Positions 1-64,000 are shown, counted from the stretch's first letter. The stretch is DNA of 64,000 nt from Candidatus Nitrosocaldus sp. (GCA_025054855.1 JANWZS010000002.1:1-64000), one strand, 5' to 3'. Notes: generated by a model not told the origin, from the letters alone. Translations and numbers: made by a program.

Positions 1-480
1 CCTCAGCGTTCTCTTATCTAGAGGTTCAACCTTTATGCTCACATCATCCAGAACCTGTAGAGCCTTCTCCAGTGCCATGTTGTACCCATCCACTATTATA
101 GTGGGATGGACATCCTTGTTTATCAGCTCCTCAGCCCTCTCGAGCAGTGCACCAGCAAGAACTACAACCGATGTTGTGCCATCACCAACCTCATTGTCCG
201 TAGCCTTCGATATCTCAACCATCATCTTTGCTGCTGGATGCTGTACATCCATCTCCTTCAGTATAGTTGCGCCATCGTTGGTTATGGTCACATCGCCCAA
301 GGTATCAACGAGCATCTTATCCATGCCCCTAGGCCCTAGGCTGGTCTTCACGATCTCAGCAACCAGCTTGGCTGCTGTTATGTTGTTCCTCTGTGCCTCC
401 TTCCCTCTGGTCTCCTTGGCCCCTTCCTTCAGTATCAGAACTGGTACAGTACCCCCTGCTGTTGTCACTGGTATAGCCAA
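1..480 (-). CDS. thermosome (group II chaperonin) subunit, N-terminal part
   Basis: This is the first 160 residues of an ATP-driven archaeal chaperonin subunit that folds cytosolic proteins; the rest lies beyond the left edge. Visible signatures are TSLGPRGMDKM (about residues 46-56), TNDGATIL (67-74) and the nucleotide-binding GDGTTSV (99-105). The reading frame opens with a TTG at 480, preceded by a GGTGATC Shine-Dalgarno-like sequence. No ATG lies near the usual N terminus, and the TTG gives the expected short tail before VPVLILKEG. It is divergent from the L44e gene. The family assignment is secure; which paralogue it is cannot be told from this fragment. Confidence 0.95.
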   Translation of the reverse strand, partial: MAIPVTTAGGTVPVLILKEGAKETRGKEAQRNNITAAKLVAEIVKTSLGPRGMDKMLVDTLGDVTITNDGATILKEMDVQHPAAKMMVEISKATDNEVGDGTTSVVVLAGALLERAEELINKDVHPTIIVDGYNMALEKALQVLDDVSIKVEPLDKRTLR

Positions 481-566
481 TCAGATCACCCAACCCTATC
501 TCTCTTGCACTCCAATTTATAACTTTTGCAGTGTACTTTAAATAAGAGTGCAGGGAGAGAGTTGGC

Positions 567-845
567 ATGAAGGTGCCGAAGGAGATAAACACGTACTGTC
601 CAAGGTGCAAGAAGCACACCACACATGCAATCTCACTCTACAAGAAGGGCAAGGAGAGGGGTACCGCATGGGGTGTTAGGAGGCATGAGGAGGAGAAGAA
701 GGGCTATGGAGGCCAGAAGTACCCAGAGCAGAAGAGGACAGCGAAGACCACGAAGAAGCAGCTCCTGAAGTTCAAGTGCAAGGAGTGCGGTTACACGCTC
801 CAGAGGTACGGGATGAGGCTCAGGAAGGTTGAGATAGCAGCGTAG
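567..845 (+). CDS. rpl44e: 50S ribosomal protein L44e
   Basis: This 92-residue component of the archaeal large ribosomal subunit has the full family length. It has the two zinc-binding pairs CPRC (Cys11, Cys14) and CKEC (Cys71, Cys74) separated by a basic, Lys-rich middle. The start is the first ATG, after a GGGAGAGAG purine stretch. The S27e gene follows 12 nt downstream, the usual archaeal arrangement, so the two are almost certainly one transcript. Confidence 0.98.
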   Translation: MKVPKEINTYCPRCKKHTTHAISLYKKGKERGTAWGVRRHEEEKKGYGGQKYPEQKRTAKTTKKQLLKFKCKECGYTLQRYGMRLRKVEIAA

Positions 846-857
846 GAGTGTGATGGT

Positions 858-1064
858 ATGAGCATGGGCAAGAGGGAGCATACACTGATACCGAAACCTA
901 GGAGTGCATTCATACTCGTAAGATGCAGTAGGTGCAATGCAGAGAGGATAGTCTACTCGCACTCTACTAGGGGCATAAGGTGCAGGCAGTGCAACTCACT
1001 TCTCGTTGAGAACACTGGCGGGAGGGCTGTGATCCATGCAGTTGAGGTCAACAGGTTCTCCTGA
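858..1064 (+). CDS. rps27e: 30S ribosomal protein S27e
   Basis: This 68-residue zinc-ribbon protein belongs to the small ribosomal subunit. The zinc ligands are CSRC (Cys23, Cys26) and CRQC (Cys42, Cys45), with the family's short basic N terminus and a C-terminal strand. It is co-oriented with rpl44e. Its last 17 bases overlap the 3' end of the convergent cobY gene, so the two transcripts must overlap antisense at their ends. A second in-frame ATG two codons downstream is an equally possible start. Confidence 0.97.
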   Translation: MSMGKREHTLIPKPRSAFILVRCSRCNAERIVYSHSTRGIRCRQCNSLLVENTGGRAVIHAVEVNRFS

Positions 1065-1881
1065 ACCTCGTGAGTATGCTCTCTGCCATCCTAAGGTCCT
1101 CGAGGGTATTCACGTTCACCGCTATCCTCACATCATCCAGCACGAGATGATCCTCATCTACAGTTGCTGGCACTCTCCCTATGCTTCCAGTGCTGACCAT
1201 GCTTATACCTGTGTAGCAGTATAGAGAGCCATCGCTAGCGAAGCAGTTGGCGCTGGAGATGCCAATGGAGTCGAGGAAGGCCTTGCTGGTCACGACTGCC
1301 AGCCATGCCTTCCTATTGTGCATGCGCTTGTGTGAAGCGCCTACTATATCTCTAACTATATACCCATCGAGTAGGGGGAGGTCAGCTGGGGTTACGAATA
1401 CGTTGTATGGTTCATGCTTGGATTCATTTGCATGATCCTGATCACTGTTACGGTGCATCCTAGAGGCACGGTAGGTAACCCCTACTCCTCCTCCTTCTAC
1501 CACTACCCTACCCCCTCTACTATCCCTACCCCTATCCATACCCATATCTATCCCCATACCCCTCCTCCCCATATATAGGAGGAGTGAGTTCAGGTCCTCG
1601 ACATAACCAGAGGCAGGTGTATCGACCAGCCATATCCTACATCCATTGGTAGCAGTGGTAAGAGTATTACACGCCCTAGCAGCATACCCATCCAGTATGT
1701 ATCCCTTGGTCCTCTGCGTGTTCCTGCTCACAGCAACCACTATGCCATCGAAGCATTTAGAGTGCAGTAGCGCATCCATAACGTATGAGATCATGGGCCT
1801 ACCATTGACTCTCACGAGTGGCTTCTCCTCATCCATGGCGAGCCTAGAGCCCTTGCCTCCAGCCATGAGTAGTGCAATCAT
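1048..1881 (-). CDS. cobY: adenosylcobinamide-phosphate guanylyltransferase CobY
   Basis: This is the archaeal, non-orthologous counterpart of CobU. It transfers GMP from GTP to adenosylcobinamide phosphate to activate it for nucleotide-loop assembly. The NTP-transferase signature LLMAGGKGSRL lies at residues 4-14 with EKPLV following, and VTPADLPLLDG forms the second metal/nucleotide site. I prefer the ATG at 1881; an in-frame GTG at 1890 overlaps the cobS stop as GTGA and is also possible. A roughly 35-residue Gly/Arg/Met-rich insert (about 1495-1575) interrupts the fold and looks like an expanded loop. It is the last gene of the late-cobalamin operon, and the family fits that context well. 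Confidence 0.9.
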   Translation of the reverse strand: MIALLMAGGKGSRLAMDEEKPLVRVNGRPMISYVMDALLHSKCFDGIVVAVSRNTQRTKGYILDGYAARACNTLTTATNGCRIWLVDTPASGYVEDLNSLLLYMGRRGMGIDMGMDRGRDSRGGRVVVEGGGVGVTYRASRMHRNSDQDHANESKHEPYNVFVTPADLPLLDGYIVRDIVGASHKRMHNRKAWLAVVTSKAFLDSIGISSANCFASDGSLYCYTGISMVSTGSIGRVPATVDEDHLVLDDVRIAVNVNTLEDLRMAESILTRFRRTC

Positions 1882-1886
1882 ACCTA

Positions 1887-2666
1887 TCACGGGATGGATG
1901 CTATGATGAGTAACGATGCCATCCTAGATAACTCATTCGTCGCACCGAAGAGGTCCCCAGATGCACCGCCGAAGCTCCTGTTGGCTATGTTGAGGAGTAG
2001 CATGCTCAGTGCCATGGAGCCTAGTAGTGCGTATACACCTACACCATCGAGCAGCGCATACGCTACACCTACTGTAGTGATCGTTGCCATGAGCAGCCTA
2101 GGCCAGTTAACCCCCCTGCAGTCCCTGCCCCTCATGGCCCTTATGAACGGTGCCCCCATCCCCTCCCATGCCACCCTACCCATGGATGCCTGGAGCACCA
2201 TGGAGTACTTTGCTATGCACTCACTAACCACCAATGCCCTCAGCAGGTCCATGCCATGGAGAGTGCTCAGTGCTGCGAAGAGCCCAAGCAGGTATACCAC
2301 TAGTAGTGATGCACCAGCAGACCCTATCGCTGGGTCCCTCAACGCCCTGATCTTATCCTCCCTACTGCCCTTTGCCATGACACCATCGGCAAAGTCTGCT
2401 AGGGCATCTGTATGGTGCATTCCTGTCAGTATGAGTATCAGCGCAATGAGTACGACTGCCCTAACCATACCATCTGCTACCGTGAGTGAGAGTAGGAGTG
2501 CCAGTGAGCCTATGATAGCACCAAGGATCACCCCAGCCAGGGGGAAGAGGAACATGTACCTTGCAATGTACTCTATACCATGTGATCTGCGTGTAGGTAT
2601 TATGCTCAGGAAGGAGATGAGTGCTGATAGCACTGATATTATAGAGATCATACCCATGGATATCAT
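1887..2666 (-). CDS. cobS: adenosylcobinamide-GDP ribazoletransferase (cobalamin synthase) CobS
   Basis: This polytopic membrane enzyme joins adenosylcobinamide-GDP and alpha-ribazole (or its phosphate) to make the cobalamin nucleotide loop. The family signature HTDALADFADG (about residues 85-95) carries the metal-binding acidic residues, followed by GSREDKIRALRDP. The N terminus has the typical FLSIIPTRR stretch and several hydrophobic segments. At 259 residues it is full length. It sits between cbiB and cobY in the operon, so the upstream and downstream steps are encoded next to it. Confidence 0.95.
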   Translation of the reverse strand: MISMGMISIISVLSALISFLSIIPTRRSHGIEYIARYMFLFPLAGVILGAIIGSLALLLSLTVADGMVRAVVLIALILILTGMHHTDALADFADGVMAKGSREDKIRALRDPAIGSAGASLLVVYLLGLFAALSTLHGMDLLRALVVSECIAKYSMVLQASMGRVAWEGMGAPFIRAMRGRDCRGVNWPRLLMATITTVGVAYALLDGVGVYALLGSMALSMLLLNIANRSFGGASGDLFGATNELSRMASLLIIASIP

Positions 2667-2724
2667 TCATCCGTGCAGTGAGCAATTACCCGCATCCTGA
2701 TCGTGCTGATCACGCTCATGCAAA

Positions 2725-3702
2725 TCACACCAGCAGTAGTGGGAGTACAACAAGCGCTATGAATACCATGCTGCTCACCTTCATCACCTTCAACGCCATC
2801 CTGCAGTGCTCAACCGTTATGCTCTGCTCCCCATCGCCAAGCCTATAGTAGCCTATCTTCTCCAGCCTTATCCTCAACGCTCCAGCCATAACCGACATAG
2901 GGTAGCCAGAGTTGACGCTTGGTGTATTATGCCTATCCCTGAGCATTATCCTCATAGCGTTCCTCCAGTCGAGCCTCAGGAGCATCGATGCAATGACCAT
3001 AGCAAGTGCTGTGAGCCTGGCAGGGATGTAGTTTGCTATGGTATCCAACTTGGCAGATGCATAGCCTATATGCCTATGGTACTCATCCCTATACCCAAGC
3101 ATAGAGTCTAGGGTGTTTATTGCCCTGTATGCTAGTGCAGCAGGTACTCCTAGCAGCGCATAGTAGAAGAGCGGTGCCGTGACGCCATCAACAGTACTCT
3201 CCCCTATGCTCTCTATGGTTGCAGAGAGTATATGCTCCTCATCCAGGTTGGATGTGTCCCTACCAACTATCATCGATACTTTGTATCTGGCACTTGCCAT
3301 ATCGTTGAGCATGAGCGAGTCCATCACCGCACGTGCATGCTCCTCCATGGCCCTCAGTGCGAATGTGCTCTTCAGCGCCAGTACAGATACCATGATGAGT
3401 ACGGCATGGTAACCATCCAGCATGTAGAGTATGCAGTATGCTATGATGTACACAGCAGATACCAGTCCTATGGCGAGTACGAAGCCCCTCACATACTCCA
3501 CAGCCCTGGATCTATGCTTCAGCCTAGGCTTGAATACGGAGATCAGCCTGCCCATCCAAACCGTAGGGTGTAACCTTGCTGGGTACTCTCCTAGGAGTAG
3601 GTCCAGCGCTAGTGCACCAGCAAGCACCATGTACGGGATCAGTGCATGATGTAGTGATACCCCCAGTAGATCCATACCATCGCACCATACAATCCATCCC
3701 AA
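2725..3702 (-). CDS. cbiB: adenosylcobinamide-phosphate synthase CbiB
   Basis: This integral-membrane enzyme attaches the aminopropanol-phosphate arm to adenosylcobyric acid. Family signatures are LDLLLGEYPARLHPTVWMG near residues 28-46 and the DGVTAPLFYYALLG stretch near the middle, with SVNSGYPMSVMAGAL toward the C terminus. At 325 residues it has normal length, with several predicted membrane spans. It starts 3 nt after the cbiP stop; a second ATG nine codons in is an alternative start. The CobD-like decarboxylase in the same operon supplies its aminopropanol-phosphate substrate. Confidence 0.95.
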   Translation of the reverse strand: MGWIVWCDGMDLLGVSLHHALIPYMVLAGALALDLLLGEYPARLHPTVWMGRLISVFKPRLKHRSRAVEYVRGFVLAIGLVSAVYIIAYCILYMLDGYHAVLIMVSVLALKSTFALRAMEEHARAVMDSLMLNDMASARYKVSMIVGRDTSNLDEEHILSATIESIGESTVDGVTAPLFYYALLGVPAALAYRAINTLDSMLGYRDEYHRHIGYASAKLDTIANYIPARLTALAMVIASMLLRLDWRNAMRIMLRDRHNTPSVNSGYPMSVMAGALRIRLEKIGYYRLGDGEQSITVEHCRMALKVMKVSSMVFIALVVLPLLLV

Positions 3703-3705
3703 ACA

Positions 3706-4569
3706 CTACCGCATATCCATCATCCTGATCACCTCATCCACCGCTATGCTATCCCTGACCACACGGCTGAGCCTATCTATCATCCCATCCAGGCTACTTC
3801 CTACCACCTCCGCCCTGGCTGTAACCTTGCTGGATAGCGAATCCTCCTCTGGTAGCGCAAGATCACCAACGAATGGTACAACACCGAGTATCCTCTTCCC
3901 ACTCATCCTCTCGAACCTTGCAAGTGCACCAGCTAGTATGGATCTATCTCCCCTGAACTTGTTGATTATGAACCCCCTGACCAGTTCCCTCTCCCTCCTC
4001 CTGAGGAGCATGAGCGTGCCCAGCATGCTTGCGAAGCACCCACCCCTCTCTATATCAGAGACTATGAGCACTGGCGCATCTATGGCCTCTGCGAGCCTCA
4101 TGTTTGCTATATCGTACCTTGCTATGTTGATCTCAGCAGGGCTGCCAGCACCCTCTATAACAACTACATCGCTCAACGATGAGAGATGCTTGAGCGATGA
4201 TAGCGCTATGCTCAAGCCCTTACCTATGGCAAACCTGTAGTAGTCCCTAGCATGCATCACCCTGTACTCCCTGCCTAGTACCACTACCTTGCTCAAGTAA
4301 TCTCCCATGGGCTTGAGGAGTATGGGGTTCATGTGCACATCAGGCTCCACCCTCGCAGCGAATGCCTGTAGTGCCTGAGCATGAGCCATCTCCAACCCAT
4401 CCCTTGTTGTGTACACGTTGGATGACATGTTCTGTGACTTGAATGGCGCTACTCTATAGCCGAGGTCTGCTAGTATCCTGCATAGTGCTGTTACCAGGGT
4501 GCTCTTGCCAGAGCTGGATGATGTGCCCTGAACCATTATGCACCTTATCCTGCTACTGCTATAGCCCAT
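3706..4569 (-). CDS. cbiP: cobyric acid synthase CbiP/CobQ, synthetase domain only
   Basis: CbiP/CobQ amidates corrin side chains b, d, e and g using ATP and glutamine. Here the N-terminal ATP-dependent synthetase domain is complete: P-loop GTSSSSGKST (about residues 15-24), FKSQNMSSN, VVVIEGAGSPAEINI and DIERGGCFA. The protein ends at residue 287 with a clean TAG. The C-terminal glutamine amidotransferase half of the usual roughly 480-500-residue enzyme is missing, and cbiB begins 3 nt later, so there is no room for a frameshifted remnant. Ammonia must therefore come from another subunit or directly. The start overlaps the end of the cobD-like gene. An internal ATG 11 codons later is possible. 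Confidence 0.9.
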   Translation of the reverse strand: MGYSSSRIRCIMVQGTSSSSGKSTLVTALCRILADLGYRVAPFKSQNMSSNVYTTRDGLEMAHAQALQAFAARVEPDVHMNPILLKPMGDYLSKVVVLGREYRVMHARDYYRFAIGKGLSIALSSLKHLSSLSDVVVIEGAGSPAEINIARYDIANMRLAEAIDAPVLIVSDIERGGCFASMLGTLMLLRRRERELVRGFIINKFRGDRSILAGALARFERMSGKRILGVVPFVGDLALPEEDSLSSKVTARAEVVGSSLDGMIDRLSRVVRDSIAVDEVIRMMDMR

Positions 4570-5674
4570 CCCTCAGCACATCCTCCATAGCATCCATCAG
4601 CACATCATTCTCAGCCCTGAGCCTAGGGGATATCCTAACGTACCTACCACCCTCTAGACCAAAGAAGTTGCTGCAGTCCCTCACGAGCATCCCTCTACGC
4701 AGCAGACCATCCCTCAACGCAGTTGAGTTCACCCCTTCAGGCACCTCAACCATGAAGAAGTTTACACTAGATCGCAAGGGATGATAGCCCATCCCCTTGA
4801 GCCTGTTCTGCATGTACTCCCTCTCCCCTGCAAGTATGGTCCTACACCTCTCCACATACTCCATATCTCTCAACGCCTCCACACCCGCCACCTCTGCAAG
4901 CACATTCACACTCCATGGTACCTTCACATCCGCAAGTACGCCAGCGAGCCTAGGGTTGGTGATGCAGTAGCCTATCCTGAGCCCTGCAAGCCCGAAGGCC
5001 TTGGTGAGCGATCTAAGCACGATGAGGTTGCTGAACTCCCCGGCGTACCTAGCAAGTGAGCAGTCTATGCTTGAGAACTCCATGAAGCACTCATCTAGCA
5101 GTACCATGGCACCCCTGTCGTACGCCTCCTCTACCATATGCAGGAGGGCCTCCCTTCCTACCACAGAGCCAGTAGGGTTGTTGGGGTTGCATATGAAGAT
5201 GAGTTTTGCACCCTTGCGCATCTTCTCGTAGAGCATGCTGATATGCCTAGCACTTAACATGCATGTGAGATCATCAGGCATCACATGCTCTACAGTCGCA
5301 GAGTTCTTAGTGGATGCACGCTCATACTCTGAGAATGTAGGCTCCACTATAATCACCCCATCACCCCTTGAGATGAGCGCATCTGCTACCAGGTAGATCA
5401 ACTCAACGCTCCCGTTACCTGCCACTATACATGAGTCATCAACACCTATGTACTCCGCTGCTACCTTCGTGAACCTCCTGGCATGTGCATCTGGATACTC
5501 CCCTATCGTATCGATGCTCTTCACTATAACCTCCTTGACCCTAGGCGATGGGCCGAACGGGTTAACGCTCGTACTGAAGTCTATGGCGTTGGGGCACTGC
5601 ATGTAGTGCCTCCCACCATGGATGACGGGCTTGAGCGCAAGAATACCCGCCTTGACCAAACCGTCCAACTCCAT
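4559..5674 (-). CDS. cobD: threonine-phosphate decarboxylase-like PLP enzyme (CobD/CobC)
   Basis: This fold-type I PLP enzyme probably makes (R)-1-aminopropan-2-ol phosphate from threonine phosphate for the cobalamin side arm. The HGG at residues 19-21 followed by IDFSTSVNPFGP separates this group from ordinary histidinol-phosphate aminotransferases. CNPNNPTG (162-169) and SLTKAFGLAGLR, with the PLP lysine at about 225, are intact. It leads the cobalamin operon. The ATG at 5674 lies about 26 nt from a TATA-like CTATTTAGG (5696-5704, read on the minus strand), consistent with a leaderless mRNA. A HisC role is possible but less likely given the context. Confidence 0.88.
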   Translation of the reverse strand: MELDGLVKAGILALKPVIHGGRHYMQCPNAIDFSTSVNPFGPSPRVKEVIVKSIDTIGEYPDAHARRFTKVAAEYIGVDDSCIVAGNGSVELIYLVADALISRGDGVIIVEPTFSEYERASTKNSATVEHVMPDDLTCMLSARHISMLYEKMRKGAKLIFICNPNNPTGSVVGREALLHMVEEAYDRGAMVLLDECFMEFSSIDCSLARYAGEFSNLIVLRSLTKAFGLAGLRIGYCITNPRLAGVLADVKVPWSVNVLAEVAGVEALRDMEYVERCRTILAGEREYMQNRLKGMGYHPLRSSVNFFMVEVPEGVNSTALRDGLLRRGMLVRDCSNFFGLEGGRYVRISPRLRAENDVLMDAMEDVLRDGL

Positions 5675-5695
5675 ACCCCTTGTAAGCCCCTGCTA

Positions 5696-5731
5696 CTATT
5701 TAGGTTATTCATGGCATGAAGCATTAATATA
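5696..5731. promoter_or_regulatory. divergent promoter region, cobD operon / asd
   Basis: Two TATA-like boxes lie back to back here. CTATTTAGG (5696-5704) is centred 26 nt from the minus-strand ATG at 5674. ATTAATATA (5723-5731) is centred about 26 nt from the plus-strand ATG at 5753. The spacing fits leaderless transcripts in both directions. This comes from spacing and composition only, without expression data. Confidence 0.45.
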
Positions 5732-5752
5732 ATGCTCCCTACAAGTGATGCC

Positions 5753-6829
5753 ATGCTCAAGGTAGCCATAGTAGGGGCAACTGGAGTCGTTGGACAGGAG
5801 TTCATAGTTGCTCTCGATAGGCATCCATGGTTCAGTGTCGAGGCGATAGCAGCATCTGAGCGTTCTGCTGGGAAGAGGTACATAGATGCCTTGCGGGATA
5901 GCGCTACAGGGATAATGAAGTGGCACCAGCATAGGCCAGTGCCAGAGTACGCCAGGGATATGGTCGTGAAGAGCGTGGGCGAGATAGATGCAAGGGATTA
6001 CGATCTCATATTCACTGCGGTGGAGACAGATGATGCAAGGGTCATAGAGCCCAGGCTTGCTCAGCATACGCCAGTGATAAGCACTGCAGCGGCGTTCAGG
6101 TATGAGCAGGATGTGCCCATACTCATACCAGGGATAAACGATGACCATGCTGAACTCCTCAACGTGCAGAGGGAGAGGAGGCAATGGCAGGGGTTCATAG
6201 CGCCATTGCCAAACTGCACTACCACAGGCCTAGCGATAACCCTCAAGCCCATAATGGATGCATTCGGCATAGAGAGGGTCATAATGACATCCCTCCAAGC
6301 AGTATCTGGAGCGGGTAGGAGCCCTGGTGTCGCTGCACTTGACATATTCGATAACATAATACCCTTCATACCGAAGGAGGAGGAGAAGGTCCAAGTTGAG
6401 GCCAAGAAGATACTTGGCAGGTTCACGGATGGCAGGATAGACGATGCCAGATTCAGGGTCAGTTGTACATGCACAAGGGTACCAGTCATAGACGGGCATA
6501 CAGAGTCTGCATTCGTAGAGACGAGCAGGGAGTGTGAGCCAGAGGACGTGAAGCAGGCAATGCTCAGGTACTCCAGGGGTGTCAGCGTAAGGGGCCTACC
6601 ATCTGCTCCCGAGGAGTACATAATAGTGCATGATGATCCGAGCAGGCCACAGCCAAGGCTGGATAGGGATACCAACGATGGTATGAGCACTGTAGTAGGT
6701 AGGATAAGGAAGGATACAGCATTCGAGAGGGGTGTGAAGTACGTACTGCTATCGCACAACGAGAAGATGGGCTCTGCCAAGGGTGCTGTGCTCCTTGCTG
6801 AGATGCTCAAGACCAGAGAACTCCTCTAA
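5753..6829 (+). CDS. asd: aspartate-semialdehyde dehydrogenase family protein
   Basis: The protein has the NADP-binding GATGVVGQ (residues 8-15), the catalytic PLPNCTTTG with Cys155, and the active-site His in DGHTESAF (about 249), all typical of archaeal/fungal-type aspartate-semialdehyde dehydrogenase. That enzyme makes the branch-point intermediate for Thr, Met and Lys. Malonyl-CoA reductases of some archaeal carbon-fixation cycles are close paralogues, and sequence alone does not rule that role out. An upstream in-frame ATG at 5732 exists. I prefer 5753, which starts at the canonical MLKVAIVGA and lies about 26 nt from a TATA-like box. Confidence 0.88.
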   Translation: MLKVAIVGATGVVGQEFIVALDRHPWFSVEAIAASERSAGKRYIDALRDSATGIMKWHQHRPVPEYARDMVVKSVGEIDARDYDLIFTAVETDDARVIEPRLAQHTPVISTAAAFRYEQDVPILIPGINDDHAELLNVQRERRQWQGFIAPLPNCTTTGLAITLKPIMDAFGIERVIMTSLQAVSGAGRSPGVAALDIFDNIIPFIPKEEEKVQVEAKKILGRFTDGRIDDARFRVSCTCTRVPVIDGHTESAFVETSRECEPEDVKQAMLRYSRGVSVRGLPSAPEEYIIVHDDPSRPQPRLDRDTNDGMSTVVGRIRKDTAFERGVKYVLLSHNEKMGSAKGAVLLAEMLKTRELL

Positions 6830-6893
6830 TCAGGTTAGCTGTATATAAGAAATAAGTTTATTAACCAGTGTACACTAAATAATTTAGATCGCT

Positions 6894-7370
6894 ATGCCCA
6901 AAATAGATGAATTAGATATGAGGATAGTGAGCGAGCTGATGAAGGATGCTAGCATATCAGTGCCTAGGCTGAGCAGGAAGATAAACGTGAATGCATCAGT
7001 GGTTTACAGCAGGATAAAGAGGCTCGTCAAGCTAGGGCTGATAAAGAAGTACACCATAGTGGTCAATGAGGAGATGCTCGGCTACAACGTCAAGGCCGTC
7101 ACTGGGATCAACATGGACTCGAAGATGAGGGATACCATCATATCAGGGCTCATGAAGATAGGGGAGGTTAGGGAGATAGCAGAGGTCACGGGGAGGTTCG
7201 ATATACTCGTTACGTTAACGGCAAGGACGCTGGATGAGATACACCACATAGTATCCGATAGGATAGGCAGGCTGGAGGGGGTGCAGAGGACCGAGACGTT
7301 CATAGAGATGAAGAGGACCATAAAGGAGCCTACGTACTCTGAGGTAGTGCTACCACTGGTTACAAAGTAA
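6894..7370 (+). CDS. Lrp/AsnC family transcriptional regulator
   Basis: This 158-residue protein has the two-part Lrp layout. An N-terminal helix-turn-helix (about residues 5-55, with the typical IVSELMKDASISVPRL pattern) is followed by a RAM ligand-binding/dimerisation domain (about 70-140, with EVTGRFDILVTL). It is a DNA-binding regulator whose ligand cannot be inferred. It lies between asd and ctaB, all on the plus strand, separated by AT-rich gaps of about 60 nt that contain TATA-like sequences, so each gene probably has its own promoter. Confidence 0.92.
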   Translation: MPKIDELDMRIVSELMKDASISVPRLSRKINVNASVVYSRIKRLVKLGLIKKYTIVVNEEMLGYNVKAVTGINMDSKMRDTIISGLMKIGEVREIAEVTGRFDILVTLTARTLDEIHHIVSDRIGRLEGVQRTETFIEMKRTIKEPTYSEVVLPLVTK

Positions 7371-7430
7371 GGAAATACTATAAATAAGATCCAGCCTCCC
7401 ATAGTGTAAGTAAGCGAGGGTAGTAGTGGA

Positions 7431-8312
7431 TTGCTCAAGAGTAGGGTGGGATATGGTGTAAGGAACTATTGGGAGGTCACCAAGCCCAAGATATGGTATC
7501 TACTGGTCTTCACTGCATTCGCATCTGCTGTGATAGCATCCAGGATAAGTGGTGTTGATATCGATGTACCAACATGGATACTCCTTCTGGCATCTGTCAC
7601 TGCGGGCTCTGCGGGTGCAAATACAGTATCCAGTTACATAGACAGGGATATAGATGCCATAATGGAGAGGACGAAGCATAGACCTATACCGAGCAAGAGG
7701 ATAGATGCCAGGCACGCACTATACTATGGGCTTGCACTCATCGCTATTGCATTGGTGACATCTGCCATGATAAATGCATATGCGCTGATGCTCATGGCAT
7801 TCGGCATATTCGATTACGTGATAGTGTACAGCAAGTTACTGAAGAGGAGGAGCAGGAGCAATATAGTGCTTGGCGGGTTCTCTGGAGGGATGCCAGCGCT
7901 CATAGGTTATGTTGCAGTGACAACAGCGAATATAGAGGTTGGTGTGATGCTTGCCATGCTGGTCTTCCTATGGATACCAATGCATATATGGAGTCTAGCG
8001 TTGCGACTGAGGGAGGATTACAGAAGAGCAAATGTACCTATGCTCCCAGTCGTGAATAGCGTGAGCACATCAACAAGGGTTATAGCTGCAACTACACTAC
8101 TCATGGTAGCGTTCAGTATTGCACTTGCATATACAGGGTACTTTGAGTATGTGTACATCGCAGTGGCAGGGGTTATGGGAGCAATAGTCACAGTGATGAG
8201 CATACAACTACTCATCAGACCTGATGAGAATAAGGCATGGAGGCTATTCAAGTTCTCGAGCCCGTATCTTGCTGTGCTCTTCATTGCCATGATGGTAGAT
8301 CTGCTAATCTAA
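7431..8312 (+). CDS. ctaB: protoheme IX farnesyltransferase (heme O synthase)
   Basis: This UbiA-superfamily membrane prenyltransferase adds a farnesyl group to heme b for terminal oxidases. The prenyl-diphosphate motif N-x6-D-x3-D (Asn64, Asp71, Asp75) is followed by ERTKHRPIPS. The second motif, near LREDYRRANVPMLPV, is also present. There are about nine hydrophobic segments, and 293 residues is the normal length. The best start is the TTG at 7431 after GAGGG; a TATA-like ACTATAAATA lies upstream at about 7377-7386. Its presence implies aerobic respiration with heme O or A. The stop codon lies in a (TAATC)n tract. Confidence 0.95.
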   Translation: MLKSRVGYGVRNYWEVTKPKIWYLLVFTAFASAVIASRISGVDIDVPTWILLLASVTAGSAGANTVSSYIDRDIDAIMERTKHRPIPSKRIDARHALYYGLALIAIALVTSAMINAYALMLMAFGIFDYVIVYSKLLKRRSRSNIVLGGFSGGMPALIGYVAVTTANIEVGVMLAMLVFLWIPMHIWSLALRLREDYRRANVPMLPVVNSVSTSTRVIAATTLLMVAFSIALAYTGYFEYVYIAVAGVMGAIVTVMSIQLLIRPDENKAWRLFKFSSPYLAVLFIAMMVDLLI

Positions 8313-8338
8313 TCTAATCTGATCTACTAATCTAAATC
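8304..8338. repeat. TAATC tandem tract, stops on both strands
   Basis: Pentanucleotide repeats of CTAAT overlap the ctaB stop codon and face the 3' end of the convergent RTX gene. TAA recurs in shifting frames on the plus strand, and TAG recurs on the minus strand as ATTAG, so readthrough from either gene would stop in any frame. Confidence 0.6.
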
Positions 8339-8352
8339 ATTCATCGTCTGCA

Positions 8353-10230
8353 TCATGCCTCGCATAGAATAGCTGTATCTGGATCACTTGTGCATGTATC
8401 GTTACCTTCTCCACCATCGTTGAAGTCGTTATATGCTATACCATCCCTACTATCAAGTCTATCATCTCCACTCCCAGCATCCATATAATCATCTCCATTA
8501 CCTCCAACTAGCGTATCGCTACCACTCCCAGCATCCAGCGTATCGTTCCCATCTCCTCCATACAATGCATCATTCTCTACACCCCCTACCAGTATATCAT
8601 TACCATCATTGCCATACAATGTATCATTGCCAAAGTAATCCTCAACCCTATCATCTCCAGCATCGCCATACAGCTCATCATCATGCATACCTCCTACTAG
8701 CCAATCGTTCCCATTCCCCCCATAGACCTTATCTATGCCAGAGCCTCCATCTATCCTAACATCATCACCCTCATTACCATAGAGTAGATCATTACCATCA
8801 TTACCAAATATCAGGTCATCTCCTGCGCCTCCATCTATCCTATCATCACCATTCCCTCCTTCAAGATGATCATTACCAGCATCGCCATACAGCTCATCAT
8901 TACCCATACTGCCCATCAGATGATCAACGCCATTCCCTCCATAGACCTTATCATTGCCATCCTCACCAGCAAGCCAGTCATCCCCATCATTGCCCTGTAG
9001 TACATCATCTCCACTCCCAGCTAGTATCATATCCATATCCATACCCCCTATCAGTATATCATTACCACTGCTGCCGAAGAGCATATCACCCTCCATACCA
9101 GCATCCATGTAATCATCTCCATTCCCTCCAACCATAAAGTCTGCACCATCATCATCAGCAAGTCTATCATTCCCATCTTGCCCAAAGAGATGATCATTAC
9201 CATTCCCTCCATAGAGCGCATCATCGTTGTTGCCTCCTTCGAGCCAGTCCCTGCCATCCTCTCCATATAGAGAGTCCCTACCATCATCACTACCAACGAC
9301 ATCCTCACCTCCGAAACCTCCGCTCAACCAATCATTACCAGCACCTCCATACAGTACATCGTTACCATTCAAGCCATAGAGTTGATCATCCCCATCCCTT
9401 CCATAGAGTTCATCATCGCCCTCATTTGCATAGAGGAAGTCATTACCATTCCCTCCATCAAGATGATCATTCTCAGTGCCACCACGAATTCTATCATCCC
9501 CATCCTCTCCATAGATCTTGTCCATACCAACATCTCCCTGTAAAAAGTCATTACCAGCACCTCCATAGATCATATCATTTTGTAATCCACCATCAATCTT
9601 ATCACTACCACCATTCCCATAAAGCGTATCGTTACCAGAACCTCCACTCATCCTATCATCCCCATCCTCACCTTGCATATCATCATTACCATCACTACCC
9701 TGAAGTATATCGGCACCACTGCCTCCCCTCATCGTATCATCATCATTCCCCCCATGCATAAAGTCACTACCATCGCTACCAAACAACATATCCCTTCCAT
9801 CATTACCATACAATAGATCGTTATTCAATCCCCCTTGGAGCATGTCATTACCATTCCCTCCATTCAGAGTATCGTTACCAGCATCACCATAGAGTTGATC
9901 ATTACCATCCCCTCCATTGATCCTATCATTTCCATCATTACCACAGATTATATCATCTCCTCCATTTCCATGCACAACATCATTACCATTGCCAGCGAAT
10001 ATTATGTCATTACCATTTGTACCATGTATCACATCATCCCCATCAGTACCTTGCTTTGTTGGAGTAAGATTCCGAGGGCACGAGAGCTCTTGCGCATATG
10101 CAGATTCGAAACTGGACAATTGTAGCAATGATGATGATAATGATGATAGCAGTATTAACAACAATATATGTGTACGCAGATCTCTTCTGTATGTTGTATG
10201 TTTATGAAATACACATTCAGTGCTTATCAT
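8353..10230 (-). CDS. secreted RTX-type calcium-binding repeat protein
   Basis: This 625-residue protein has an N-terminal Sec-type signal (hydrophobic core about residues 21-40, likely cleavage after AYA near residue 47). About 60 tandem nine-residue units of the GGxGxDxLx type follow, covering almost all of residues 55-600. RTX nonapeptides form parallel beta-rolls that bind Ca2+. Cysteines occur just after the signal, in one repeat, and as CTS...LCEA at the C terminus, which may cap the roll with disulfides. No protease, lipase or haemolysin domain is attached, so the role is structural, adhesive or unknown. Bacterial RTX proteins usually leave by type I secretion; here a Sec signal is present instead. 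Confidence 0.9.
   Translation of the reverse strand: MISTECVFHKHTTYRRDLRTHILLLILLSSLSSSLLQLSSFESAYAQELSCPRNLTPTKQGTDGDDVIHGTNGNDIIFAGNGNDVVHGNGGDDIICGNDGNDRINGGDGNDQLYGDAGNDTLNGGNGNDMLQGGLNNDLLYGNDGRDMLFGSDGSDFMHGGNDDDTMRGGSGADILQGSDGNDDMQGEDGDDRMSGGSGNDTLYGNGGSDKIDGGLQNDMIYGGAGNDFLQGDVGMDKIYGEDGDDRIRGGTENDHLDGGNGNDFLYANEGDDELYGRDGDDQLYGLNGNDVLYGGAGNDWLSGGFGGEDVVGSDDGRDSLYGEDGRDWLEGGNNDDALYGGNGNDHLFGQDGNDRLADDDGADFMVGGNGDDYMDAGMEGDMLFGSSGNDILIGGMDMDMILAGSGDDVLQGNDGDDWLAGEDGNDKVYGGNGVDHLMGSMGNDELYGDAGNDHLEGGNGDDRIDGGAGDDLIFGNDGNDLLYGNEGDDVRIDGGSGIDKVYGGNGNDWLVGGMHDDELYGDAGDDRVEDYFGNDTLYGNDGNDILVGGVENDALYGGDGNDTLDAGSGSDTLVGGNGDDYMDAGSGDDRLDSRDGIAYNDFNDGGEGNDTCTSDPDTAILCEA
8450..10065 (-). repeat. 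27-bp RTX-encoding tandem repeats
   Basis: These are diverged 27-bp direct repeats, each encoding one nonapeptide, often in 54-bp pairs. They appear as repeated ATCATTACCATT-like strings on the plus strand. Open reading frames on the opposite strand through this stretch are by-products of the periodicity. Confidence 0.85.
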
Positions 10231-10850
10231 ATCGATCTACTCGCAGTGGTAGTATTAGAACTTTATGTATATAGTCTATATTGTACTCTTATCATTCTGA
10301 TTGATGCTTAAGTATAATAGTTTGTACATATTATCATGGATCAGCACATATAGCGTTACTATCATATTGTGTATACTAACTAGGGCAGACTGATTGTAAC
10401 AACCTCCAGTAATATGAAGAGGTTGGAACATATGTATATGTAATTACTTTCTCGCTTCTGCAGCTTCTGTTCTGCTAAAATTATCAATATACAGCTAAAT
10501 ATACGTTCGTGTGTGTGAGGCGAGGCAGTTGATAATTTCACGCATCTCTACCAGATACCAAGATTCAGGTCTACAGCAAGATTCTTGCAATCAGCATCCT
10601 GATCAGGGTAACTGTATGGTCAGATCGGATATACATAATTATGATGACGTATGATATGGCTAGCTAAACATCATTTTGCGTATGTATGGAGAATGCATGA
10701 ACGGCATGTTCACCGTTGGGATACTCACATATACTATTGCAGATAGGTTATGATCGTGTACTGTAACTCTTACGTGCATTCATGTATGAAACTTGATAGA
10801 TGTGTATATATGCTAGATTTTGTTACGGATAGCATTATAATCCTCCTATA
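10231..10850. other. 620-bp AT-rich intergenic region
   Basis: No convincing coding frame was found here; the region is much richer in A+T than its neighbours. At the RTX end, CATAAAGTTC (about 10257-10266, minus sense) is a TATA-like box about 30 nt from the RTX start. A perfect 7-bp inverted repeat, CAACCTC/GAGGTTG, lies at 10400-10406 and 10419-10425 with a 12-nt loop. At the UbiD end, TAGAGG/CCTCTA (10852-10867) forms a 6-bp stem with a 4-nt loop over the stop codon. A non-coding RNA is possible but not demonstrable. Confidence 0.4.
10400..10425. other. inverted repeat / possible RNA hairpin
   Basis: A perfect 7-bp stem (CAACCTC with GAGGTTG) flanks a 12-nt AT-rich loop inside the long gap between the RTX and UbiD genes. 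It could be a protein-binding site or part of a structured RNA. There is no T-run after it, so it is not an obvious terminator. Confidence 0.3.
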
Positions 10851-12224
10851 TTAGAGGTAATCCTCTACCCTAATATCATCGATCATAGGTATCCTTGCAA
10901 CCTCGAACCTCGATCTATCCTTGAGAAGGGATGCAGTTGCATCTATACCGAGTTTGGATGTTAGCAAGTGCTCCTGATCACTTGATGGATCCAAACTTGA
11001 ACCCTTAGCATCCCTTATCACTATCAGACCTCTATCTGCTTGGAACCTTGTTGCTAGTGCATACTCCACAGCCTTCGGATCATTTGGATCTATATCATCA
11101 TCAACAACTACTGCAAGTTTAAGTGAAGGGTGTGCAGCGAATGCTGCTATCAGCGCATTCTTAGCCTCTCCCTCAAGCCTCTTCCTTATCTGGATCACAG
11201 CATGGAGCCAGTTGCACCCTCCATCCGTGAGCACTACCTGCCTTGTTGTTGGAACAACGCCCTTCACCATGTTGAGTATCTTCGCCTCTACAGGCATACC
11301 CATGAGCAGTCTATGCTCAGAGTAACCAGCAAGTATATCGTGGTATATTGCATGATCCCTGTACCTCAACACATCCAACTCGAATACTGGTTGCTTCCTC
11401 CTATGATCGTATGTTCTGAGCATCTCCACCATCCACTCCTCAGCATAGACATCCTTGAGCATCCTACCTTCAAGTATGATCTCTGCATGAGAGGGAACCA
11501 GTAGCCCATTACCTGTCATACTGACCTTCAGCCTATCGTTGAGTAGTGAGTTGGCTATGTGCAGTTCATCCACACTGTGATCTGCCTGGTATGCTGCTGC
11601 TATAAGCACTGCTGGATGTACTCCTATAGCGATACTGACCTTCAGGTCCTCCCCATGCTCCTTGGCATACTGGTAGCACTTGTGTAGATGCCTACCCTCG
11701 ACCATCCTGACTGCCATATGCGACTCATCGAGGTATAGGAACCTGTGCACGGATGCATTCTGCCTTGCATTCTCCTCATCCCTAGCGAATACTATGGATG
11801 AGGTTATGAACGGTCCAGCATCCTTCTCGAAGTGCATTACTATTGGTAGTACATCGAGTGTTCTTGTAGTATTACCTGCAAGTATCTCACCCATACTTGG
11901 CTTGAGCGGCGAGTTCACAGCCTTGGCTATGGCACCATGTATGCCCTGCTCATCGCATCCTAGCGCATATGCAAACCTCCTCCTTGTACCACACAGGTTG
12001 GATACAACCCTGCCTATAGAATCAGAGCGCTCACTCGCACCCTTCCCTGCACCAACCTCCTTCTCCTTCTTCCACTTCTCGTTCTTCACATGCTCGAACA
12101 GGAGTGCTTCCTTACCATCGAACCTTGCAGTCAGCGCAGCTATCTCGAAGATTGTAGAGACATGCCTAGTTATGCTTACGAGTTCTCCTCTAGCCCTCAA
12201 TCCATCTATGTACTCACGTAGCAT
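10851..12224 (-). CDS. UbiD family decarboxylase, probable anhydromevalonate phosphate decarboxylase
   Basis: This 457-residue protein is a prenylated-FMN-dependent UbiD decarboxylase: LREYIDGLRARGELV at the N terminus, the NASVHRFLYLDESHMAVRM flavin-binding stretch in the middle, and HAEIILEGR with an active-site acidic residue. In archaea using the modified mevalonate pathway, a UbiD homologue decarboxylates trans-anhydromevalonate 5-phosphate to isopentenyl phosphate. The partner dehydratase (aconitase X large and small subunits) is encoded at 52852-54487, which supports that role over an aromatic-acid decarboxylase. The start overlaps the end of the upstream 116-residue gene, so the two are probably cotranscribed. 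Confidence 0.88.
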   Translation of the reverse strand: MLREYIDGLRARGELVSITRHVSTIFEIAALTARFDGKEALLFEHVKNEKWKKEKEVGAGKGASERSDSIGRVVSNLCGTRRRFAYALGCDEQGIHGAIAKAVNSPLKPSMGEILAGNTTRTLDVLPIVMHFEKDAGPFITSSIVFARDEENARQNASVHRFLYLDESHMAVRMVEGRHLHKCYQYAKEHGEDLKVSIAIGVHPAVLIAAAYQADHSVDELHIANSLLNDRLKVSMTGNGLLVPSHAEIILEGRMLKDVYAEEWMVEMLRTYDHRRKQPVFELDVLRYRDHAIYHDILAGYSEHRLLMGMPVEAKILNMVKGVVPTTRQVVLTDGGCNWLHAVIQIRKRLEGEAKNALIAAFAAHPSLKLAVVVDDDIDPNDPKAVEYALATRFQADRGLIVIRDAKGSSLDPSSDQEHLLTSKLGIDATASLLKDRSRFEVARIPMIDDIRVEDYL

Positions 12225-12564
12225 CGCTACCCTTACTTACATACGCTAGTATATTATTCATTATGGACTTCATCGTTGTGGTGTCGAGTGGAGAGTTGAT
12301 GCTCATAGATACTATGCATATTCCATTGAGCATATGCGCCATCTTCTGGGATAACAGATCGAGGAAGATACCGTCGTACTTGCTTGGTATGACCCTTGCT
12401 GTGCTCGTACCAGCACTGCCAGCAAGCGATACGTTGAGTGCCCCTAGCCTATGAGCACTACCCTCCGAGATGGATATGAAGCACCCGTTAGAGGCCTTTA
12501 GGATGAATACGGTAAACTCCCTATCATCAAACCTTGCCTTATACTCTACCTTATCATTTTGCAC
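12214..12564 (-). CDS. small conserved protein, possibly PAC4-like proteasome assembly chaperone
   Basis: This is a 116-residue alpha/beta protein without membrane segments. The pattern of a short strand, a hydrophobic helix (GIFLDLLSQKMAHML), a strand with IVSMSINSP, and a final helix is reminiscent of the PAC4/proteasome-assembly-chaperone fold. That fold assignment is from general resemblance only. It overlaps the UbiD gene start by 11 nt and so probably shares its transcript. TATA-like AT-rich sequence precedes the ATG. If the PAC4 idea fails, it should be treated as an uncharacterised archaeal protein. Confidence 0.7.
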   Translation of the reverse strand: MQNDKVEYKARFDDREFTVFILKASNGCFISISEGSAHRLGALNVSLAGSAGTSTARVIPSKYDGIFLDLLSQKMAHMLNGICIVSMSINSPLDTTTMKSIMNNILAYVSKGSDAT

Positions 12565-12607
12565 AAAATACTATTATTCCACTTGATTTATTTGTGTTGT
12601 CCTTTGC

Positions 12608-12853
12608 CTACTGTGCGCTCCTAACCCTAGATGGTATCTGCTGTGGTACTGCCACCTTCCTATCCCTCAGCTTTGCCTTGTACTTGAGGTTCCTTGGCTT
12701 CGTCCTGAGCCTGTATCCGCAGCATGGACACCATAGCCCATCCCACTTTATGAATATCTCACATATCTGGCATCTCTTCTGCCCAGATGCGTACCTGCCA
12801 GCCCCAACTGGCTTCTGCGCCTTGTACCTTGTGCATATACCTTTGCAGGTCAT
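12608..12853 (-). CDS. small zinc-ribbon protein
   Basis: This 81-residue basic protein has two CxxC-type knuckles, CQIC (Cys28, Cys31) and CPCC (Cys42, Cys45), with further cysteines at 3 and 7, then a Lys/Arg-rich tail. The layout suggests a zinc-binding nucleic-acid or ribosome-associated protein. The function is unknown. A GGGGAG purine stretch lies just before the ATG and a TATA-like TTAAATAC about 32 nt upstream. Its codon use matches the neighbours, which supports a real gene. Confidence 0.75.
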   Translation of the reverse strand: MTCKGICTRYKAQKPVGAGRYASGQKRCQICEIFIKWDGLWCPCCGYRLRTKPRNLKYKAKLRDRKVAVPQQIPSRVRSAQ

Positions 12854-13023
12854 ACTCCCCGCTATAATATTCTTCGCAAAAGTATTTAAGGATTATTGAG
12901 GTGTTTTCTCATCGTGTATAAAAAATTTCAACTCTTTCTTACAATCCTATGCTCTTCTATCCGATAAAGTTTGCTACGAATTATAGTACAACCATCATAT
13001 TCTTATTTAATTCTTTTGTACAT

Positions 13024-13034
13024 ACAATATATAG
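13024..13034 (+). promoter_or_regulatory. TATA-like box for the Clp1-type kinase gene
   Basis: An AT-rich ACAATATATA-type element is centred about 30 nt before the ATG at 13060, after a long AT-rich run. It supports the internal ATG rather than the upstream open frame as the true start. Confidence 0.4.
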
Positions 13035-13059
13035 ATCAGTCTTCAACTATATAGCTCTC

Positions 13060-14184
13060 ATGGACAGGTCTGGTACTGTACTGAGCCTTGGTGCAGGAAG
13101 CGTACTGCTCCTGAAGGGGAGGGCAACGGCAAGGTGCGATGGCAGGGTAAGTGTACTCGGTATGGATGTGGATGGGAGGGATATATGTGTGAGGCGTGGA
13201 AAGACCCTGCCCCTGGAGGTTCATGGCCCTGCCACCATCTCGCTGCGCATGGAGGAGGATGGATGGTACACCATAGCAGATGAGCAGAGTAGGGTCGGCA
13301 CGGGTATATGGAAGGGGGTTATAGATACCATAAGGGACTCTAGGCCCAAGAGGGTGATGCTCGTAGGGGCAACAGATACGGGCAAGTCAACGCTCGCCAC
13401 CTACATCTCCAACGTTGCAGTTGCAGATGGGCTTGGTGTTGGTATGGTGGATAGTGATATAGGGCAGGGCGATATAGCACCGCCAGCATGCATAGGCTCG
13501 TGCATGGTGAGGGAGCAGGTACTCGATCTCAGGGACCTTGAGGCTGATGAGTACTACTTCATAGGCAGGTTGACACCTGTTGGTGCTGAGGACCATCTCA
13601 TAGTGGGGGTTACATATCTCATCAACAACCTGAAGAGCGCAGATATGGTCATAGTGAACACTGATGGTTACGTTGGCGAGCCCGGCCTAAGATACAAGGC
13701 TAGGATGGCAGAGTACATAGGCGCTGATCTGGTGGTTGTGCTGGGAGAGAGTGATGGTAGCATGATGGATGCATTAAGGGCAAGGGTAGTGCACGTGGAT
13801 GCTCCATCCAACATCCAGAAGCGCAGGGATGAGAGGGTAGCCAGGAGGATAGAGCAGTACAGGAGGTTCCTTGCAGGGGGGAGGAAGGTCAGGTTCAGGG
13901 CAGGGAGCAGGGAGTTCGTCCTCGCATGTGGCAAGAGGGTCAGGTTCACACGCAACGGTATAATGGTAGATGATGGGGTTATCATGTCGTATGGTATGCT
14001 CGCTGGTATGTTTGTAGCGCTGGCTGTAGGGGATAGGGTGATGGGCTTTGCTATGCTGGATGAGGTTGAGGGTAGTGGTGTAACGATGGTAACCAACTAC
14101 GAGGGTGAGTTCGATCGAGTGATACTGAGTAGCATAAGACTTGCAAGGGATGTGAGCGTGGAGCATAGACTAGATCTCATCTGA
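13060..14184 (+). CDS. Clp1/Grc3-type polynucleotide 5'-kinase
   Basis: This is a 374-residue ATP-dependent RNA/DNA 5'-hydroxyl kinase of the Clp1/Nol9/Grc3 family. An N-terminal beta domain (about 1-90) is followed by the P-loop GATDTGKST (about 103-111), the DSDIGQGD motif (131-138, the family's Walker-B-like region) and VNTDGYVGEPG. In archaea such kinases can phosphorylate RNA 5' ends during processing. The frame is open from 12949, but that part is AT-rich and hydrophobic, unlike the family. The start at 13060 follows a TATA-like element and gives the expected N terminus. Confidence 0.88.
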   Translation: MDRSGTVLSLGAGSVLLLKGRATARCDGRVSVLGMDVDGRDICVRRGKTLPLEVHGPATISLRMEEDGWYTIADEQSRVGTGIWKGVIDTIRDSRPKRVMLVGATDTGKSTLATYISNVAVADGLGVGMVDSDIGQGDIAPPACIGSCMVREQVLDLRDLEADEYYFIGRLTPVGAEDHLIVGVTYLINNLKSADMVIVNTDGYVGEPGLRYKARMAEYIGADLVVVLGESDGSMMDALRARVVHVDAPSNIQKRRDERVARRIEQYRRFLAGGRKVRFRAGSREFVLACGKRVRFTRNGIMVDDGVIMSYGMLAGMFVALAVGDRVMGFAMLDEVEGSGVTMVTNYEGEFDRVILSSIRLARDVSVEHRLDLI

Positions 14185-14229
14185 TCCCATACGATACATA
14201 TCTGAAGGCCCGTTAGGATGGGACATTCT

Positions 14230-14899
14230 CTAGATCACATTGTATGGCCTGAATCGCTTGCCCCTCCTCATGGCTATGGCCTTTGCAGATGCCTTGTCCC
14301 TGGAGCCCCTCTTGTTTGAACCTCCGTTGGATGATGTGCCATGCTCATCCACCAGCTCTATCTCTACCCTATCAGCCAACCTCTCGTGTAGCATGTATGT
14401 TATATCCCTTGCCATCCTGGGCTCACCATAGCCTATCCTGATCACGTTCCTGCTTGCAGATACCCCATGCACGAGGAGGCTCACAGCCTCTACCACATCA
14501 TCTACGGATGATAGAACTTCACTGCTCAGTTCTGTACGCATGTAGAGTGCTGTAAGGCCTATCCTTCTCCCGGGGTCTATGCCTATCACTAGCGTATCAT
14601 CATGATACCTATCCTGCTTCAGCCTCCTCAGTATCCTGGCCTTCACTATAGCCCTGTCGCCATCGAGCTCCTCATCAAGTATAACCCGATCCCTGCCATC
14701 CATCCTGCCCCCTTTGATATAGGCGTACTCCTCCCGACTGGTTATTATCAGTGCATTCTTGAAGAAGGGGTGCTCCTCTGGCAGGATAGATGTGAACCTG
14801 AGATCGATGGATCTGAGGATGCTAACTATCTTATAGTATGTTCTACCGTTAAGTGTCGCTACGACTATCCTTGGAGCTCTAGGGGGGCTCCATCACCAT
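14230..14899 (-). CDS. RuvC/YqgF-fold conserved protein, with an apparent frameshift at a C6 run
   Basis: The intact 3' part, from an ATG at 14703, encodes VIGIDPGRRIGLTALY, the first strand of an RNase H/RuvC-like fold with its catalytic-type Asp, and a basic tail. Coding continues upstream without a stop for about 60 sensible codons (PRIVVATLNGRTYYKI...EEHPFFKNALIITSREEYAYIKGG) but has no ATG, GTG or TTG. A perfect start (GAGGAGGGG then ATG GTG ATG at 14899-14891) lies in another frame that hits TAG right after six C's (minus strand; G's at 14882-14887). Removing one C joins start and body into a 222-residue protein. Either a homopolymer sequencing error or a real +1 slip explains this. Function unknown; possibly a nuclease or resolvase-like protein. 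Confidence 0.75.
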
Positions 14900-14939
14900 C
14901 TCTACCCCTCCTCGGTTATTAAACCTTGTTCCCATTATG

Positions 14940-15338
14940 CTAGACTGAGAGTATCCTGTCTATGACCATCTCTACAGCCCTTCTAGAGTTCTCCGATACC
15001 CTCTTCCTTATCATGCTTGATGTGCTCTCCCCCTCCTGCACTATCCTTGAAGACTCTGCTTCAGCCTCAGCCCTAGCGTTCTTGATTATCCTCTCCGCCT
15101 CCGCATTCGCAAGGGATATAACCTTCTCCCTCAACGACTCTATCTCCTTATCGACCAGCACAGCAAGCCTCCTCTTATCATCCTCTATGGATGCTGTTAA
15201 CCTATCCATATCGCCCTCAAGTGAAGCCAATCTGCTCAGTATGCCTTCCACAGCACTGGACTCATGCTTCACCTCTTGACCCTGCTCCTGCAACCCAGAG
15301 TGGTTGCTACACTGCTCTATTAAATCATTGCTTTGCAT
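14940..15338 (-). CDS. coiled-coil protein resembling A/V-ATPase stalk subunit H/E
   Basis: This 132-residue, strongly helical protein is rich in Glu, Arg, Lys and Ala, with heptad-like spacing over about residues 28-125. The stretch ANAEAERIIKNARAEAEAESSRI resembles peripheral-stalk subunits (AhaH/E type) of rotary ATPases. No other ATPase genes are nearby, so that function is not supported by context. The start is uncertain: the ATG at 15338 is the longest choice. A TTG at 15293 sits about 26 nt from a TATA-like GATTTAATAG and would remove a non-helical leader. Confidence 0.7.
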   Translation of the reverse strand: MQSNDLIEQCSNHSGLQEQGQEVKHESSAVEGILSRLASLEGDMDRLTASIEDDKRRLAVLVDKEIESLREKVISLANAEAERIIKNARAEAEAESSRIVQEGESTSSMIRKRVSENSRRAVEMVIDRILSV

Positions 15339-15400
15339 GCATCATACGATCCTCCAGCCCTCTTGGCTTGCTGGTTGGATGGAGATGGGGGATGGATATG

Positions 15401-15739
15401 CTACCTTGAGGTGAGGCTCAGTATAGCCTTTGCCAGATCGCCATCTGCATCCTCGAGCGCCTTTACTGCCACATCCCTGGATACCCCAGCCTGCTGCATC
15501 ACGAGTGTTATATCCTCATCGCTGAACCTCTTCCTCTCAATGGCCCTCTCCTCCACATCACCCGCTATGACCTGGTATATGGTTGAGTCCTGCGCCTTCA
15601 ACTCTGCCACCATAGGCTCCTTTATTATGATCTCCTTCTCTGCCGTTCTTATTATAACCTCCTGCACATTGCTCAACTCGTTCATATTCAAGCCCATCCT
15701 GTCGAGCATGCGCCTCATCTGTCTATTGCTCTTGAACAT
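15401..15739 (-). CDS. nac: archaeal nascent polypeptide-associated complex protein (NAC)
   Basis: This 112-residue protein binds nascent chains at the ribosome exit. It has a NAC domain (about residues 17-70, with NVQEVIIRTAEKEIII) and a C-terminal UBA domain (about 75-112, with DITLVMQQAGVSRDVAVKALE). Archaeal NAC acts as a homodimer, which fits a single gene. The ATG at 15739 lies about 26 nt from a TATA-like AAATTTAATA, consistent with a leaderless transcript. A PUA protein lies upstream and a coiled-coil protein downstream on the same strand. Confidence 0.96.
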   Translation of the reverse strand: MFKSNRQMRRMLDRMGLNMNELSNVQEVIIRTAEKEIIIKEPMVAELKAQDSTIYQVIAGDVEERAIERKRFSDEDITLVMQQAGVSRDVAVKALEDADGDLAKAILSLTSR

Positions 15740-15807
15740 GGCATAGATTATGCAATCCTGTTATTAAATTTAGAGTCAGGAGGTTACACATGTCTGCTGT
15801 ATCTGCT

Positions 15808-16293
15808 CTACCTGTATGTACCGTCACCACCCCTGACCTTCACTGCAACACCCTCCTTGAGGTGCTTTAGCAGGCCAGATGGTACTACTGCCCTGCCCAC
15901 TGCTATTACATGCCCAGACTCATCGAGTACAGCCACCTCGCTACCCACATCTATACTGCTCCCATGCCATGCAATATGCTTACAGAATACGGACCTTCCC
16001 TCAGCGATGTACTTTGCAGCATCATTACTCACAGCTATACAGTGCTCCCTGAATGAATCGCTCTTGGCGAGCATCCTCGCACCCTCTACAGTCAATGCCA
16101 CACCACCATCACTCCTGAACGTGCATATCAGCCTCCCATCGAGCATCACATGCTTCACCTTGCCAGTGCGCTTCGAGAACGTGAACTCCAACCTGTCCAG
16201 CGGCAGGGCAAGGGATGAGCCCTTACCGAATAGCATATCTAGCGTGTATGCTAGCCTCCTCCTGGGATCGAGCATGCCCATCGTATCCTGCAT
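15808..16293 (-). CDS. PUA-domain protein similar to the C-terminal half of archaeosine tRNA transglycosylase
   Basis: This 161-residue protein matches, in order, the two RNA-binding domains found at the end of arcTGT. The first has the SKRTGKVKHVMLDGRLICTFRSDGG pattern. The second is a PUA domain with AAKYIAEGRSVFCKHI, GSEVAVLDESGHVIAVGRAV and a final GVAVKVRGG. The catalytic barrel of the transglycosylase is absent, so it is either a detached RNA-binding subunit or a stand-alone PUA protein. An internal ATG at 16281 or 16275 could be the real start, judged from a TATA-like ATTATCC/TTTTTATT upstream. Confidence 0.85.
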   Translation of the reverse strand: MQDTMGMLDPRRRLAYTLDMLFGKGSSLALPLDRLEFTFSKRTGKVKHVMLDGRLICTFRSDGGVALTVEGARMLAKSDSFREHCIAVSNDAAKYIAEGRSVFCKHIAWHGSSIDVGSEVAVLDESGHVIAVGRAVVPSGLLKHLKEGVAVKVRGGDGTYR

Positions 16294-16399
16294 GGTTGAT
16301 GGATAATAAAAACACTCGCCCCGTACTCTATACTCTATATACTAGGACTCTATATATAACAAAAACTATATAGTTAGGTATATCCTAGCCTATGCTGGG

Positions 16400-17434
16400 A
16401 TGAGGGAAGGGGAGACGAGGAGGGTGCAGATAACGGGCAAGTCATCCTATATAGTCTCTATACCGAAGCGCTGGGTCGAGGAGCTGGGCCTGAAGCCCAA
16501 GGATGAGGTGATGATAGTCAGGCATGGTATATCATCCATACAGATCATGCCCAAGCGCATGCTCAAGCAGCAGCAGAGGGATGCCACCATACATGTGAGC
16601 AGCAAGAGCAGCGCAGATGGTGTGGTCAGGGATATGATCTCGCTCTACCTCCTAGGCTACAGCATAATAAACATAAGGGCCGAGCAGGGCAGGCTCACCA
16701 CAGAACTCAAGAAGGCTGTCAAGGAGTCTGCGAGGAGGCTACTCATGGGCACAGAGGTTACCGCAGATTCTATGGATAACATAACCATACAGGTACTGCT
16801 GAATGTTATGGAGTTGAGCATAGATAATGCGTTCAAGAGGATGCTCCTGCTCACAAAGTCGATGCTGAAGGAGTCTCTCGTAGCGTTGAGGGAGTCCAAT
16901 GCTGAACTGGCAAGGGAGGTCATAGCAGGGGATGATGAGGTCGACAGGTTCAGCTTCTATATAGTGAGGCAGCTGAATATAGCGGTTGAGAATGAGTACC
17001 TGCTCACGGATATGGGCCTATCCAAGCTGAGCCACTGCCTGGACTACAGGCTGATAGTCAAGAGCGTTGAGAGGATAGCTGATCATGCTACAAGCATAGC
17101 CCAACAGGTGCTCGAGAACGGGGAGAGGATAGATGAGGGTACGATGAACAGGATAATCGATATAAGCAATGAGGCCATTGGCGTGCTGGATGAGTCGTGC
17201 CTAGCGCTCTTCAAGATGGATGCTCATGAGGCCAAGGATGCTATAACCAAGGCAAAGAGCATAATTGATAGGGAGAGGGATCTTATGGATAGGCTTGCGT
17301 ACAGTAGCGATAGAACACAATACAAGGTAAGGTTCATAGTCGAGAATGTGAGGAGGGTTGTGGAGTACGTGAGCGATATAGGAGAACTGGTGCTGAACAT
17401 GACCATAGAGCAGGTGCTGAAGGGCAAACCCTAA
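16400..17434 (+). CDS. PhoU-domain regulator with AbrB-like DNA-binding domain
   Basis: In this 344-residue protein, residues 1-50 form a SpoVT/AbrB-type swapped-hairpin DNA-binding domain (VQITGKSSYIVSIPKRWVEELGL). The rest is two helical PhoU repeats (about 115-215 and 225-335) that in other proteins sense phosphate-transport status or metals. This architecture is common in archaea as a phosphate-uptake regulator. No pst genes are in the window, so the regulon is unknown. The short plus-strand gap to hflX suggests possible cotranscription. Confidence 0.9.
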   Translation: MREGETRRVQITGKSSYIVSIPKRWVEELGLKPKDEVMIVRHGISSIQIMPKRMLKQQQRDATIHVSSKSSADGVVRDMISLYLLGYSIINIRAEQGRLTTELKKAVKESARRLLMGTEVTADSMDNITIQVLLNVMELSIDNAFKRMLLLTKSMLKESLVALRESNAELAREVIAGDDEVDRFSFYIVRQLNIAVENEYLLTDMGLSKLSHCLDYRLIVKSVERIADHATSIAQQVLENGERIDEGTMNRIIDISNEAIGVLDESCLALFKMDAHEAKDAITKAKSIIDRERDLMDRLAYSSDRTQYKVRFIVENVRRVVEYVSDIGELVLNMTIEQVLKGKP

Positions 17435-17464
17435 CAGATCATTGGGCGAGTGGTGCTCATCCGT

Positions 17465-18694
17465 ATGAATAGGGCCATACTCATAACCTATCCATCCAAG
17501 GACTCGATGGATGAGGCTGTAGCCCTGGCAGAGGCTGCAGACTACAAGGTTATAAGCACTGTCACGCAGCGCTATCTGACGAAGTCCAAGTACGGTATAG
17601 GTTCTGGCAAGTTGTTGGAGGTAAAGGGTATGGTAGAGTCGTTGAGGCCAGATACCGTCATATTCGATGAGGTCCTGAAGCCTACGCAGGAGTACAACCT
17701 TGCAAGCGCCCTGAAGATTGAGATAATAGACAGGGAGAGGCTCATACTCAACATATTCGAGAGGAGGGCAAGCACAGCAGAGTCTAGGATACAGGTCAAG
17801 CTTGCACAGCTCAGGTATGAGATGACCAGGGCGAGGGAGAAGGTCAGGCTGGCAAAGAAGGGTGAGCAGCCAGGCTTCTATGGGCTTGGGAGGTACGAGG
17901 TCGATGACTACTACAGAGATATAAAGAGGAGGATATCTACGCTGAAGAGGAAGCTCGAGTCCGTAGCAAAGAGGCGTGCACTCTACAGGAGGCAGAGGAT
18001 GAGGGAAGGGCTCCCAACTATCTCGCTTGCTGGGTACACATCAGCAGGCAAGACCACGCTCTTCAACGCACTGACCAGCGAGCAGTACGAGACTGGGAGG
18101 GGCATGTTCACTACACTCTCAACGTATACCAGGGCCATAAGCATACAGGGTAGAAGGTACCTGCTCTCAGATACCGTAGGGTTCATAAGCAAGCTTCCAG
18201 CGTACATGATAGAGGCTTTCAGGTCAACCCTGGAGGAACTGACCTTCTCGGACCTAGTGATACTGGTTATAGATGCAAGTGAGCCCATAGAGAATATGAG
18301 GAAGAAGTACGAGAGCAGCATCACCATACTCAACGAACTCCACGTACCAGAGGATAGGATAGTTTATGCACTGAACAAGGTAGACCTGCTCGATGGTGAG
18401 GATGAGGCGTATGCCAAGGCAAGGAGTCTAGGTCTAGGTCTATGTCTGGATCGTATGGGTGTGGGTAGCGGTGCAGGCGGATTGGGCAGGTGCGTCGCCA
18501 TATCAGCGAAGACTGGTAAGAACATGGATGTGCTCCTTGGCATGGTGGGAAGGTTCACTGGCGAGGATTACAGTATGCATACGGTCAGCCTGCAGAAGGA
18601 TGGTGAGCATATCAGCAGGAGTATGGCAGATTATGGTGGGGATGAGATAGTGGAGATGGAGTTGGATGCTGAGGATGAGGGTGGTGGTACTTAG
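17465..18694 (+). CDS. hflX: HflX-type ribosome-associated GTPase
   Basis: This TRAFAC GTPase binds the large ribosomal subunit and can act on stalled or damaged ribosomes. The HflX N-terminal domain (about 1-115) has SKYGIGSGKL and FDEVLKPTQEYNL. A linking coiled coil with YEVDDYYRDIKRRI comes next. The G domain has GYTSAGKT (190-197), DTVGF (236-240) and NKVD (about 293). A Gly/Leu-rich low-complexity insert (about 18425-18490) splits the end of the G domain. A GTG at 17450 is an alternative start; the ATG at 17465 gives the canonical MNRAILI. The 3' end overlaps trm56 by 29 nt. Confidence 0.93.
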   Translation: MNRAILITYPSKDSMDEAVALAEAADYKVISTVTQRYLTKSKYGIGSGKLLEVKGMVESLRPDTVIFDEVLKPTQEYNLASALKIEIIDRERLILNIFERRASTAESRIQVKLAQLRYEMTRAREKVRLAKKGEQPGFYGLGRYEVDDYYRDIKRRISTLKRKLESVAKRRALYRRQRMREGLPTISLAGYTSAGKTTLFNALTSEQYETGRGMFTTLSTYTRAISIQGRRYLLSDTVGFISKLPAYMIEAFRSTLEELTFSDLVILVIDASEPIENMRKKYESSITILNELHVPEDRIVYALNKVDLLDGEDEAYAKARSLGLGLCLDRMGVGSGAGGLGRCVAISAKTGKNMDVLLGMVGRFTGEDYSMHTVSLQKDGEHISRSMADYGGDEIVEMELDAEDEGGGT

Positions 18695-19259
18695 GATAGG
18701 GCATAGGTATGTTAGGGACTACAGGGTTACCATGCATGTAGCATTGGTAGCAAGGGCATTCGGTGCAAGTAGGATGCTCCTTGCCAGCGATGACAAGAGC
18801 ATAGTGGATGGTATAATGAAGGTGAACGAGCGCTGGGGAGGGGGGTTCGAGGTTGAGTGCATAGGGAGTGAGCAGGAGAGATGGCTGCATGCGATAAGCG
18901 AGTGGAAGAAGAGCGGTATAGTGGTGCATCTGACCATGTATGGGCTCCATGTAGATGATGTCATAGGAGAGTTGAGGAGGAGATGCCATACAGAGGGGAG
19001 GGATGTGATGGTCGTGGTTGGTGCGGAGAAGGTCCCCAGGGTAGTCTATGAGGTTAGTGATTACAACATAGCTATAGGCAACCAACCGCACTCGGAGGTA
19101 GCTGCCCTAGCCATACTCCTGGATAGGATATTCGAGGGGAGGGAGCTGAGGGCAGAATTCAAGGGCAGGATGAGGATAGTGCCAGATGCAAGGGGGAAGA
19201 GGGTCGTCACCAGCGAGGGTGATGGGGATGAGAGCACTGGGGATACATTATATGCATGA
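18666..19259 (+). CDS. trm56: tRNA (cytidine(56)-2'-O)-methyltransferase
   Basis: This archaeal-specific SPOUT enzyme uses SAM to methylate C56 in the tRNA T-loop. Diagnostic parts are VLRIGHRYVRDYRVTMHVALVARAFGA at the N terminus, VVVGAEKVP in the middle, and the knot sequence IAIGNQPHSEVAALAILLDRIFEG. At 197 residues it is close to family length, with a short acidic C-terminal extension. It overlaps hflX and is presumably translated from the same mRNA. Confidence 0.95.
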   Translation: MLRMRVVVLRIGHRYVRDYRVTMHVALVARAFGASRMLLASDDKSIVDGIMKVNERWGGGFEVECIGSEQERWLHAISEWKKSGIVVHLTMYGLHVDDVIGELRRRCHTEGRDVMVVVGAEKVPRVVYEVSDYNIAIGNQPHSEVAALAILLDRIFEGRELRAEFKGRMRIVPDARGKRVVTSEGDGDESTGDTLYA

Positions 19260-19299
19260 GCGATGCTGATGACCCTATAGATGAATATATACATACATA

Positions 19300-19310
19300 A
19301 TTTTTAAATA
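19300..19310 (+). promoter_or_regulatory. TATA box for the 4-hydroxybutyryl-CoA dehydratase gene
   Basis: TTTTTAAATA is centred about 26 nt before the ATG at 19332, the distance expected if transcription starts at that codon. It follows a TATATACATACATAA run, making this one of the most AT-rich promoters in the window. Confidence 0.5.
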
Positions 19311-19331
19311 ATGTACCCCCGAATGAAGAGC

Positions 19332-20837
19332 ATGCCGATAAGGAATGGACAGGAGTACATAGAGAGTCTGAGGAGGCGGAAGATAAAGGTTTACATGTTT
19401 GGAGAGTTGGTTGAGAATCCTGTCGATCATCCGATGATAAGGCCCTCTGTTAACGCTGTTGCAGAGACTTACGATCTTGCAGTTCGGGACCCAGAGCTAG
19501 CAACTGCATACTCACCCCTCATAGGCAAGAGGGTCAACAGGTTCCTGCATATAACCACTAGTGCAGATGACCTCGTGAAGCAGAACGAGATGCAAAGGAG
19601 GCTTGGGCAGTTGACTGGCACATGCTTCCAGCGCTGTGTAGGCATGGATGCGCTCAACGCACTCTACTCAGTTACCTACGAGATAGATGAGAAGTATGGT
19701 ACACAGTACCACAAGAGGCTCGTGGACTTTATAAGGTATGTGCAGGAGGAGAACTATGTGATAGGTGGAGCTATGACAGACCCCAAGGGTGACAGGAGTA
19801 GGAGCCCGTCAGAGCAGGACGATCCAGATGTCTTCGTGCATATAGTGAGGCAGAACGATGAGGGTATAGTGATCAGGGGCGCAAAGATGCACCAGACTGG
19901 GTGCATAAACTCGCACTGGATAGTTGTGATGCCGACCATGAGACTCAAGCCTGAGGAGAAGGAGTATGCTGTATCCTGCGCCATACCCGTGAGCGATCCT
20001 GGGCTGACGTTCGTGTATGGTAGGCAGTCATGCGATACAAGGAGCATGGATGGCGAGATAGATGTTGGCAATGCCATGTATGCTGGGCAGGAGGCCATGA
20101 TAATAATAGATGATGTGTTCGTGCCTTGGAAGTACGTCTTCATGTGCGGGGAGACGGAGTTTGTGCCAGTGCTGGTGGAGAGGTTCACAACATACCACAG
20201 GAGGAGTTACGTATGCAAGTCTGGGGTCGGGGATGTGCTGATAGGCGCTGCAGCTGCCATGGCCGATTACAACGGTGTGCTCGATGCTTCGCATGTTAGG
20301 GAGAAGCTGGTTGAGATGGCATTCCTCAACGAGATAGTCTACGGTACGGGGATAGCATCATCCTACAAGGCCAGGCCGACCAAGGCTGGGAACTACCTGA
20401 ACGATGAGATGCTGGCAAATGTATGCAAGCACCACCTCACCAAGTTCACATTCGAGATAGCAAGGCTTGCGCAGGATCTCACAGGAGGTATAGTAGCTAC
20501 CCTACCATCAGAGAAGGACCTCAAGCACCCAGAGATAGGCTCTAAGCTGATGAAGTACCTAGCAACGAGAGAGGGTGTGGATCCTGAGCACAGGGTTAGG
20601 ATGGCCAGGCTCATAGAGAATATGACCATGGGCAGGAATGCTGTGGGCTACCTGAGCGAGTCGCTCCATGGTGCAGGCTCGCCACAGGCACAGAGGATAC
20701 TCATAGCAAGGTACATGAACATTGAGGAGAAGATGAAGTTTGCAAAGAGGCTAGCAAGGATTGGCGATACAGTGAATAGCGAGCAGCAGGTGAAGACCTC
20801 CATACAACCATCTTCAGCATCAACCACCAGCAAGTAA
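19332..20837 (+). CDS. abfD: 4-hydroxybutyryl-CoA dehydratase
   Basis: This FAD and [4Fe-4S] enzyme dehydrates 4-hydroxybutyryl-CoA to crotonyl-CoA by a radical mechanism. It is a signature step of the 3-hydroxypropionate/4-hydroxybutyrate CO2-fixation cycle. The cluster ligands are visible: Cys98 and Cys102 in TCFQRC, His289 in TTYHRRS, and Cys295 in SYVCKSG. The AMTDPKGDRSRSPSEQDDPD flavin-pocket region is intact. I start at 19332 (MPIRNGQEYI), about 26 nt from the TATA box; ATGs at 19311 and 19323 are in frame. A related gene without the ligands follows at 20932. Confidence 0.95.
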   Translation: MPIRNGQEYIESLRRRKIKVYMFGELVENPVDHPMIRPSVNAVAETYDLAVRDPELATAYSPLIGKRVNRFLHITTSADDLVKQNEMQRRLGQLTGTCFQRCVGMDALNALYSVTYEIDEKYGTQYHKRLVDFIRYVQEENYVIGGAMTDPKGDRSRSPSEQDDPDVFVHIVRQNDEGIVIRGAKMHQTGCINSHWIVVMPTMRLKPEEKEYAVSCAIPVSDPGLTFVYGRQSCDTRSMDGEIDVGNAMYAGQEAMIIIDDVFVPWKYVFMCGETEFVPVLVERFTTYHRRSYVCKSGVGDVLIGAAAAMADYNGVLDASHVREKLVEMAFLNEIVYGTGIASSYKARPTKAGNYLNDEMLANVCKHHLTKFTFEIARLAQDLTGGIVATLPSEKDLKHPEIGSKLMKYLATREGVDPEHRVRMARLIENMTMGRNAVGYLSESLHGAGSPQAQRILIARYMNIEEKMKFAKRLARIGDTVNSEQQVKTSIQPSSASTTSK

Positions 20838-20931
20838 CCATAATGCTCCTCAGACAGGACAGATATACTCCATAAACCAGATTATATACTGGAAGGGAAG
20901 GTTAAAATCTGAGGGTATATGATGGTATTGC

Positions 20932-22374
20932 ATGCCATTAAAGACCCAGAAGGAGTTCATCTCCAGCCTAAGGGATGGTAGAAATGTGTACTACAACGGG
21001 GAGAGGGTCAGCGATGTCACAACCCATCCAGTGCTGAGCATATTCGTCAACCACTGGTCACTCCTGTACAGGGCTAAGCACGATCCAAGCGTTAGGGATA
21101 TCTTCGTTACCAGACTGGATGAATACGGGGAGGCTAGTGCATACTTTAGGATACCAAGGAGTGCCAGCGATCTCCTAGCAAGGGCCAGACTGATAGAGAG
21201 CACTACAGCGTACTGCAACGGTCAGTTCAATATAGCGCAGGCCATAGGCACTGATGCGCTCTTTGCGCTCATGAGCATATGCCATGAGGTTGATGGGAAG
21301 TATGGTACACACTACTACGATAACGTGATGATGCTCTACGATAGATGTGTGAGGGAGGACCTTGCCATGGCAGTAGCACAGACAGATGTGAAGGGTGACA
21401 GGAGCAAGAGGCCCCACGAGCAGGATGATCCAGATGCCTACGTGCATATAGTCGAGAGGAGGAGCGATGGGATAGTGGTCAGGGGGGCAAAGGTACATAC
21501 CACAGGCACTCAGGCTGTGAACGAGATAATAGTTCTACCAACGAGGAATATGCTCGCTGAGGATAGGGAGTATGCAGTGGCATTCGCCATACCTGCCAAC
21601 GATAAGAATCTGAAGATAATAAGCAGGGCTCAGGCATCGAGCGAGTTGGGGGAGTTCGATTACCCGATGAGTGTCAGGGCAACAGCACAGGAGACCCTAA
21701 CTGTGTTCGATGATGTATTCGTGCCAAGGGAGAGGGTATTCCTTGCTGGAGAGCATGAGTATGCTGGTCCTTTAGCAAGACTATTCGCACTGTGGCACAG
21801 GTTCACAGCGATATCGTACAAGCCACCCATAGGGGATCAACTCCTTGGTGCTGCTGCACTGATAGCGGAGTACAATGGCATAGCAGGGTACCCTCATGTG
21901 AGGAGTAAGTTGGTGAAGTTGATAAGGTACGTTGAGACGATAAGGGCATGCATAAGGGCAGCAGCGCTAGAGCACAGGACCTATCCAACGGGTATAGCAG
22001 TGCCAAACCCAGTGTATGTCTACGTAGGCAAGTACCACCTTGCAGATAACTTCCATGAGGCAGCCAAGACCGTTCAGGATCTGGCCGGGGGACTGGCGAT
22101 AACACAGCCCACTTCCAGAGATCTGGAGAATCCGGAGACAGCAAGGTACATAGAGAAGTATCTGAAGGCCAAGCATGATGTACCAACAAGGAGCAGGCTC
22201 AAGCTGCTCAACTACATAAGGGATCTCACGGCAAGTACATACACTGGAGGATACAACTACGTACTCTCTGTACATGGCGAGGGCTCACTGGAGGCACAGA
22301 CGATAAGCACTTACCAGGAGTACGATGTGGAGAGGTGTGTAAGGTATGTTAAGAGCCTCCTCAACATAGAATAA
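20932..22374 (+). CDS. HpaB-family paralogue of 4-hydroxybutyryl-CoA dehydratase lacking the cluster ligands
   Basis: This 480-residue homologue aligns along its whole length with the preceding gene, including TDVKGDRSKRPHEQDDPD and the C-terminal HGEGS region. The cluster cysteines are gone: the positions equal to Cys98 and Cys102 are about Asn100 and Ala104 (FNIAQAIGTDAL). The His is kept (ALWHRF), but its partner Cys lies in an altered AISYKPPIG segment. It therefore probably binds FAD without an Fe-S cluster. Options are an acyl-CoA isomerase, an oxygenase-like activity, or a non-catalytic partner. It has its own TATA-like GTTAAAATC upstream. Confidence 0.88.
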   Translation: MPLKTQKEFISSLRDGRNVYYNGERVSDVTTHPVLSIFVNHWSLLYRAKHDPSVRDIFVTRLDEYGEASAYFRIPRSASDLLARARLIESTTAYCNGQFNIAQAIGTDALFALMSICHEVDGKYGTHYYDNVMMLYDRCVREDLAMAVAQTDVKGDRSKRPHEQDDPDAYVHIVERRSDGIVVRGAKVHTTGTQAVNEIIVLPTRNMLAEDREYAVAFAIPANDKNLKIISRAQASSELGEFDYPMSVRATAQETLTVFDDVFVPRERVFLAGEHEYAGPLARLFALWHRFTAISYKPPIGDQLLGAAALIAEYNGIAGYPHVRSKLVKLIRYVETIRACIRAAALEHRTYPTGIAVPNPVYVYVGKYHLADNFHEAAKTVQDLAGGLAITQPTSRDLENPETARYIEKYLKAKHDVPTRSRLKLLNYIRDLTASTYTGGYNYVLSVHGEGSLEAQTISTYQEYDVERCVRYVKSLLNIE

Positions 22375-22384
22375 CTTAAATATC
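22375..22384 (+). promoter_or_regulatory. TATA-like box for the small His-rich zinc-ribbon gene
   Basis: CTTAAATATC lies immediately after the stop of the preceding gene and about 26 nt before a GTG at 22405. It suggests an independent leaderless transcript for the small downstream protein. Confidence 0.4.
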
Positions 22385-22404
22385 ATTTTTTGGTTCATCA
22401 GACT

Positions 22405-22593
22405 GTGAACGGTGATCACCATTACCACTACCAATACAACCAGCACCAGCTAGATTACTATGACTACGACGATGACCACTACATGATATACGGCAAGAGG
22501 GCCATAGACGTTGAGTACGGTGAGCCCTGTATATTCTGCAACAGCAGGATAGATGAGTTCGGTTTCTGTGCTTGTGGTGCTGGTGGCTCTTGA
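22405..22593 (+). CDS. small His/Tyr/Asp-rich protein with CxxC and CxC knuckles
   Basis: This protein of about 62 residues is in two parts. The N-terminal half is very rich in His, Tyr, Gln and Asp (HHYHYQYNQHQ, YYDYDDDHY). The C-terminal half reads EYGEPCIFC, then IDEFGFCACGAGG, a likely zinc or metal knuckle. I recognise the C-terminal part only as a type of small protein seen in thaumarchaea; its function is unknown. GTG 22405 is favoured by TATA spacing; a TTG at 22390 is the longer alternative. A metal-chaperone role is a guess from composition. Confidence 0.7.
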   Translation: MNGDHHYHYQYNQHQLDYYDYDDDHYMIYGKRAIDVEYGEPCIFCNSRIDEFGFCACGAGGS

Positions 22594-22613
22594 TGTATGG
22601 TCTATGGATCGGC

Positions 22614-23174
22614 TCACCTATTCGTAAGCATCACGAACCTCCTCAACAGCTCTAGACCATGATCATAACTGGCCTCTGGATGGAACTGAGTTCCAAATAT
22701 AGGCTTGCTTGCATGCATAACTATCTCATTGCTGCAACTCCTAGAGTATGCAACGGACTTGAGTACCGATGGGAGAGTTGCTATGCTGTAGTCATGGCTC
22801 TCATATACCAGCATCACACCACTGCCTGCTATAGGGTTATCCTCATGCACGTACACCTCCTCCTCCCCTGTTATCCTGCCCACCCTCCTTATCGTTCCAT
22901 GCATCGCCAATGCCATTACCTCTGCACCGTAGCATATCCCTAGCAGTGGTCTATCCTCCCTGCATGCTTCACCAACGATGTTCATGTTAATTACGTTCAT
23001 ACTCCTCTCATTCCTCTTCCTGCCAGAGAGGATTATGCCATCGTACTCACCAGCGATACCGTCCGTAGAGGCAAGTTCGGTGTACCTCTTCACAACATAC
23101 TTAGTATCGAGTGTATCCAGTGCACGTACAAGATCTGGCATGAACGATGAGAGGTTATCCACGACGAGTAGCAT
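22614..23174 (-). CDS. stand-alone class I glutamine amidotransferase (GuaA-subunit-A-like)
   Basis: This 186-residue protein has the full class I triad: nucleophile Cys81 in LLGICYGAE, and His165 with Glu167 in GTQFHPEAS. The closest pattern is the separate glutaminase subunit of archaeal GMP synthase, although GICYGAEVMAL differs from the usual GICLGHQ. It would release ammonia from glutamine for a partner synthetase. Because CbiP in this window lacks its own glutaminase domain, a cobalamin partnership is also conceivable, but there is no operon link. It lies 59 nt after the UPF0182 gene, same strand. Confidence 0.88.
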   Translation of the reverse strand: MLLVVDNLSSFMPDLVRALDTLDTKYVVKRYTELASTDGIAGEYDGIILSGRKRNERSMNVINMNIVGEACREDRPLLGICYGAEVMALAMHGTIRRVGRITGEEEVYVHEDNPIAGSGVMLVYESHDYSIATLPSVLKSVAYSRSCSNEIVMHASKPIFGTQFHPEASYDHGLELLRRFVMLTNR

Positions 23175-23233
23175 CTTCTTCCTCTGCTCCTCTCCTCTCT
23201 TCCTCCCTCTCCTTACTTCTACCTATCCAGTCA

Positions 23234-26053
23234 TCAATTGCCTATCTTCACGGTTATGTAGTGCAGTTCAGCAACACCATCGACTATGCTCACAGCACCG
23301 AAGTTCATATTATCCTGCTCCTCCCATGCTATCACCCTTGTAAGGTTGCGTGCCTTGACATGCGATGCTATGAACTCCTCCACACTACCCTTCACACCAG
23401 CAAAGTCATCCTGTGTAGAGTATGCGAACTCACCCTCCTTGAATGTGAGCGGGATGTTTATGCTACTGGGTCTAGCAACTGCTATACCGTTATCCTCGAA
23501 TACCTTGATCAGGTTACTTATCTTTGCATTCCTATCTATGCCGACCTGATCCTGTGCAAGTCCTGCAAGCTTCGCTAGGTAGGCATTGAAGGCCTCAACG
23601 GGTGTATTCCCTAGACCAACGTAGTATGCCCCAGTGAACGCTGCTCCAACTGCAGCTATCTTGCCTATCTGTGCTACAACGCCTCCCGTGCCTGCTGTGT
23701 ACACTGGTATGAAGTAGACGTCCTGCTCCCCTATCCTGTAGAGTATGTTATCCCCTATCCTTGGGTTCCTGAGCAGCGTCTTGAGCGTAGCAAAGTCTGG
23801 GTCCCTATCCAGCGCCTCCTGTACAGCACTTGGACCAAGCAACTGTGTGCTTGAGCCTATTGGAACCTTGTAGAATACGAGTTGGCCATCATTAGGATAA
23901 TCATTCCTGACTATCATGTATCCAGCAAGGTTCCTGCCTGCAGCACCCCTCAACTCCAGAGAGAGCAGCCCTATGTACTCTATCTCGTTTATGTTTGGTG
24001 GCCTAGCGTATATGTAGTATGGCTCAAGCCCCCTAGGCACCTCATAGAACTCCCTGGCAGTTATGAACGTTGGTATATCTGTGACATGGTAGAAGTTGTA
24101 CATCTGCGTCCTCCACCAGAACAGCTCAACAGGGTACCTCAACTGGTTATGGAGCCACTCTGGTACATCCATCCTCATGTTATCAGCAGTGGCATACTGC
24201 TGCACGAACATCTTGGTGAAGAAGTCATCCCCTCTGACTATCACATCGATAGTGCCATTGTATGCATCTATCAGAGCATAGCCTACAAGCCTATACAATG
24301 GGTTGTTGGCACTCCATGGTACGTTCGATGTGTCAAGCCTGACTATGAGTGGCATGAGCCAGTACGTGTTCTTCCCATCCGTTACTGGCACAACATCAAC
24401 CCTCTCATTCCCGAATGTGTACTGGAAGTACGGATAGACTAGGCTTACTCTATCATGTATATCCCTGTACCTGAGCAGGTGTATGGCCTTGTCTGGGTAT
24501 GAGAACATGAAGTTCGGCTCGAAGAGCCATGTGAGAGGAGGGTTCACCGTAACACCTCCACTCCCAGAGTAGAAGTGGTTATCCACCTCATCGCTGACCT
24601 GCCTATCCACAGGGAACGCTGCCCATGTGGACTCGAACAACCTGCCCTCACCATAGTACACCCTCCTCTGGGCGAAGAAGTTGTTGCTATCCACCTCATT
24701 GCCATTGTGGGCATCAAGCATCAGGAAGCCATTGGGCACATGTGTGTACACAAAGTGCTCAGCGAACCACCTGTTCTCTATGGGTATGCTCTCTGGTAGT
24801 TTGGGTGTCATGGCAGCAGACCAGTACAGGTTGCCGTTGAACCTTATGATATCAGAGTCAGCGAAATCAACGTAAGGGATTAGGCCTATCGCTGGCCTGA
24901 GCTTTGCGAACCCAGCATCCCAGTCCCATATGCGTATCTTGCTCAGTATATCCGAGTGCTGGAGGGTGTACTGGGGTATCCTCGATGGGGCTACAGCGAA
25001 CAACTGCACATCGTACGAGTACTCTGTAACCTTGTCAAGTTCAGCAAGGTACCTGTTCACCTCTATCTGCTGTGCGGTGTATGGCCCTAACCACTCTATC
25101 TTCCTCGAGTCTGCTATGCTGTTGTTCACAGCCATTATGGATGCTATGACGACTGCTATGGATACTACGGTTAGTATCCTTACGTATATCTGGCTCCTCG
25201 ATGGCAGTATTATTACTCTGGACATCCTCCTATCCATTATCGAGAAGGCTATGAACGCTAGCCCTACGAGTATCATGCCTATTATGGCGTACTTTGTGTT
25301 GTAGTCTATGTTGTATGTGAAGAAGGTGTTGAACGCAGACCAGAAGAGCCCTATACCTATTATCATCTCCACCACTGCTATGTAGAGCAGGTATCTGGGC
25401 CTACGCTCCGCAGCATCGGAGATGTACTGCGTCACAGCACCTATGATGTTATGCAGTCCAACGTAGAGTACAAGCCTTATCCCTATCGCTGCAAGTATAG
25501 GGGGTATGAAGAGTGTAAGTGCTGGTATCATGGGTATAACCAGTTGCTCCGCTATGCTGGGGTCTGGGGAGACTATGAATGGTAGGGAGAATATGTTCTG
25601 CACAGATGCCAGACCTATATCGTTCCCATCGAGCATGTATGCTAGCGTTAGACCGAACATTATGTTGCCGAAGAGAGGCGCGAGGAGCACTACCTTCGTA
25701 GCCTGCCACACTATGAAGTTTATCCTGCTGAGTTTGAAGTCCTGGTACCTGAGCAGTTCACCACTACTTATGTAGGATAGGGCAAGGGAGACTATCCACC
25801 ATACCATCGACCTCCTATTCCTTATATCCACACGTATCAGTGCTATAGACGCAAGTATAAGCCCGCTCAGTATGGAGTAGTAGAGCGGTTTGGTGAAGAG
25901 TATACCGAACTCCTCTATGTTGAGTAGGATGGCAACGCTCTGGCTACCTATCAGTATGAATATTATTATGCTTACCAGTACTATCAACCCTAACCTGATG
26001 TAATCTGAGATATCACGCTCACGCCTAGGTCTATCCTGTGCTTTACTCCACAA
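23234..26053 (-). CDS. UPF0182 family large membrane protein
   Basis: This 939-residue protein has about seven hydrophobic segments in the first third, then a long extracytoplasmic region with family sequences such as YDVQLFAVAP, DFADSDIIRFNGNLYWSAAM and FVYTHVPNGF. A final region with PVYTAGTGGVVAQIGKIAAVG closes the protein. The family is widespread in actinobacteria, cyanobacteria and some archaea, with no established function. The start is a TTG at 26053 close to a TATA-like ACTTATATTTTAA. It is followed by the amidotransferase gene. Its stop is followed by TGA, TAG and TAA in different frames. Confidence 0.93.
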   Translation of the reverse strand: MWSKAQDRPRRERDISDYIRLGLIVLVSIIIFILIGSQSVAILLNIEEFGILFTKPLYYSILSGLILASIALIRVDIRNRRSMVWWIVSLALSYISSGELLRYQDFKLSRINFIVWQATKVVLLAPLFGNIMFGLTLAYMLDGNDIGLASVQNIFSLPFIVSPDPSIAEQLVIPMIPALTLFIPPILAAIGIRLVLYVGLHNIIGAVTQYISDAAERRPRYLLYIAVVEMIIGIGLFWSAFNTFFTYNIDYNTKYAIIGMILVGLAFIAFSIMDRRMSRVIILPSRSQIYVRILTVVSIAVVIASIMAVNNSIADSRKIEWLGPYTAQQIEVNRYLAELDKVTEYSYDVQLFAVAPSRIPQYTLQHSDILSKIRIWDWDAGFAKLRPAIGLIPYVDFADSDIIRFNGNLYWSAAMTPKLPESIPIENRWFAEHFVYTHVPNGFLMLDAHNGNEVDSNNFFAQRRVYYGEGRLFESTWAAFPVDRQVSDEVDNHFYSGSGGVTVNPPLTWLFEPNFMFSYPDKAIHLLRYRDIHDRVSLVYPYFQYTFGNERVDVVPVTDGKNTYWLMPLIVRLDTSNVPWSANNPLYRLVGYALIDAYNGTIDVIVRGDDFFTKMFVQQYATADNMRMDVPEWLHNQLRYPVELFWWRTQMYNFYHVTDIPTFITAREFYEVPRGLEPYYIYARPPNINEIEYIGLLSLELRGAAGRNLAGYMIVRNDYPNDGQLVFYKVPIGSSTQLLGPSAVQEALDRDPDFATLKTLLRNPRIGDNILYRIGEQDVYFIPVYTAGTGGVVAQIGKIAAVGAAFTGAYYVGLGNTPVEAFNAYLAKLAGLAQDQVGIDRNAKISNLIKVFEDNGIAVARPSSINIPLTFKEGEFAYSTQDDFAGVKGSVEEFIASHVKARNLTRVIAWEEQDNMNFGAVSIVDGVAELHYITVKIGN

Positions 26054-26139
26054 CCCCTACCTAAGGAATAGTAGGAGGGACTTATATTTTAATTTACTAT
26101 GCTAGCACTAGCTATGCGTCGATGTTGTACAAGTAGTGA

Positions 26140-27441
26140 TCAAGCCGGTGGTTGCTTTACATATGCGAGGCCTTTGCATATAAGGTAGGAGGCAGCGTAG
26201 AGTGGCAGTTTGACATCCTCATGCGCATAAGGCCCAAATACATTACCCTTGAGTGTGAACCTTGGTGCCCGAACAACATGCACACCAACCTCCCTATCGC
26301 TTATGAAGCATGCATCCTCGAACGGGTCGAATGAGTCTATCTCGGATATCATGAGCGGTACCTTGGCAAGGCTGCTCTTGCTGTTCAGCGTTCCAGGGAG
26401 CCTGAATATCCTGTGCATATCCATGGTTACGTTCGGGTCTACCTTCACTGATAGTGCAAGTATGGCATCCTCAACGCTCTTCATGCTCACCCGCTCTGCT
26501 CCGAGATACCTACCTATCCTCCCCATCCATCCATATCCTTCAGCTGCAAGTATGGATGCTGGAATGTGCAATGGGTCGTTACCACCAACTTCTTCCCCAC
26601 CATCGCTATACCCTGCATCGTTGGTACCCACGCCCCTTCCTCTACCCCCCATGCTCCTCCTCTTACTCCTACCCCTACCCCTACCGTATGCACCCTTCCT
26701 CCCTCTCCTCCCTCTCCTCCCATATCTCCTCGTTAGTGCATCCATCAGACCTCTACCAAGCATGTAGTCCACAATCTCCCGCCTCGCTGCAGAGTCGAGC
26801 GTGGTGTACCTGCCCTTAACATACACATGGAACCCATAGTTGCCAGAGAAGTATACCCTGATACCACCACTACCATCATCACCCTCCCCATCCACACCAA
26901 AGTCATCCACCAGTATCTCAACGAGCTTCTTCACCTCCCTCTTGCCTAAGGAGATACACTCGTTGCATGGCATGATCACATGGTTGACCCTGCTTGAGCC
27001 GCATCTACCGCATGCAGTGGATTGATCATGTAACTCTTCGGAGCACTCTTCACATATGCGTATGTCATGCATGGCTGAGCATCTGGGCTTGAGTTCTTTG
27101 ATATCTATATCGAATATCAGGTCTGCACCCTTCAACCCCTTCTCCTCCATAGGTCTGCTTGGGCTTGTGTAGTATGCTGTTGAGCAGTACATATCCGCTG
27201 GCACGTTCACCATCAGCAGTGCTACCAACTCTCTCCTATCCCTCATGCTCAGGTGCCTTACCATGGTACCATCGAACCTGGAGTAGCCGAACTCCCTCTC
27301 CTGTATGGCATCTGGAGCCTCCACGAGATGGGTGTGGTTGAAGTAATACTCCTTGAATGCCTGCTTCAGTAGGTTTATGCTGTATGCTCTGCTGTTGCTA
27401 CTACTACTGCTACTGCTACTACTACCATCATCTCCACTCAT
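26140..27441 (-). CDS. priS: DNA primase small (catalytic) subunit PriS
   Basis: This archaeal/eukaryotic-type primase catalytic subunit synthesises replication primers with PriL. The catalytic DLIFDID aspartates (about residue 110), a four-Cys zinc motif (CEEC, CGRC), and the YFSGNYGFHVYV motif (about residues 200-211) are present. Two low-complexity parts stand out: an N-terminal Ser run from (AGT/AGC)n codons (27389-27440) and a Gly/Arg-rich insert (26600-26740). It lies 59 nt after priL on the same strand, so they are likely coexpressed. Confidence 0.93.
   Translation of the reverse strand: MSGDDGSSSSSSSSSNSRAYSINLLKQAFKEYYFNHTHLVEAPDAIQEREFGYSRFDGTMVRHLSMRDRRELVALLMVNVPADMYCSTAYYTSPSRPMEEKGLKGADLIFDIDIKELKPRCSAMHDIRICEECSEELHDQSTACGRCGSSRVNHVIMPCNECISLGKREVKKLVEILVDDFGVDGEGDDGSGGIRVYFSGNYGFHVYVKGRYTTLDSAARREIVDYMLGRGLMDALTRRYGRRGRRGRKGAYGRGRGRSKRRSMGGRGRGVGTNDAGYSDGGEEVGGNDPLHIPASILAAEGYGWMGRIGRYLGAERVSMKSVEDAILALSVKVDPNVTMDMHRIFRLPGTLNSKSSLAKVPLMISEIDSFDPFEDACFISDREVGVHVVRAPRFTLKGNVFGPYAHEDVKLPLYAASYLICKGLAYVKQPPA
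27389..27440 (-). repeat. Ser-codon trinucleotide run in priS
   Basis: Tandem AGT/AGC codons (read on the minus strand) encode a poly-serine run right after the priS start. It looks like a microsatellite expansion in an otherwise conserved enzyme. Confidence 0.6.
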
Positions 27442-27499
27442 ACTCTATACACCATTCCACTATAATCAACATAGCAGTAAACTGCAGCAATATTCATGC

Positions 27500-28636
27500 T
27501 CACACCTCCTCATGCTCCTCTCTTCCCCCCTCCCCCTCTCCCTCCTTTCTCTCATAGGCACCATCTGCCCCTACATCCTCTCCCCTACTACCATACCCCC
27601 TCCCCCTACCTGCCCCACCCTTGTACCTCCCAAACTGCAATGGGTTGGTTATGCTATCGCACTCATCGCTCTTGAAGCACAACCCCTGGCTTGCAACCTT
27701 TGAGCATGATGGGCACGAGTACCTTATCCTATTACCCCTCAGCCCCGCAAGGTGCTCCACCTGATACCTCGTAACCCTCTCGTTGTAGTCTGGTGCGTTC
27801 CTGAAGAGCTTGCATACCTCATCCACACCCTTGCCTATCCCAAGCATGTACGTTGCGAGCAGTACCCTTGCCGTATGCGATGGGTTGCTTCCTTGCTCCA
27901 ATGCCTTCAGTATGTTGATTATGCATGGGGGGTAGCCCCTCCTCTCCATAACAGGCTCAATGAACTCCTCCCTCCCAATCTCAAGCATCATGCCCTTCAA
28001 TGCTGTCACACGCCTCTGCAGTGCTTCGGGGAGGTGCTCGTACTCAACCTGTATCCTCTCCAACCTCTCCAGCACAAGGGCGTATATCTCATCCCTTACG
28101 AGCCTGACGGCATCCCTTATGCTTAGGTGCACGTAGCCCTTGTGCACCACCCTGTTGATCAGCCTCCAGTGCCCATCGTGGAAGCGTGTAGAGTACCTCA
28201 GGTAATCCTCGACCCTTAGCATGAGCGTAGAGTCATCACTGCTGTGGATCGCCTCTACACCGAATACGCCCTTGAATATGCTGTTGAGTACCTCCATCGT
28301 ATCCCTGCTATCCTTGTTCACCGCATCCAGGTCATTAACCAGGAACCCCTCCGCCCTCTTGGCCTCGCTCAGGGCGAACCTCCTGTAGAGTGCCCTGCTC
28401 TTGGTAGCCTTGACCATCACACACGCAAGTATGAACGATACTATCTCCTCATCCATACTTGCATGCTCCTCTGGATCATACACTATACCCTTGACTGCAG
28501 CCATCACCCTCCTCGTTGCTCTATCGACTACGCTGCTCATGGGAGGCTCATCGAACTCCTCAAGCCTGTAGTCCAGGAGCCTGAGGTAATCACCAGCATC
28601 CGCAACGAACGGGTACCTTGCGAGCAGCCTATTCAT
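27500..28636 (-). CDS. priL: DNA primase large subunit PriL
   Basis: This is the regulatory, Fe-S-containing partner of PriS. The C-terminal domain keeps four spaced cysteines for the cluster: in YPPCI, DEVCKLF, YSCPSC and GLCFK. The primer-template stretch HTARVLLATYML is also present. The open frame extends to 28729, but ATG 28636 (MNRLLARYPF) gives the expected N terminus and lies about 26 nt from the AT-rich divergent promoter. The last 40 residues are Gly/Arg/Glu-rich low complexity not expected for the family. Confidence 0.92.
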   Translation of the reverse strand: MNRLLARYPFVADAGDYLRLLDYRLEEFDEPPMSSVVDRATRRVMAAVKGIVYDPEEHASMDEEIVSFILACVMVKATKSRALYRRFALSEAKRAEGFLVNDLDAVNKDSRDTMEVLNSIFKGVFGVEAIHSSDDSTLMLRVEDYLRYSTRFHDGHWRLINRVVHKGYVHLSIRDAVRLVRDEIYALVLERLERIQVEYEHLPEALQRRVTALKGMMLEIGREEFIEPVMERRGYPPCIINILKALEQGSNPSHTARVLLATYMLGIGKGVDEVCKLFRNAPDYNERVTRYQVEHLAGLRGNRIRYSCPSCSKVASQGLCFKSDECDSITNPLQFGRYKGGAGRGRGYGSRGEDVGADGAYERKEGEGEGGREEHEEV

Positions 28637-28656
28637 CCTATCATGCAACGACAAAC

Positions 28657-28672
28657 CTAAAATTAAAGTTAA
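28657..28672. promoter_or_regulatory. divergent promoter, priL / endonuclease IV
   Basis: The AT-rich CTAAAATTAAAGTTAAG core sits about 26 nt from ATG 28636 on the minus strand and about 26 nt from ATG 28691 on the plus strand. A single TATA region may serve both genes, with leaderless starts. Confidence 0.45.
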
Positions 28673-28678
28673 GTCTGA

Positions 28679-29557
28679 ATGGAGGGGATCATGGCTCCAC
28701 ACCCCTCGCATGTACGCATAGGCGTGCATGTATCCATCTCAGGCTCGATAGACAGGGCAGTGGATAACGCATTGAGCATAGGGTGCAGTGCATTCCAGAT
28801 ATTCACCAGGAACCCCAGGGGGTGGGCAGCAAAGCCACTCCAGGAGCAGGATGCGAAGAGGTTCAGGACAAAGTTGGACTCATCTGGGATAGGCAGGGAT
28901 GCTGTATTCGCACACATGCCCTACCTCCCGAACCTTGCATCGCCCAAGCAGGAGATATACAGCAGATCTCTAGCGGTGCTGGTTGAGGAGATTAGGAGAT
29001 GCTCTATGCTCGGTATAGGCATGCTTGTGATCCACCTTGGGAGTCACATGGGCTCCAGCAAGGAGCAGGGTATGCAGAGTATAGTGAATGCATGCAATGA
29101 AGCGCTCAAGGAAAGGGATGATGTCACCATACTGCTGGAGAATATGGCAGGGCAGAGGAACAGCATAGGGGCGAGCATAGATGAGCTTGGTAGGTTGTTC
29201 AGGATGCTGGATGGCAGGAGGGTCGGTGTATGCATAGACACATGCCATCTCTTCGCTGCTGGGTACGAGTTGAGGAGCAGGGACTCCCTGGATAAGTTGG
29301 TCTATGAGCTGGATAGGCATATAGGGCTCAAGAACATCAGGCTACTGCACCTGAACGACTCAAAGCATGCTCTAGGCTCCAGTGCCGATAGGCATGAGCA
29401 TATAGGGCTAGGGTACATAGGCGAGGAGGGGTTCAGGAACATACTTGCCATGGAGGAGTTCAGGAGCATCCCATGGATACTCGAGACCCCAGTGGACTCG
29501 AGGAGGGATGATGCTGGCAACATAAGGAAGGTTAGAGAGCTTGCAATGCTTATATGA
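28679..29557 (+). CDS. nfo: endonuclease IV (AP endonuclease)
   Basis: This TIM-barrel, tri-zinc enzyme cuts DNA 5' to abasic sites in base-excision repair. The metal ligand motifs are in order: GVHVSI, HMPYLPN, VIHLGSHMG, LLENMAGQ, CIDTCHLFAAG, HLNDSKHALGSSADRHEHIG and the final ILETP. At 292 residues it is full length. Two starts are plausible: ATG 28679, or ATG 28691, which is better placed for a leaderless mRNA. The latter follows GGAGGGG. It is divergent from the primase operon. Confidence 0.96.
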   Translation: MEGIMAPHPSHVRIGVHVSISGSIDRAVDNALSIGCSAFQIFTRNPRGWAAKPLQEQDAKRFRTKLDSSGIGRDAVFAHMPYLPNLASPKQEIYSRSLAVLVEEIRRCSMLGIGMLVIHLGSHMGSSKEQGMQSIVNACNEALKERDDVTILLENMAGQRNSIGASIDELGRLFRMLDGRRVGVCIDTCHLFAAGYELRSRDSLDKLVYELDRHIGLKNIRLLHLNDSKHALGSSADRHEHIGLGYIGEEGFRNILAMEEFRSIPWILETPVDSRRDDAGNIRKVRELAMLI

Positions 29558-29578
29558 CTCATCCTTACTGCTAAGGGC

Positions 29579-31045
29579 ATGAACTACGATGCAGTAACTG
29601 AACTTGCACTGAGCAGGGGGTTCTACTTCCCTAGTTGCGAGATATACGCTGATGCCCAGGCAGGGTTCTGGGAGTACGGTCCTCTAGGAGTTGCCCTGAA
29701 GAACAGGTATGTCGAACTGTGGAGGAGGGAACTGGTTAGGAGGGATGGTATGCTGGAGATAGATGGGAGCCAGATAATGAGTAGGAGTGTCTTCGTTGCC
29801 TCTGGCCACCTTGAGAGCTTCAACGATCCAGTGGTAAGGTGCACAAAGTGCTCATCCGTACACAGGGCTGACAGGCTTGTAGGTGAAGTGTTAAACACCA
29901 TAGTACCTGAGAGGATGGCAGATGGCGAGTTGGGTGCACTGATACTCAAGCATGGTATAAGGTGCCCAAAGTGTGGTGGTGAGTTGGGTAGTGTGAGCAG
30001 GTTCAACATGATGTTCAAGGTCAGCGTGGGTGCGGATGGTAGCGACGCTTATCTCAGGCCAGAGACGTGCCAGAGCATATTCGTAGACTTTGCCAGGCTC
30101 TTCAAGATCATGCGCTGCAAACTGCCAGTGGCCATAGCCCAGGTGGGTAAGAGCTTCAGGAACGAGATAGCCCCTAGGCAGAGCCTCATGAGGCTCAGGG
30201 AGTTCTACCAGGCAGAGATAGAGGTCTTCTGCAACCCTAGGAGGCTAGATGCCATAGACAGGTTCGATGAGGTGAGGGATGTGATGCTCAGGGTACAGGA
30301 TGGGGATACACTGCATGAGGTCAGTGCAGAGCAGGCCATACGCAAGGGCATAGTACCCAACAGGCTGGTAGCATACTACCTCGCACTGCTCAGCGAGTTC
30401 TACAGCAAGACCGGTATAGATATGAGCAGGTCTAGGTTCAGGAGGCTCGCTGAGGATGAGAAGGCCTTCTACGCTACCGTTGCGTATGACTTTGAGGTTC
30501 ATACAAGCCTGGGCTGGGTGGAGTTGGTCGCATGCAACTACAGATCCGACCATGATCTGAAGGGGCATATGCTGCTGAGCAAGGAGAACATGGAGGTGAT
30601 GGATGTGGAGGATGGCAACAGCAAGGTACTCCCACATGTATTCGAGCTCTCGATGGGGATAGAGAGGAGCATATACTGCATACTCGAGCACTCACTCCAG
30701 GAGGATAGGGAGAATGATAGGCTGGTGCTGAGGCTCAGGCCCTATCTCGCACCAGTACAGGTTGGTATACTACCAATAGTGAAGAAGGATGATGTAGAGG
30801 CCAAGGCTCTTGAGGTGTTCAGGATGCTCAGGAAGGAGTTCGATGTATTCTACGACGACTCTGGCTCGATAGGGAGGAGGTACAGGAGGCTGGATGAGAT
30901 AGGCACACCTTATGCCATAACCATAGATAGGCAGACGCTCGAGGATGGCACGGTAACCATAAGGGAGAGGGATAGCATGAATCAGGTGAGGGTCAGGATC
31001 GAGAGCCTCAGGGATGAGCTCGCAGGGAGGCTTAGGCCACCATAA
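29579..31045 (+). CDS. glyS: glycyl-tRNA synthetase (class II, archaeal type)
   Basis: This 488-residue enzyme charges tRNA-Gly. Motif 1 region FWEYGPLGVALKNRYVELW, zinc cysteines CTKC and CPKCGG, motif 2 VAQVGKSFRNEIAPRQSLMRLREF and motif 3 PHVFELSMGIERSIYC are clear. An anticodon-binding domain (about 385-480, LAPVQVGILPI) follows. The ATG at 29579 follows the nfo stop by about 20 nt, and cotranscription is likely. Nothing in the sequence suggests loss of activity. Confidence 0.97.
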   Translation: MNYDAVTELALSRGFYFPSCEIYADAQAGFWEYGPLGVALKNRYVELWRRELVRRDGMLEIDGSQIMSRSVFVASGHLESFNDPVVRCTKCSSVHRADRLVGEVLNTIVPERMADGELGALILKHGIRCPKCGGELGSVSRFNMMFKVSVGADGSDAYLRPETCQSIFVDFARLFKIMRCKLPVAIAQVGKSFRNEIAPRQSLMRLREFYQAEIEVFCNPRRLDAIDRFDEVRDVMLRVQDGDTLHEVSAEQAIRKGIVPNRLVAYYLALLSEFYSKTGIDMSRSRFRRLAEDEKAFYATVAYDFEVHTSLGWVELVACNYRSDHDLKGHMLLSKENMEVMDVEDGNSKVLPHVFELSMGIERSIYCILEHSLQEDRENDRLVLRLRPYLAPVQVGILPIVKKDDVEAKALEVFRMLRKEFDVFYDDSGSIGRRYRRLDEIGTPYAITIDRQTLEDGTVTIRERDSMNQVRVRIESLRDELAGRLRPP

Positions 31046-31065
31046 CGTGGGAGGCTACCATATAG

Positions 31066-34000
31066 CTAGCGTGCAGATACAGTGTACGTGAACTGCCCCT
31101 GCTTGAGGATGATGATCATGAGCCTCTCGCCCTGCTCAAGTACATGCCCATCCACACCCTCAAGCATAATCCCATCATCCTGCACTGTTACACTCCAGTT
31201 CCTGCTCACCTTCACCTTGATGGGTTTACCCTCACTCACGGTTATCCTCAGCGCATCTATAGGATCATCGCCATCATTCTCAACGTAGATTATGAGGAGC
31301 CTCTCCCCCAAGTACCTTACGGATGAGGGTACCAGATTGAATGTTGGTGCCTCGAAGACTATACCCCTCTCAAGCCTGATCGTACCATCTGTTGAGGATG
31401 GAAGGTAGATATACCTTGCACCAGCAATGTTATGCTCATGCCCATTGAACGCAACAGTTATCCTTGCATCCATCTCTGCACTGTTTGGAGCAAGTGCAAT
31501 GAAGATCTCATCGACAGGTATGGCAAGCCTGTACCTCCCATCCGTAACCTCCACGCTACTCCTGTATGATGCTACTGGATTGGAGGCATCGACTATGCTC
31601 ACACTCAACACTGCGCTGAATGGAATCACACCATCCCTATCCATCAGGAAGCCCTCGAGTAGAAGGGTATCCCTCACAGTGCTTGCATCTACTGTTATGA
31701 ATGTGCTCCTTGCAAGTACCGTAACTCCCCCTCCTCCAGCACCCACTCCAGCACCTACACCCGTATTCGTTCCAGCAGGGTTGGTCACTACTGATGTGAC
31801 CATGCTTGCTATGACACCTACACCATCCAACAGGTTCACAAGGTAACCTGTGTAACTCTGGAGCATGTTCAGTATGGAATAGCCATCAACCACATATAGC
31901 ATCAGCTCAATAGTCCTGTTGAGTACATCATCTACACGTATCCCCTCCTCCAGCAACCTCCCAAATCCTATCGACGATGATATACCATCTGATGCAGATG
32001 CATAATCCTCCATCTGAACCCCAGCACCTACACTCCTACCTATAGCATCCATAATCTTCACGGTCTCCATGGCCAACAGTACTCCCACCTCCCTCAGGAA
32101 GGCTGTAACGTTACTGACCGTATCGATTACGAGTATGGATTCTATGGCATCCCTGCTCATACCCTCTATCACCCTCCCTGCACTATCCAGCATCACAACA
32201 GGCTCTGTAAGCATCAACGTGATAGCGTTGATCCTTGCAATACTATCCGTAACCGATACGTTCTCAGTAATCACACTTATGGTTAGGTTGCGTAGATAGT
32301 TGAATACATCACCAGCACCTATAGTATCCTGCAGGGCTCTCTCTAGGTACCTGTATGCACTGAAGAGGTCGGATATGCCTACTGCATCTGCGATATATGA
32401 TGTGTACGATGCACTCATCTGAACCAGTTCAGACGCTGAGATATGCTCGACCACTCCAAGTGTGAGTGCTTTACCTACAGCATCCAGCACACCTGCACCT
32501 AACGCAACTATCCTCCCAACATCTATACCCCTAGACAGTGCATCAGATGCACTCATCACATCACTTATGGATGCTGTCTTTGCAAGTTCCCTAGCAACAC
32601 CATCTGCAGCATTCATTGAGTCGGATAGAAGCCTGGAGATGCTCACCATACCTGCCTGCAGATCCATGGCATGAAGTGGTTCGACTATGGATAGCAAGAG
32701 ATGGGCCATCCTACTTGTCGTATCCCCTACGTTGAGGCTGGTAGTGATCAACCTGTGGAAGGCACTGCTACTGCTCAGGACATCATCCATAGAGATAGTA
32801 TCAATGAGTATTACCACTCTACCAGATATATGCTGCAGTGTATCAACGATAGCAATTGGCTCAACCAGTGCAAAGGCTACATCCTTGATAGAGGATATCG
32901 CATCACTAGGCACTGTTGCATCATCTATGAGCCTTGTGAATGCATAGCCCATCGACTGTGCATCGCTTGTAGTTGATATAGATGAGATCAGTCTAGTGAA
33001 TGCATCAATGCTAGAGAGAGAATCAGATACAGCCTGTGTATCAACTGGTGATCTTGCTATGCTGCGCAGAGTTGCAGCAGCATCAGATGCAAGCAGTGGA
33101 TCAAGTATGCCTTTCATGATTGATGATATCCTTGATTGTTGATCTGTTATGATGTTACTCTCACTTACACCTATGATGTACCCTGCCAGCCTACTGATCA
33201 GATCTGATGCTGCCTGCTGCTCCTCCACCAGCCTAGAGAATGAGTTCAGTGCTTGAGGCAGATCAACTGCTGAGAGTGCCTCGCTCACGCCTGCGATGCG
33301 TGATGTTAACCTTGCAGGTGAGTCAGTGGGTAGTGTTGAATCGATGAACACTCTTGATGCTGTAATTGACCTACCCTGTACATCCACCACCTGCTGCAGC
33401 TCTGCAAGTGCCCTTGAGGATGCCAGTGATCTTGTATGCGATGCCAGTACGCTTAGTGGCTCATTTGCCATGCGTGATGATGCTACGCCTCTCTTGAGCT
33501 GATCATGCTCGCTTAACTTGAGCTGCTCCTTGAGGTCTCTAGTGAAGTTGGTTGGGGCTAGAGTATACTCTATCTTTGGGGCGTTTGCGACGCTATGATT
33601 CCTCGTATAGAACTCCCATCTATCCCTTCTAGTATCACCATCTGTACCATTTGCAGTCCTTACCATGTATGTTGTGAAACTCCTCAGGTTGTTTATATCA
33701 TCCTGCATGGCATTCTTTACGGATACGCTTACTGGATTGGAAGGATCAACACTCGCTGGTATCAATACACCAGGATCATTGCCTATTGATGGTGAATTAA
33801 AATCACTTACATCAAGTGTGCCATAATCATTGATGTGTATGACGAGCGTATTGCCCAATCCTGGATTGTTGAATGGTGGAGATGGATCATGAGTATTATT
33901 TACTATTGATCGCTCTATGGTCAACTTCAGTACTGCCGATGCCAGACTCTTCCCATGCAGTGATGATATGGGGAATTTGATGAACGATCTGTACTCAGTC

Positions 34001-34341
34001 AGTATGATATCCCCATCGGGTAGGACCGAACCTATTCTAGGATCATCACCTACACGCATGACCATTTCAGTTGCATCAGCACCAGTTCCAGTGAATGGAC
34101 CACCGTTGACACTTTGACCAGTAACAAAACCATCGCTGGCATCTGATGGTATAGTACTTGCTGCTTCAGCAACCCCCATCTGCAACGGGTATAATACGTA
34201 AACCCACTCATGCCCATTCCAGTACCTATCCGTATACTCATCGACCCTGTAGAGCGCACTCCTCCTCTCCAGTGAAGGCACTGCAAGTACATAAGCACAA
34301 AAAATTATGATGAGCAGTAGAGGTGCTATGCGCATAGCCAT
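31066..34341 (-). CDS. giant cell-surface protein with DNRLRE-like domain and 20-residue repeats
   Basis: This 1091-residue protein begins with a signal/anchor (residues 1-22). Residues about 60-260 resemble the DNRLRE/CBM96-type beta-sandwich (RSFIKFPISSLHG...SAVLKLTIERS). From residue 320 to about 760 run some 22 tandem repeats, most exactly 20 residues long, each opening with Asp. Typical units are DSLSSIDAFTRLISSISTTS and DTTSRMAHLLLSIVEPLHAM. The C-terminal 250 residues are beta-rich. The whole looks like an elongated surface stalk or sheath with terminal binding domains. It is cotranscribed with the upstream 187-residue protein. It is not recognisable as a characterised S-layer protein; adhesion is a guess. 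Confidence 0.85.
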   Translation of the reverse strand: MAMRIAPLLLIIIFCAYVLAVPSLERRSALYRVDEYTDRYWNGHEWVYVLYPLQMGVAEAASTIPSDASDGFVTGQSVNGGPFTGTGADATEMVMRVGDDPRIGSVLPDGDIILTEYRSFIKFPISSLHGKSLASAVLKLTIERSIVNNTHDPSPPFNNPGLGNTLVIHINDYGTLDVSDFNSPSIGNDPGVLIPASVDPSNPVSVSVKNAMQDDINNLRSFTTYMVRTANGTDGDTRRDRWEFYTRNHSVANAPKIEYTLAPTNFTRDLKEQLKLSEHDQLKRGVASSRMANEPLSVLASHTRSLASSRALAELQQVVDVQGRSITASRVFIDSTLPTDSPARLTSRIAGVSEALSAVDLPQALNSFSRLVEEQQAASDLISRLAGYIIGVSESNIITDQQSRISSIMKGILDPLLASDAAATLRSIARSPVDTQAVSDSLSSIDAFTRLISSISTTSDAQSMGYAFTRLIDDATVPSDAISSIKDVAFALVEPIAIVDTLQHISGRVVILIDTISMDDVLSSSSAFHRLITTSLNVGDTTSRMAHLLLSIVEPLHAMDLQAGMVSISRLLSDSMNAADGVARELAKTASISDVMSASDALSRGIDVGRIVALGAGVLDAVGKALTLGVVEHISASELVQMSASYTSYIADAVGISDLFSAYRYLERALQDTIGAGDVFNYLRNLTISVITENVSVTDSIARINAITLMLTEPVVMLDSAGRVIEGMSRDAIESILVIDTVSNVTAFLREVGVLLAMETVKIMDAIGRSVGAGVQMEDYASASDGISSSIGFGRLLEEGIRVDDVLNRTIELMLYVVDGYSILNMLQSYTGYLVNLLDGVGVIASMVTSVVTNPAGTNTGVGAGVGAGGGGVTVLARSTFITVDASTVRDTLLLEGFLMDRDGVIPFSAVLSVSIVDASNPVASYRSSVEVTDGRYRLAIPVDEIFIALAPNSAEMDARITVAFNGHEHNIAGARYIYLPSSTDGTIRLERGIVFEAPTFNLVPSSVRYLGERLLIIYVENDGDDPIDALRITVSEGKPIKVKVSRNWSVTVQDDGIMLEGVDGHVLEQGERLMIIILKQGQFTYTVSAR
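32060..33384 (-). repeat. 60-bp (20-residue) tandem repeat array
   Basis: About 22 diverged units encode the D-x2-S-x14-18 repeats of the surface protein. Period is 20 residues in nearly all units, with two of 21 and one of 18. DNA identity between units is low, so the period is kept by selection on the protein rather than by recent duplication. Confidence 0.8.
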
Positions 34342-34359
34342 CTCCTTGGGCTTGGATTG

Positions 34360-34923
34360 CTATGTTATGTTGATCTGCCAGTTTATGGTTATAGAGTCAC
34401 CAGCCTGCAGGGTTGGGGGGTTACTTATCAGTGCTACCGCAACCAGTGTACCCCCGCTAGCCTGATCGAATAGACCAGCCTTGTTTATTGTGAATGTAGG
34501 GTTTGCACCACTTGCCATGGTGAACGTCCTGCTTATTGTGATCTGCCCAGTACCCCCAAGTGTAGCAGTGCCCTGAGCCCTGGCAAGCCCCTGCCCAGTT
34601 ATCTCCCCTGCCAGTGACGTATCCCCAGCAGCGGGTGCAGTGGAGTCTGTGCTCAACGCTATGTACTGCGCAGTGCTATTACTGGCGGTGCCGAATGCCT
34701 GCTGCCTTATAAAGTTCCTACCAGCATCGGTTATAAGGTTGTGCGTCTCATACCTGTACACTATCTGCCCATCCCTCTCAACGATCACAAGCACCCTATC
34801 ATGGAATACTGCACTCTCATGGCTGCTCTTGCCTATGAGCATACTGGTGCTGGAGGCCATGTACCAGAGGAAAGTTCCTGCTAAGAGGATACTTATCCCC
34901 GTCAGTATCCATATCTTGACCAT
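34360..34923 (-). CDS. membrane-anchored protein resembling phage virion/tail-fibre proteins
   Basis: This 187-residue protein has one N-terminal membrane segment (about residues 5-24), then a beta-rich ectodomain. The ectodomain reads HNLITDAGRNFIRQQAFG, then YIALSTDSTAPAAGDTSLAGE, then SRTFTMASGANPTFTINKAGLF, and ends SITINWQINIT. This order is typical of a class of phage tail or virion proteins, here attached to a membrane anchor. No other phage genes are near. It lies 18 nt upstream of the giant repeat protein on the same strand and probably forms a surface complex with it. Confidence 0.78.
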   Translation of the reverse strand: MVKIWILTGISILLAGTFLWYMASSTSMLIGKSSHESAVFHDRVLVIVERDGQIVYRYETHNLITDAGRNFIRQQAFGTASNSTAQYIALSTDSTAPAAGDTSLAGEITGQGLARAQGTATLGGTGQITISRTFTMASGANPTFTINKAGLFDQASGGTLVAVALISNPPTLQAGDSITINWQINIT

Positions 34924-34944
34924 AACCTGAATAACTTATGGATA

Positions 34945-34962
34945 TACAAAAGTTTTATGGTC
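34945..34962. promoter_or_regulatory. divergent promoter, surface-protein operon / hypothetical secreted protein
   Basis: ACAAAAGTTTTATGG is TATA-like in both directions, about 28-32 nt from the minus ATG at 34923 and about 35-40 nt from the plus ATG at 34991. The layout suggests coordinated expression of the two surface transcription units. Confidence 0.35.
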
Positions 34963-34990
34963 AACTCACCCATATGCGGGAATTAACGGT

Positions 34991-35947
34991 ATGAGTTATA
35001 TGAGAAGCCGAGTAAGAGTAGGTATGAAGAGGGCTCTACTGCTGACCTTGCCATTGGTGGCATGGCTCACCATACTCTATACCAACGCCCTGATAACGCT
35101 CAGCATAGATACCTATGCTAGCACTGTGGATGATGACAGTGGTGTCTATGAAGATGGCGAGCAATCCAGTTCCAGCATCATACCTGAATCAAGCAGGTGG
35201 GTCACGGACGGCTATGATGATGATGGTAGCGATCGATGGAGGTTCAAGGTCTGGAAGTGGCGTGAGTTCCTTGCATGTGAGTCCATAGCGCTGGATATGC
35301 ATGGTGGTGATGCATACAACTACGTTAGGTACAGGGGCTCGAGCGTAGAGATGAGCCTGCTAACCCTGCCAGAGATGGACTATGTGCATGTCGCTGGTAT
35401 TAGCGTTGGCGATGTATGGACCAACGGCACGGATGTGTACCAGCCTGAGCCACTCAGCGTAGCAGCGCTAGAGCACCTCACACTCAGCATCAAGGTGCAC
35501 GAGTTCAAGGGAGCACCACTCTCCCCAGTAGTATTCCCATCCTGGTATGCATTACTTACCGATCTCTGGTTCAGGGTCAAGAATGTCACTATAGAGGATG
35601 GTGATGGTGTGGAGCACTACGAGGAGAAGGTACTTGGCATAGATGTCTACCACCGCACCATGGGTGGAGGACTCAACATAGTAATGGGGCTGGGGGATGA
35701 CTACTCTAGGATAGAGCCGTGCAACAAGAACTTCATCTACAGCATAAACCTCTCATCCTATGATGGGATACACATAGATGTGCTTGAGTTGCTGAGCAGG
35801 GCTCAGGAGGAGGCCAGTAAGAAGGGATGGCACTTCAGCATAGAGGATGTTGAACTGGTCATGGTCGAGACTGTGCTGGAGAGTTACTGGTCGTACGCAT
35901 ACGCAAGGATAGAACCCCCTAGCATAATCTACAAGGCTGGAGGCTGA
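34991..35947 (+). CDS. secreted or membrane-anchored protein of unknown function
   Basis: This 318-residue protein has an N-terminal hydrophobic segment (about residues 14-36) and then a wholly extracytoplasmic region. That region is rich in aromatic residues and strands (WRFKVWKWREFLACESIALDMHGG; WYALLTDLWFRV; NIVMGLGDD; HIDVLELLSRAQ). The strand-rich pattern with DLWFRV and a late helix recalls concanavalin-like glucanase folds such as GH12, but no catalytic pair can be assigned with confidence. It is divergent from the giant repeat-protein operon, so a surface role is likely. I do not recognise the family. Confidence 0.75.
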   Translation: MSYMRSRVRVGMKRALLLTLPLVAWLTILYTNALITLSIDTYASTVDDDSGVYEDGEQSSSSIIPESSRWVTDGYDDDGSDRWRFKVWKWREFLACESIALDMHGGDAYNYVRYRGSSVEMSLLTLPEMDYVHVAGISVGDVWTNGTDVYQPEPLSVAALEHLTLSIKVHEFKGAPLSPVVFPSWYALLTDLWFRVKNVTIEDGDGVEHYEEKVLGIDVYHRTMGGGLNIVMGLGDDYSRIEPCNKNFIYSINLSSYDGIHIDVLELLSRAQEEASKKGWHFSIEDVELVMVETVLESYWSYAYARIEPPSIIYKAGG

Positions 35948-36053
35948 TATACACATGCTTATGATGAGGCGATCCTCTACTGGCACTGGTTATTATCAAG
36001 GCATACTATGAAAGATACTTAAAGAACATGCACCACATCTCTTACTGGAGGGT

Positions 36054-37250
36054 ATGGTAGAGGGGGAGGGGGAGAGGGGTCATTACAGGTACGGAAGTCG
36101 TGAGAGGAGTGGTGTAGTCCTCTCCATCATAGTACCTACATACAACGAGTCAGAGAATATACCACACCTCCTGCGATCTATAAGGGATGGTCTGGAGGCA
36201 AAGCTGCAGCGCATAGATTCTAGTGCTGAGGTCATAATAGTTGATGATGGTAGCCCAGATGGTACTGCCGAGGTTGCAGAGAGGCACTCCAACATGGCAG
36301 AGAGGCTCCGCATCAGGGTACTGCGCAGGCACAGTAGGAGGGATCTGCTCTCTGCTGTGCTCGATGGGCTGAATACCGCTGAGGGCAGCAACATAGTTGT
36401 TATGGATGCGGATCTCTCGCACCCCCCATCGCTGATCCCTACTATGCTCGATGAGCTCATGCATGATAGGTGTGATCTTGTTATAGCATCAAGGTACGTT
36501 GATGGTGGTTCTGTGGCAGAGTGGAGTATCAGGCGCAAGGCGTTGAGCATCTCAGCCAACATGCTGGCAAGGACCATCCTCAACCTGAAGGTGAAGGATG
36601 CGGTATCTGGCTTCTTTGCGTGCAGGAGATGGGTACTCGAGGGTGTGAACTTCACCACGTCAGGGTACAAGATACTGCTCGAGTTGCTGGTGAAGGCTGA
36701 TAACATAAGGGTCAAGGAGATACCATACACGTTCGTGAACAGGAGCCATGGGAAGAGCAAGTTCAGTGCAAGGGTTGCCATAGATTACATGAGGGCAGTC
36801 TGGATGCTCTACAGGTACGGTAGGAAGAGGAGGGTTGAGAGGAGAGGATCTGTACTCTTCCTCTCGAGGGCAGCAAGGTTCTACACGGTAGGGGCAAGCG
36901 GGCTGGCAGTGAACTATGGTGTAGCCTCTATAGCAAACCTGCTGCTCTCAAACATGCATATCGCAACCCTTGCAGGCATACTCTGCTCCATCACATCCAA
37001 CTTCATCCTGAACAAGCTCTGGACGTTCGAGGATACAGACCTTGCCATTCTGCATGTGCTCAGGCAGTATGCGTACTATGTCGGTCTGAGTTCTGTTGGT
37101 GGAGTACTGCAGTTCACCCTCACCCATCTGTTAAGCAGCATCTACGGGATGCAGTACAACATCGCTCTGATCCTAGCGATAGGGGTAGCATCTATGTGGA
37201 ACTTCCTATCCAACAAGAAGTGGACATTCAGGGAGAAGGTCTGGGGCTAG
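36054..37250 (+). CDS. dolichol-phosphate-mannose-synthase-like glycosyltransferase with GtrA domain
   Basis: The N-terminal GT2 domain (about residues 20-255) has SIIVPTYNESENIP, VDDGSPDGT and the metal/nucleotide motif MDADLSHPP, typical of polyprenol-phosphate mannose/glucose synthases. The C-terminal part (about 275-395) is a four-helix GtrA membrane domain (FYTVGASGLAVNYGV, FILNKLWTFED, FLSNKKWTF). The enzyme would make lipid-linked sugar at the cytoplasmic membrane for protein or surface glycosylation. It starts after GGAGGG. A TATA-like GATACTTAAAG lies about 40 nt upstream. It is next to the surface-protein locus, consistent with glycosylating it. Confidence 0.92.
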   Translation: MVEGEGERGHYRYGSRERSGVVLSIIVPTYNESENIPHLLRSIRDGLEAKLQRIDSSAEVIIVDDGSPDGTAEVAERHSNMAERLRIRVLRRHSRRDLLSAVLDGLNTAEGSNIVVMDADLSHPPSLIPTMLDELMHDRCDLVIASRYVDGGSVAEWSIRRKALSISANMLARTILNLKVKDAVSGFFACRRWVLEGVNFTTSGYKILLELLVKADNIRVKEIPYTFVNRSHGKSKFSARVAIDYMRAVWMLYRYGRKRRVERRGSVLFLSRAARFYTVGASGLAVNYGVASIANLLLSNMHIATLAGILCSITSNFILNKLWTFEDTDLAILHVLRQYAYYVGLSSVGGVLQFTLTHLLSSIYGMQYNIALILAIGVASMWNFLSNKKWTFREKVWG

Positions 37251-37333
37251 CATATCCAGCATCTGCATGGACTTTGACTAAAGTACCATTGGCAGCAGAT
37301 AGTCAGTTGAACATCCAATTTAAATCCCATCGC

Positions 37334-38146
37334 ATGCGAATCACTCCGTTGGATACCCTAGAGTCGCTCAACAGGGTCATAGTCTCATGCACCAAGTGTG
37401 AGAGGCTTGTAAGGTACAGGGAGCAGGTAGCCATGAGGAAGGTGAGGAGGTTCAGGGACTGCGAGTACTGGGCAAGGCCAGTACCAGGGTTTGGGGATGT
37501 GAATGCCAGACTGCTCATAATAGGCTTGGCACCTGCGGCACATGGTGCAAACAGGACTGGGAGGATGTTCACTGGAGACTCTTCTGGCTCATGGTTGATG
37601 AGGGCACTCCATGAGACTGGGTTTGCCAACAAGCCAGCGAGTATAAGCAGGGATGATGGGCTCACATTACGAGATGCGTACATAACTGCAGTGCTGAGAT
37701 GTGCACCCCCAGATAACAGACCTACCAGGGAGGAGATAGGTAACTGCGTGCAGTACCTTATCAATGAGGTGCGCCTGCTCAGGAGGGTTAGGATAGTGCT
37801 TACCCTAGGGTCCATAGCATTCAATGCTTACTGCAGGATGAGTGGTGTGACAGGTCTGGAGTTTAGGCATGGTGCATGCTATGAGGTATGGGATGATGAC
37901 TACTATGGGGATGATGATTATGATAAGAATGGCGATAAGGATGGCAGTAGTAATAGTAGTAGTAGGAGTAGTAATAGTAGTAGGAGGAGTAGGAGGAGTA
38001 GGAGGAGGGGTAGGATGATCACACTAATCGCATCATACCATCCGAGCAGGCAGAATACGCAGACTGGTAGGCTGAGTTGGGGTATGTGGATCGATGTATT
38101 CAGGAGGATAAGGCTCATGCTAGATGGGTCTGAACTCAAGCCCTAA
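37334..38146 (+). CDS. uracil-DNA glycosylase, family 5 (UDGb)
   Basis: This thermophile-type DNA glycosylase removes uracil, and often other deaminated bases. Four cluster cysteines are visible (CTKC near the start, CEYW, and a later Cys). The family-5 motif GLAPAAHGANRTGRMFTGD, with its GLAPA-type active site, is followed by the C-terminal SYHPSRQNTQTGRL. A 45-residue Asp/Tyr, Ser and Arg low-complexity insert (about 37890-38015, from AGT/AGG codon repeats) splits the end of the fold. The open frame runs back into the glycosyltransferase gene. ATG 37334 gives the family-like start MRITPLDTLESL. Confidence 0.9.
   Translation: MRITPLDTLESLNRVIVSCTKCERLVRYREQVAMRKVRRFRDCEYWARPVPGFGDVNARLLIIGLAPAAHGANRTGRMFTGDSSGSWLMRALHETGFANKPASISRDDGLTLRDAYITAVLRCAPPDNRPTREEIGNCVQYLINEVRLLRRVRIVLTLGSIAFNAYCRMSGVTGLEFRHGACYEVWDDDYYGDDDYDKNGDKDGSSNSSSRSSNSSRRSRRSRRRGRMITLIASYHPSRQNTQTGRLSWGMWIDVFRRIRLMLDGSELKP
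37943..38015 (+). repeat. AGT/AGG codon-repeat tract in the UDG gene
   Basis: Tandem AGT, AAT and AGG triplets encode Ser/Asn then Arg runs inside the glycosylase reading frame. The tract is a microsatellite-like expansion in a conserved enzyme. Confidence 0.65.
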
Positions 38147-38902
38147 CCTCCTCAGCACTTCCGCTATATGCTCATCGGCATCGATGACGCTGAGCCTCGA
38201 CCCTTCAGCACCCTCCCTGCTCAGCATGCCATGCTCCCCAAGGTATGCCTTGACCCTTGCTACCGTATCCATCACAGGGTTCATCATCTTGATGTTGGGG
38301 TAGAGCGAGTGTAAGGCATCCTCTATGAGTGCTATGTGCGTGCTCCCCAGCACTATGCAATCTATACTCGCATCCCTGAGCAGCCTCCTGCACACATCCG
38401 CTATAGCATGCATGGCATCACCATGGAGGAACCTTGATGACTCCACTATATCTATCAGTTCCGTAGCATCAACAAGAGTCACACTCGCCCTACTCATGTA
38501 TGCCCTGAACACATCCTGCAGCTCTACACTCCTCACGAGCGCCCTACTCGCAAGAACCGCAATGTTACTGCTGTTGAATAACTCTACAGCCCTCTCGAGG
38601 CACTGGTGGAGGTACACGCCGAACAACGGTATGCTGCTCCCCAGCCTCAGATCGTTGAGTATAAGCATCGATGGGGTTATGGATGCGACTATTACGCACT
38701 TTGGATCGTATGCCCCAAGCCTTCCTATACCCCTCTCCACTATAGCCCTCAACTCCTCCCTGCTCTTCAGCCCATACGGGTAGTTCCTCCTATCGGCGAA
38801 GTAGATTATATGCTCCTCAGGGAGCTCACGCACAAGTACCCTTATCACCGATATCGAGCCTAGACCAGAGTCGAACACTCCTATAGGCCTGAGCATAGGC
38901 AA
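38120..38902 (-). CDS. glutamate/aspartate racemase-family protein lacking both catalytic cysteines
   Basis: The 260-residue fold is clearly that of MurI: IGVFDSGLGSISVI at the N terminus, YFADRRNYPYGLKSREEL, and NPVMDTVARV toward the end. The two catalytic cysteines are replaced by serine. The ACNTAS-type motif reads VASITPSM, and the GCTHYPL-type motif reads GSTHIALI. A cysteine-based two-base racemase reaction is therefore not expected. Archaea also lack peptidoglycan, the usual sink for D-Glu. It may be a repurposed ligand-binding protein, or a hydrolase or lyase of the same fold. It overlaps the UDG gene 3' end by 27 bp. Confidence 0.85.
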   Translation of the reverse strand: MPMLRPIGVFDSGLGSISVIRVLVRELPEEHIIYFADRRNYPYGLKSREELRAIVERGIGRLGAYDPKCVIVASITPSMLILNDLRLGSSIPLFGVYLHQCLERAVELFNSSNIAVLASRALVRSVELQDVFRAYMSRASVTLVDATELIDIVESSRFLHGDAMHAIADVCRRLLRDASIDCIVLGSTHIALIEDALHSLYPNIKMMNPVMDTVARVKAYLGEHGMLSREGAEGSRLSVIDADEHIAEVLRRLGLEFRPI

Positions 38903-38997
38903 TGGTATAGGGCATAACTAATAACCATTTCTTTTTTCTTAACCCTGTCAACAACTATGCACATACAATGATAATAATGGTTATGCTGATTGCTGGC

Positions 38998-39633
38998 ATG
39001 ACAGAGTTCAGTGGCAAGTGGGTAAAGAAGGATGATAGAGGGATGGGGGATAGGGTCAAGGATGCCCTGAAGCCACAGGGTCCTCTAAGACCTAGGGTCG
39101 AGCAGGCTATGAACAGGATACAGCTGCAGATACAGAAGATAGACAACATGCTGGCTAGGATGCGTGAGAAGGATGCCATGCTCTTCAGGAGGATAGTCGA
39201 GGCTGTACACAAGCATGATATGGAGACTGGGAGGATGCTATCCAACGAGTTGGCTGAGGTTAGGAGGGTGAGCAAGACCATGAACAACGCAAAGATCGCC
39301 CTGGAGCAGGTGCACCTTAGGCTGAGCACCGTGCACGATATAGGTGACCTTGCCGTATCGCTAGCCCCTGCGATAGGTGTCATGAAGGGTGTGAAGCAGG
39401 GCATAAGCAGGTTCATGCCAGAGGCCGAGGGAGAGATCAACGAGATGACGAGTACGCTGAGCAACCTGATGGTGGATACCATGCAGGGAGGCAACTTCAA
39501 CTTCGTGAGCGATGTAAGCAATGAGGAGGTTGAGAGGATACTCTCAGAGGCAGCAGCGGTAGCAGAGAAGAGTCTGGATAGCAAGCTGCCATCTGTTACA
39601 ACAGCATCGGCAGAGGAGTTACCAAGGTTCTGA
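38998..39633 (+). CDS. cdvB: CdvB-type ESCRT-III protein
   Basis: This 211-residue, highly helical and charged protein has the SNF7/ESCRT-III core (about residues 30-165). The core has a basic first helix RPRVEQAMNRIQLQIQKIDNMLARM and an amphipathic hairpin. A short linker and C-terminal tail (NEEVERILSEAAAVAE) follow, instead of a winged-helix domain. It polymerises at the division site or on membranes in archaea with Cdv-type division. CdvA and CdvC are not in the window, and several CdvB paralogues are usual. ATG 38998 (MTEFSGKW) is preferred; ATG 38968 is in frame. Confidence 0.9.
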   Translation: MTEFSGKWVKKDDRGMGDRVKDALKPQGPLRPRVEQAMNRIQLQIQKIDNMLARMREKDAMLFRRIVEAVHKHDMETGRMLSNELAEVRRVSKTMNNAKIALEQVHLRLSTVHDIGDLAVSLAPAIGVMKGVKQGISRFMPEAEGEINEMTSTLSNLMVDTMQGGNFNFVSDVSNEEVERILSEAAAVAEKSLDSKLPSVTTASAEELPRF

Positions 39634-39981
39634 TGATCTACTACCATTACCCATCAAGCGGATCACGAGATGGGATTAGTGCAGATAATGCAGATGATAC
39701 TTTACGCTATAGAGCGGTACGGTTTCATTAATTCATTTATTTATTTACTCATACATTCATTCTCCTACTCGCATGCATCCATTATGACCCATGAACGACC
39801 AACTCATACATGCAGCGAGGCACAGACAGGAGCAGGGAATCGATGGCAATGGCTAGTATGATACAGCATCCATCATGATGATGATGTGCATAGCTCACGG
39901 GCTATCAGCAACAAGATTAACATGTAAGAAGAATGCATATACTATTGCGGCACAAGCATTATCATGGATCTATAGCAGTTC
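39634..39981. other. 348-bp intergenic gap between cdvB and cbiF
   Basis: The two flanking genes converge here. The gap holds a (TTTA)n-rich stretch near 39730-39755 and short CATGATGATGATG repeats near 39872-39885. The 63-codon open frame at 39670 has no ribosome site and no family-like sequence. I see no gene. Confidence 0.4.
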
Positions 39982-40797
39982 TCAACCTGCATGACCCTGC
40001 TCTACCCTCCTAGCATCCCTGTACGAGTGCGTGAACTCAGAGTCGTACACCCTTGAGAACTCGTACTCCTTTGGTCTAACGACATCCCCAACTATGATCA
40101 CTGCTGTCCTGTTTATCCTGGCCTCCCTCACCCTTGATGCTATATCCTTGAGCGTACCAACTATCACCTTCTCATCACTCCATGTTGCCCTATACACCAC
40201 AGCCACAGGGGTATCCCCATCGTAACCAGCAGCAACCAACTCCCCAACTATATCATTGATTAGGTGGACGCTCAGGTAGAATGCCATGGTGCATCTATGC
40301 TTTGCAAGCTCCCTTATGCTCTCCCTCTCAGGTACAGGGGTCCTGTGCTCTGCCCTGGTTATTATAACCGTCTGCGTAACACCTGGTAGCGTGAGTTCAG
40401 TCTTGAGTCTAGCAATTGCAGCGAACAGTGCACTTATCCCTGGTACTATCTCAACATCTATACCATCTCTGGCAAGGGCATCTATCTGCTCTCTGGTTGC
40501 AGAGTAGAGCGATGGATCTCCATCGTGCAGCCTTATTGCAAGCCTCCCACTCATGGCGCTCTCCTTGAGCACTGAGTATATCTCCTCCCTGCTCATCCCA
40601 GACGCATCGTGCAGCACAGCACCGCTCTTCGCATACTCAAGTATCTCTGGATTCAGTAGTGAGCCAGAGTATACTATCACATCAGCGCTCTCGATCAGCC
40701 TCTTAGCCTTTATGGTGAGCAACTCCCTATCCCCTGGCCCAGCACCAACGAAGTACACCTTGCCCTTGCTGCTGTCCCTTCCATCCATCCCCATCAC
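39982..40797 (-). CDS. cbiF: precorrin-4/cobalt-precorrin-4 C11-methyltransferase
   Basis: This SAM-dependent corrin methyltransferase acts at C11. The tetrapyrrole-methylase signatures are KVYFVGAGPGDRELLTIKA at the N terminus, VIVYSGSLLNPE, HDGDPSLYSATREQ and EIVPGISALFAA, which together point to CbiF/CobM rather than the other family members. It is full length at 271 residues. It follows cbiL by about 80 nt on the same strand, so the ring-methylation genes are grouped here, away from the late cobalamin operon at 1-5.7 kb. Confidence 0.94.
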   Translation of the reverse strand: MMGMDGRDSSKGKVYFVGAGPGDRELLTIKAKRLIESADVIVYSGSLLNPEILEYAKSGAVLHDASGMSREEIYSVLKESAMSGRLAIRLHDGDPSLYSATREQIDALARDGIDVEIVPGISALFAAIARLKTELTLPGVTQTVIITRAEHRTPVPERESIRELAKHRCTMAFYLSVHLINDIVGELVAAGYDGDTPVAVVYRATWSDEKVIVGTLKDIASRVREARINRTAVIIVGDVVRPKEYEFSRVYDSEFTHSYRDARRVEQGHAG

Positions 40798-40876
40798 CTT
40801 CTTCTTCTACCTCCTCCCCTCACCTCTCTCCTTCCCTGCCCTGCTCTACCCCATCATCATCAATAACAACATCAAC

Positions 40877-41680
40877 TTACCCATCACCACCCTCTACCCT
40901 GCATACTCTGCTGCTTTGCATATACCCTTGATGCTCACGCTTCACCACCATCATGGAGAAGTACTTGCTCACCGCACTCACATCCATATCCCTGAGCCTG
41001 GACATGGTTATGATCTCGCCCTCAGAACCCACATCCTGCGCTATAGCAACGTATGCATCATCTGACATGGACTCCCTGACTATCCTTATCACATCGCTGA
41101 AGTACCTACCATCCTTCAGGAATACTATGGTATCACAACTCCTCGCTATACTCCTGACCCTCTCAAGGTCGTAGCATGCTGGTACTATGGCCATTATCTG
41201 CTCCCCCTCAACCAGGTTCATCTTTGCCTGGGATGCGAAGGATGTGAACGATGTTATCCCTGGCACTATCTCAACATATATCTCTGGGTACCTCATGCTC
41301 AGCTCCCTGTGCATGTAGGTGAACGTGCTGTAGAGCGAAGGGTCACCAACGCATAGGTATGCTACAACCTTACCACTCAAGCACTCCCTCGCTATCTCAT
41401 CCGCATTACTCCTCCATACATCTTCCAGCCTGCTCTTATCCTTGACCATGGGGAATATGAGGCTCCTGACCTCAACCTCTCTACTCCTGATCCTCTCATC
41501 TATCACTGGTCTAACTATGCTGAGGGCCATGCTCTCCCTACCCTCCCTGGACGTTGGTGCAAACAGCACGTTGCAACCCTTCAGTACCTCTACAGCCTTG
41601 AGTGTCAGCAGCATGGGATCGCCTGGGCCACAGCCTATACAGTATAACCTCCCACTAGAACCAGTGCCTGTACTGCTCAT
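40877..41680 (-). CDS. cbiL: precorrin-2/cobalt-factor-II C20-methyltransferase
   Basis: This is a SAM-dependent corrin methyltransferase acting at C20. The signatures are GRLYCIGCGPGDPMLLTLKAV, FAPTSREGRESMA, YLCVGDPSLYSTFTYMHREL and EIVPGITSFTSFASQAKMNLVEGEQ, which is the CbiL/CobI pattern. It is 267 residues long. A TATA-like CTATTTAAATATCC about 43 nt upstream gives it its own promoter, with a leader of roughly 17 nt. Confidence 0.94.
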   Translation of the reverse strand: MSSTGTGSSGRLYCIGCGPGDPMLLTLKAVEVLKGCNVLFAPTSREGRESMALSIVRPVIDERIRSREVEVRSLIFPMVKDKSRLEDVWRSNADEIARECLSGKVVAYLCVGDPSLYSTFTYMHRELSMRYPEIYVEIVPGITSFTSFASQAKMNLVEGEQIMAIVPACYDLERVRSIARSCDTIVFLKDGRYFSDVIRIVRESMSDDAYVAIAQDVGSEGEIITMSRLRDMDVSAVSKYFSMMVVKREHQGYMQSSRVCRVEGGDG

Positions 41681-41714
41681 TTACGCATCCATCCTGATCG
41701 AGGATAGTGGCAGG

Positions 41715-41730
41715 GATATTTAAATAGTGA
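41715..41730 (-). promoter_or_regulatory. TATA box upstream of cbiL
   Basis: CTATTTAAATATCC lies between cbiT and cbiL on the minus strand, about 43 nt before the cbiL ATG. It suggests that cbiL-cbiF can be transcribed separately from cbiT. Confidence 0.4.
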
Positions 41731-41744
41731 TGAGTCGAGTCAGG

Positions 41745-42353
41745 TTATGCCCTCTCCGCTGAGATCACGAGTACGGGGTTCCTTGAGATCAGCATCGTAC
41801 CAGTGCTCACCCTCCTCCCCTTGGCTATCATGATCTGGGTCACCTCAACACCAACCAGCCCTAGATCATTTATTGCGTTCAATGCACTGCTCATACTCTC
41901 AACCATTATCGTATCTATGACTATCCTGCCCTTGCTCCTCAGCCTTGTACATGCTAGCCTCACGATATCGTACATCCTGCCCCCAGCACCCCCAACGAAT
42001 ATGGCATCCGCCTCAGGCATACCTCCAAGCACATCCATCGCATCCCCCTCTACGATCTCTACGTTAGTTACGCCGAACCTCTTAACATTCTCCCTGATCA
42101 ACCTCAGCGCATCAGCATCCCTCTCTATCGCATAGACCATGCCTGTACTGCCAACCTGCATACTAGCCTCTATGCTTATGCTACCAGTACCAGAGCCGAC
42201 ATCTATGACCCTGTAACCCTCCCTGAGCCTAGCCTTGCTCAGGGCTATGACCCTGACCTCCTCCTTGGTTATAGGTACCCTCTCATCCCTAACGAAGAGT
42301 TCATCTGGTATGCCAGGGGTTCTGTAGGGCCAGAGATTAGAACTCACATGCAT
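41745..42353 (-). CDS. cbiT: cobalt-precorrin-6B/7 C15-methyltransferase (decarboxylating) CbiT
   Basis: This class I SAM methyltransferase methylates C15 and decarboxylates the corrin ring. The SAM motif VIDVGSGTGSISIEASMQVG is preceded by the family's PGIPDELFVRDERVPITKEEVRVIALSKARL. AIERDADALRLIRENVKRFG and AIFVGGAGGRM complete the fold. It is 202 residues from ATG 42353. The open frame extends upstream, but that part overlaps the preceding gene and is not family-like. A GGTGG site precedes the ATG. CbiE is not fused to it and was not seen in the window. Confidence 0.94.
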   Translation of the reverse strand: MHVSSNLWPYRTPGIPDELFVRDERVPITKEEVRVIALSKARLREGYRVIDVGSGTGSISIEASMQVGSTGMVYAIERDADALRLIRENVKRFGVTNVEIVEGDAMDVLGGMPEADAIFVGGAGGRMYDIVRLACTRLRSKGRIVIDTIMVESMSSALNAINDLGLVGVEVTQIMIAKGRRVSTGTMLISRNPVLVISAERA

Positions 42354-42357
42354 CCAC

Positions 42358-42663
42358 CTACTGCTGACCCTCCTCCACCAACTGCTGGTACATGAATGTA
42401 TTGTAGAGTATCCATACAAGGAGGAACATGAACACATACCCTCCCATCCCAGTCGTAACCAGCTTCCTTGACTCGGATGGGGGTATCCTCTTCCCAAAGG
42501 AGAACCTTGCTATGAGGTAGGTTATGAAGTAGAGCAGGAATCCTATGCCTATACCCCTGAAGGCTTGGGGATTGTTGCTCAGGAAGCCCAGGGCCCCTGC
42601 CACTACCCCTGCGAGAACAGCGAAGCCTATCCTGAGCCAGAATATCTTATCTATTGGGCTCAT
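42358..42663 (-). CDS. small three-span membrane protein, possibly EMC6-like
   Basis: This 101-residue protein has three hydrophobic segments (about residues 10-30, 36-52 and 72-92). FAVLAGVVAGALGFL, GIGFLLYFITYLIARF and YVFMFLLVWILYNTF mark these spans. The span order and the glycine-rich first hairpin recall the EMC6/Rab5-interacting family, which has archaeal members. That match is a weak impression rather than a clear motif. It is 4 nt upstream of cbiT and probably cotranscribed. No cobalamin role is evident. Confidence 0.7.
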   Translation of the reverse strand: MSPIDKIFWLRIGFAVLAGVVAGALGFLSNNPQAFRGIGIGFLLYFITYLIARFSFGKRIPPSESRKLVTTGMGGYVFMFLLVWILYNTFMYQQLVEEGQQ

Positions 42664-42770
42664 GACCCTGTATAAGGGGGGGATGGTTTAATTCCTTTTG
42701 GTGTGGTGATGGGCTCTGCTTGTGCTTAGCTTATATTGCCATAGCTAGTAGTATATGAAGGGGGAAGTGC

Positions 42771-43361
42771 ATGGTTGTTAGGAGGGATAGGGAGAGTACG
42801 GATCCCCATGTAACCACCAGGATACTGGTGAGGGATGTGATGAACAGCCCAGTGATAACCGCAGGTCCAGACAGCACCGTCAACGAGATCGCTGAGACCA
42901 TGAGCAAGATGAAGATAGGGAGCATAGTGATAACCGATAATGGGCAGGCTGATGGTGAACCAGTAGGGATGGTTACCGACTGGGATATTGTGAGCAAAGC
43001 ATCTGTACGGGATGAGAGGCCGAGCAGGATCAAGGCCAAGGATATAATGCAGCAACTGGTCATCATCGAGAGTGAGGCCAGCGTGACCGAGGCTGCAAGG
43101 CTTCTGCGCAAGCACAATGTGAAGAGATTGGGCGTTGTGTACAAAGGCAAACTCGTAGGTGTTGTATCATCCTCGGATGTTATAGCGGTAATGCCAGAAC
43201 TGGTAGATGTGATATCTGAGAAGGCGAGCATGATGAGGGGTGAGCTTGGAAGGAGCCCAACGCTGATCTCGGGCTACTGCGATGAGTGTGAGGAGTGGTC
43301 TGATTATCTTGTCTATGTGGATGGCAAGTTCCTCTGCGAGGAGTGTAGGGCTGGTGAGTAG
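42771..43361 (+). CDS. CBS-domain protein with C-terminal zinc ribbon
   Basis: This 196-residue protein has two CBS repeats (about residues 20-80 and 85-145; VRDVMNSPVITAGPDSTVNEIAETM, KAKDIMQQLVIIESEASVTEAARLL). CBS pairs typically bind adenosine nucleotides. A C-terminal zinc ribbon, CDECEEW...CEEC, follows. This is a common archaeal architecture, probably a nucleotide-responsive regulator of unknown target. The ATG follows GGGGGAAG. Confidence 0.9.
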   Translation: MVVRRDRESTDPHVTTRILVRDVMNSPVITAGPDSTVNEIAETMSKMKIGSIVITDNGQADGEPVGMVTDWDIVSKASVRDERPSRIKAKDIMQQLVIIESEASVTEAARLLRKHNVKRLGVVYKGKLVGVVSSSDVIAVMPELVDVISEKASMMRGELGRSPTLISGYCDECEEWSDYLVYVDGKFLCEECRAGE

Positions 43362-43423
43362 CAGATGTATGCTATGCTTGAAGGAGGCGAGAACGGTTAT
43401 AGCAAGGTAACAGGATAGTAATA

Positions 43424-43909
43424 ATGGATGGGATGATGAGACTGCTCGTCGATGGCATGCTAGGTAGCATGGCCAGAAAGCTGAGGATCTTCGGGTTCGA
43501 TACGCTCTACTACAACGGGCTCGATGACTCCCTACTGCTAGATGAGTGTATGAAGGATGGTAGGGTACTCATCACTGGTGATGAGGAGCTATTCAACCAC
43601 GCCTCCAGGCTGGGTGTTGAGAGCATACTCGTCAAGGGTAACGGTATAGATGATATGGTGCATCTCCTGAGGAGACTGGGTGTGGGGTCTATAGCCTTCG
43701 ATATAAGAAACTCTAGATGCCCATTATGCAACTCCAGATTGGAGCATGCGAGCAAGGACACCATGAGAGGGTTACCAGAGGGGATACTCGAGAGGTATGA
43801 GAGGTTCTACAGGTGCCATGGCTGTGCCAGGGTCTACTGGGAGGGCAGCCACATCAAGAGGATACTGGAGTTCGAGAGGGGGGTGAACAGGAGGCTTGCT
43901 GAGCGATGA
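43424..43909 (+). CDS. Mut7-C RNase domain protein
   Basis: This 161-residue protein has an N-terminal PIN-like nuclease fold (LLVDGMLGSMARKLRIFGFDTLYY, then LITGDEELFNHA with acidic residues). A zinc ribbon, CPLCNSRLE...YRCHGCARVYWEGSHIKRI, follows. This is the stand-alone Mut7-C/DUF82 family, thought to act on RNA. Three nearby ATGs (43424, 43433, 43436) could each be the start. It overlaps the AMMECR1 gene by 14 nt. Confidence 0.92.
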   Translation: MDGMMRLLVDGMLGSMARKLRIFGFDTLYYNGLDDSLLLDECMKDGRVLITGDEELFNHASRLGVESILVKGNGIDDMVHLLRRLGVGSIAFDIRNSRCPLCNSRLEHASKDTMRGLPEGILERYERFYRCHGCARVYWEGSHIKRILEFERGVNRRLAER

Positions 43910-44573
43910 GGATGGTCTCGCCCTGATAAGGCTTGCAAGGCGTGCTGTAGAGCGCTACCTGAACGATGGCAGTACCATAGAGGTCGATGAGACGATAAGA
44001 TCTAGGTACTCCATGAAGGCTGGGGTATTCGTCACGCTCCATGAACGGATGGATAGTAGGGCTATGCATGGTAAGAGCGTATTCATCGATTACTCTAGAG
44101 TAAGGGTAAAGGGGGGAGCGATGTATGAGGAGTTGAGGGGCTGCATAGGCTTCCCCCTCCCGAGCAAGGAACTCTACGCTTCGGTTGTGGATGCTGCTAT
44201 AGCAGCGGCAACGAGCGATCCCAGATTCGAGCCGGTGAAGGCTTCAGAACTGGATAGGATAACGTTCGAGTTGAGTGTACTCACCGAGCCAGAGCTCATA
44301 GCTGGGAGCCCGAGGGAGTACAAGCATAGGATAAAGGTGGGTAGGGATGGGCTGATGATCGTATGGCGCTACGGCTCTGGGTTGCTGCTCCCCCAGGTCG
44401 CTGTGGAGTACGGATGGGATGAGGAGAGGTTCCTCTGCGAGGCATGCATGAAGGCAGGGGCACTGCCTGACTGCTGGCTCTATCCAGATACGAGGGTTTA
44501 CAGGTTCGAGGCCATGGTATTCAAGGAGGTCGAGCCTCATGGCCCTGTCGTAAGGCTGATCCTCCAGGAATGA
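43896..44573 (+). CDS. AMMECR1-domain protein
   Basis: This 225-residue protein carries the strictly conserved LRGCIGFPLPSKELYASVVDAAIAAATSDPRF block of the AMMECR1 family. GLMIVWRYGSGLLLPQVAVEYGWDEERFLCEACMKAG follows. The family is universal in archaea and found in eukaryotes. Its molecular function is not settled; a link to radical-SAM and MEMO proteins is often seen elsewhere. The start is a TTG at 43896, overlapping the upstream Mut7-C gene and preceded by AGGAGG. Confidence 0.92.
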   Translation: MLSDEDGLALIRLARRAVERYLNDGSTIEVDETIRSRYSMKAGVFVTLHERMDSRAMHGKSVFIDYSRVRVKGGAMYEELRGCIGFPLPSKELYASVVDAAIAAATSDPRFEPVKASELDRITFELSVLTEPELIAGSPREYKHRIKVGRDGLMIVWRYGSGLLLPQVAVEYGWDEERFLCEACMKAGALPDCWLYPDTRVYRFEAMVFKEVEPHGPVVRLILQE

Positions 44574-44603
44574 GGTACCACGTAGGCAGGTGGGTGCAAG
44601 CGT

Positions 44604-45818
44604 ATGACCAATAGAGTGTATATAGGTGTGTATGGCGTTGGTTTGGGGCACGCAAGCAGGATGCTGATGGTTGCGGAGAGGTTGAGAGCGTACGGCTATG
44701 ATATCGCCTTCTCATCGTTTGGTGATCCTGTTGATTACATAACTATGCATGGCTACAGGTGCAGTGTAGTGCCAGAGGTCGAGGTTGGGTGGAACCCCCT
44801 CTCTGGCTTCAACATGAAGAGCAGTGTAATGAAGATACCCGAGAACATGGTCAACTTCACAAGGCAGGTGAGAGTGGAGATGGCTGGTATATCTAGGTTC
44901 AGACCTGATGTGGTCATAAGCGATACCAGACTCTCCACCCTATTCGCAAGCATCATGCTAGGCATACCGTGTATAGTCGTGCTCAACCAGATCAAACTGC
45001 TCCTATCTCCACGACTGAGGGAGTTCAGGGTAGCGAGGCTCTTCGAGGATATGCTGGGAGAGTTCTTCGCCATGCTATGGGGTCGGGGAACTATGCTCAT
45101 GGCACCTGACCTTCCCCCACCGTACACCATATCCGAGCAGAACCTCTGGCATATCAACAACGCAGATGGCATACTGGAGTACTTGGGCTTCATGCTACCA
45201 AGGATCGCACTGAGCGATGCCACGATCGAGAAGGTTGCCAGGGTACTTGGAGTAGATGGTAGTGATGGTACGGTGGTATTCGTGCATATAAGCGGGCCGG
45301 CAGAGACCAAGCATCTTATTATCAGGAGCATACTGGATGGTATGGACAGGATTAGGGATGATCGTGGTATGACCGTCGTGGTATCTGAGGGTAGGCCCAA
45401 GGGGGATACCACGCCCAGAAGGATACGTAACGGCTGGTACTTCGAGTGGTGCCCATACAGGGATGAGTTGTTCGCATTGAGCAGGATCATAGTCATGCGT
45501 GGAGGGCACTCGACCATAGCACAGGCCATACAGCAGGGTAGGCCCCTGATATGCATACCCATAGAGAATCATAGCGAGCAGTTGGGTAATGCACGCAAGG
45601 TTGAGAGGCTTGGTATAGGTAGGATGCTCAGGGAGAGGCATCTTAGTGCAGAGCAGGTATACGAAGCAGTCTACAGCATGCTCAACGACTACGCAAGGTA
45701 TGAGAGCAGTGTGATGCGTGTTAGGAGCATCGCAATAAGGATGAACGGAGTGGAGGAGATGGTTAACAGAATCAATGCCATGCTACGCTCTCTTCCTGAT
45801 GCAGGACACGCAGTATGA
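44604..45818 (+). CDS. MurG/UGT-like GT-B glycosyltransferase
   Basis: This 404-residue GT-B protein begins GVYGVGLGHASRMLMVAERLRAYGYDIAFSSFG, the donor-independent loop of MurG-like enzymes. The C-terminal nucleotide-sugar site has FEWCPYRDELFALSRIIVMRGGHSTIAQAIQQGRPLICIPI. In archaea such enzymes act on lipids or glycans. The acceptor cannot be told. It lies 30 nt after the AMMECR1 gene, plus strand. A tetranucleotide stop tract lies about 75 nt after its stop. Confidence 0.9.
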   Translation: MTNRVYIGVYGVGLGHASRMLMVAERLRAYGYDIAFSSFGDPVDYITMHGYRCSVVPEVEVGWNPLSGFNMKSSVMKIPENMVNFTRQVRVEMAGISRFRPDVVISDTRLSTLFASIMLGIPCIVVLNQIKLLLSPRLREFRVARLFEDMLGEFFAMLWGRGTMLMAPDLPPPYTISEQNLWHINNADGILEYLGFMLPRIALSDATIEKVARVLGVDGSDGTVVFVHISGPAETKHLIIRSILDGMDRIRDDRGMTVVVSEGRPKGDTTPRRIRNGWYFEWCPYRDELFALSRIIVMRGGHSTIAQAIQQGRPLICIPIENHSEQLGNARKVERLGIGRMLRERHLSAEQVYEAVYSMLNDYARYESSVMRVRSIAIRMNGVEEMVNRINAMLRSLPDAGHAV

Positions 45819-45893
45819 TCAACTAGGATTACGAGTACTGGAGGTTATCAATGCGACGTTGATCAGTCGTTACAGGGATGATGAACGGCAACT

Positions 45894-45915
45894 GTGAGTG
45901 AGTAAGTGAGTGAGT
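45894..45915. repeat. TGAG/TAAG tetranucleotide tract
   Basis: TGAGTGAGTAAGTGAGTGAG places TGA or TAA in all three plus-strand frames downstream of the glycosyltransferase gene. Confidence 0.65.
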
Positions 45916-45985
45916 GTGCAGGCATCGGGGATCTATTGGTGATCAGGTATAGCAGTATGTTGCTCATACTCGATCTCATATACCG

Positions 45986-46009
45986 CTACCTACCTACCTA
46001 CTACTACTA
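45986..46009. repeat. GTAG tetranucleotide tract at the end of the ThiI-like gene
   Basis: On the minus strand the gene ends in AGT AGT AGT AGG TAG and continues GTAGGTAGGTAGC, giving TAG in all three frames. The stop codon itself is part of the repeat. Confidence 0.65.
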
Positions 46010-47187
46010 ACACCACCCTCACCCTTCATTACACCATCCACGATCTCATGCACCATATTTGGACCAACGCTAACCTCCAGCACACGCATGTTAGCCATAC
46101 ACTCAGCCACCTCCTCCTCAACATGCTCGCGATCTACCATGCATGAAGCCTTGGCTACATCCCGTACTTCCATGGCACATCCTGCACCGAAGACCCTCTG
46201 GTAGCGCAGTATGTTGCTTGAGAACATCAGGGGTAGCATAACACCCTTGCTCGAGACCCTGTCCATGACGTTGCTTATGAACTCCATATCGTGTAGTGAG
46301 GTTGAGAGTGGTAGTGCTATCTTGGTGCTCCTCCTATCTGGCATCCCTGCATCTGCTACCAGTCTATCGAGCAGTAACGATGCCAGCAGTGTGAGCCTGT
46401 AGTGCCTCCTGCTGAAGCTATCATCTGCTCTGCCCTTGCACTGGGTGTACCTCAACTCTATAACCTTCCTTCCAAGCATCCTCGCTATGACCCCTATGCT
46501 CTTAGCGATGCCCCTGAGCATCCCTGTATCGGTGTATATGGCAGTGATCGATGGGTAGAATCCATGCTCTGCCAGCACGTATGCTGCCGTTGCTGATATG
46601 CAGTCGTAGATGCAGCAGAGCGCAGAGCCATTAGAGCCTACGGGGAGCCCTCCAGAACCCTCCCTGCATAACCTGCATACGTACGCATTATCATCAGATA
46701 CGTAGACCCTTATCAGCCTATCGTAATCCCTGCTCGATGGTCTGATGTTCAGCGAGGACAGCTCTGATAGCAGTGCTGCAGTGGCAGCGAACTCCACATC
46801 CCTAGCCACGACTCCCCCAGCACTGCCTACAACCTCAACATGGAAGATCTCATCCTTGTGTAGCACATCCCTACCCACACTCGTCACAGCATCGACCAGA
46901 GCAGCAAACCCCTTCTCTGCAGCATCTGCTATGCATACACTCTCTATGCCAAAGACATCCCCAAGTGCGTACATCGCATCCACGGGCTCATCGGGATGCA
47001 GTATCAGAAGGTACCCATCCTGCTCCATATCCGCTTCAATCCCATGAATTGCCAGCGTTGCTGTCACGTTGGCCTTGAGGGTATCTAGCCTCCTTGCTGC
47101 GAATGGTGTAGGCTCAACTACCACTACCCCCATGGTTGGTGTAGGGTATGAATGGGTAATAAGCATTAGCGCCCTCCATACACTCAT
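45994..47187 (-). CDS. ThiI-like THUMP-domain protein with a degenerate PP-loop
   Basis: In this 397-residue protein, the N-terminal ferredoxin-like region (RRLDTLKANVTATL, ALGDVFGIESV) and the THUMP domain (about residues 80-170) match tRNA 4-thiouridine synthase ThiI. LPVGSNGSALCCIYDCISATAAYVL aligns with the ThiI PP-loop region, where SGGxDS binds ATP; here it reads YDCISA. ATP-dependent thiolation by the known mechanism is therefore unlikely. It may bind tRNA, or act with another protein. The ATG at 47187 is about 24 nt from a shared TTTAAA box, consistent with a leaderless mRNA. Confidence 0.8.
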   Translation of the reverse strand: MSVWRALMLITHSYPTPTMGVVVVEPTPFAARRLDTLKANVTATLAIHGIEADMEQDGYLLILHPDEPVDAMYALGDVFGIESVCIADAAEKGFAALVDAVTSVGRDVLHKDEIFHVEVVGSAGGVVARDVEFAATAALLSELSSLNIRPSSRDYDRLIRVYVSDDNAYVCRLCREGSGGLPVGSNGSALCCIYDCISATAAYVLAEHGFYPSITAIYTDTGMLRGIAKSIGVIARMLGRKVIELRYTQCKGRADDSFSRRHYRLTLLASLLLDRLVADAGMPDRRSTKIALPLSTSLHDMEFISNVMDRVSSKGVMLPLMFSSNILRYQRVFGAGCAMEVRDVAKASCMVDREHVEEEVAECMANMRVLEVSVGPNMVHEIVDGVMKGEGGVSSSR

Positions 47188-47208
47188 ATCCCCATCCTTC
47201 TACATAGA

Positions 47209-47214
47209 TTTAAA
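47209..47214. promoter_or_regulatory. palindromic TTTAAA between the ThiI-like gene and asnS
   Basis: The palindrome centre is about 24 nt from the minus-strand ATG at 47187 and 27 nt from the plus-strand ATG at 47239. One symmetric TATA box could direct two leaderless transcripts in opposite directions. Confidence 0.5.
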
Positions 47215-47238
47215 ACTAGGTGTGGAGGAGTTATGCGT

Positions 47239-48546
47239 ATGCAGGGTAGCACAACTACAAGGGTAACCGTTGAGGAGTGCCTATCCATGCAGGATGGTAG
47301 CACGGTGGAACTCAGGGGATGGGTTGCTAACAAGAGCGATATAGGCTCCCTTGCATTCATACTCCTGAGGGATGGCTCGAACTACATACAGCTGGTTGGG
47401 AAGAAGGGTACAAGCAGCGATGATGTGATGAGGGTGATGAAGGATGTGAGCATAGAGTCTGCTGTAGTGGTTAGAGGTACTCTCCGCTCCGATGCTAGAG
47501 CGTTGAATGGCAAGGAGTTACTCGTCAGGGATATAGAGGTTATAGCGAGGGCAGAGGAGCCATGGCCCATAAACAAGAGCACGGTAAGGTCAGCATCCTT
47601 CCTCTACGACAACAGGCACCTCTCGATAAGGGGGATGAAGAGCAGTTCCATAATGAGGATAAGGAGCGAACTGATCAAGGCTGCGTTCGACTTCTTCTAC
47701 GAGCGCGGGTTCACGTTCATAACAGCACCATCGATAGTCAGCGCAGCTGTGGAGGGAGGGGCGACGCTCTTCGAGTTCGATTACTTTGGTAAGAGGGTTT
47801 ACCTTACACAGAGTGCACAGTTCTATGAGGAGGCTGCGATATGCTCATTCGGTAGGGTATTCACCATGCAGCCAGCATTCAGGGCAGAGAAGAGCAAGAC
47901 ACCAAAGCACCTCACAGAGTTCGTGATGATAGAGGCTGAGGTTGCGTTCAACACTCAGGAGGATAACATGAGGCTCCAGGAGGAGTTCCTGACCTATGTG
48001 TGCAACAGGGTAGCGGAGAAGAGGAGGAGGGAGTTCGATACCCTAGGGAGGAAGATCAGGCCTGTTGAGAGGCCATTTCCAAGGGTAAGGTACGATGAGG
48101 TTAGGGATACTGCAATGAAGCATGGCATAGAGTTCGAGTGGGGTGAGGATATACCAACGGAGGCAGAGAGGCTTGTATCCAGGATGTTCTCACAACCATT
48201 CTTCATAACCGATTACCCCTTGAGCGCAAGGAGCTTCTACCATATGTGTAGGGACGATGATCCAAGGATAACACTATCTGCTGATCTCATCGCTCCAGAG
48301 GGCTTTGGTGAGATCGCAACAGGGGGGCAGAGGATACATGACTATAACACGCTCCTAGAGAGGATAAGGAGCAGTAACCTCCCACTAGAGTCGTTCAGAT
48401 GGTATCTGGATCTGAGGAGGTACGGCATGCCCCCACACGCTGGCTTCGGGATAGGTGTTGAGAGAGTACTAAGATGGCTATGCAACCTGAAGCATATAAG
48501 GGCTACATCGCTCTTCCCAAGGACGATAACTAGGGCATACCCATGA
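47239..48546 (+). CDS. asnS: asparaginyl-tRNA synthetase
   Basis: This class IIb synthetase has an N-terminal OB-fold anticodon domain (about residues 1-110; VELRGWVANKSD). Motif 2 reads FTMQPAFRAEKSKTPKHLTEFVMIEAE, and the C-terminal motif 3 reads WYLDLRRYGMPPHAGFGIGVERVLRWLCNLKHIR. The AEKS-T-HL-EF and RRYG-PHAGFG patterns favour Asn over Asp, although AspRS is a close relative. ATG 47239 fits the TATA spacing; ATG 47233 is two codons upstream and follows GGAGGAG too closely. Confidence 0.93.
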   Translation: MQGSTTTRVTVEECLSMQDGSTVELRGWVANKSDIGSLAFILLRDGSNYIQLVGKKGTSSDDVMRVMKDVSIESAVVVRGTLRSDARALNGKELLVRDIEVIARAEEPWPINKSTVRSASFLYDNRHLSIRGMKSSSIMRIRSELIKAAFDFFYERGFTFITAPSIVSAAVEGGATLFEFDYFGKRVYLTQSAQFYEEAAICSFGRVFTMQPAFRAEKSKTPKHLTEFVMIEAEVAFNTQEDNMRLQEEFLTYVCNRVAEKRRREFDTLGRKIRPVERPFPRVRYDEVRDTAMKHGIEFEWGEDIPTEAERLVSRMFSQPFFITDYPLSARSFYHMCRDDDPRITLSADLIAPEGFGEIATGGQRIHDYNTLLERIRSSNLPLESFRWYLDLRRYGMPPHAGFGIGVERVLRWLCNLKHIRATSLFPRTITRAYP

Positions 48547-48627
48547 TAATGGTAATGGTATCTCAACAGGTAATTCCCTTTTCTGAAATAAGCTTATTTA
48601 TATATATGGGGCTGGGATAAGAGGATA

Positions 48628-49068
48628 ATGTTAAAGTGGGGGCGCATAGAGATCTCGAAGCGTAACATAATACTCAAACTGCTATCGTTCACTCTGGCAT
48701 TCGTTATAGTGGATACGCTCATAACATACTATGGCATCTCGCTCGAATGGGTGCCAGCATACCTTGAGACCAGCATAGTGTACAACCTATACGGGCTTGA
48801 TGCATTCTTGCTAGGCAAGTTTGCCATCGGTGCTCTAGTGATATACATCTTCTACAGGAACCTCATATCTGGCAGGGCCGATGGTAGGAGGGCTTACAGC
48901 ATGATCCTGCTGGCATTTGCATCTGTATCATGGTTCGCAGTGATCTCAAATATACTGGTTATAATAGATATCAACTACCTCCTCGACATATACTACCTCG
49001 CAATAGTACCAGTAAGCACTGCGCTGTTGTTCCTACATGGATTATGGTGGATGAGGCTCAAGATCTAA
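48628..49068 (+). CDS. small polytopic membrane protein
   Basis: This 146-residue protein has four hydrophobic segments (about residues 14-34, 57-76, 88-110 and 117-140) with basic loops (ISGRADGRR). No enzymatic motif is visible and I do not recognise the family. It follows an AT-rich promoter (CTTATTTATATATATG) about 35 nt upstream. It is monocistronic as far as the window shows. Confidence 0.75.
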   Translation: MLKWGRIEISKRNIILKLLSFTLAFVIVDTLITYYGISLEWVPAYLETSIVYNLYGLDAFLLGKFAIGALVIYIFYRNLISGRADGRRAYSMILLAFASVSWFAVISNILVIIDINYLLDIYYLAIVPVSTALLFLHGLWWMRLKI

Positions 49069-49274
49069 TCTGTGGGAAGCATACCCGTGCATGTTATTAC
49101 TCAACCTACATTGATCCCTAATCCACTCATCACCGCACTACTTTATGTATTCACATCTCCCTGTCGGTGGGCAATGTCTACTGACTATGCTGGATATCGC
49201 TGGTAGTATACTTGATCGAGGACGCACAATACATAGGCTTAGGTTTATAAATGATCCTTGCCAATGCTATCAGC
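49069..49274. promoter_or_regulatory. intergenic region and cysH promoter
   Basis: No coding frame was found here. TTTATAAA at 49244-49251 is centred about 27 nt before the GTG at 49275, supporting a leaderless cysH mRNA. The first ATG (49251) overlaps the TATA box itself and is therefore unlikely to be the start. Confidence 0.5.
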
Positions 49275-50009
49275 GTGCAGGTAGAGGTTATAGCGAGGGA
49301 GTTCGAGGGCAAGAGTGCAGAGGAGCTGTTGAGATGGGCCCTAGATAGGTTCCATCCGAGGATCGCTCTAGCATCGAGCTTTGGGGCAGAGGATGTAGTA
49401 CTCATAGATATGCTGGCAAGGATAAGGAAGGATGCCAGGATATTCACTCTTGACACTGGGAGGTTGAACCAAGAGACGTATGATGTCATGGATGCGATAA
49501 GGGACAGGTACGGTGTTAGCATAGAGGTCTACTTCCCAGATGCTAGGGAGGTTGAGGAGATGGTTAGAGCTCATGGGTTGAACCTGTTCTACCACAGCGT
49601 TGAGTTGAGGAAGCTCTGCTGCGAGGTCAGGAAGGTTAGACCATTGAATAGGGCATTGAGTAACCTAGATGCATGGATAACTGGGCTCAGGAGAGAGCAG
49701 GCTGATACCAGAGCAGGTATAGCAAAGGTCGAGGTCGATGCACAGCACAACGGTATAGTGAAGGTAAACCCGTTGGCGGACTGGACATGGGATATGGTCT
49801 GGGAGTATATAAGGAGGAACAACGTGCCGTACAACAGGCTGCATGACAAGGGTTACCCAAGCATAGGATGCGAACCATGCACAAGGGCAATAATGCCTGG
49901 GGAGCCGTTCAGGGCAGGGCGATGGTGGTGGGAGCAGGATGCGTACAAGGAGTGTGGGTTGCACGTGAACCCGCTCAAGAGGGATAGCAGCAGTAGTCAG
50001 CGATGCTGA
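49275..50009 (+). CDS. cysH: phosphoadenylyl/adenylyl-sulfate reductase (assimilatory)
   Basis: This PP-loop-fold enzyme reduces APS or PAPS to sulfite. The loop ALASSFGAEDVVLIDM is present. The double-cysteine motif ELRKLCCEVRK and a distal pair with GCEPCTRA match the [4Fe-4S] cluster of APS-type reductases. ITGLRREQADTRAG and KVNPLADWTWDMVWEYI are typical of CysH. GTG 49275 is chosen from the TATA box position. The gene overlaps sat by 7 nt, so activation and reduction of sulfate are cotranscribed. Confidence 0.93.
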   Translation: MQVEVIAREFEGKSAEELLRWALDRFHPRIALASSFGAEDVVLIDMLARIRKDARIFTLDTGRLNQETYDVMDAIRDRYGVSIEVYFPDAREVEEMVRAHGLNLFYHSVELRKLCCEVRKVRPLNRALSNLDAWITGLRREQADTRAGIAKVEVDAQHNGIVKVNPLADWTWDMVWEYIRRNNVPYNRLHDKGYPSIGCEPCTRAIMPGEPFRAGRWWWEQDAYKECGLHVNPLKRDSSSSQRC

Positions 50010-51169
50010 TCGGTATGGCTTCATCGGGCATACCTGAACCACATGGGGGTCGTCTGATCAACAGGGTTGTTGGAGGCGACCCTGAGAGGATCACAAGCGA
50101 CAGGGATATCCTGAGGGTTGGTATAAGCGATGATCTGGCAAGTGATGTTGAGAATATAGCAGATGGTGTATTCAGCCCACTCGAGGGGTTCATGGACCAC
50201 GATGATCTCATGCATGTACTCAAGGATGGTAGGCTGCATAACGGGCTTGCATGGACCATACCTATACTGCTGGATGTCGATAGTGATACAGGGGCAAGGA
50301 TGAAGGATGCCAGGGATGTCTTGCTTGTGAGCAAGAGCACAGTAGCACTCATGCATGTTGAGGACTGTTACAGGTACGACAAGTTGGAGATAGCAAGGAG
50401 CGTATACCAGACCACAGACCCATCGCATCCTGGTGTTGCGAGGACCATGGCTATGAAGGATATCTTCGTGCATGGCAGGATAGACCTAGTGAGTAGAGCG
50501 AACAGGGATGAGTTGAGGAGGTACAGGCTCACACCTGCAGAGTCTAGGAGGATGATTGTAGAGAGGGGATGGAGGAGTGTAGTAGGCTTCCAGACCAGGA
50601 ACATACCCCATCTGGCACATGAGATGCTCCAAAAGTCTGTACTCAACTTCTTCGATGCGCTCTTCATAAACCCCCTGATAGGTAGGAAGAAGTCTGGCGA
50701 CTTTAGGGATGAGGTTATAATAAGGGCTTATGAGGTGCTTGTGGATAACTACTATCCAAAGGATAGGGTGCTCTTCGCTACACTGCATACAGAGATGCGC
50801 TACGCTGGTCCCAAGGAGGCTATACACCATGCGATTATGCGCAAGAACCTTGGATGTACACACTTCATAGTTGGTAGAGATCATGCTGGTGTTGGCTCAT
50901 TCTACCATCCGTTCGCTGCCCAGGAGATATTCAAGTACTACCCAGATATAGGGATAGAGCCCGTATTCTTCCCTGCATTCTTCTACTGCAAGAGGTGCAT
51001 GGGCATCGTGAGTGAGAGGATGTGCCCCCACCCCCAAGATTACAGGATGGAGTTGAGTGGAACAAGGTTGAGGAGGATGATAACTGAAGGGGAGAGGCCA
51101 TCAGAGCTGCTCATGAGGCCAGAGGTGGTCGATGTTATAATGCAGCATGGTGATCCATTCGTACCATAG
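50003..51169 (+). CDS. sat: sulfate adenylyltransferase
   Basis: This homomeric ATP sulfurylase makes APS from ATP and sulfate. Signature regions are FQTRNIPHLAHEMLQKSVLN (the QxRN motif), the HHAIMRKNLGCTHFIVGRDHAGVG block with its catalytic HxxH-type residues, and a zinc-type cysteine cluster in CKRCMGIVSERMCPH. It is full length at 388 residues. It overlaps cysH. Together they supply sulfite for cysteine synthesis; a dissimilatory role is unlikely, since no apr/dsr genes are in the window. Confidence 0.96.
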   Translation: MLIGMASSGIPEPHGGRLINRVVGGDPERITSDRDILRVGISDDLASDVENIADGVFSPLEGFMDHDDLMHVLKDGRLHNGLAWTIPILLDVDSDTGARMKDARDVLLVSKSTVALMHVEDCYRYDKLEIARSVYQTTDPSHPGVARTMAMKDIFVHGRIDLVSRANRDELRRYRLTPAESRRMIVERGWRSVVGFQTRNIPHLAHEMLQKSVLNFFDALFINPLIGRKKSGDFRDEVIIRAYEVLVDNYYPKDRVLFATLHTEMRYAGPKEAIHHAIMRKNLGCTHFIVGRDHAGVGSFYHPFAAQEIFKYYPDIGIEPVFFPAFFYCKRCMGIVSERMCPHPQDYRMELSGTRLRRMITEGERPSELLMRPEVVDVIMQHGDPFVP

Positions 51170-51201
51170 CACTTTAATTACTCATCAGCGATAAGAGATA
51201 C

Positions 51202-51918
51202 ATGCGTATGGGGACTCGCATCAATGGTATAGTGCTCATCATACTCATCATGCTCGTGCAACCTGCATATGCGCAGGAGGTAGGAAGGGGTGGTGGTGAT
51301 GATGATGGTGGTGGTGGGAGGAGTGTAGATAGGCTCGTCATACCCTTCGATGCTGCAAACAGCACAGCGGAGAGCCCATCACTCTACCCCTTCCAGCATA
51401 GGCATGTAGCTAACTGGATAGTGACTATAAGCAACAACCTCATCTACAACCCTGAGAATAGCGATGCAAAGGTCGTACTCAGGTTCAGGAACGCACTGAA
51501 TACCGATGAGTTCCTCGAACTGGGGATGGCTGGGCATGATAGAGTGCTATGGTTTGCCGTATCCAAGGAGAGCGTAGGTTACCTCGTCATGTACAGGAAC
51601 AGTGATGCGTGGTTCCCTGATAGGGGTATAATGATGACATATGCTCAGGGTGAGAGGCTCAGCGTGAACAACGGCCAGAGGATAGTGGTAGATAGGCTCA
51701 ACATAGAGCAGTTCGCTATAGATGGTGTGGAGGTGTATGGTAGGGATGATATACAGGATAGGGGTAGTGCGCTTGCAGGGGTTATAACCATAGAGGTTAT
51801 ATCTGGCAATCCTCTAGACAATCCGATAATGAGCGTACCGTTCATAGTCACTGGAGCTGTTGCTGGTATAGTGCTTATACTCTTAAGGTTCAAGAGGCGT
51901 GACAAGGATACCAACTGA
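51202..51918 (+). CDS. secreted protein with a C-terminal membrane anchor
   Basis: This 238-residue protein has a Sec signal (about residues 8-23, cleavage after AYA) and a Gly/Asp-rich low-complexity linker (GRGGGDDDGGGG). A beta-rich ectodomain follows, and then one membrane span near the C terminus (about 213-231) with a basic RFKRRDKD cytoplasmic tail. The family is not recognised. The ectodomain would face outward. It follows sat by about 30 nt and may be a separate unit. Confidence 0.78.
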   Translation: MRMGTRINGIVLIILIMLVQPAYAQEVGRGGGDDDGGGGRSVDRLVIPFDAANSTAESPSLYPFQHRHVANWIVTISNNLIYNPENSDAKVVLRFRNALNTDEFLELGMAGHDRVLWFAVSKESVGYLVMYRNSDAWFPDRGIMMTYAQGERLSVNNGQRIVVDRLNIEQFAIDGVEVYGRDDIQDRGSALAGVITIEVISGNPLDNPIMSVPFIVTGAVAGIVLILLRFKRRDKDTN

Positions 51919-51982
51919 TGGTACCACCATATACCAATTACTGCTTTACCATCACTCTACCACTACTATTATTATCACCACC

Positions 51983-52028
51983 TCATCATCAGCATCATCA
52001 TCAGCATCATCATCAGCATCATATCATC
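51983..52028. repeat. CATCATCATCAG 12-bp direct repeats
   Basis: About three to four copies of a 12-nt unit made of CAT/CAG triplets lie between convergent genes, abutting the nth 3' end. It is a minisatellite-like tract with no evident function. Confidence 0.7.
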
Positions 52029-52788
52029 ATCTCCCTCCTACTCCCCTAGTACTCCTCCTGCTCTTACTACTGCTCTTGCTACTGTTACTGCTACTGCTAT
52101 TAACCAACTCCTTCTCTCTGTAGTACCTGCATGTATCCTTGAGCAGGCATACGCTGCATGATGGTGCGATAGGCTTGCACACATTCTGCCCGAACATAAC
52201 GAATGTATCGTTTATCCTCTTCCAGTACACCTCATCCACTCTATGCATGAGCATATGCTCAGTCTCCTCTGGGCTCCTGCTCGATACCAAGCCAAGCCTG
52301 TTGGCTATCCTGTGTACATGCGTATCTACTGGTATGGCAGGTTTATCGAAGGCATAGACGAGCACGCAGTTTGCCGTCTTCCTGCCCACACCTGGTAGCC
52401 TGAGCAGTTCTTCAAGGGTATCTGGCACCCTTCCATCGTACTCATATGCTATCATCCTCGCAACCTCCTTGATCCTCCTAGCCTTGACCCTGTAGAACCC
52501 TGCTGGCCTTACAAGTTGCTCTATCTCCTCTATCTTGGCATCTGCCAGCTCCCTCGCACCCTTGAACCTTGAGAAGAGGTTCCTGACAGCAACCCTGGTG
52601 TTCTCATCCCTAGTCCTCGCTGATAGTATGGTCCCTATGAGTATCCTCAATGGGTCACCGCTCTCCTCCTCCTGCAGCTCCTTCAGCGCGGTCAACCTCA
52701 GCCTCGAACCCTGGCTAGAGCCCCTAACCTCAAGCCTCCTCATCGTCTCATGCATCAGATCTATAATCCTCCCAACATCCATGAGCAT
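52027..52788 (-). CDS. nth: endonuclease III (DNA glycosylase/AP lyase)
   Basis: This bifunctional glycosylase acts on oxidised pyrimidines. The helix-hairpin-helix LLRLPGVGRKTANCVLVYAF with catalytic Lys, the VDTHVHRIANRLG segment with catalytic Asp, and the [4Fe-4S] loop CKPIAPSCSVCLLKDTC (spacing 6-2-5) are all present. ATG 52788 or 52782 follows a TATA-like TTAAAAAG; the longer open frame upstream is spurious. The last 25 residues form a Ser/Asn/Lys/Arg low-complexity tail encoded by AGT/AGC triplet repeats. Confidence 0.94.
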   Translation of the reverse strand: MLMDVGRIIDLMHETMRRLEVRGSSQGSRLRLTALKELQEEESGDPLRILIGTILSARTRDENTRVAVRNLFSRFKGARELADAKIEEIEQLVRPAGFYRVKARRIKEVARMIAYEYDGRVPDTLEELLRLPGVGRKTANCVLVYAFDKPAIPVDTHVHRIANRLGLVSSRSPEETEHMLMHRVDEVYWKRINDTFVMFGQNVCKPIAPSCSVCLLKDTCRYYREKELVNSSSSNSSKSSSKSRRSTRGVGGR

Positions 52789-52803
52789 GGTACGGTGCAA
52801 AGG

Positions 52804-52812
52804 CTTTTTAAT
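52804..52812. promoter_or_regulatory. divergent promoter, nth / aconitase X
   Basis: CTTTTTAAT is TATA-like for both directions. It lies about 20-26 nt from the nth ATGs at 52788 and 52782. It lies 44 nt from the aconitase X ATG at 52852, leaving an 18-nt leader that includes GAGGTAGAGGAGAG as a ribosome-binding site. Confidence 0.4.
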
Positions 52813-52851
52813 GCTAATGACTACAGAAGCGAGGTAGAGGAGAGATGGAGC

Positions 52852-54054
52852 ATGCAACTCAGTAGGGAAGAGGAGGATGCCCTGGACGGCAAGCATGGTG
52901 AGGCCATGGCAACTGCATACAGGATACTCCTTGCAATAGGTAATGCCATGGATGCCGATAGGCTTGTACCAGTGAGGTGGGCACATATATCTGGTGTGAA
53001 CTACAACACCATAGGGGATGCTGGTCTAGCATTCCTTGAGGAGATGAGCAGGGATGCTGAAGCCAACAACACAAGGGTCAGGGTTATGAGCACGCTGAAC
53101 CCCATGGGCTACGATCCTGTCAAGGGCTACCATGATGAGAGGTTCGTCGAGAGGCAGGAGAGGATAAGGCGAGCCTATGAGAGGATGGGTGTAGTAGTAG
53201 TAGGTTCGTACACATGCATACCATACGAGGTATTCCCCATACCTGCAAGGGGGGAGCATGTATGCTTCGCTGAGAGCAATGCAGCGATATACGCAAACTC
53301 CATCCTCGGGCTTGTTACGAACAAGGAGAGTGCGCTGAGCGCTCTAGCGAGTGCACTGACGGGCAAGGCACCATACTCTGGCCTAAGGATAGAGGAGGCT
53401 AGGCGCCCGAGTACCATGGTGGATGTGAAGCATGAGGTTAAGGATGAGTTGGATGCAGCACTCCTAGGCTACTTCGCTGGCAGGATAGGTGAGCAGTGCA
53501 TATCGTTCAGGCTAAGAAGTTCATCGTACCTAGGCAGGGATGGTACAGCAAGGATCAACGCAAAGGCGCTATGCTCAGCACTAGGCACATCAGGCTCTGC
53601 TGGGATGTTCATGGTATACGATGCCCTACATCTAGATCAAGCAAGGAATAGGGTGGAGTACACTGAGATGGATGCTAGGATGGTGAGGGAGGAGTTGAGC
53701 GATGAGGAGGGAGGGGATGTTATAGTCTTCGGCAGCCCCCAACTCGGCCTCTACGAACTCTCCATGCTTGCTGAGATGATCGGAGGCAGGAGGTTCAGGA
53801 AGAGGTGCATGGTCTTCTGCGCAAGGCGTGTGTATGAGGAGGCCAGGCGTATAGGCTACATAGACGCCATAGAGCATGCTGGTGGTGAGGTGTACTCCGA
53901 CTGCTGCTCATGCCTCACACCATTGATAAGCAGGAATGATGTGGACTCTGTGATCACCAACAGCGTAAAGGCCGCCTACTACCTCAGGAACTGGAACAGG
54001 GTTGGTGTATGCCTGAAGAGCATGAGGGAGATAGTTAGGGATGAATGCATTTAG
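52852..54054 (+). CDS. aconitase X catalytic (large) subunit, probable phosphomevalonate dehydratase
   Basis: This 400-residue protein of the DUF521/AcnX family. In the archaeal mevalonate pathway the AcnX pair dehydrates 5-phosphomevalonate to trans-anhydromevalonate phosphate. Family sequences are VRWAHISGVNYNTIGDAGLAFL, STLNPMGYD, YTCIPYEVFPIPARGEHVCFAESNAAIYANSILG and the C-terminal SDCCSCLTPL, with cysteines suited to the cluster. ATG 52852 follows GAGGTAGAGGAGAG; the open frame upstream overlaps nth. It overlaps the small-subunit gene by 14 nt. Confidence 0.93.
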   Translation: MQLSREEEDALDGKHGEAMATAYRILLAIGNAMDADRLVPVRWAHISGVNYNTIGDAGLAFLEEMSRDAEANNTRVRVMSTLNPMGYDPVKGYHDERFVERQERIRRAYERMGVVVVGSYTCIPYEVFPIPARGEHVCFAESNAAIYANSILGLVTNKESALSALASALTGKAPYSGLRIEEARRPSTMVDVKHEVKDELDAALLGYFAGRIGEQCISFRLRSSSYLGRDGTARINAKALCSALGTSGSAGMFMVYDALHLDQARNRVEYTEMDARMVREELSDEEGGDVIVFGSPQLGLYELSMLAEMIGGRRFRKRCMVFCARRVYEEARRIGYIDAIEHAGGEVYSDCCSCLTPLISRNDVDSVITNSVKAAYYLRNWNRVGVCLKSMREIVRDECI

Positions 54055-54487
54055 GTATAGCATTCCATGCAAGGGCATAGTCAAGGGCTACGCTGAGGGT
54101 CACGCCCTGGTCAGTAGAGAGCCCATAAACCTGCTGAGCATAGATGCTCAAGGCAGGATAAACGACTCAACACATACACTAAACGGTAGGAGTGTATCTG
54201 GCACCATACTCGTATTCCCCAACGCTGTGGGCAGTAGTGTAGGTGCATACAGGCTCTACGCTGCAAAGGTCAATGGCAATGCTCCAAGGGCAGTGGTATG
54301 TGCAAGGGCGGATATAATAACTGCATCTGCATGTGCGATATCCAACATACCATTGGTTGAGTGCAATGAGCACTATGGTAGACTCATTGAACTATGCAGT
54401 AAGGATAATGGTTATGGTGATGGTGGTGATGATGGTGTAGTTATAGCAGTTGATGCAACCAATGCACTTATAACCATAGGTAAGTAA
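54041..54487 (+). CDS. aconitase X swivelling (small) subunit, probable phosphomevalonate dehydratase
   Basis: This 148-residue DUF126 protein forms the swivelling domain that closes the AcnX active site. GIVKGYAEGHALVSREPINLLS and LNGRSVSGTILVFPNAVGSSVGAYRLY, with its Ser-rich loop, are diagnostic. It overlaps the large subunit gene, so the two are translationally coupled. A short Asp/Gly-rich insert (NGYGDGGDDG) is near the C terminus. Its product would feed the UbiD-type decarboxylase encoded at 10851. Confidence 0.93.
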   Translation: MNAFRYSIPCKGIVKGYAEGHALVSREPINLLSIDAQGRINDSTHTLNGRSVSGTILVFPNAVGSSVGAYRLYAAKVNGNAPRAVVCARADIITASACAISNIPLVECNEHYGRLIELCSKDNGYGDGGDDGVVIAVDATNALITIGK

Positions 54488-54684
54488 AGGCAAATAAGTA
54501 AAAAGTACCGGAGTGAGCAAAGGAATGGTAAGCTTTGAATATAACCTCTACCATACCCATAGTAGATGGGCGATCTGACCCGAGAGGGGATGAAGAGAAC
54601 TAGTTAATCTTTCTTCTGCATCTGCAATTATATAAACAGGATGTATATAGTAGGTTAGGTAGTAGGTAGTGTGGTGGTGACCGT

Positions 54685-55260
54685 ATGCCGTTACATCTGG
54701 ATGATGTGGATAGGAGGCTGCTATCCCTACTCATTCAGGATGGTAGGATATCGTTCAGGAGGTTGGCTAGGAGTCTGGGTGTAAGCACACCTACAGCGAA
54801 GGCAAGGTACGATAGGCTTGTGAGGCTTGGGCTCATAAAGGGGGTCTCCGCACTCATAGATGCTTCTATGCTCAACTGTGTTAGTGCCCTACTATACATC
54901 AAGGCTATGGATGTGCAGGGTGCTGTATCAAGGATGAGGGAGGTGGGGATGGGGGAGATAGGCACGATACTCTTGACCTCTGGCGATGCAAATATCGTGC
55001 TTAGGGTAACGCTAGATGATGTGGAGTCCCTGGAGAGGCTTAGGGAGAGGCTATCGAGTATCCCTGGCCTGCAGGTGATCTCAAGTCAGATCATAACCAG
55101 GGTGATCAAGGAGGAGCAGGTTATACCATCTAGGCTGGTTCTCACAAGGCTGGAGTGTGACTACTGTAGGGGTAGTATTGCAGGTGAGCCCATAGTCCTT
55201 GAGGGCAGGTATCACTTCTGCTGCACATCCTGCCTTAGATTATTCAAGGAGAAAGTATGA
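54685..55260 (+). CDS. Lrp/AsnC regulator with C-terminal TRASH metal-sensing domain
   Basis: This 191-residue protein has an Lrp-type winged helix (about residues 5-55; DRRLLSLLIQDGRISFRRLARSLG). A RAM-like domain (about 65-145) follows. A C-terminal TRASH domain reads CDYCRGSI...YHFCCTSCLRLFKEK, a cysteine set that binds metals such as Cu+ or Ag+. The copA gene follows within 100-150 nt on the same strand, so it is most likely the copper-responsive regulator of that pump. Its stop codon sits in a TGAC/TGAT tract. Confidence 0.9.
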   Translation: MPLHLDDVDRRLLSLLIQDGRISFRRLARSLGVSTPTAKARYDRLVRLGLIKGVSALIDASMLNCVSALLYIKAMDVQGAVSRMREVGMGEIGTILLTSGDANIVLRVTLDDVESLERLRERLSSIPGLQVISSQIITRVIKEEQVIPSRLVLTRLECDYCRGSIAGEPIVLEGRYHFCCTSCLRLFKEKV

Positions 55261-55281
55261 CTGATTGACTGACTGATTGGG
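55258..55281. repeat. TGAC/TGAT tetranucleotide tract at a gene end
   Basis: The stop TGA of the TRASH regulator is the first unit of TGACTGATTGACTGACTGATT, which puts TGA in all three plus-strand frames within about 20 nt. Confidence 0.65.
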
Positions 55282-55387
55282 GCAAGAATAGCCGTATCTT
55301 TCTTACAACCATCAAGATACATAGCATCAGACTTTACGCATGATAAGGGATGTGTTTAATTACCATCTTATAATTATATCTTATCGT

Positions 55388-58030
55388 ATGGGTGAAGGTA
55401 CTGGTAGAGGTATGGAGAGGAGCAAGAGGGTAGTGCTCAGGATAGGGGGCATGCACTGTGCAGGTTGCACGAGGGCGATACAGGGCTACCTGCTCGATAT
55501 CCAGGGGATCAAGGGCTGCGATGTGAATCTGGCAACAGAGAAGGCTGTGGTAGAGTACGATCCATCACAGATAAGCCTGAGCAGGATAGAGGAGGCTATA
55601 GAGGAGGTAGGCTACAAGGTTGTGTACGAGAGGGTTAACATTCGCATAGGCATGCTCACCGATGCCAGCGATGCAGTAAGGCTCGAGGGTATGCTCAGGG
55701 GGCTAGAGGGTGTAAGGGATGCATCGGTGAACTACGCCAGTTCTACGGTGATGGTTGAGTACAACCCATCACTAACCTCCATATCAGAGATCAGGGCAGT
55801 GCTAGATGGGCACGGTTACAAGGTAGTGGGTGAGGATGTACACTCTGCGGAGGATGAGGAGACTAGGGGGCTGAGGAGGCTCTTCATACTCGGCCTAGTA
55901 CTCACCATACCAGTGGTACTATACAGCTACCCAGAGTACATCCCCCTACCACTTGCCGGATCTAGCATGGCAGCGTATACCATGCTCGTACTCGCAGGCA
56001 TAGTGCAGTTCTTCGTTGGCAAAAGGTTCTACACTGGGGCCTACAGGATAGCAAGGATAGGCTCTGCCAACATGGATACGCTCGTTGCTCTAGGTACTAC
56101 TGCAGCATACCTCTTCAGCGTAATGCATACCATACCCGAGCCATCGTGGCACTCCATCTACTACGACGTCTCCTCAGTAGTTATAACATTCATCATTCTG
56201 GGCAAGTACATGGAGAGTAGGAGCAGGGGCATGGCCTCATCCCTGATAAGGAAGATGCTCGAGCTCCAGCCCAAGAAGGCCAGGGTCGTAAGGGGCAATG
56301 ATCCAAGGATAGAGGAGGAGATACCAGTAGAGATGATAAGGGAGGGTGATATCATACTTGTTCATCCTGGTGAGAGGATACCCGTAGATGGTCTAGTGCT
56401 CGAGGGTTACTCTGCAGTCGATGAGTCCATAGCTACTGGCGAGTCCATGCCTGTGAGCAAGGGCCCAGGGGATAGCGTGATAGGGGGGACGGTGAACAGG
56501 GAGGGCTCGCTCACGATTAAGGCTACTAGGGTGGGGAGTGATACGTTCATTGCACATGTAGTGAGGCTGGTGGAGGATGCCATGGGTAGCAAGCCACCAG
56601 TGCAGATGCTCGTAGACAAGGTTGCTGGCTACTTTGCCTTCATAGTCATGGGTATAGCATTGGCAACGTTCCTCGCATGGTACGCAGTTGAGCCATATGC
56701 GTTAGAACGGGCGTTGATACCTGCGGTGGCTGTGCTGGTAGTCGCATGCCCTTGCGCCCTAGGGCTGGCAACACCAACTGCAGTGATGGTCGGTATAGGA
56801 AAGGGTGCCCAGCATGGTATAGTATTCAAGGATGGCAGGGCTCTGGAGGTGCTAAGCATGGTAGATACGGTGGTATTCGATAAGACTGGTACCCTGACAC
56901 ATGGTAGGCCAGTGGTCACAGATCTCATACCCCTGGAGAGGGTCACTGCTTCTGCTGGTAGCCATGATCGGGATGATGGAGATGGTACTGTATATGGATA
57001 TGGATATGATGATGATGGCAGGGATGTGATCAACCTGCTCAAGATCGCCGCATCAGTAGAGAAGGGCTCCGAGCACCCCCTGGCCAAGGCCATAGTTGAG
57101 AAGGCCCAATCCATGGGCATCATGCAAGATGGTAGCGTCGAGGGCTTCAAGGCCATCCCTGGGAGGGGTGTCAAGGCTAGGTACCATGGGATGGATGTCA
57201 TGGTAGGTAGCCCAGCGATGGTTGAGGATGCTGGTGTAGTCACCGATCAGTATAGGGGTCTCATAGCAAGCCTGCAGGATGAGGGCAAGACCGTAGTACT
57301 CGTATGCGTTAATGGAGCTGTTGCTGGTATCATAGCCATGATGGATGAGCCTAGGCAGGCCAGTAGAGATGCTGTTAGGAGGCTCAAGGAGATGGGTGTG
57401 GAGGTTGTCATGCTCACTGGTGACAACAGGAGGAGCGCCTATGCAGTGGCTAGGATGCTGGGGATAGAACATGTTATGGCTGAGGTGATGCCATCCGGCA
57501 AGGTAGAGGCCATCAAGAGGATACAGGGTCAGTATGATGTCGATGGTAAGGGAGATGTGGAGGAGGTGGAGGAGAAGGAGTATGATAGGAGTAGTAGTAG
57601 TAGGGGAGGCGCTGGGAGTGCTGGTGGTAGTGAGAGTGGAATTGGTGGAGCAAGGAGAGGAAGGAGGGGGAAGAGGCGGAGGGTGGTTATGGTAGGCGAT
57701 GGCATAAACGATGCCCCAGCACTGATGCAGGCGGATGTTGGGATAGCTATGGGTAATGGTACAGATATTGCGATGGAGGCTGGGGATGTTATACTATTAA
57801 GGGATGATCCCCTTGCTGTAGTCACTGCACTCGAGGTCAGCAGGAAGACCATGAGCAAGATAAGGCAGAACCTAGCATATGCGTTCATGTACAACGTAGC
57901 GTTGATACCTGTTGCTTCCCTTGGCCTACTCTATCCAGCACTCGCTGGGCTTGCAATGGCTGCCAGTTCAGTATCCGTGACCATGAGTTCATTGCTGATG
58001 AGGAGATGGGTGCCGAGGAGCAGAAGGTGA
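55388..58030 (+). CDS. copA: copper-exporting P-type ATPase CopA
   Basis: This P1B-type ATPase pumps Cu+ outward. The first HMA domain (about residues 15-80) has GMHCAGC; the second HMA-like domain (about 82-150) keeps the fold but has no CxxC. Eight membrane spans follow, including the VACPCALGLATP transport motif. The phosphorylation site DKTGTLTHG and the HP-type SEHPLAKAI motif are present. GDGINDAPAL completes the ATPase core. A 40-residue Ser/Gly/Arg-rich insert (about 57560-57685) precedes GDGIND. ATG 55412 is an alternative start that fits the TATA-like TTATAATTATAT at 55368-55379. Confidence 0.95.
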   Translation: MGEGTGRGMERSKRVVLRIGGMHCAGCTRAIQGYLLDIQGIKGCDVNLATEKAVVEYDPSQISLSRIEEAIEEVGYKVVYERVNIRIGMLTDASDAVRLEGMLRGLEGVRDASVNYASSTVMVEYNPSLTSISEIRAVLDGHGYKVVGEDVHSAEDEETRGLRRLFILGLVLTIPVVLYSYPEYIPLPLAGSSMAAYTMLVLAGIVQFFVGKRFYTGAYRIARIGSANMDTLVALGTTAAYLFSVMHTIPEPSWHSIYYDVSSVVITFIILGKYMESRSRGMASSLIRKMLELQPKKARVVRGNDPRIEEEIPVEMIREGDIILVHPGERIPVDGLVLEGYSAVDESIATGESMPVSKGPGDSVIGGTVNREGSLTIKATRVGSDTFIAHVVRLVEDAMGSKPPVQMLVDKVAGYFAFIVMGIALATFLAWYAVEPYALERALIPAVAVLVVACPCALGLATPTAVMVGIGKGAQHGIVFKDGRALEVLSMVDTVVFDKTGTLTHGRPVVTDLIPLERVTASAGSHDRDDGDGTVYGYGYDDDGRDVINLLKIAASVEKGSEHPLAKAIVEKAQSMGIMQDGSVEGFKAIPGRGVKARYHGMDVMVGSPAMVEDAGVVTDQYRGLIASLQDEGKTVVLVCVNGAVAGIIAMMDEPRQASRDAVRRLKEMGVEVVMLTGDNRRSAYAVARMLGIEHVMAEVMPSGKVEAIKRIQGQYDVDGKGDVEEVEEKEYDRSSSSRGGAGSAGGSESGIGGARRGRRGKRRRVVMVGDGINDAPALMQADVGIAMGNGTDIAMEAGDVILLRDDPLAVVTALEVSRKTMSKIRQNLAYAFMYNVALIPVASLGLLYPALAGLAMAASSVSVTMSSLLMRRWVPRSRR

Positions 58031-58133
58031 TACTGGCCAGCCATGGCATCATGCAGATACCACATAAACAGCATGTGGTGACTGGCAGGTGACTGTAGCA
58101 TAGGATACCTTCTGTATCGGTGTTGTATGGACA

Positions 58134-59147
58134 TCAGATCCTCGTGAACCTCACACGGAGTATCCCGTTCAGGTACTGTATAGACTCTGGCTGCTCATTC
58201 ACCGCTGCCCTCAGTATAGCCTTGCCCGAGTACCTCCTATACCCATCCTCCGTCGCTGCATCTATGCTCACTACGCTGTTATCCGTGACGCTTATGGAGA
58301 TGGTACGCTCATCCACACCTGGCATCTCAGCGAGCAGCTCAACGTACCTGTTCGTCACTATACCCTCTATCCTCAGGGGCCTGAGCATCTGCTCCCTTGG
58401 GTAGTACCTCTCATCAGAGCCTGGATGGCCTATGCTTGGGATCCTAGCCCTCATACCTGCTGTTATCCTCACCATATGCCTGTATGCGAATCCGAAGGCT
58501 AACCCTGCCACGAACCCTCCTATATGCGCCAGGTATGCAACCCCTCCCCCAGCACCGATCAATGCTGCTATCGCTTGGTATATGAACCAGAGTAAGAGGT
58601 ATGCGAATGCAGGTATCCTCGTAGTCGTTATAAGGAAGAAGAATATGAGCGTCACCACCCTAGCATGGGGGAACATGAGCATGTACGCCCCTAGCACCCC
58701 AGATATTGCGCCAGATGCACCTACGGCAGGTATGAGCATCTGCTCCCCTCCAACACTCATAGCCCATGCTAGATGCGCTATGGCAGCAGCGAACCCCCAG
58801 AAGAGGTAGCATGCTAGGTACTTCATATGCCCAAATCTATCCTCTATGTTGTCGCCGAATATCCAGAGGAAGAGCATGTTCCCAAGGATGTGCATTATGC
58901 TCCCATGCATGAACATGGAACTGAGTATAGATATGCCAGCATCCACGAACTGTGCACTACCAACATCCTCAAGGAACCTCGCTGGCACGAACCCATGGTT
59001 CATGAAGAGCGCTATGGTAGCCCTCTGATCCGTGAAGAGCCTGGTGACTATAACCTCCCATATGAATACCATGAAGTTTATCGCTATGAGGGCATAGTTC
59101 ACGTATGGTCTAGTGGTCCTTGGGTTCTCATCGTAGAGCGGGAACAT
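58134..59147 (-). CDS. rhomboid intramembrane protease fused to an Hsp20-like domain
   Basis: In this 337-residue protein, residues about 1-225 form the rhomboid membrane core. It has the catalytic GASGAISGVLGAY serine motif, the helix His in YLAHIGGFVAGLAFG, and the HILGNMLFLWIFGDNIED loop. A linker follows. Residues about 265-337 (VELLAEMPGVDERTISISVTDN, and YLNGILRVRFTRI) match an alpha-crystallin/Hsp20-type beta-sandwich. Rhomboids cleave membrane substrates; a chaperone-like cytosolic tail could deliver or hold them. The fusion is not one I know as standard. It is divergent from the short tautomerase gene. Confidence 0.88.
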   Translation of the reverse strand: MFPLYDENPRTTRPYVNYALIAINFMVFIWEVIVTRLFTDQRATIALFMNHGFVPARFLEDVGSAQFVDAGISILSSMFMHGSIMHILGNMLFLWIFGDNIEDRFGHMKYLACYLFWGFAAAIAHLAWAMSVGGEQMLIPAVGASGAISGVLGAYMLMFPHARVVTLIFFFLITTTRIPAFAYLLLWFIYQAIAALIGAGGGVAYLAHIGGFVAGLAFGFAYRHMVRITAGMRARIPSIGHPGSDERYYPREQMLRPLRIEGIVTNRYVELLAEMPGVDERTISISVTDNSVVSIDAATEDGYRRYSGKAILRAAVNEQPESIQYLNGILRVRFTRI

Positions 59148-59219
59148 TCAGTATGGTTAGTATACTACGCTATTTATATCATGGTATGGTTATTATTGGA
59201 GGCTAGTCTTCGATCATTC

Positions 59220-59399
59220 ATGCCTCTAGTGACCATATCGCTATGGCCTGGAAGGACGCAACAGCAGAAGGAGGAACTCGCCAAGGCAATAACCGATGCC
59301 ATAACCAGGGTACTCGGTAGCAAGAAGGAGCATGTGATCATAGTCTTTCAGGATACGCCTAGGGAGAACTGGTACGTTGCAGGGAACCCACTGACATAG
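59220..59399 (+). CDS. 4-oxalocrotonate tautomerase family protein
   Basis: This 59-residue protein matches the 4-OT family: MPLVTISLWPGRTQQQKEELAKAITDAI, with Pro2 exposed as the catalytic base after Met removal, and a conserved arginine. The true start is the internal ATG at 59220. The longer open frame upstream overlaps the rhomboid gene and is not coding. The physiological substrate is unknown. The gene is followed by a TGAA tract. Confidence 0.88.
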   Translation: MPLVTISLWPGRTQQQKEELAKAITDAITRVLGSKKEHVIIVFQDTPRENWYVAGNPLT

Positions 59400-59406
59400 A
59401 TGTGTG

Positions 59407-59448
59407 GATGAATGAATGAAGGAAGGATGGATGGATAGATGAGTAAGT
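59407..59448. repeat. TGAA/GGAA/GGAT tetranucleotide tract
   Basis: GGATGAATGAATGAAGGAAGGATGGATGGATAGATGAGTAAG follows the tautomerase stop (shown in pieces: TGAATGAATGAA, GGAAGGAA-like, TGGATGGATAGA). It places TGA, TAG and TAA in all frames. Confidence 0.6.
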
Positions 59449-59488
59449 ATATTATCCAGCATCATCCTTCTTTTTATCTGATCGATCG

Positions 59489-60382
59489 ATGGGTGTTGTT
59501 AGCAGTACTACCATAAGGAGGGTAGCCATGGTTCAGTTCAGATCCTCGACGAGCAAGGAGGATAACCTGGAGAGGGTTCTACGCTACATAGACGAGGCGA
59601 GCAGGGATGGTGCATCGCTCGTAGCCTTCCCAGAGTTCACCATGGCATACTCGCCCGAGGAGCAGGATGCATATGCCCTCTACCAAATAGCAGAGGGCAT
59701 AGATGGTAGGTTCGTATCAAGCATAAGGGAGCGTGCTAAGGTGCATGGGATCTATGTTGTAGTGACCATGTACGAGAGGGGAGAGGAGGGTAACAGGGTT
59801 TACGATACGGCACTGCTCATAGATGGCCATGGCAGTATAGTGTCAGTGTACAGGAAGATACACCTATACGATGCCCTAGGCTTCAGGGAGTCTGCTAAGC
59901 TGCTCCCTGGGAGTGAGATAGCACCACCAGCAGGAATATCCGTAGGCAGGCTAGGGATGATGATATGCTACGATCTCAGGTTCCCAGAGATGGCAAGGAT
60001 ACTCGCACTGCTTGGGGCTGAGGTGCTGGTCGTACCCTCAGCCTGGGTTCAAGGGAGGATGAAGTATGAGCACTGGCAGACCATGCTCAGAGCAAGGGCT
60101 ATAGAGAATGGATGCTACATCATCGCCCCAGATCAGGTGGGCAACATATACATAGGGCACAGCATGGCCATAGACCCCTTTGGTACCATACTGGTTGATA
60201 TGGGAGGTGAGGGTGAGGGGCTCAGCATGGTCGAGGTCGATGTCAGAGAGGTGTATAGTGTGAGGAGCAGGTTACCGCTGCTGAGCAACAGGAGGATGGA
60301 TGTGTATGCTAGGTACGCAGATGCGATGGGGCTCACAGGGAGCAAGAGGACTGGTGACTCGACTAGTACAGCAGACATGTGA
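59489..60382 (+). CDS. nitrilase-superfamily amidohydrolase (omega-amidase-like)
   Basis: This 297-residue carbon-nitrogen hydrolase has the Glu-Lys-Cys triad in FPEFTMAY, YRKIHLYDALGF and MMICYDLRFPE. The sequence AWVQGRMKYEHWQTMLRARAIENG is typical of the Nit1/Nit2 branch, which hydrolyses small omega-amides or deaminated glutathione. A Thr/Ser-rich C-terminal tail is extra. ATG 59489 follows a TATA-like CTTTTTATC. ATG 59528 is an alternative start. Substrate is inferred from family only. Confidence 0.92.
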   Translation: MGVVSSTTIRRVAMVQFRSSTSKEDNLERVLRYIDEASRDGASLVAFPEFTMAYSPEEQDAYALYQIAEGIDGRFVSSIRERAKVHGIYVVVTMYERGEEGNRVYDTALLIDGHGSIVSVYRKIHLYDALGFRESAKLLPGSEIAPPAGISVGRLGMMICYDLRFPEMARILALLGAEVLVVPSAWVQGRMKYEHWQTMLRARAIENGCYIIAPDQVGNIYIGHSMAIDPFGTILVDMGGEGEGLSMVEVDVREVYSVRSRLPLLSNRRMDVYARYADAMGLTGSKRTGDSTSTADM

Positions 60383-60419
60383 TCCATGCTATGCCATCTG
60401 TATGGGGTACTCACTTACG

Positions 60420-60430
60420 TTTTTATATAT
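60420..60430 (+). promoter_or_regulatory. TATA box for the thiolase gene
   Basis: TTTTTATATAT is centred about 26 nt before the GTG at 60450, so transcription probably begins at or next to the start codon. Confidence 0.5.
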
Positions 60431-60449
60431 GGTGCTGAGATAGGTTAAC

Positions 60450-61604
60450 GTGAACAGGGTTTGTGTGATAGGTGCTGGTAGCACAAAGTACGGTAGGCTC
60501 AAGGAGGGCATAGTTGAGCTTGCTGTCAACGCATCCAGGGACGCAATAAAGAGCGCAGGGATAGAGGCTAGGGATGTGCAGTACGCATTCATATCCAACG
60601 TATTCGGGGTAGCGGATAGGCAGGTTCACCTTGCCCCAGTGATAATGAGCGATCTGGGGCTCATGAATGTACCAGGTCTTACAGTGGAGTCGGCATGCGG
60701 GAGCGGTTCGATAGCATTCAGGGAGGCATACGCAAATGTTGCTGCTGGATTCTACGATGTGGTCCTGGTAGTAGGGGTTGAGAAGGTCACCCATACTGGT
60801 ACTGCGAGATCGACTACGCTCTTCTCGTACTGCTCCGACTTCTTCTACGAGGGTGGTAGCGGGGTGTCATTCCCAGGGCTCTTCGCATCCATGGCCAGGG
60901 CGTACATGAACAGGTACGGTGCGACCGAGGAGGATCTGGCCATGGTTGCTGTGAAGAACCACGAGCATGGTCTACTCAACCCAAAGGCGCATATAAGGAA
61001 GAGGATAACTGTTGGTGATGTGCTCGAGTCCCCTCCAGTTGCCAGCCCACTGAAGCTGCTTGACTGCTGCCCATTCTCAGATGGTGCCAGTGCTGTTATA
61101 CTTGCTAGTGAGGAGTACGCAAAGAGCCATGGCCTTGAGTACGTGCAGGTGATAGGCTCTGGGAGGGGGGCATCACCAGCTACACTGCAGGATAGGGAGG
61201 ATATAACCGCTATACCAAGCACTAGGGCTGCTGCACAGCAGGCGTTCAAGCAGGCAGGGATAGAGCCGAAGGATGTAGACTTTGCCGAGGTCCATGACTG
61301 CTTCACCATAGCAGAGATAGTCGATGTGGAGGATCTGGGCTTCTTCCCCAAGGGCAAGGGTGCAGAGGCAGTGAAGCAAGGGGTTACAAGGCTCGGTGGT
61401 GACCTGCCCATAAACCCATCTGGAGGTCTAAAGTCGAAGGGCCATCCCATAGGCGCTACTGGTGTTGGGCAGGTGGCTGAGGTTTATGAGCAGCTGCTCG
61501 GCAGGGCAGGCGAGAGGCAGGTGAAGGGTGCGGAGATAGCATTGACGCATAACTTTGGTGCTACTGGTGCGAGCTGTGCAGTGCATATATTCAGAAGGGT
61601 GTAG
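60450..61604 (+). CDS. thiolase (acetyl-CoA C-acetyltransferase family)
   Basis: This 384-residue archaeal SCP-x-type thiolase has the nucleophile region VESACGSGSIAFREAY. HDCFTIAEIVDVEDLG and the C-terminal GHPIGATGVGQVAE with catalytic His follow; NFGATGASCAVHIF is at the end. It cleaves or forms acetoacetyl-CoA, either in the 3-HP/4-HB cycle or at the start of the mevalonate pathway. The next gene encodes a DUF35 partner, the typical archaeal thiolase arrangement. The GTG start is leaderless by TATA spacing. Confidence 0.93.
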   Translation: MNRVCVIGAGSTKYGRLKEGIVELAVNASRDAIKSAGIEARDVQYAFISNVFGVADRQVHLAPVIMSDLGLMNVPGLTVESACGSGSIAFREAYANVAAGFYDVVLVVGVEKVTHTGTARSTTLFSYCSDFFYEGGSGVSFPGLFASMARAYMNRYGATEEDLAMVAVKNHEHGLLNPKAHIRKRITVGDVLESPPVASPLKLLDCCPFSDGASAVILASEEYAKSHGLEYVQVIGSGRGASPATLQDREDITAIPSTRAAAQQAFKQAGIEPKDVDFAEVHDCFTIAEIVDVEDLGFFPKGKGAEAVKQGVTRLGGDLPINPSGGLKSKGHPIGATGVGQVAEVYEQLLGRAGERQVKGAEIALTHNFGATGASCAVHIFRRV

Positions 61605-61620
61605 GAAGGAGTAGATAGTT

Positions 61621-61998
61621 ATGAGTGTGAGCAGGGAGGAGTTCATAGCGAAGTTGAACGAGGGTAAGGTGCTCCTGTACAGGTGCAGGCGGTGCAGCAA
61701 TCTGCAGTTGGCAACCATAGTATTCTGCAGGAGGTGCAACTCCGATGCCCTTGATGTGGTGGAGGAGAAGGGTGAGGGGAGGGTAGTCACGTTCACCATA
61801 CTCTATGTCCCCCCTGAGGGCTACGAGGGGTATGCACCGTATGGCTGGGCCGTGGTCAGGCTAGACTCTGGTGTTAATATATCCGGCTTCATAGACGTCA
61901 AGTCGGCCAAGGATCTACCACTCGACTCCAGGGTCAGGATAGTAGGCTATGATGGAAGGGGTATAGTGCTCAAGGCCGAGGATGGTAGCAGCAAGTAG
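61621..61998 (+). CDS. DUF35 OB-fold zinc-ribbon protein, thiolase partner
   Basis: This 125-residue protein has an N-terminal zinc ribbon (CRRCSNLQ, CRRCNS) and an OB-fold (about residues 55-120, VTFTILYVPPEGYEGYAPYGWAVVRL). In archaea this family bridges acetoacetyl-CoA thiolase and HMG-CoA synthase, channelling acetoacetyl-CoA. It begins 16 nt after the thiolase stop and shares its mRNA. No HMG-CoA synthase gene is in the window. Confidence 0.93.
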   Translation: MSVSREEFIAKLNEGKVLLYRCRRCSNLQLATIVFCRRCNSDALDVVEEKGEGRVVTFTILYVPPEGYEGYAPYGWAVVRLDSGVNISGFIDVKSAKDLPLDSRVRIVGYDGRGIVLKAEDGSSK

Positions 61999-62082
61999 AG
62001 CACTGGATGTGAAATTATCTTGATAACATTATAAAGTATGGTTGCCTACATATCTTATTGCATCTTCTGTAGGAGGAGGGGC

Positions 62083-62238
62083 ATGCCTATAGAGATCATA
62101 TGCAGCAAGTGTGGCGCACTGATCTCTACTATCTCTATATTGAAGCCAGTGAAGGATATAATGAAGAGCAGCAATAGATGTCCATCGTGTGGTACACAGC
62201 TGCTTGCCGACTTTGTTATAGAGGTAACTAGGTTCTAA
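62083..62238 (+). CDS. small double zinc-knuckle protein
   Basis: This 51-residue protein reads MPIEIICSKCG at the start and CPSCGTQL near the end, two CxxC knuckles separated by a Lys/Leu-rich helix (LKPVKDIMKSS). The ATG at 62083 is preceded by an excellent GGAGGAGGGG site; the open frame from 62038 adds an unlikely hydrophobic leader next to a TATA-like ATTATAAAG. It looks like a member of a small-protein group common in thaumarchaea; no function is known. Confidence 0.75.
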   Translation: MPIEIICSKCGALISTISILKPVKDIMKSSNRCPSCGTQLLADFVIEVTRF

Positions 62239-62298
62239 CTACAAGCCATGGGCTGTGTTACATCGCTAGTCTATCCACCGTATGTGCATACCAGAGAT

Positions 62299-62311
62299 TC
62301 ACTTACTTACT
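62299..62311. repeat. TAAG/TGAA tract at a minus-strand gene end
   Basis: Read on the minus strand, the end of the small gene at 62307 is GAGTAAGTAAGTGAA: the stop TAA is followed by TAA and TGA in other frames. Confidence 0.55.
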
Positions 62312-62504
62312 CAACCACCCTTGCAAGCATCACGTGTATGGTCTTGCCATCATCATCTACATCGACATGCATCCTCATCCTACCAGTTATCATCAACCCG
62401 TAAGGCGCAGGGTGTATCACAGCGACTATCCTACCCCCATCCCATACCTCCACCATGTACTCATCCCTTCTACCATACTCCATGGCAAGCCTGAACTCTA
62501 CCAT
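62307..62504 (-). CDS. small conserved-looking protein of unknown function
   Basis: This 65-residue protein has a strand-rich pattern (EYMVEVWDGGRIVAVI, GRMRMHVDVDDDGKTIHVMLARVV). Codon use (AGG, ATA, GAT) matches real genes in this window. It starts 8 nt after the Rieske gene stop, on the same strand, which argues for a genuine second cistron. No motif or family is recognised, so this is a positional call. Confidence 0.55.
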   Translation of the reverse strand: MVEFRLAMEYGRRDEYMVEVWDGGRIVAVIHPAPYGLMITGRMRMHVDVDDDGKTIHVMLARVVE

Positions 62505-62511
62505 ACACTAC

Positions 62512-62865
62512 CTAGATATGCAGATAGATATATCCATCATCCCTGACCTCTACCCTGTAGATCCTCAGATCACCTGCCCTATACCACTCTGGGTCCTGAT
62601 CTGGCCAGTCATTCCCATCGTGCCATGGTCTGATCTTAACCAGTCTACCAGTATCTATATCGAACTCAAAGCCATGTAGTGGGCATACTATGCAGTTCCC
62701 GTTGAAGTGCCCTCTATGGAGATAGGCGTAGCGGTGGGGGCAGTGGGCATCGCATGCGAATACCCTCCCGTCATGCTTGCCAACGACGTACTCCTTGCCA
62801 TCTACCCTGACCAGCACCATGGACTCATCATCGATCTCATCCAACCTGCATATCCTGACGGGCAC
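62512..62865 (-). CDS. Rieske [2Fe-2S] ferredoxin
   Basis: This 117-residue soluble Rieske protein has the cluster motifs CPHRYAYLHRG (Cys-x-His) and CPLHGFEFDIDTG (Cys-x2-His). There is no membrane span, so it is a ferredoxin-type electron carrier, not a bc1 subunit. It is divergent from the thioredoxin reductase gene. Partner oxygenase or reductase is unknown. Confidence 0.93.
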   Translation of the reverse strand: MPVRICRLDEIDDESMVLVRVDGKEYVVGKHDGRVFACDAHCPHRYAYLHRGHFNGNCIVCPLHGFEFDIDTGRLVKIRPWHDGNDWPDQDPEWYRAGDLRIYRVEVRDDGYIYLHI

Positions 62866-62886
62866 AGCAGAGAGATCTTGTAGGGA

Positions 62887-62895
62887 GTTTTTAAA
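62887..62895 (+). promoter_or_regulatory. TATA box for the thioredoxin reductase gene
   Basis: GTTTTTAAA is centred about 37 nt before ATG 62928. The first in-frame ATG (62895) overlaps the box, so it cannot be the start of a transcript driven by it. Confidence 0.45.
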
Positions 62896-62927
62896 TGTTA
62901 AATATGGACTCGATCAGTCTATTGCAT

Positions 62928-63872
62928 ATGTACGATGTGATAGTCGTTGGAGGGGGTGCAGCAGGTCTAACTGCAGCGCTCTACACCTCGAGGCAGGGTA
63001 TGAGCACTCTAGTCCTTACAAAGGATATAGGGGGGCAGGCTATACTGACACCAAGCATAGAGAACTATCCAGGGTTCGAGAGTATAAGCGGGTTAGAGTT
63101 TGCAGAGCGTGTGAAGGAGCAGGCAGAGAGGTTCAATGCGGAGTTCAGGTATGAGGAGGTTAATGGTATAGAGGCTATGGACGGTTACTATGTGGTGAAG
63201 AGTGCGTTGGGTGAGTATGAGTGCATATCAGTGATACTAGCATTCGGCAAGACGCCTAGGGACCTCAACGTCCCTGGGGAGGCTAGGCTTGTAGGCAAGG
63301 GCGTATCATATTGTGCTGTATGCGATGCACCGCTCTTCAAGGGCAAGAGGGTTGCGGTGGTTGGTGTGGGTGACCCTGCCCTGGATGCTACGCTCATGCT
63401 CTGCAGGATAGCAGAGAAGGTATACCTCATATCCAGGGGTTCAGCGCTCGTAGGGCATGAAGACCTGATGGGCATGTGCTCAAGCGTCAAGAACGTTGAA
63501 GTGCTCCTGCGTGCAAACGTGCTCGAGATACTTGGTGATAGCAGGGTCAAGGGTATAAGGGTCAGGGATGCAGCGGGTATGAAGGAGATAGAGGTTGATG
63601 GTGTCTTTGTGGAACTTGGGTATGTGGCAAGGACCGAGTGGCTCAAGGGGTTGGTTGAGTTGAATGGGAAGGGCGAGATAATAGTTAATAAGAACCAGGA
63701 GACGTCTAGGGCAGGTATATTCGCTGCTGGCGATGTAACCGATACGGAGTTCAAGCAGCTCGTGATCTCTGCTGGGGAGGGTGCAAAGGCTGGGCTTGCA
63801 GCGTACAACTACGTGCAGAGGCTGAAGGGTAGACCAGCAGTCAGGTCTGACTGGAAGACGCTCCTAAAGTGA
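62928..63872 (+). CDS. trxB: thioredoxin-disulfide reductase
   Basis: This 314-residue flavoprotein has the N-terminal FAD motif VGGGAAGLTAALYTSRQG. The redox-active CAVCDAP follows, and then VVGVGDPALDATLML for the NAD(P)H site. FAAGDVTDTEFKQLVISAGEGAKAGLAAY closes the FAD domain. Note GVGDPA in place of the usual GGGNSA or GGGDSA; this may alter cofactor preference. ATG 62928 gives the canonical MYDVIVVGGG; the earlier ATGs overlap the TATA box. The stop is followed by a (TAAA)n tract. Confidence 0.93.
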   Translation: MYDVIVVGGGAAGLTAALYTSRQGMSTLVLTKDIGGQAILTPSIENYPGFESISGLEFAERVKEQAERFNAEFRYEEVNGIEAMDGYYVVKSALGEYECISVILAFGKTPRDLNVPGEARLVGKGVSYCAVCDAPLFKGKRVAVVGVGDPALDATLMLCRIAEKVYLISRGSALVGHEDLMGMCSSVKNVEVLLRANVLEILGDSRVKGIRVRDAAGMKEIEVDGVFVELGYVARTEWLKGLVELNGKGEIIVNKNQETSRAGIFAAGDVTDTEFKQLVISAGEGAKAGLAAYNYVQRLKGRPAVRSDWKTLLK

Positions 63873-63873
63873 G

Positions 63874-63898
63874 TAATAAATAAATAAATAAATAAATA
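63874..63898. repeat. TAAA tetranucleotide tract after trxB
   Basis: About five TAAA units directly follow the trxB TGA stop, giving TAA in all three plus-strand frames. Confidence 0.7.
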
Positions 63899-64000
63899 TT
63901 TCAATTATTCGTCCATTCACCGATTTCCTTCCTCTTCTTCAATCCTTGCTTGAGGTATCCTTCATCATGCTCCTCATAGCACTCATCAGCGTATAGATCT
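63899..64000. other. right edge, possible partial minus-strand gene
   Basis: Two minus-strand frames are open from the window edge: one ends at a TGA at 63901 (acidic and basic residues, ending GEWTNN), the other ends at about 63939 (ending MKDTSSKD). Either could be the C-terminal end of a gene beyond the edge. The 100 bases are too few to choose. Confidence 0.25.

Follow-up and report, generated by a model that had tools for sequence, protein, structure and literature searches.

We propose, with moderate confidence, that two adjoining minus-strand genes in a 64,000-nucleotide stretch of Candidatus Nitrosocaldus DNA (hereafter the window) constitute a single two-gene surface module, in which a membrane-held base (P2, 187 aa) would be combined with an exported repeat stalk (P1, 1091 aa), using parts common to tailed-phage virions. 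The genome (1.56 Mb in 42 contigs) is that of an ammonia-oxidising, thermophilic archaeon of hot springs, with Candidatus Nitrosocaldus schleperae and N. tengchongensis as congeners. P2 is the first gene of the pair (positions 34360 to 34923), and P1 begins 18 bp downstream of it (31066 to 34341); the coordinates agree with a preliminary description of the locus. About 20 to 27 nt upstream of the P2 start codon, on the same strand, lies a putative archaeal TATA-like box, TTTTGTATATCC (34940 to 34951), picked out by eye.

On its sequence and predicted structure, P2 is a Gp80-family virion domain held by a membrane anchor. It matches the Gp80 profile PF23140 over positions 20 to 121 of 128 with 39.6 bits (E-value 8e-10; gathering cutoff 27), and it also matches phrog_5417 (at 1e-17) along with head and tail PHROGs, phrog_240 and phrog_4176 being the other profiles by which the gene was assigned. 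The predicted membrane helix, residues 6 to 23 (34855 to 34908), appears in the AF2 model as a helix of low pLDDT, and the hydropathy there peaks at 1.9 over 19 residues. It is followed by a predicted virion-type beta domain at residues 40 to 186 (34366 to 34806), modelled with a pLDDT of mostly 87 to 98. When this model was searched with Foldseek, the best PDB match was the baseplate hub of HFTV1 (9h4p; E-value 7e-7, probability 1.00), and the second was GP4 fiber I (8jou; E-value 1.8e-3, probability 1.00), with a TM-score of 0.45/0.58 (the latter normalized to the target) and an rmsd of 3.9. Further, the model (ma2f0eb688557) has 71 matches at an E-value of at most 0.001 among the BFVD viral models, from tailed phages, haloarchaeal tailed viruses and the filamentous lipothrixviruses (Betalipothrixvirus, SIFV). 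Going by these models, the attachment-type domain of P2 spans tailed and filamentous archaeal viruses. The virion-like membrane partner surmised in the preliminary description is hence borne out by the sequence of P2 and by its predicted fold.

P1 opens with a predicted signal peptide or N-terminal membrane helix at residues 4 to 22 (34276 to 34332; hydropathy 2.47; AF2 helix at residues 2 to 20 with a pLDDT of 77 to 83), and no C-terminal membrane helix is found in it. Residues 116 to 258 (33568 to 33996) resemble the DNRLRE family NF033679 with an E-value of 5.7e-5 and 23.3 bits, which does not reach the curated cutoff of 34; the DNRLRE-like domain noted earlier is thus retained as a sub-cutoff match. 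The beta-rich C terminus noted there was recovered as predicted AF2 strands in residues 880 to 1091 (31069 to 31704), with a pLDDT of about 37 to 90, mostly 70 to 90. Between these lies the repeat region, residues 286 to 810 (31912 to 33486). BLOSUM autocorrelation over residues 256 to 870, scored against 200 shuffles, peaks at lags of 20 (z of 10.4), 40 (7.5) and 60 (7.8), which upholds the 20-residue period; the earlier count of about 22 units, nearly all of exactly 20 residues, has to be lowered to 19 in a scan with a matrix from another species, with 12 of the 18 intervals being exactly 20 and the others being 40 (three), 41, 18 and 86 (one each). The Asp with which the units were said to begin is indeed conserved, but an Arg, a Glu/Asp and another Arg are conserved along with it; relatives whose array is better preserved have the unit aTLTRsLTEtqTLSDsvSRl, in which all four positions are kept. 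Tandem Repeats Finder detects no array in the DNA of the region, bar one 2-copy 24-mer, so the period resides in the protein.

A profile of the repeat built from another species (rep60) matches P1 with an E-value of 1.5e-25, and none of 1080 shuffled repeat proteins was matched. By its sequence, then, P1 belongs to an R/E/D 20-residue repeat family that phages have as well. The shape of the array is less readily predicted: AF2, given a 14-row alignment of P1, returned a mean pLDDT of 42, with the repeat blocks mostly at 25 to 45 and no confident repeat fold. In most groups of the archaeal and phage repeats the hydrophobic moment favors a helical pattern, at 105 to 110 degrees, over strands, and it gives no support to reading the S/T-alternating repeat as beta. 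Few positions of the units accept proline, chiefly the one just after the Glu/Asp in archaeal units. The P1 orthologue of N. schleperae (locus L062, 10607 to 13576) has eight identical 20-residue units, LLSTPRSVLEPVLASDTLSR, in succession, from which we infer that the array has expanded recently. In Nitrosopumilaceae genomes of less than 2 Mb, repeat ORFs reach 5212 aa (G143:C1, about 1714000 to 1720000) and 4736 aa (G173:C1, about 64500 to 67100).

The two genes are a unit beyond the window genome. Among the first 61 relatives searched, P2 was matched in 14 genomes and P1 in 14, with 12 in common (Fisher p of 4e-9, kinship ignored); the pair thus co-occurs in related genomes and lies close together in them, a point on which the preliminary description had made the case depend. 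The anchored P2 directly adjoins a repeat protein with a signal peptide in four other Nitrosocaldus genomes (G001, G003, G004 and G005), in families f2, f3, f7, f12 and f14, in one f9 genome and on one Pacearchaeota contig. Counted by family-level group, adjacency extends to at least seven among the ammonia-oxidising archaea and their kin. When 40 genomes, phylogenetically non-independent, were scanned throughout for the repeats, these were present in 23 of 31 genomes with P2 and in 0 of 9 without it, the latter being an arbitrary pick (Fisher p of 9e-5). Each of the 11 single-contig genomes has a repeat gene no more than 22 kb from P2, one of them (G197) having a second far off.

The same distribution bears on a reading in which P1 and P2 are unrelated, ordinary surface proteins linked only through a slow-rearranging surface-gene neighborhood by glyS and cdvB, with the Gp80-type domain being of a generic beta kind that cells and viruses both use. 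Such a neighborhood would account for the conservation of the whole region, for the eight P2-bearing genomes, all of f9, in which the repeat scan gave no match, and for the majority of Nitrosopumilaceae loci, where P2 adjoins another gene and is separated by kilobases from the repeat gene, which is sometimes on the opposite strand. We nevertheless deem it unlikely, if deserving of serious consideration, in that the pairs of f2, f3, f7, f12 and f14 lie at unrelated loci with none of the window's neighbor genes, the two families also adjoin in phages (see below), and the repeats are confined to P2-bearing genomes in the 40-genome scan.

In the window, the pair is flanked by genes for endonuclease IV (endoIV), glycyl-tRNA synthetase (glyS), a divergent 318-aa protein and a DPM-synthase-like (DPMS-like) glycosyltransferase, and by those for uracil-DNA glycosylase (UDG), a glutamate-racemase-like protein (murI) and a CdvB-like protein (cdvB); these names were assigned from the window translations, and the genes then served as synteny markers. 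At least two of endoIV, glyS, the DPMS-like gene, UDG, murI and cdvB are retained at 32 of the 35 anchored P2 loci of Nitrosopumilaceae, and the P2 locus is accordingly syntenic between Nitrosocaldus and that family. Genome G028 presents a mirror of the window, with the order endoIV, glyS, repeat protein, P2, and then cdvB and murI. The 318-aa gene (34991 to 35947, plus strand) has the intergenic region in common with P2, is kept beside the pair in Nitrosocaldus and had no match in a Pfam search. In Nitrosopumilaceae a different, secreted-type gene of 240 to 280 aa with an FDGKWTxxxEW motif stands divergently beside P2 (27 found); it was considered as an ortholog of the 318-aa gene and set aside, there being no detectable homology (hhalign probability 0.4). 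Several replication and repair proteins of the window carry long low-complexity stretches, RG-rich or S/R/D-rich, within them or at their ends, namely, the small (26140 to 27441) and large (27500 to 28729) primase subunits and the uracil-DNA glycosylase (37196 to 38146).

No virus genes were recognized around the pair, the flanks being housekeeping or glycan genes in an order kept across families, and P2 is therefore not placed among virus genes as a virion protein would be. A virion-type gene in a chromosome could, in principle, mark a decaying provirus or tailocin remnant, as could the copies in the congener G002 (G002:C12), where several stops break both genes of the pair and the flanking genes are kept. 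With these flanks and their synteny across families, and with the ORFs intact in five Nitrosocaldus genomes (contig ends aside), we regard that origin as ruled out for practical purposes. The broken copies in G002, together with the absence of both genes from the sister genus (G006), instead indicate that the module is dispensable.

The pairing recurs in phages. A repeat protein of the same family is encoded within 4 kb and on the same strand at 15 of 43 non-redundant IMG/VR viral P2 loci, as against 0 of 28 random viral stretches with either P2 or the repeat (a small control, 250 kb in total, taken from structural and other regions alike). A control for structural regions based on BcepGomr gp12, a likely major head protein, was abandoned, as it yielded only four viral-contig loci. 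At six phage loci with both families, PHROGs identify genes for terminase, portal, protease, major head, connector, tail or head-decoration proteins. At one of these (L078), a head maturation protease, a connector, a collagen-like fiber gene, the P2 homologue and the repeat protein are followed by head closure, neck, major tail and tape measure genes, and the five others (L085, L097, L121, L140 and L150) likewise include terminase, portal, major head, tail or decoration genes. At L140, where the contig also encodes portal and major head proteins, a signal-peptided repeat protein lies 76 bp from the P2 homologue. The phage repeat partners match phrog_12240; P1 itself has no match to this profile, and its link to the phage repeats is the rep60 profile. 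The N-terminal domains of archaeal P1 have no detectable similarity to their counterparts in the phage repeat proteins, so that a common N-terminal domain was discarded, and a tblastn search of annotated phages with a phage repeat protein returned no match, possibly on account of low-complexity filtering. The domesticated phage fiber suggested in the preliminary description gains support from this, in that the repeat partner, too, has relatives beside P2-type genes in tailed-phage structural modules.

In an unrooted tree of 100 P2 sequences, the window P2 falls inside a 35-member clade dominated by viral sequences, which number 25 (support 99/95). The Nitrosopumilaceae forms fall outside this clade, yet they occupy the same locus. 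An AU test rejects one clade of the Nitrosocaldus and Nitrosopumilaceae forms (p of 5e-6), a test that fast evolution in the latter could mislead, and a single origin for nearly all anchored archaeal forms is likewise rejected (p of 5e-12). The anchored forms make up several groups, some of them nested in viral-rich clades (99/95). The rejection of one origin for the membrane-anchored forms implies that exchange between viruses and cells happened more than once. Synteny without monophyly would be explained by in-place replacement or by the loss of ancient paralogues. Two anchored P2 copies in divergent orientation are present in each of G056 and L067; the two genes lie side by side in the Nitrososphaeraceae loci L048 and L067, and the L048 pair splits across the tree.

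We tentatively infer that the transfer ran from virus to cell. The reverse, with phages having obtained the domain and the repeat family from cellular surface proteins, strikes us as quite unlikely: it could invoke the missing root and the signal-peptide- or membrane-like N termini of the P2 homologues on six viral contigs (L076, L081, L095, L108, L140 and L147), but it is at odds with the scattering of the anchored forms, in part within viral-rich clades, and with the presence of the domain across tailed phages, the tailed viruses of haloarchaea and the filamentous viruses of archaea. As a tentative and broader scenario, possible rather than probable, ammonia-oxidising archaea may have repeatedly taken a two-gene fiber-attachment module from tailed viruses, or traded it with them, and made of it a membrane-anchored appendage, kept at one locus across families and having repeat partners whose lengths run from some 850 residues to more than 5000.

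Taking these findings together, we think that the pair forms a cell-surface appendage or adhesin made from parts that phage virions also use, which works like a virion attachment module without being one; the unrecognized surface appendage of the preliminary description is kept in this sense, as a proposal. The N-terminal helix of P2 would hold it in the membrane, and P2 would expose on the outside a beta domain like those found in tailed viruses at the junction of fibers with the tail or neck. P1 would be exported, and its repeats would act as a stalk of variable length, bearing the carbohydrate-binding-like N-terminal and beta-rich C-terminal domains through or beyond the S-layer. P2 might serve as the base or docking partner of P1, a role that its relatives in virions probably fill for the repeat proteins next to them. 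The parts of such a module would have been exchanged repeatedly between viruses and the chromosomes of archaea, and the locus would then have become a stable chromosomal fixture in ammonia-oxidising archaea. The display of a virion attachment-type domain by a cell, along with a phylogeny implying repeated exchange with viruses, might also suggest an antiviral module, in which the domain and stalk mask or compete for receptors and thereby block related tailed viruses. This we judge very unlikely, as the identified neighbors are housekeeping or glycan genes, with no defence gene seen among them, and a structural role would account just as well for the long vertical retention at one locus.

The reuse of phage tails by cells is known chiefly in the form of killing or injection devices. 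Ammonia-oxidising archaea are key organisms of the nitrogen cycle, and little is known of their surface beyond the S-layer. While cells reusing virus parts are already known as a kind, what is new here is that single virion attachment parts, rather than whole tails, appear to be reused in the envelope of these archaea. The pair offers a gene candidate for cell attachment or aggregation and for recognition by viruses, and it draws attention to a repeat family without annotation, phrog_12240, in the structural modules of phages. We found no description of the P2-P1 pair in a search of the open-licence literature.

Several parallels are suggested by known systems. Like giant adhesins with Ig-like or RTX stalks, P1 would combine an export signal, a binding-like end domain and a long, variable stalk; the likeness is one of architecture only, since its repeat unit, of R/E/D type and 20 residues long, is neither an Ig-like nor an RTX domain, and the protein is paired with one of virion type. 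The DNRLRE-domain surface proteins (NF033679) resemble P1 weakly, at its N terminus and below the cutoff, and that family does not include the 20-residue repeats. On the phage side, two PHROGs without assigned function connect to the pair, phrog_5417 through P2 and phrog_12240 through the phage repeat partners. The podophage GP4 fiber I (PF23140; PDB 8jou) has the same domain as P2 by both HMM and fold, whereas P2 has a predicted membrane helix and is encoded by a cell, in a chromosomal setting without virion genes. The closest fold in the PDB, gp44 of HFTV1 (9h4p), is the baseplate hub of an archaeal tailed virus that anchors three trimeric tail fibers and has been proposed to bind host surface glycans (PMC12494034); there, the matching region is part of a 953-aa trimeric hub, whereas P2 is a small, single-domain protein with a predicted anchor in the cell.
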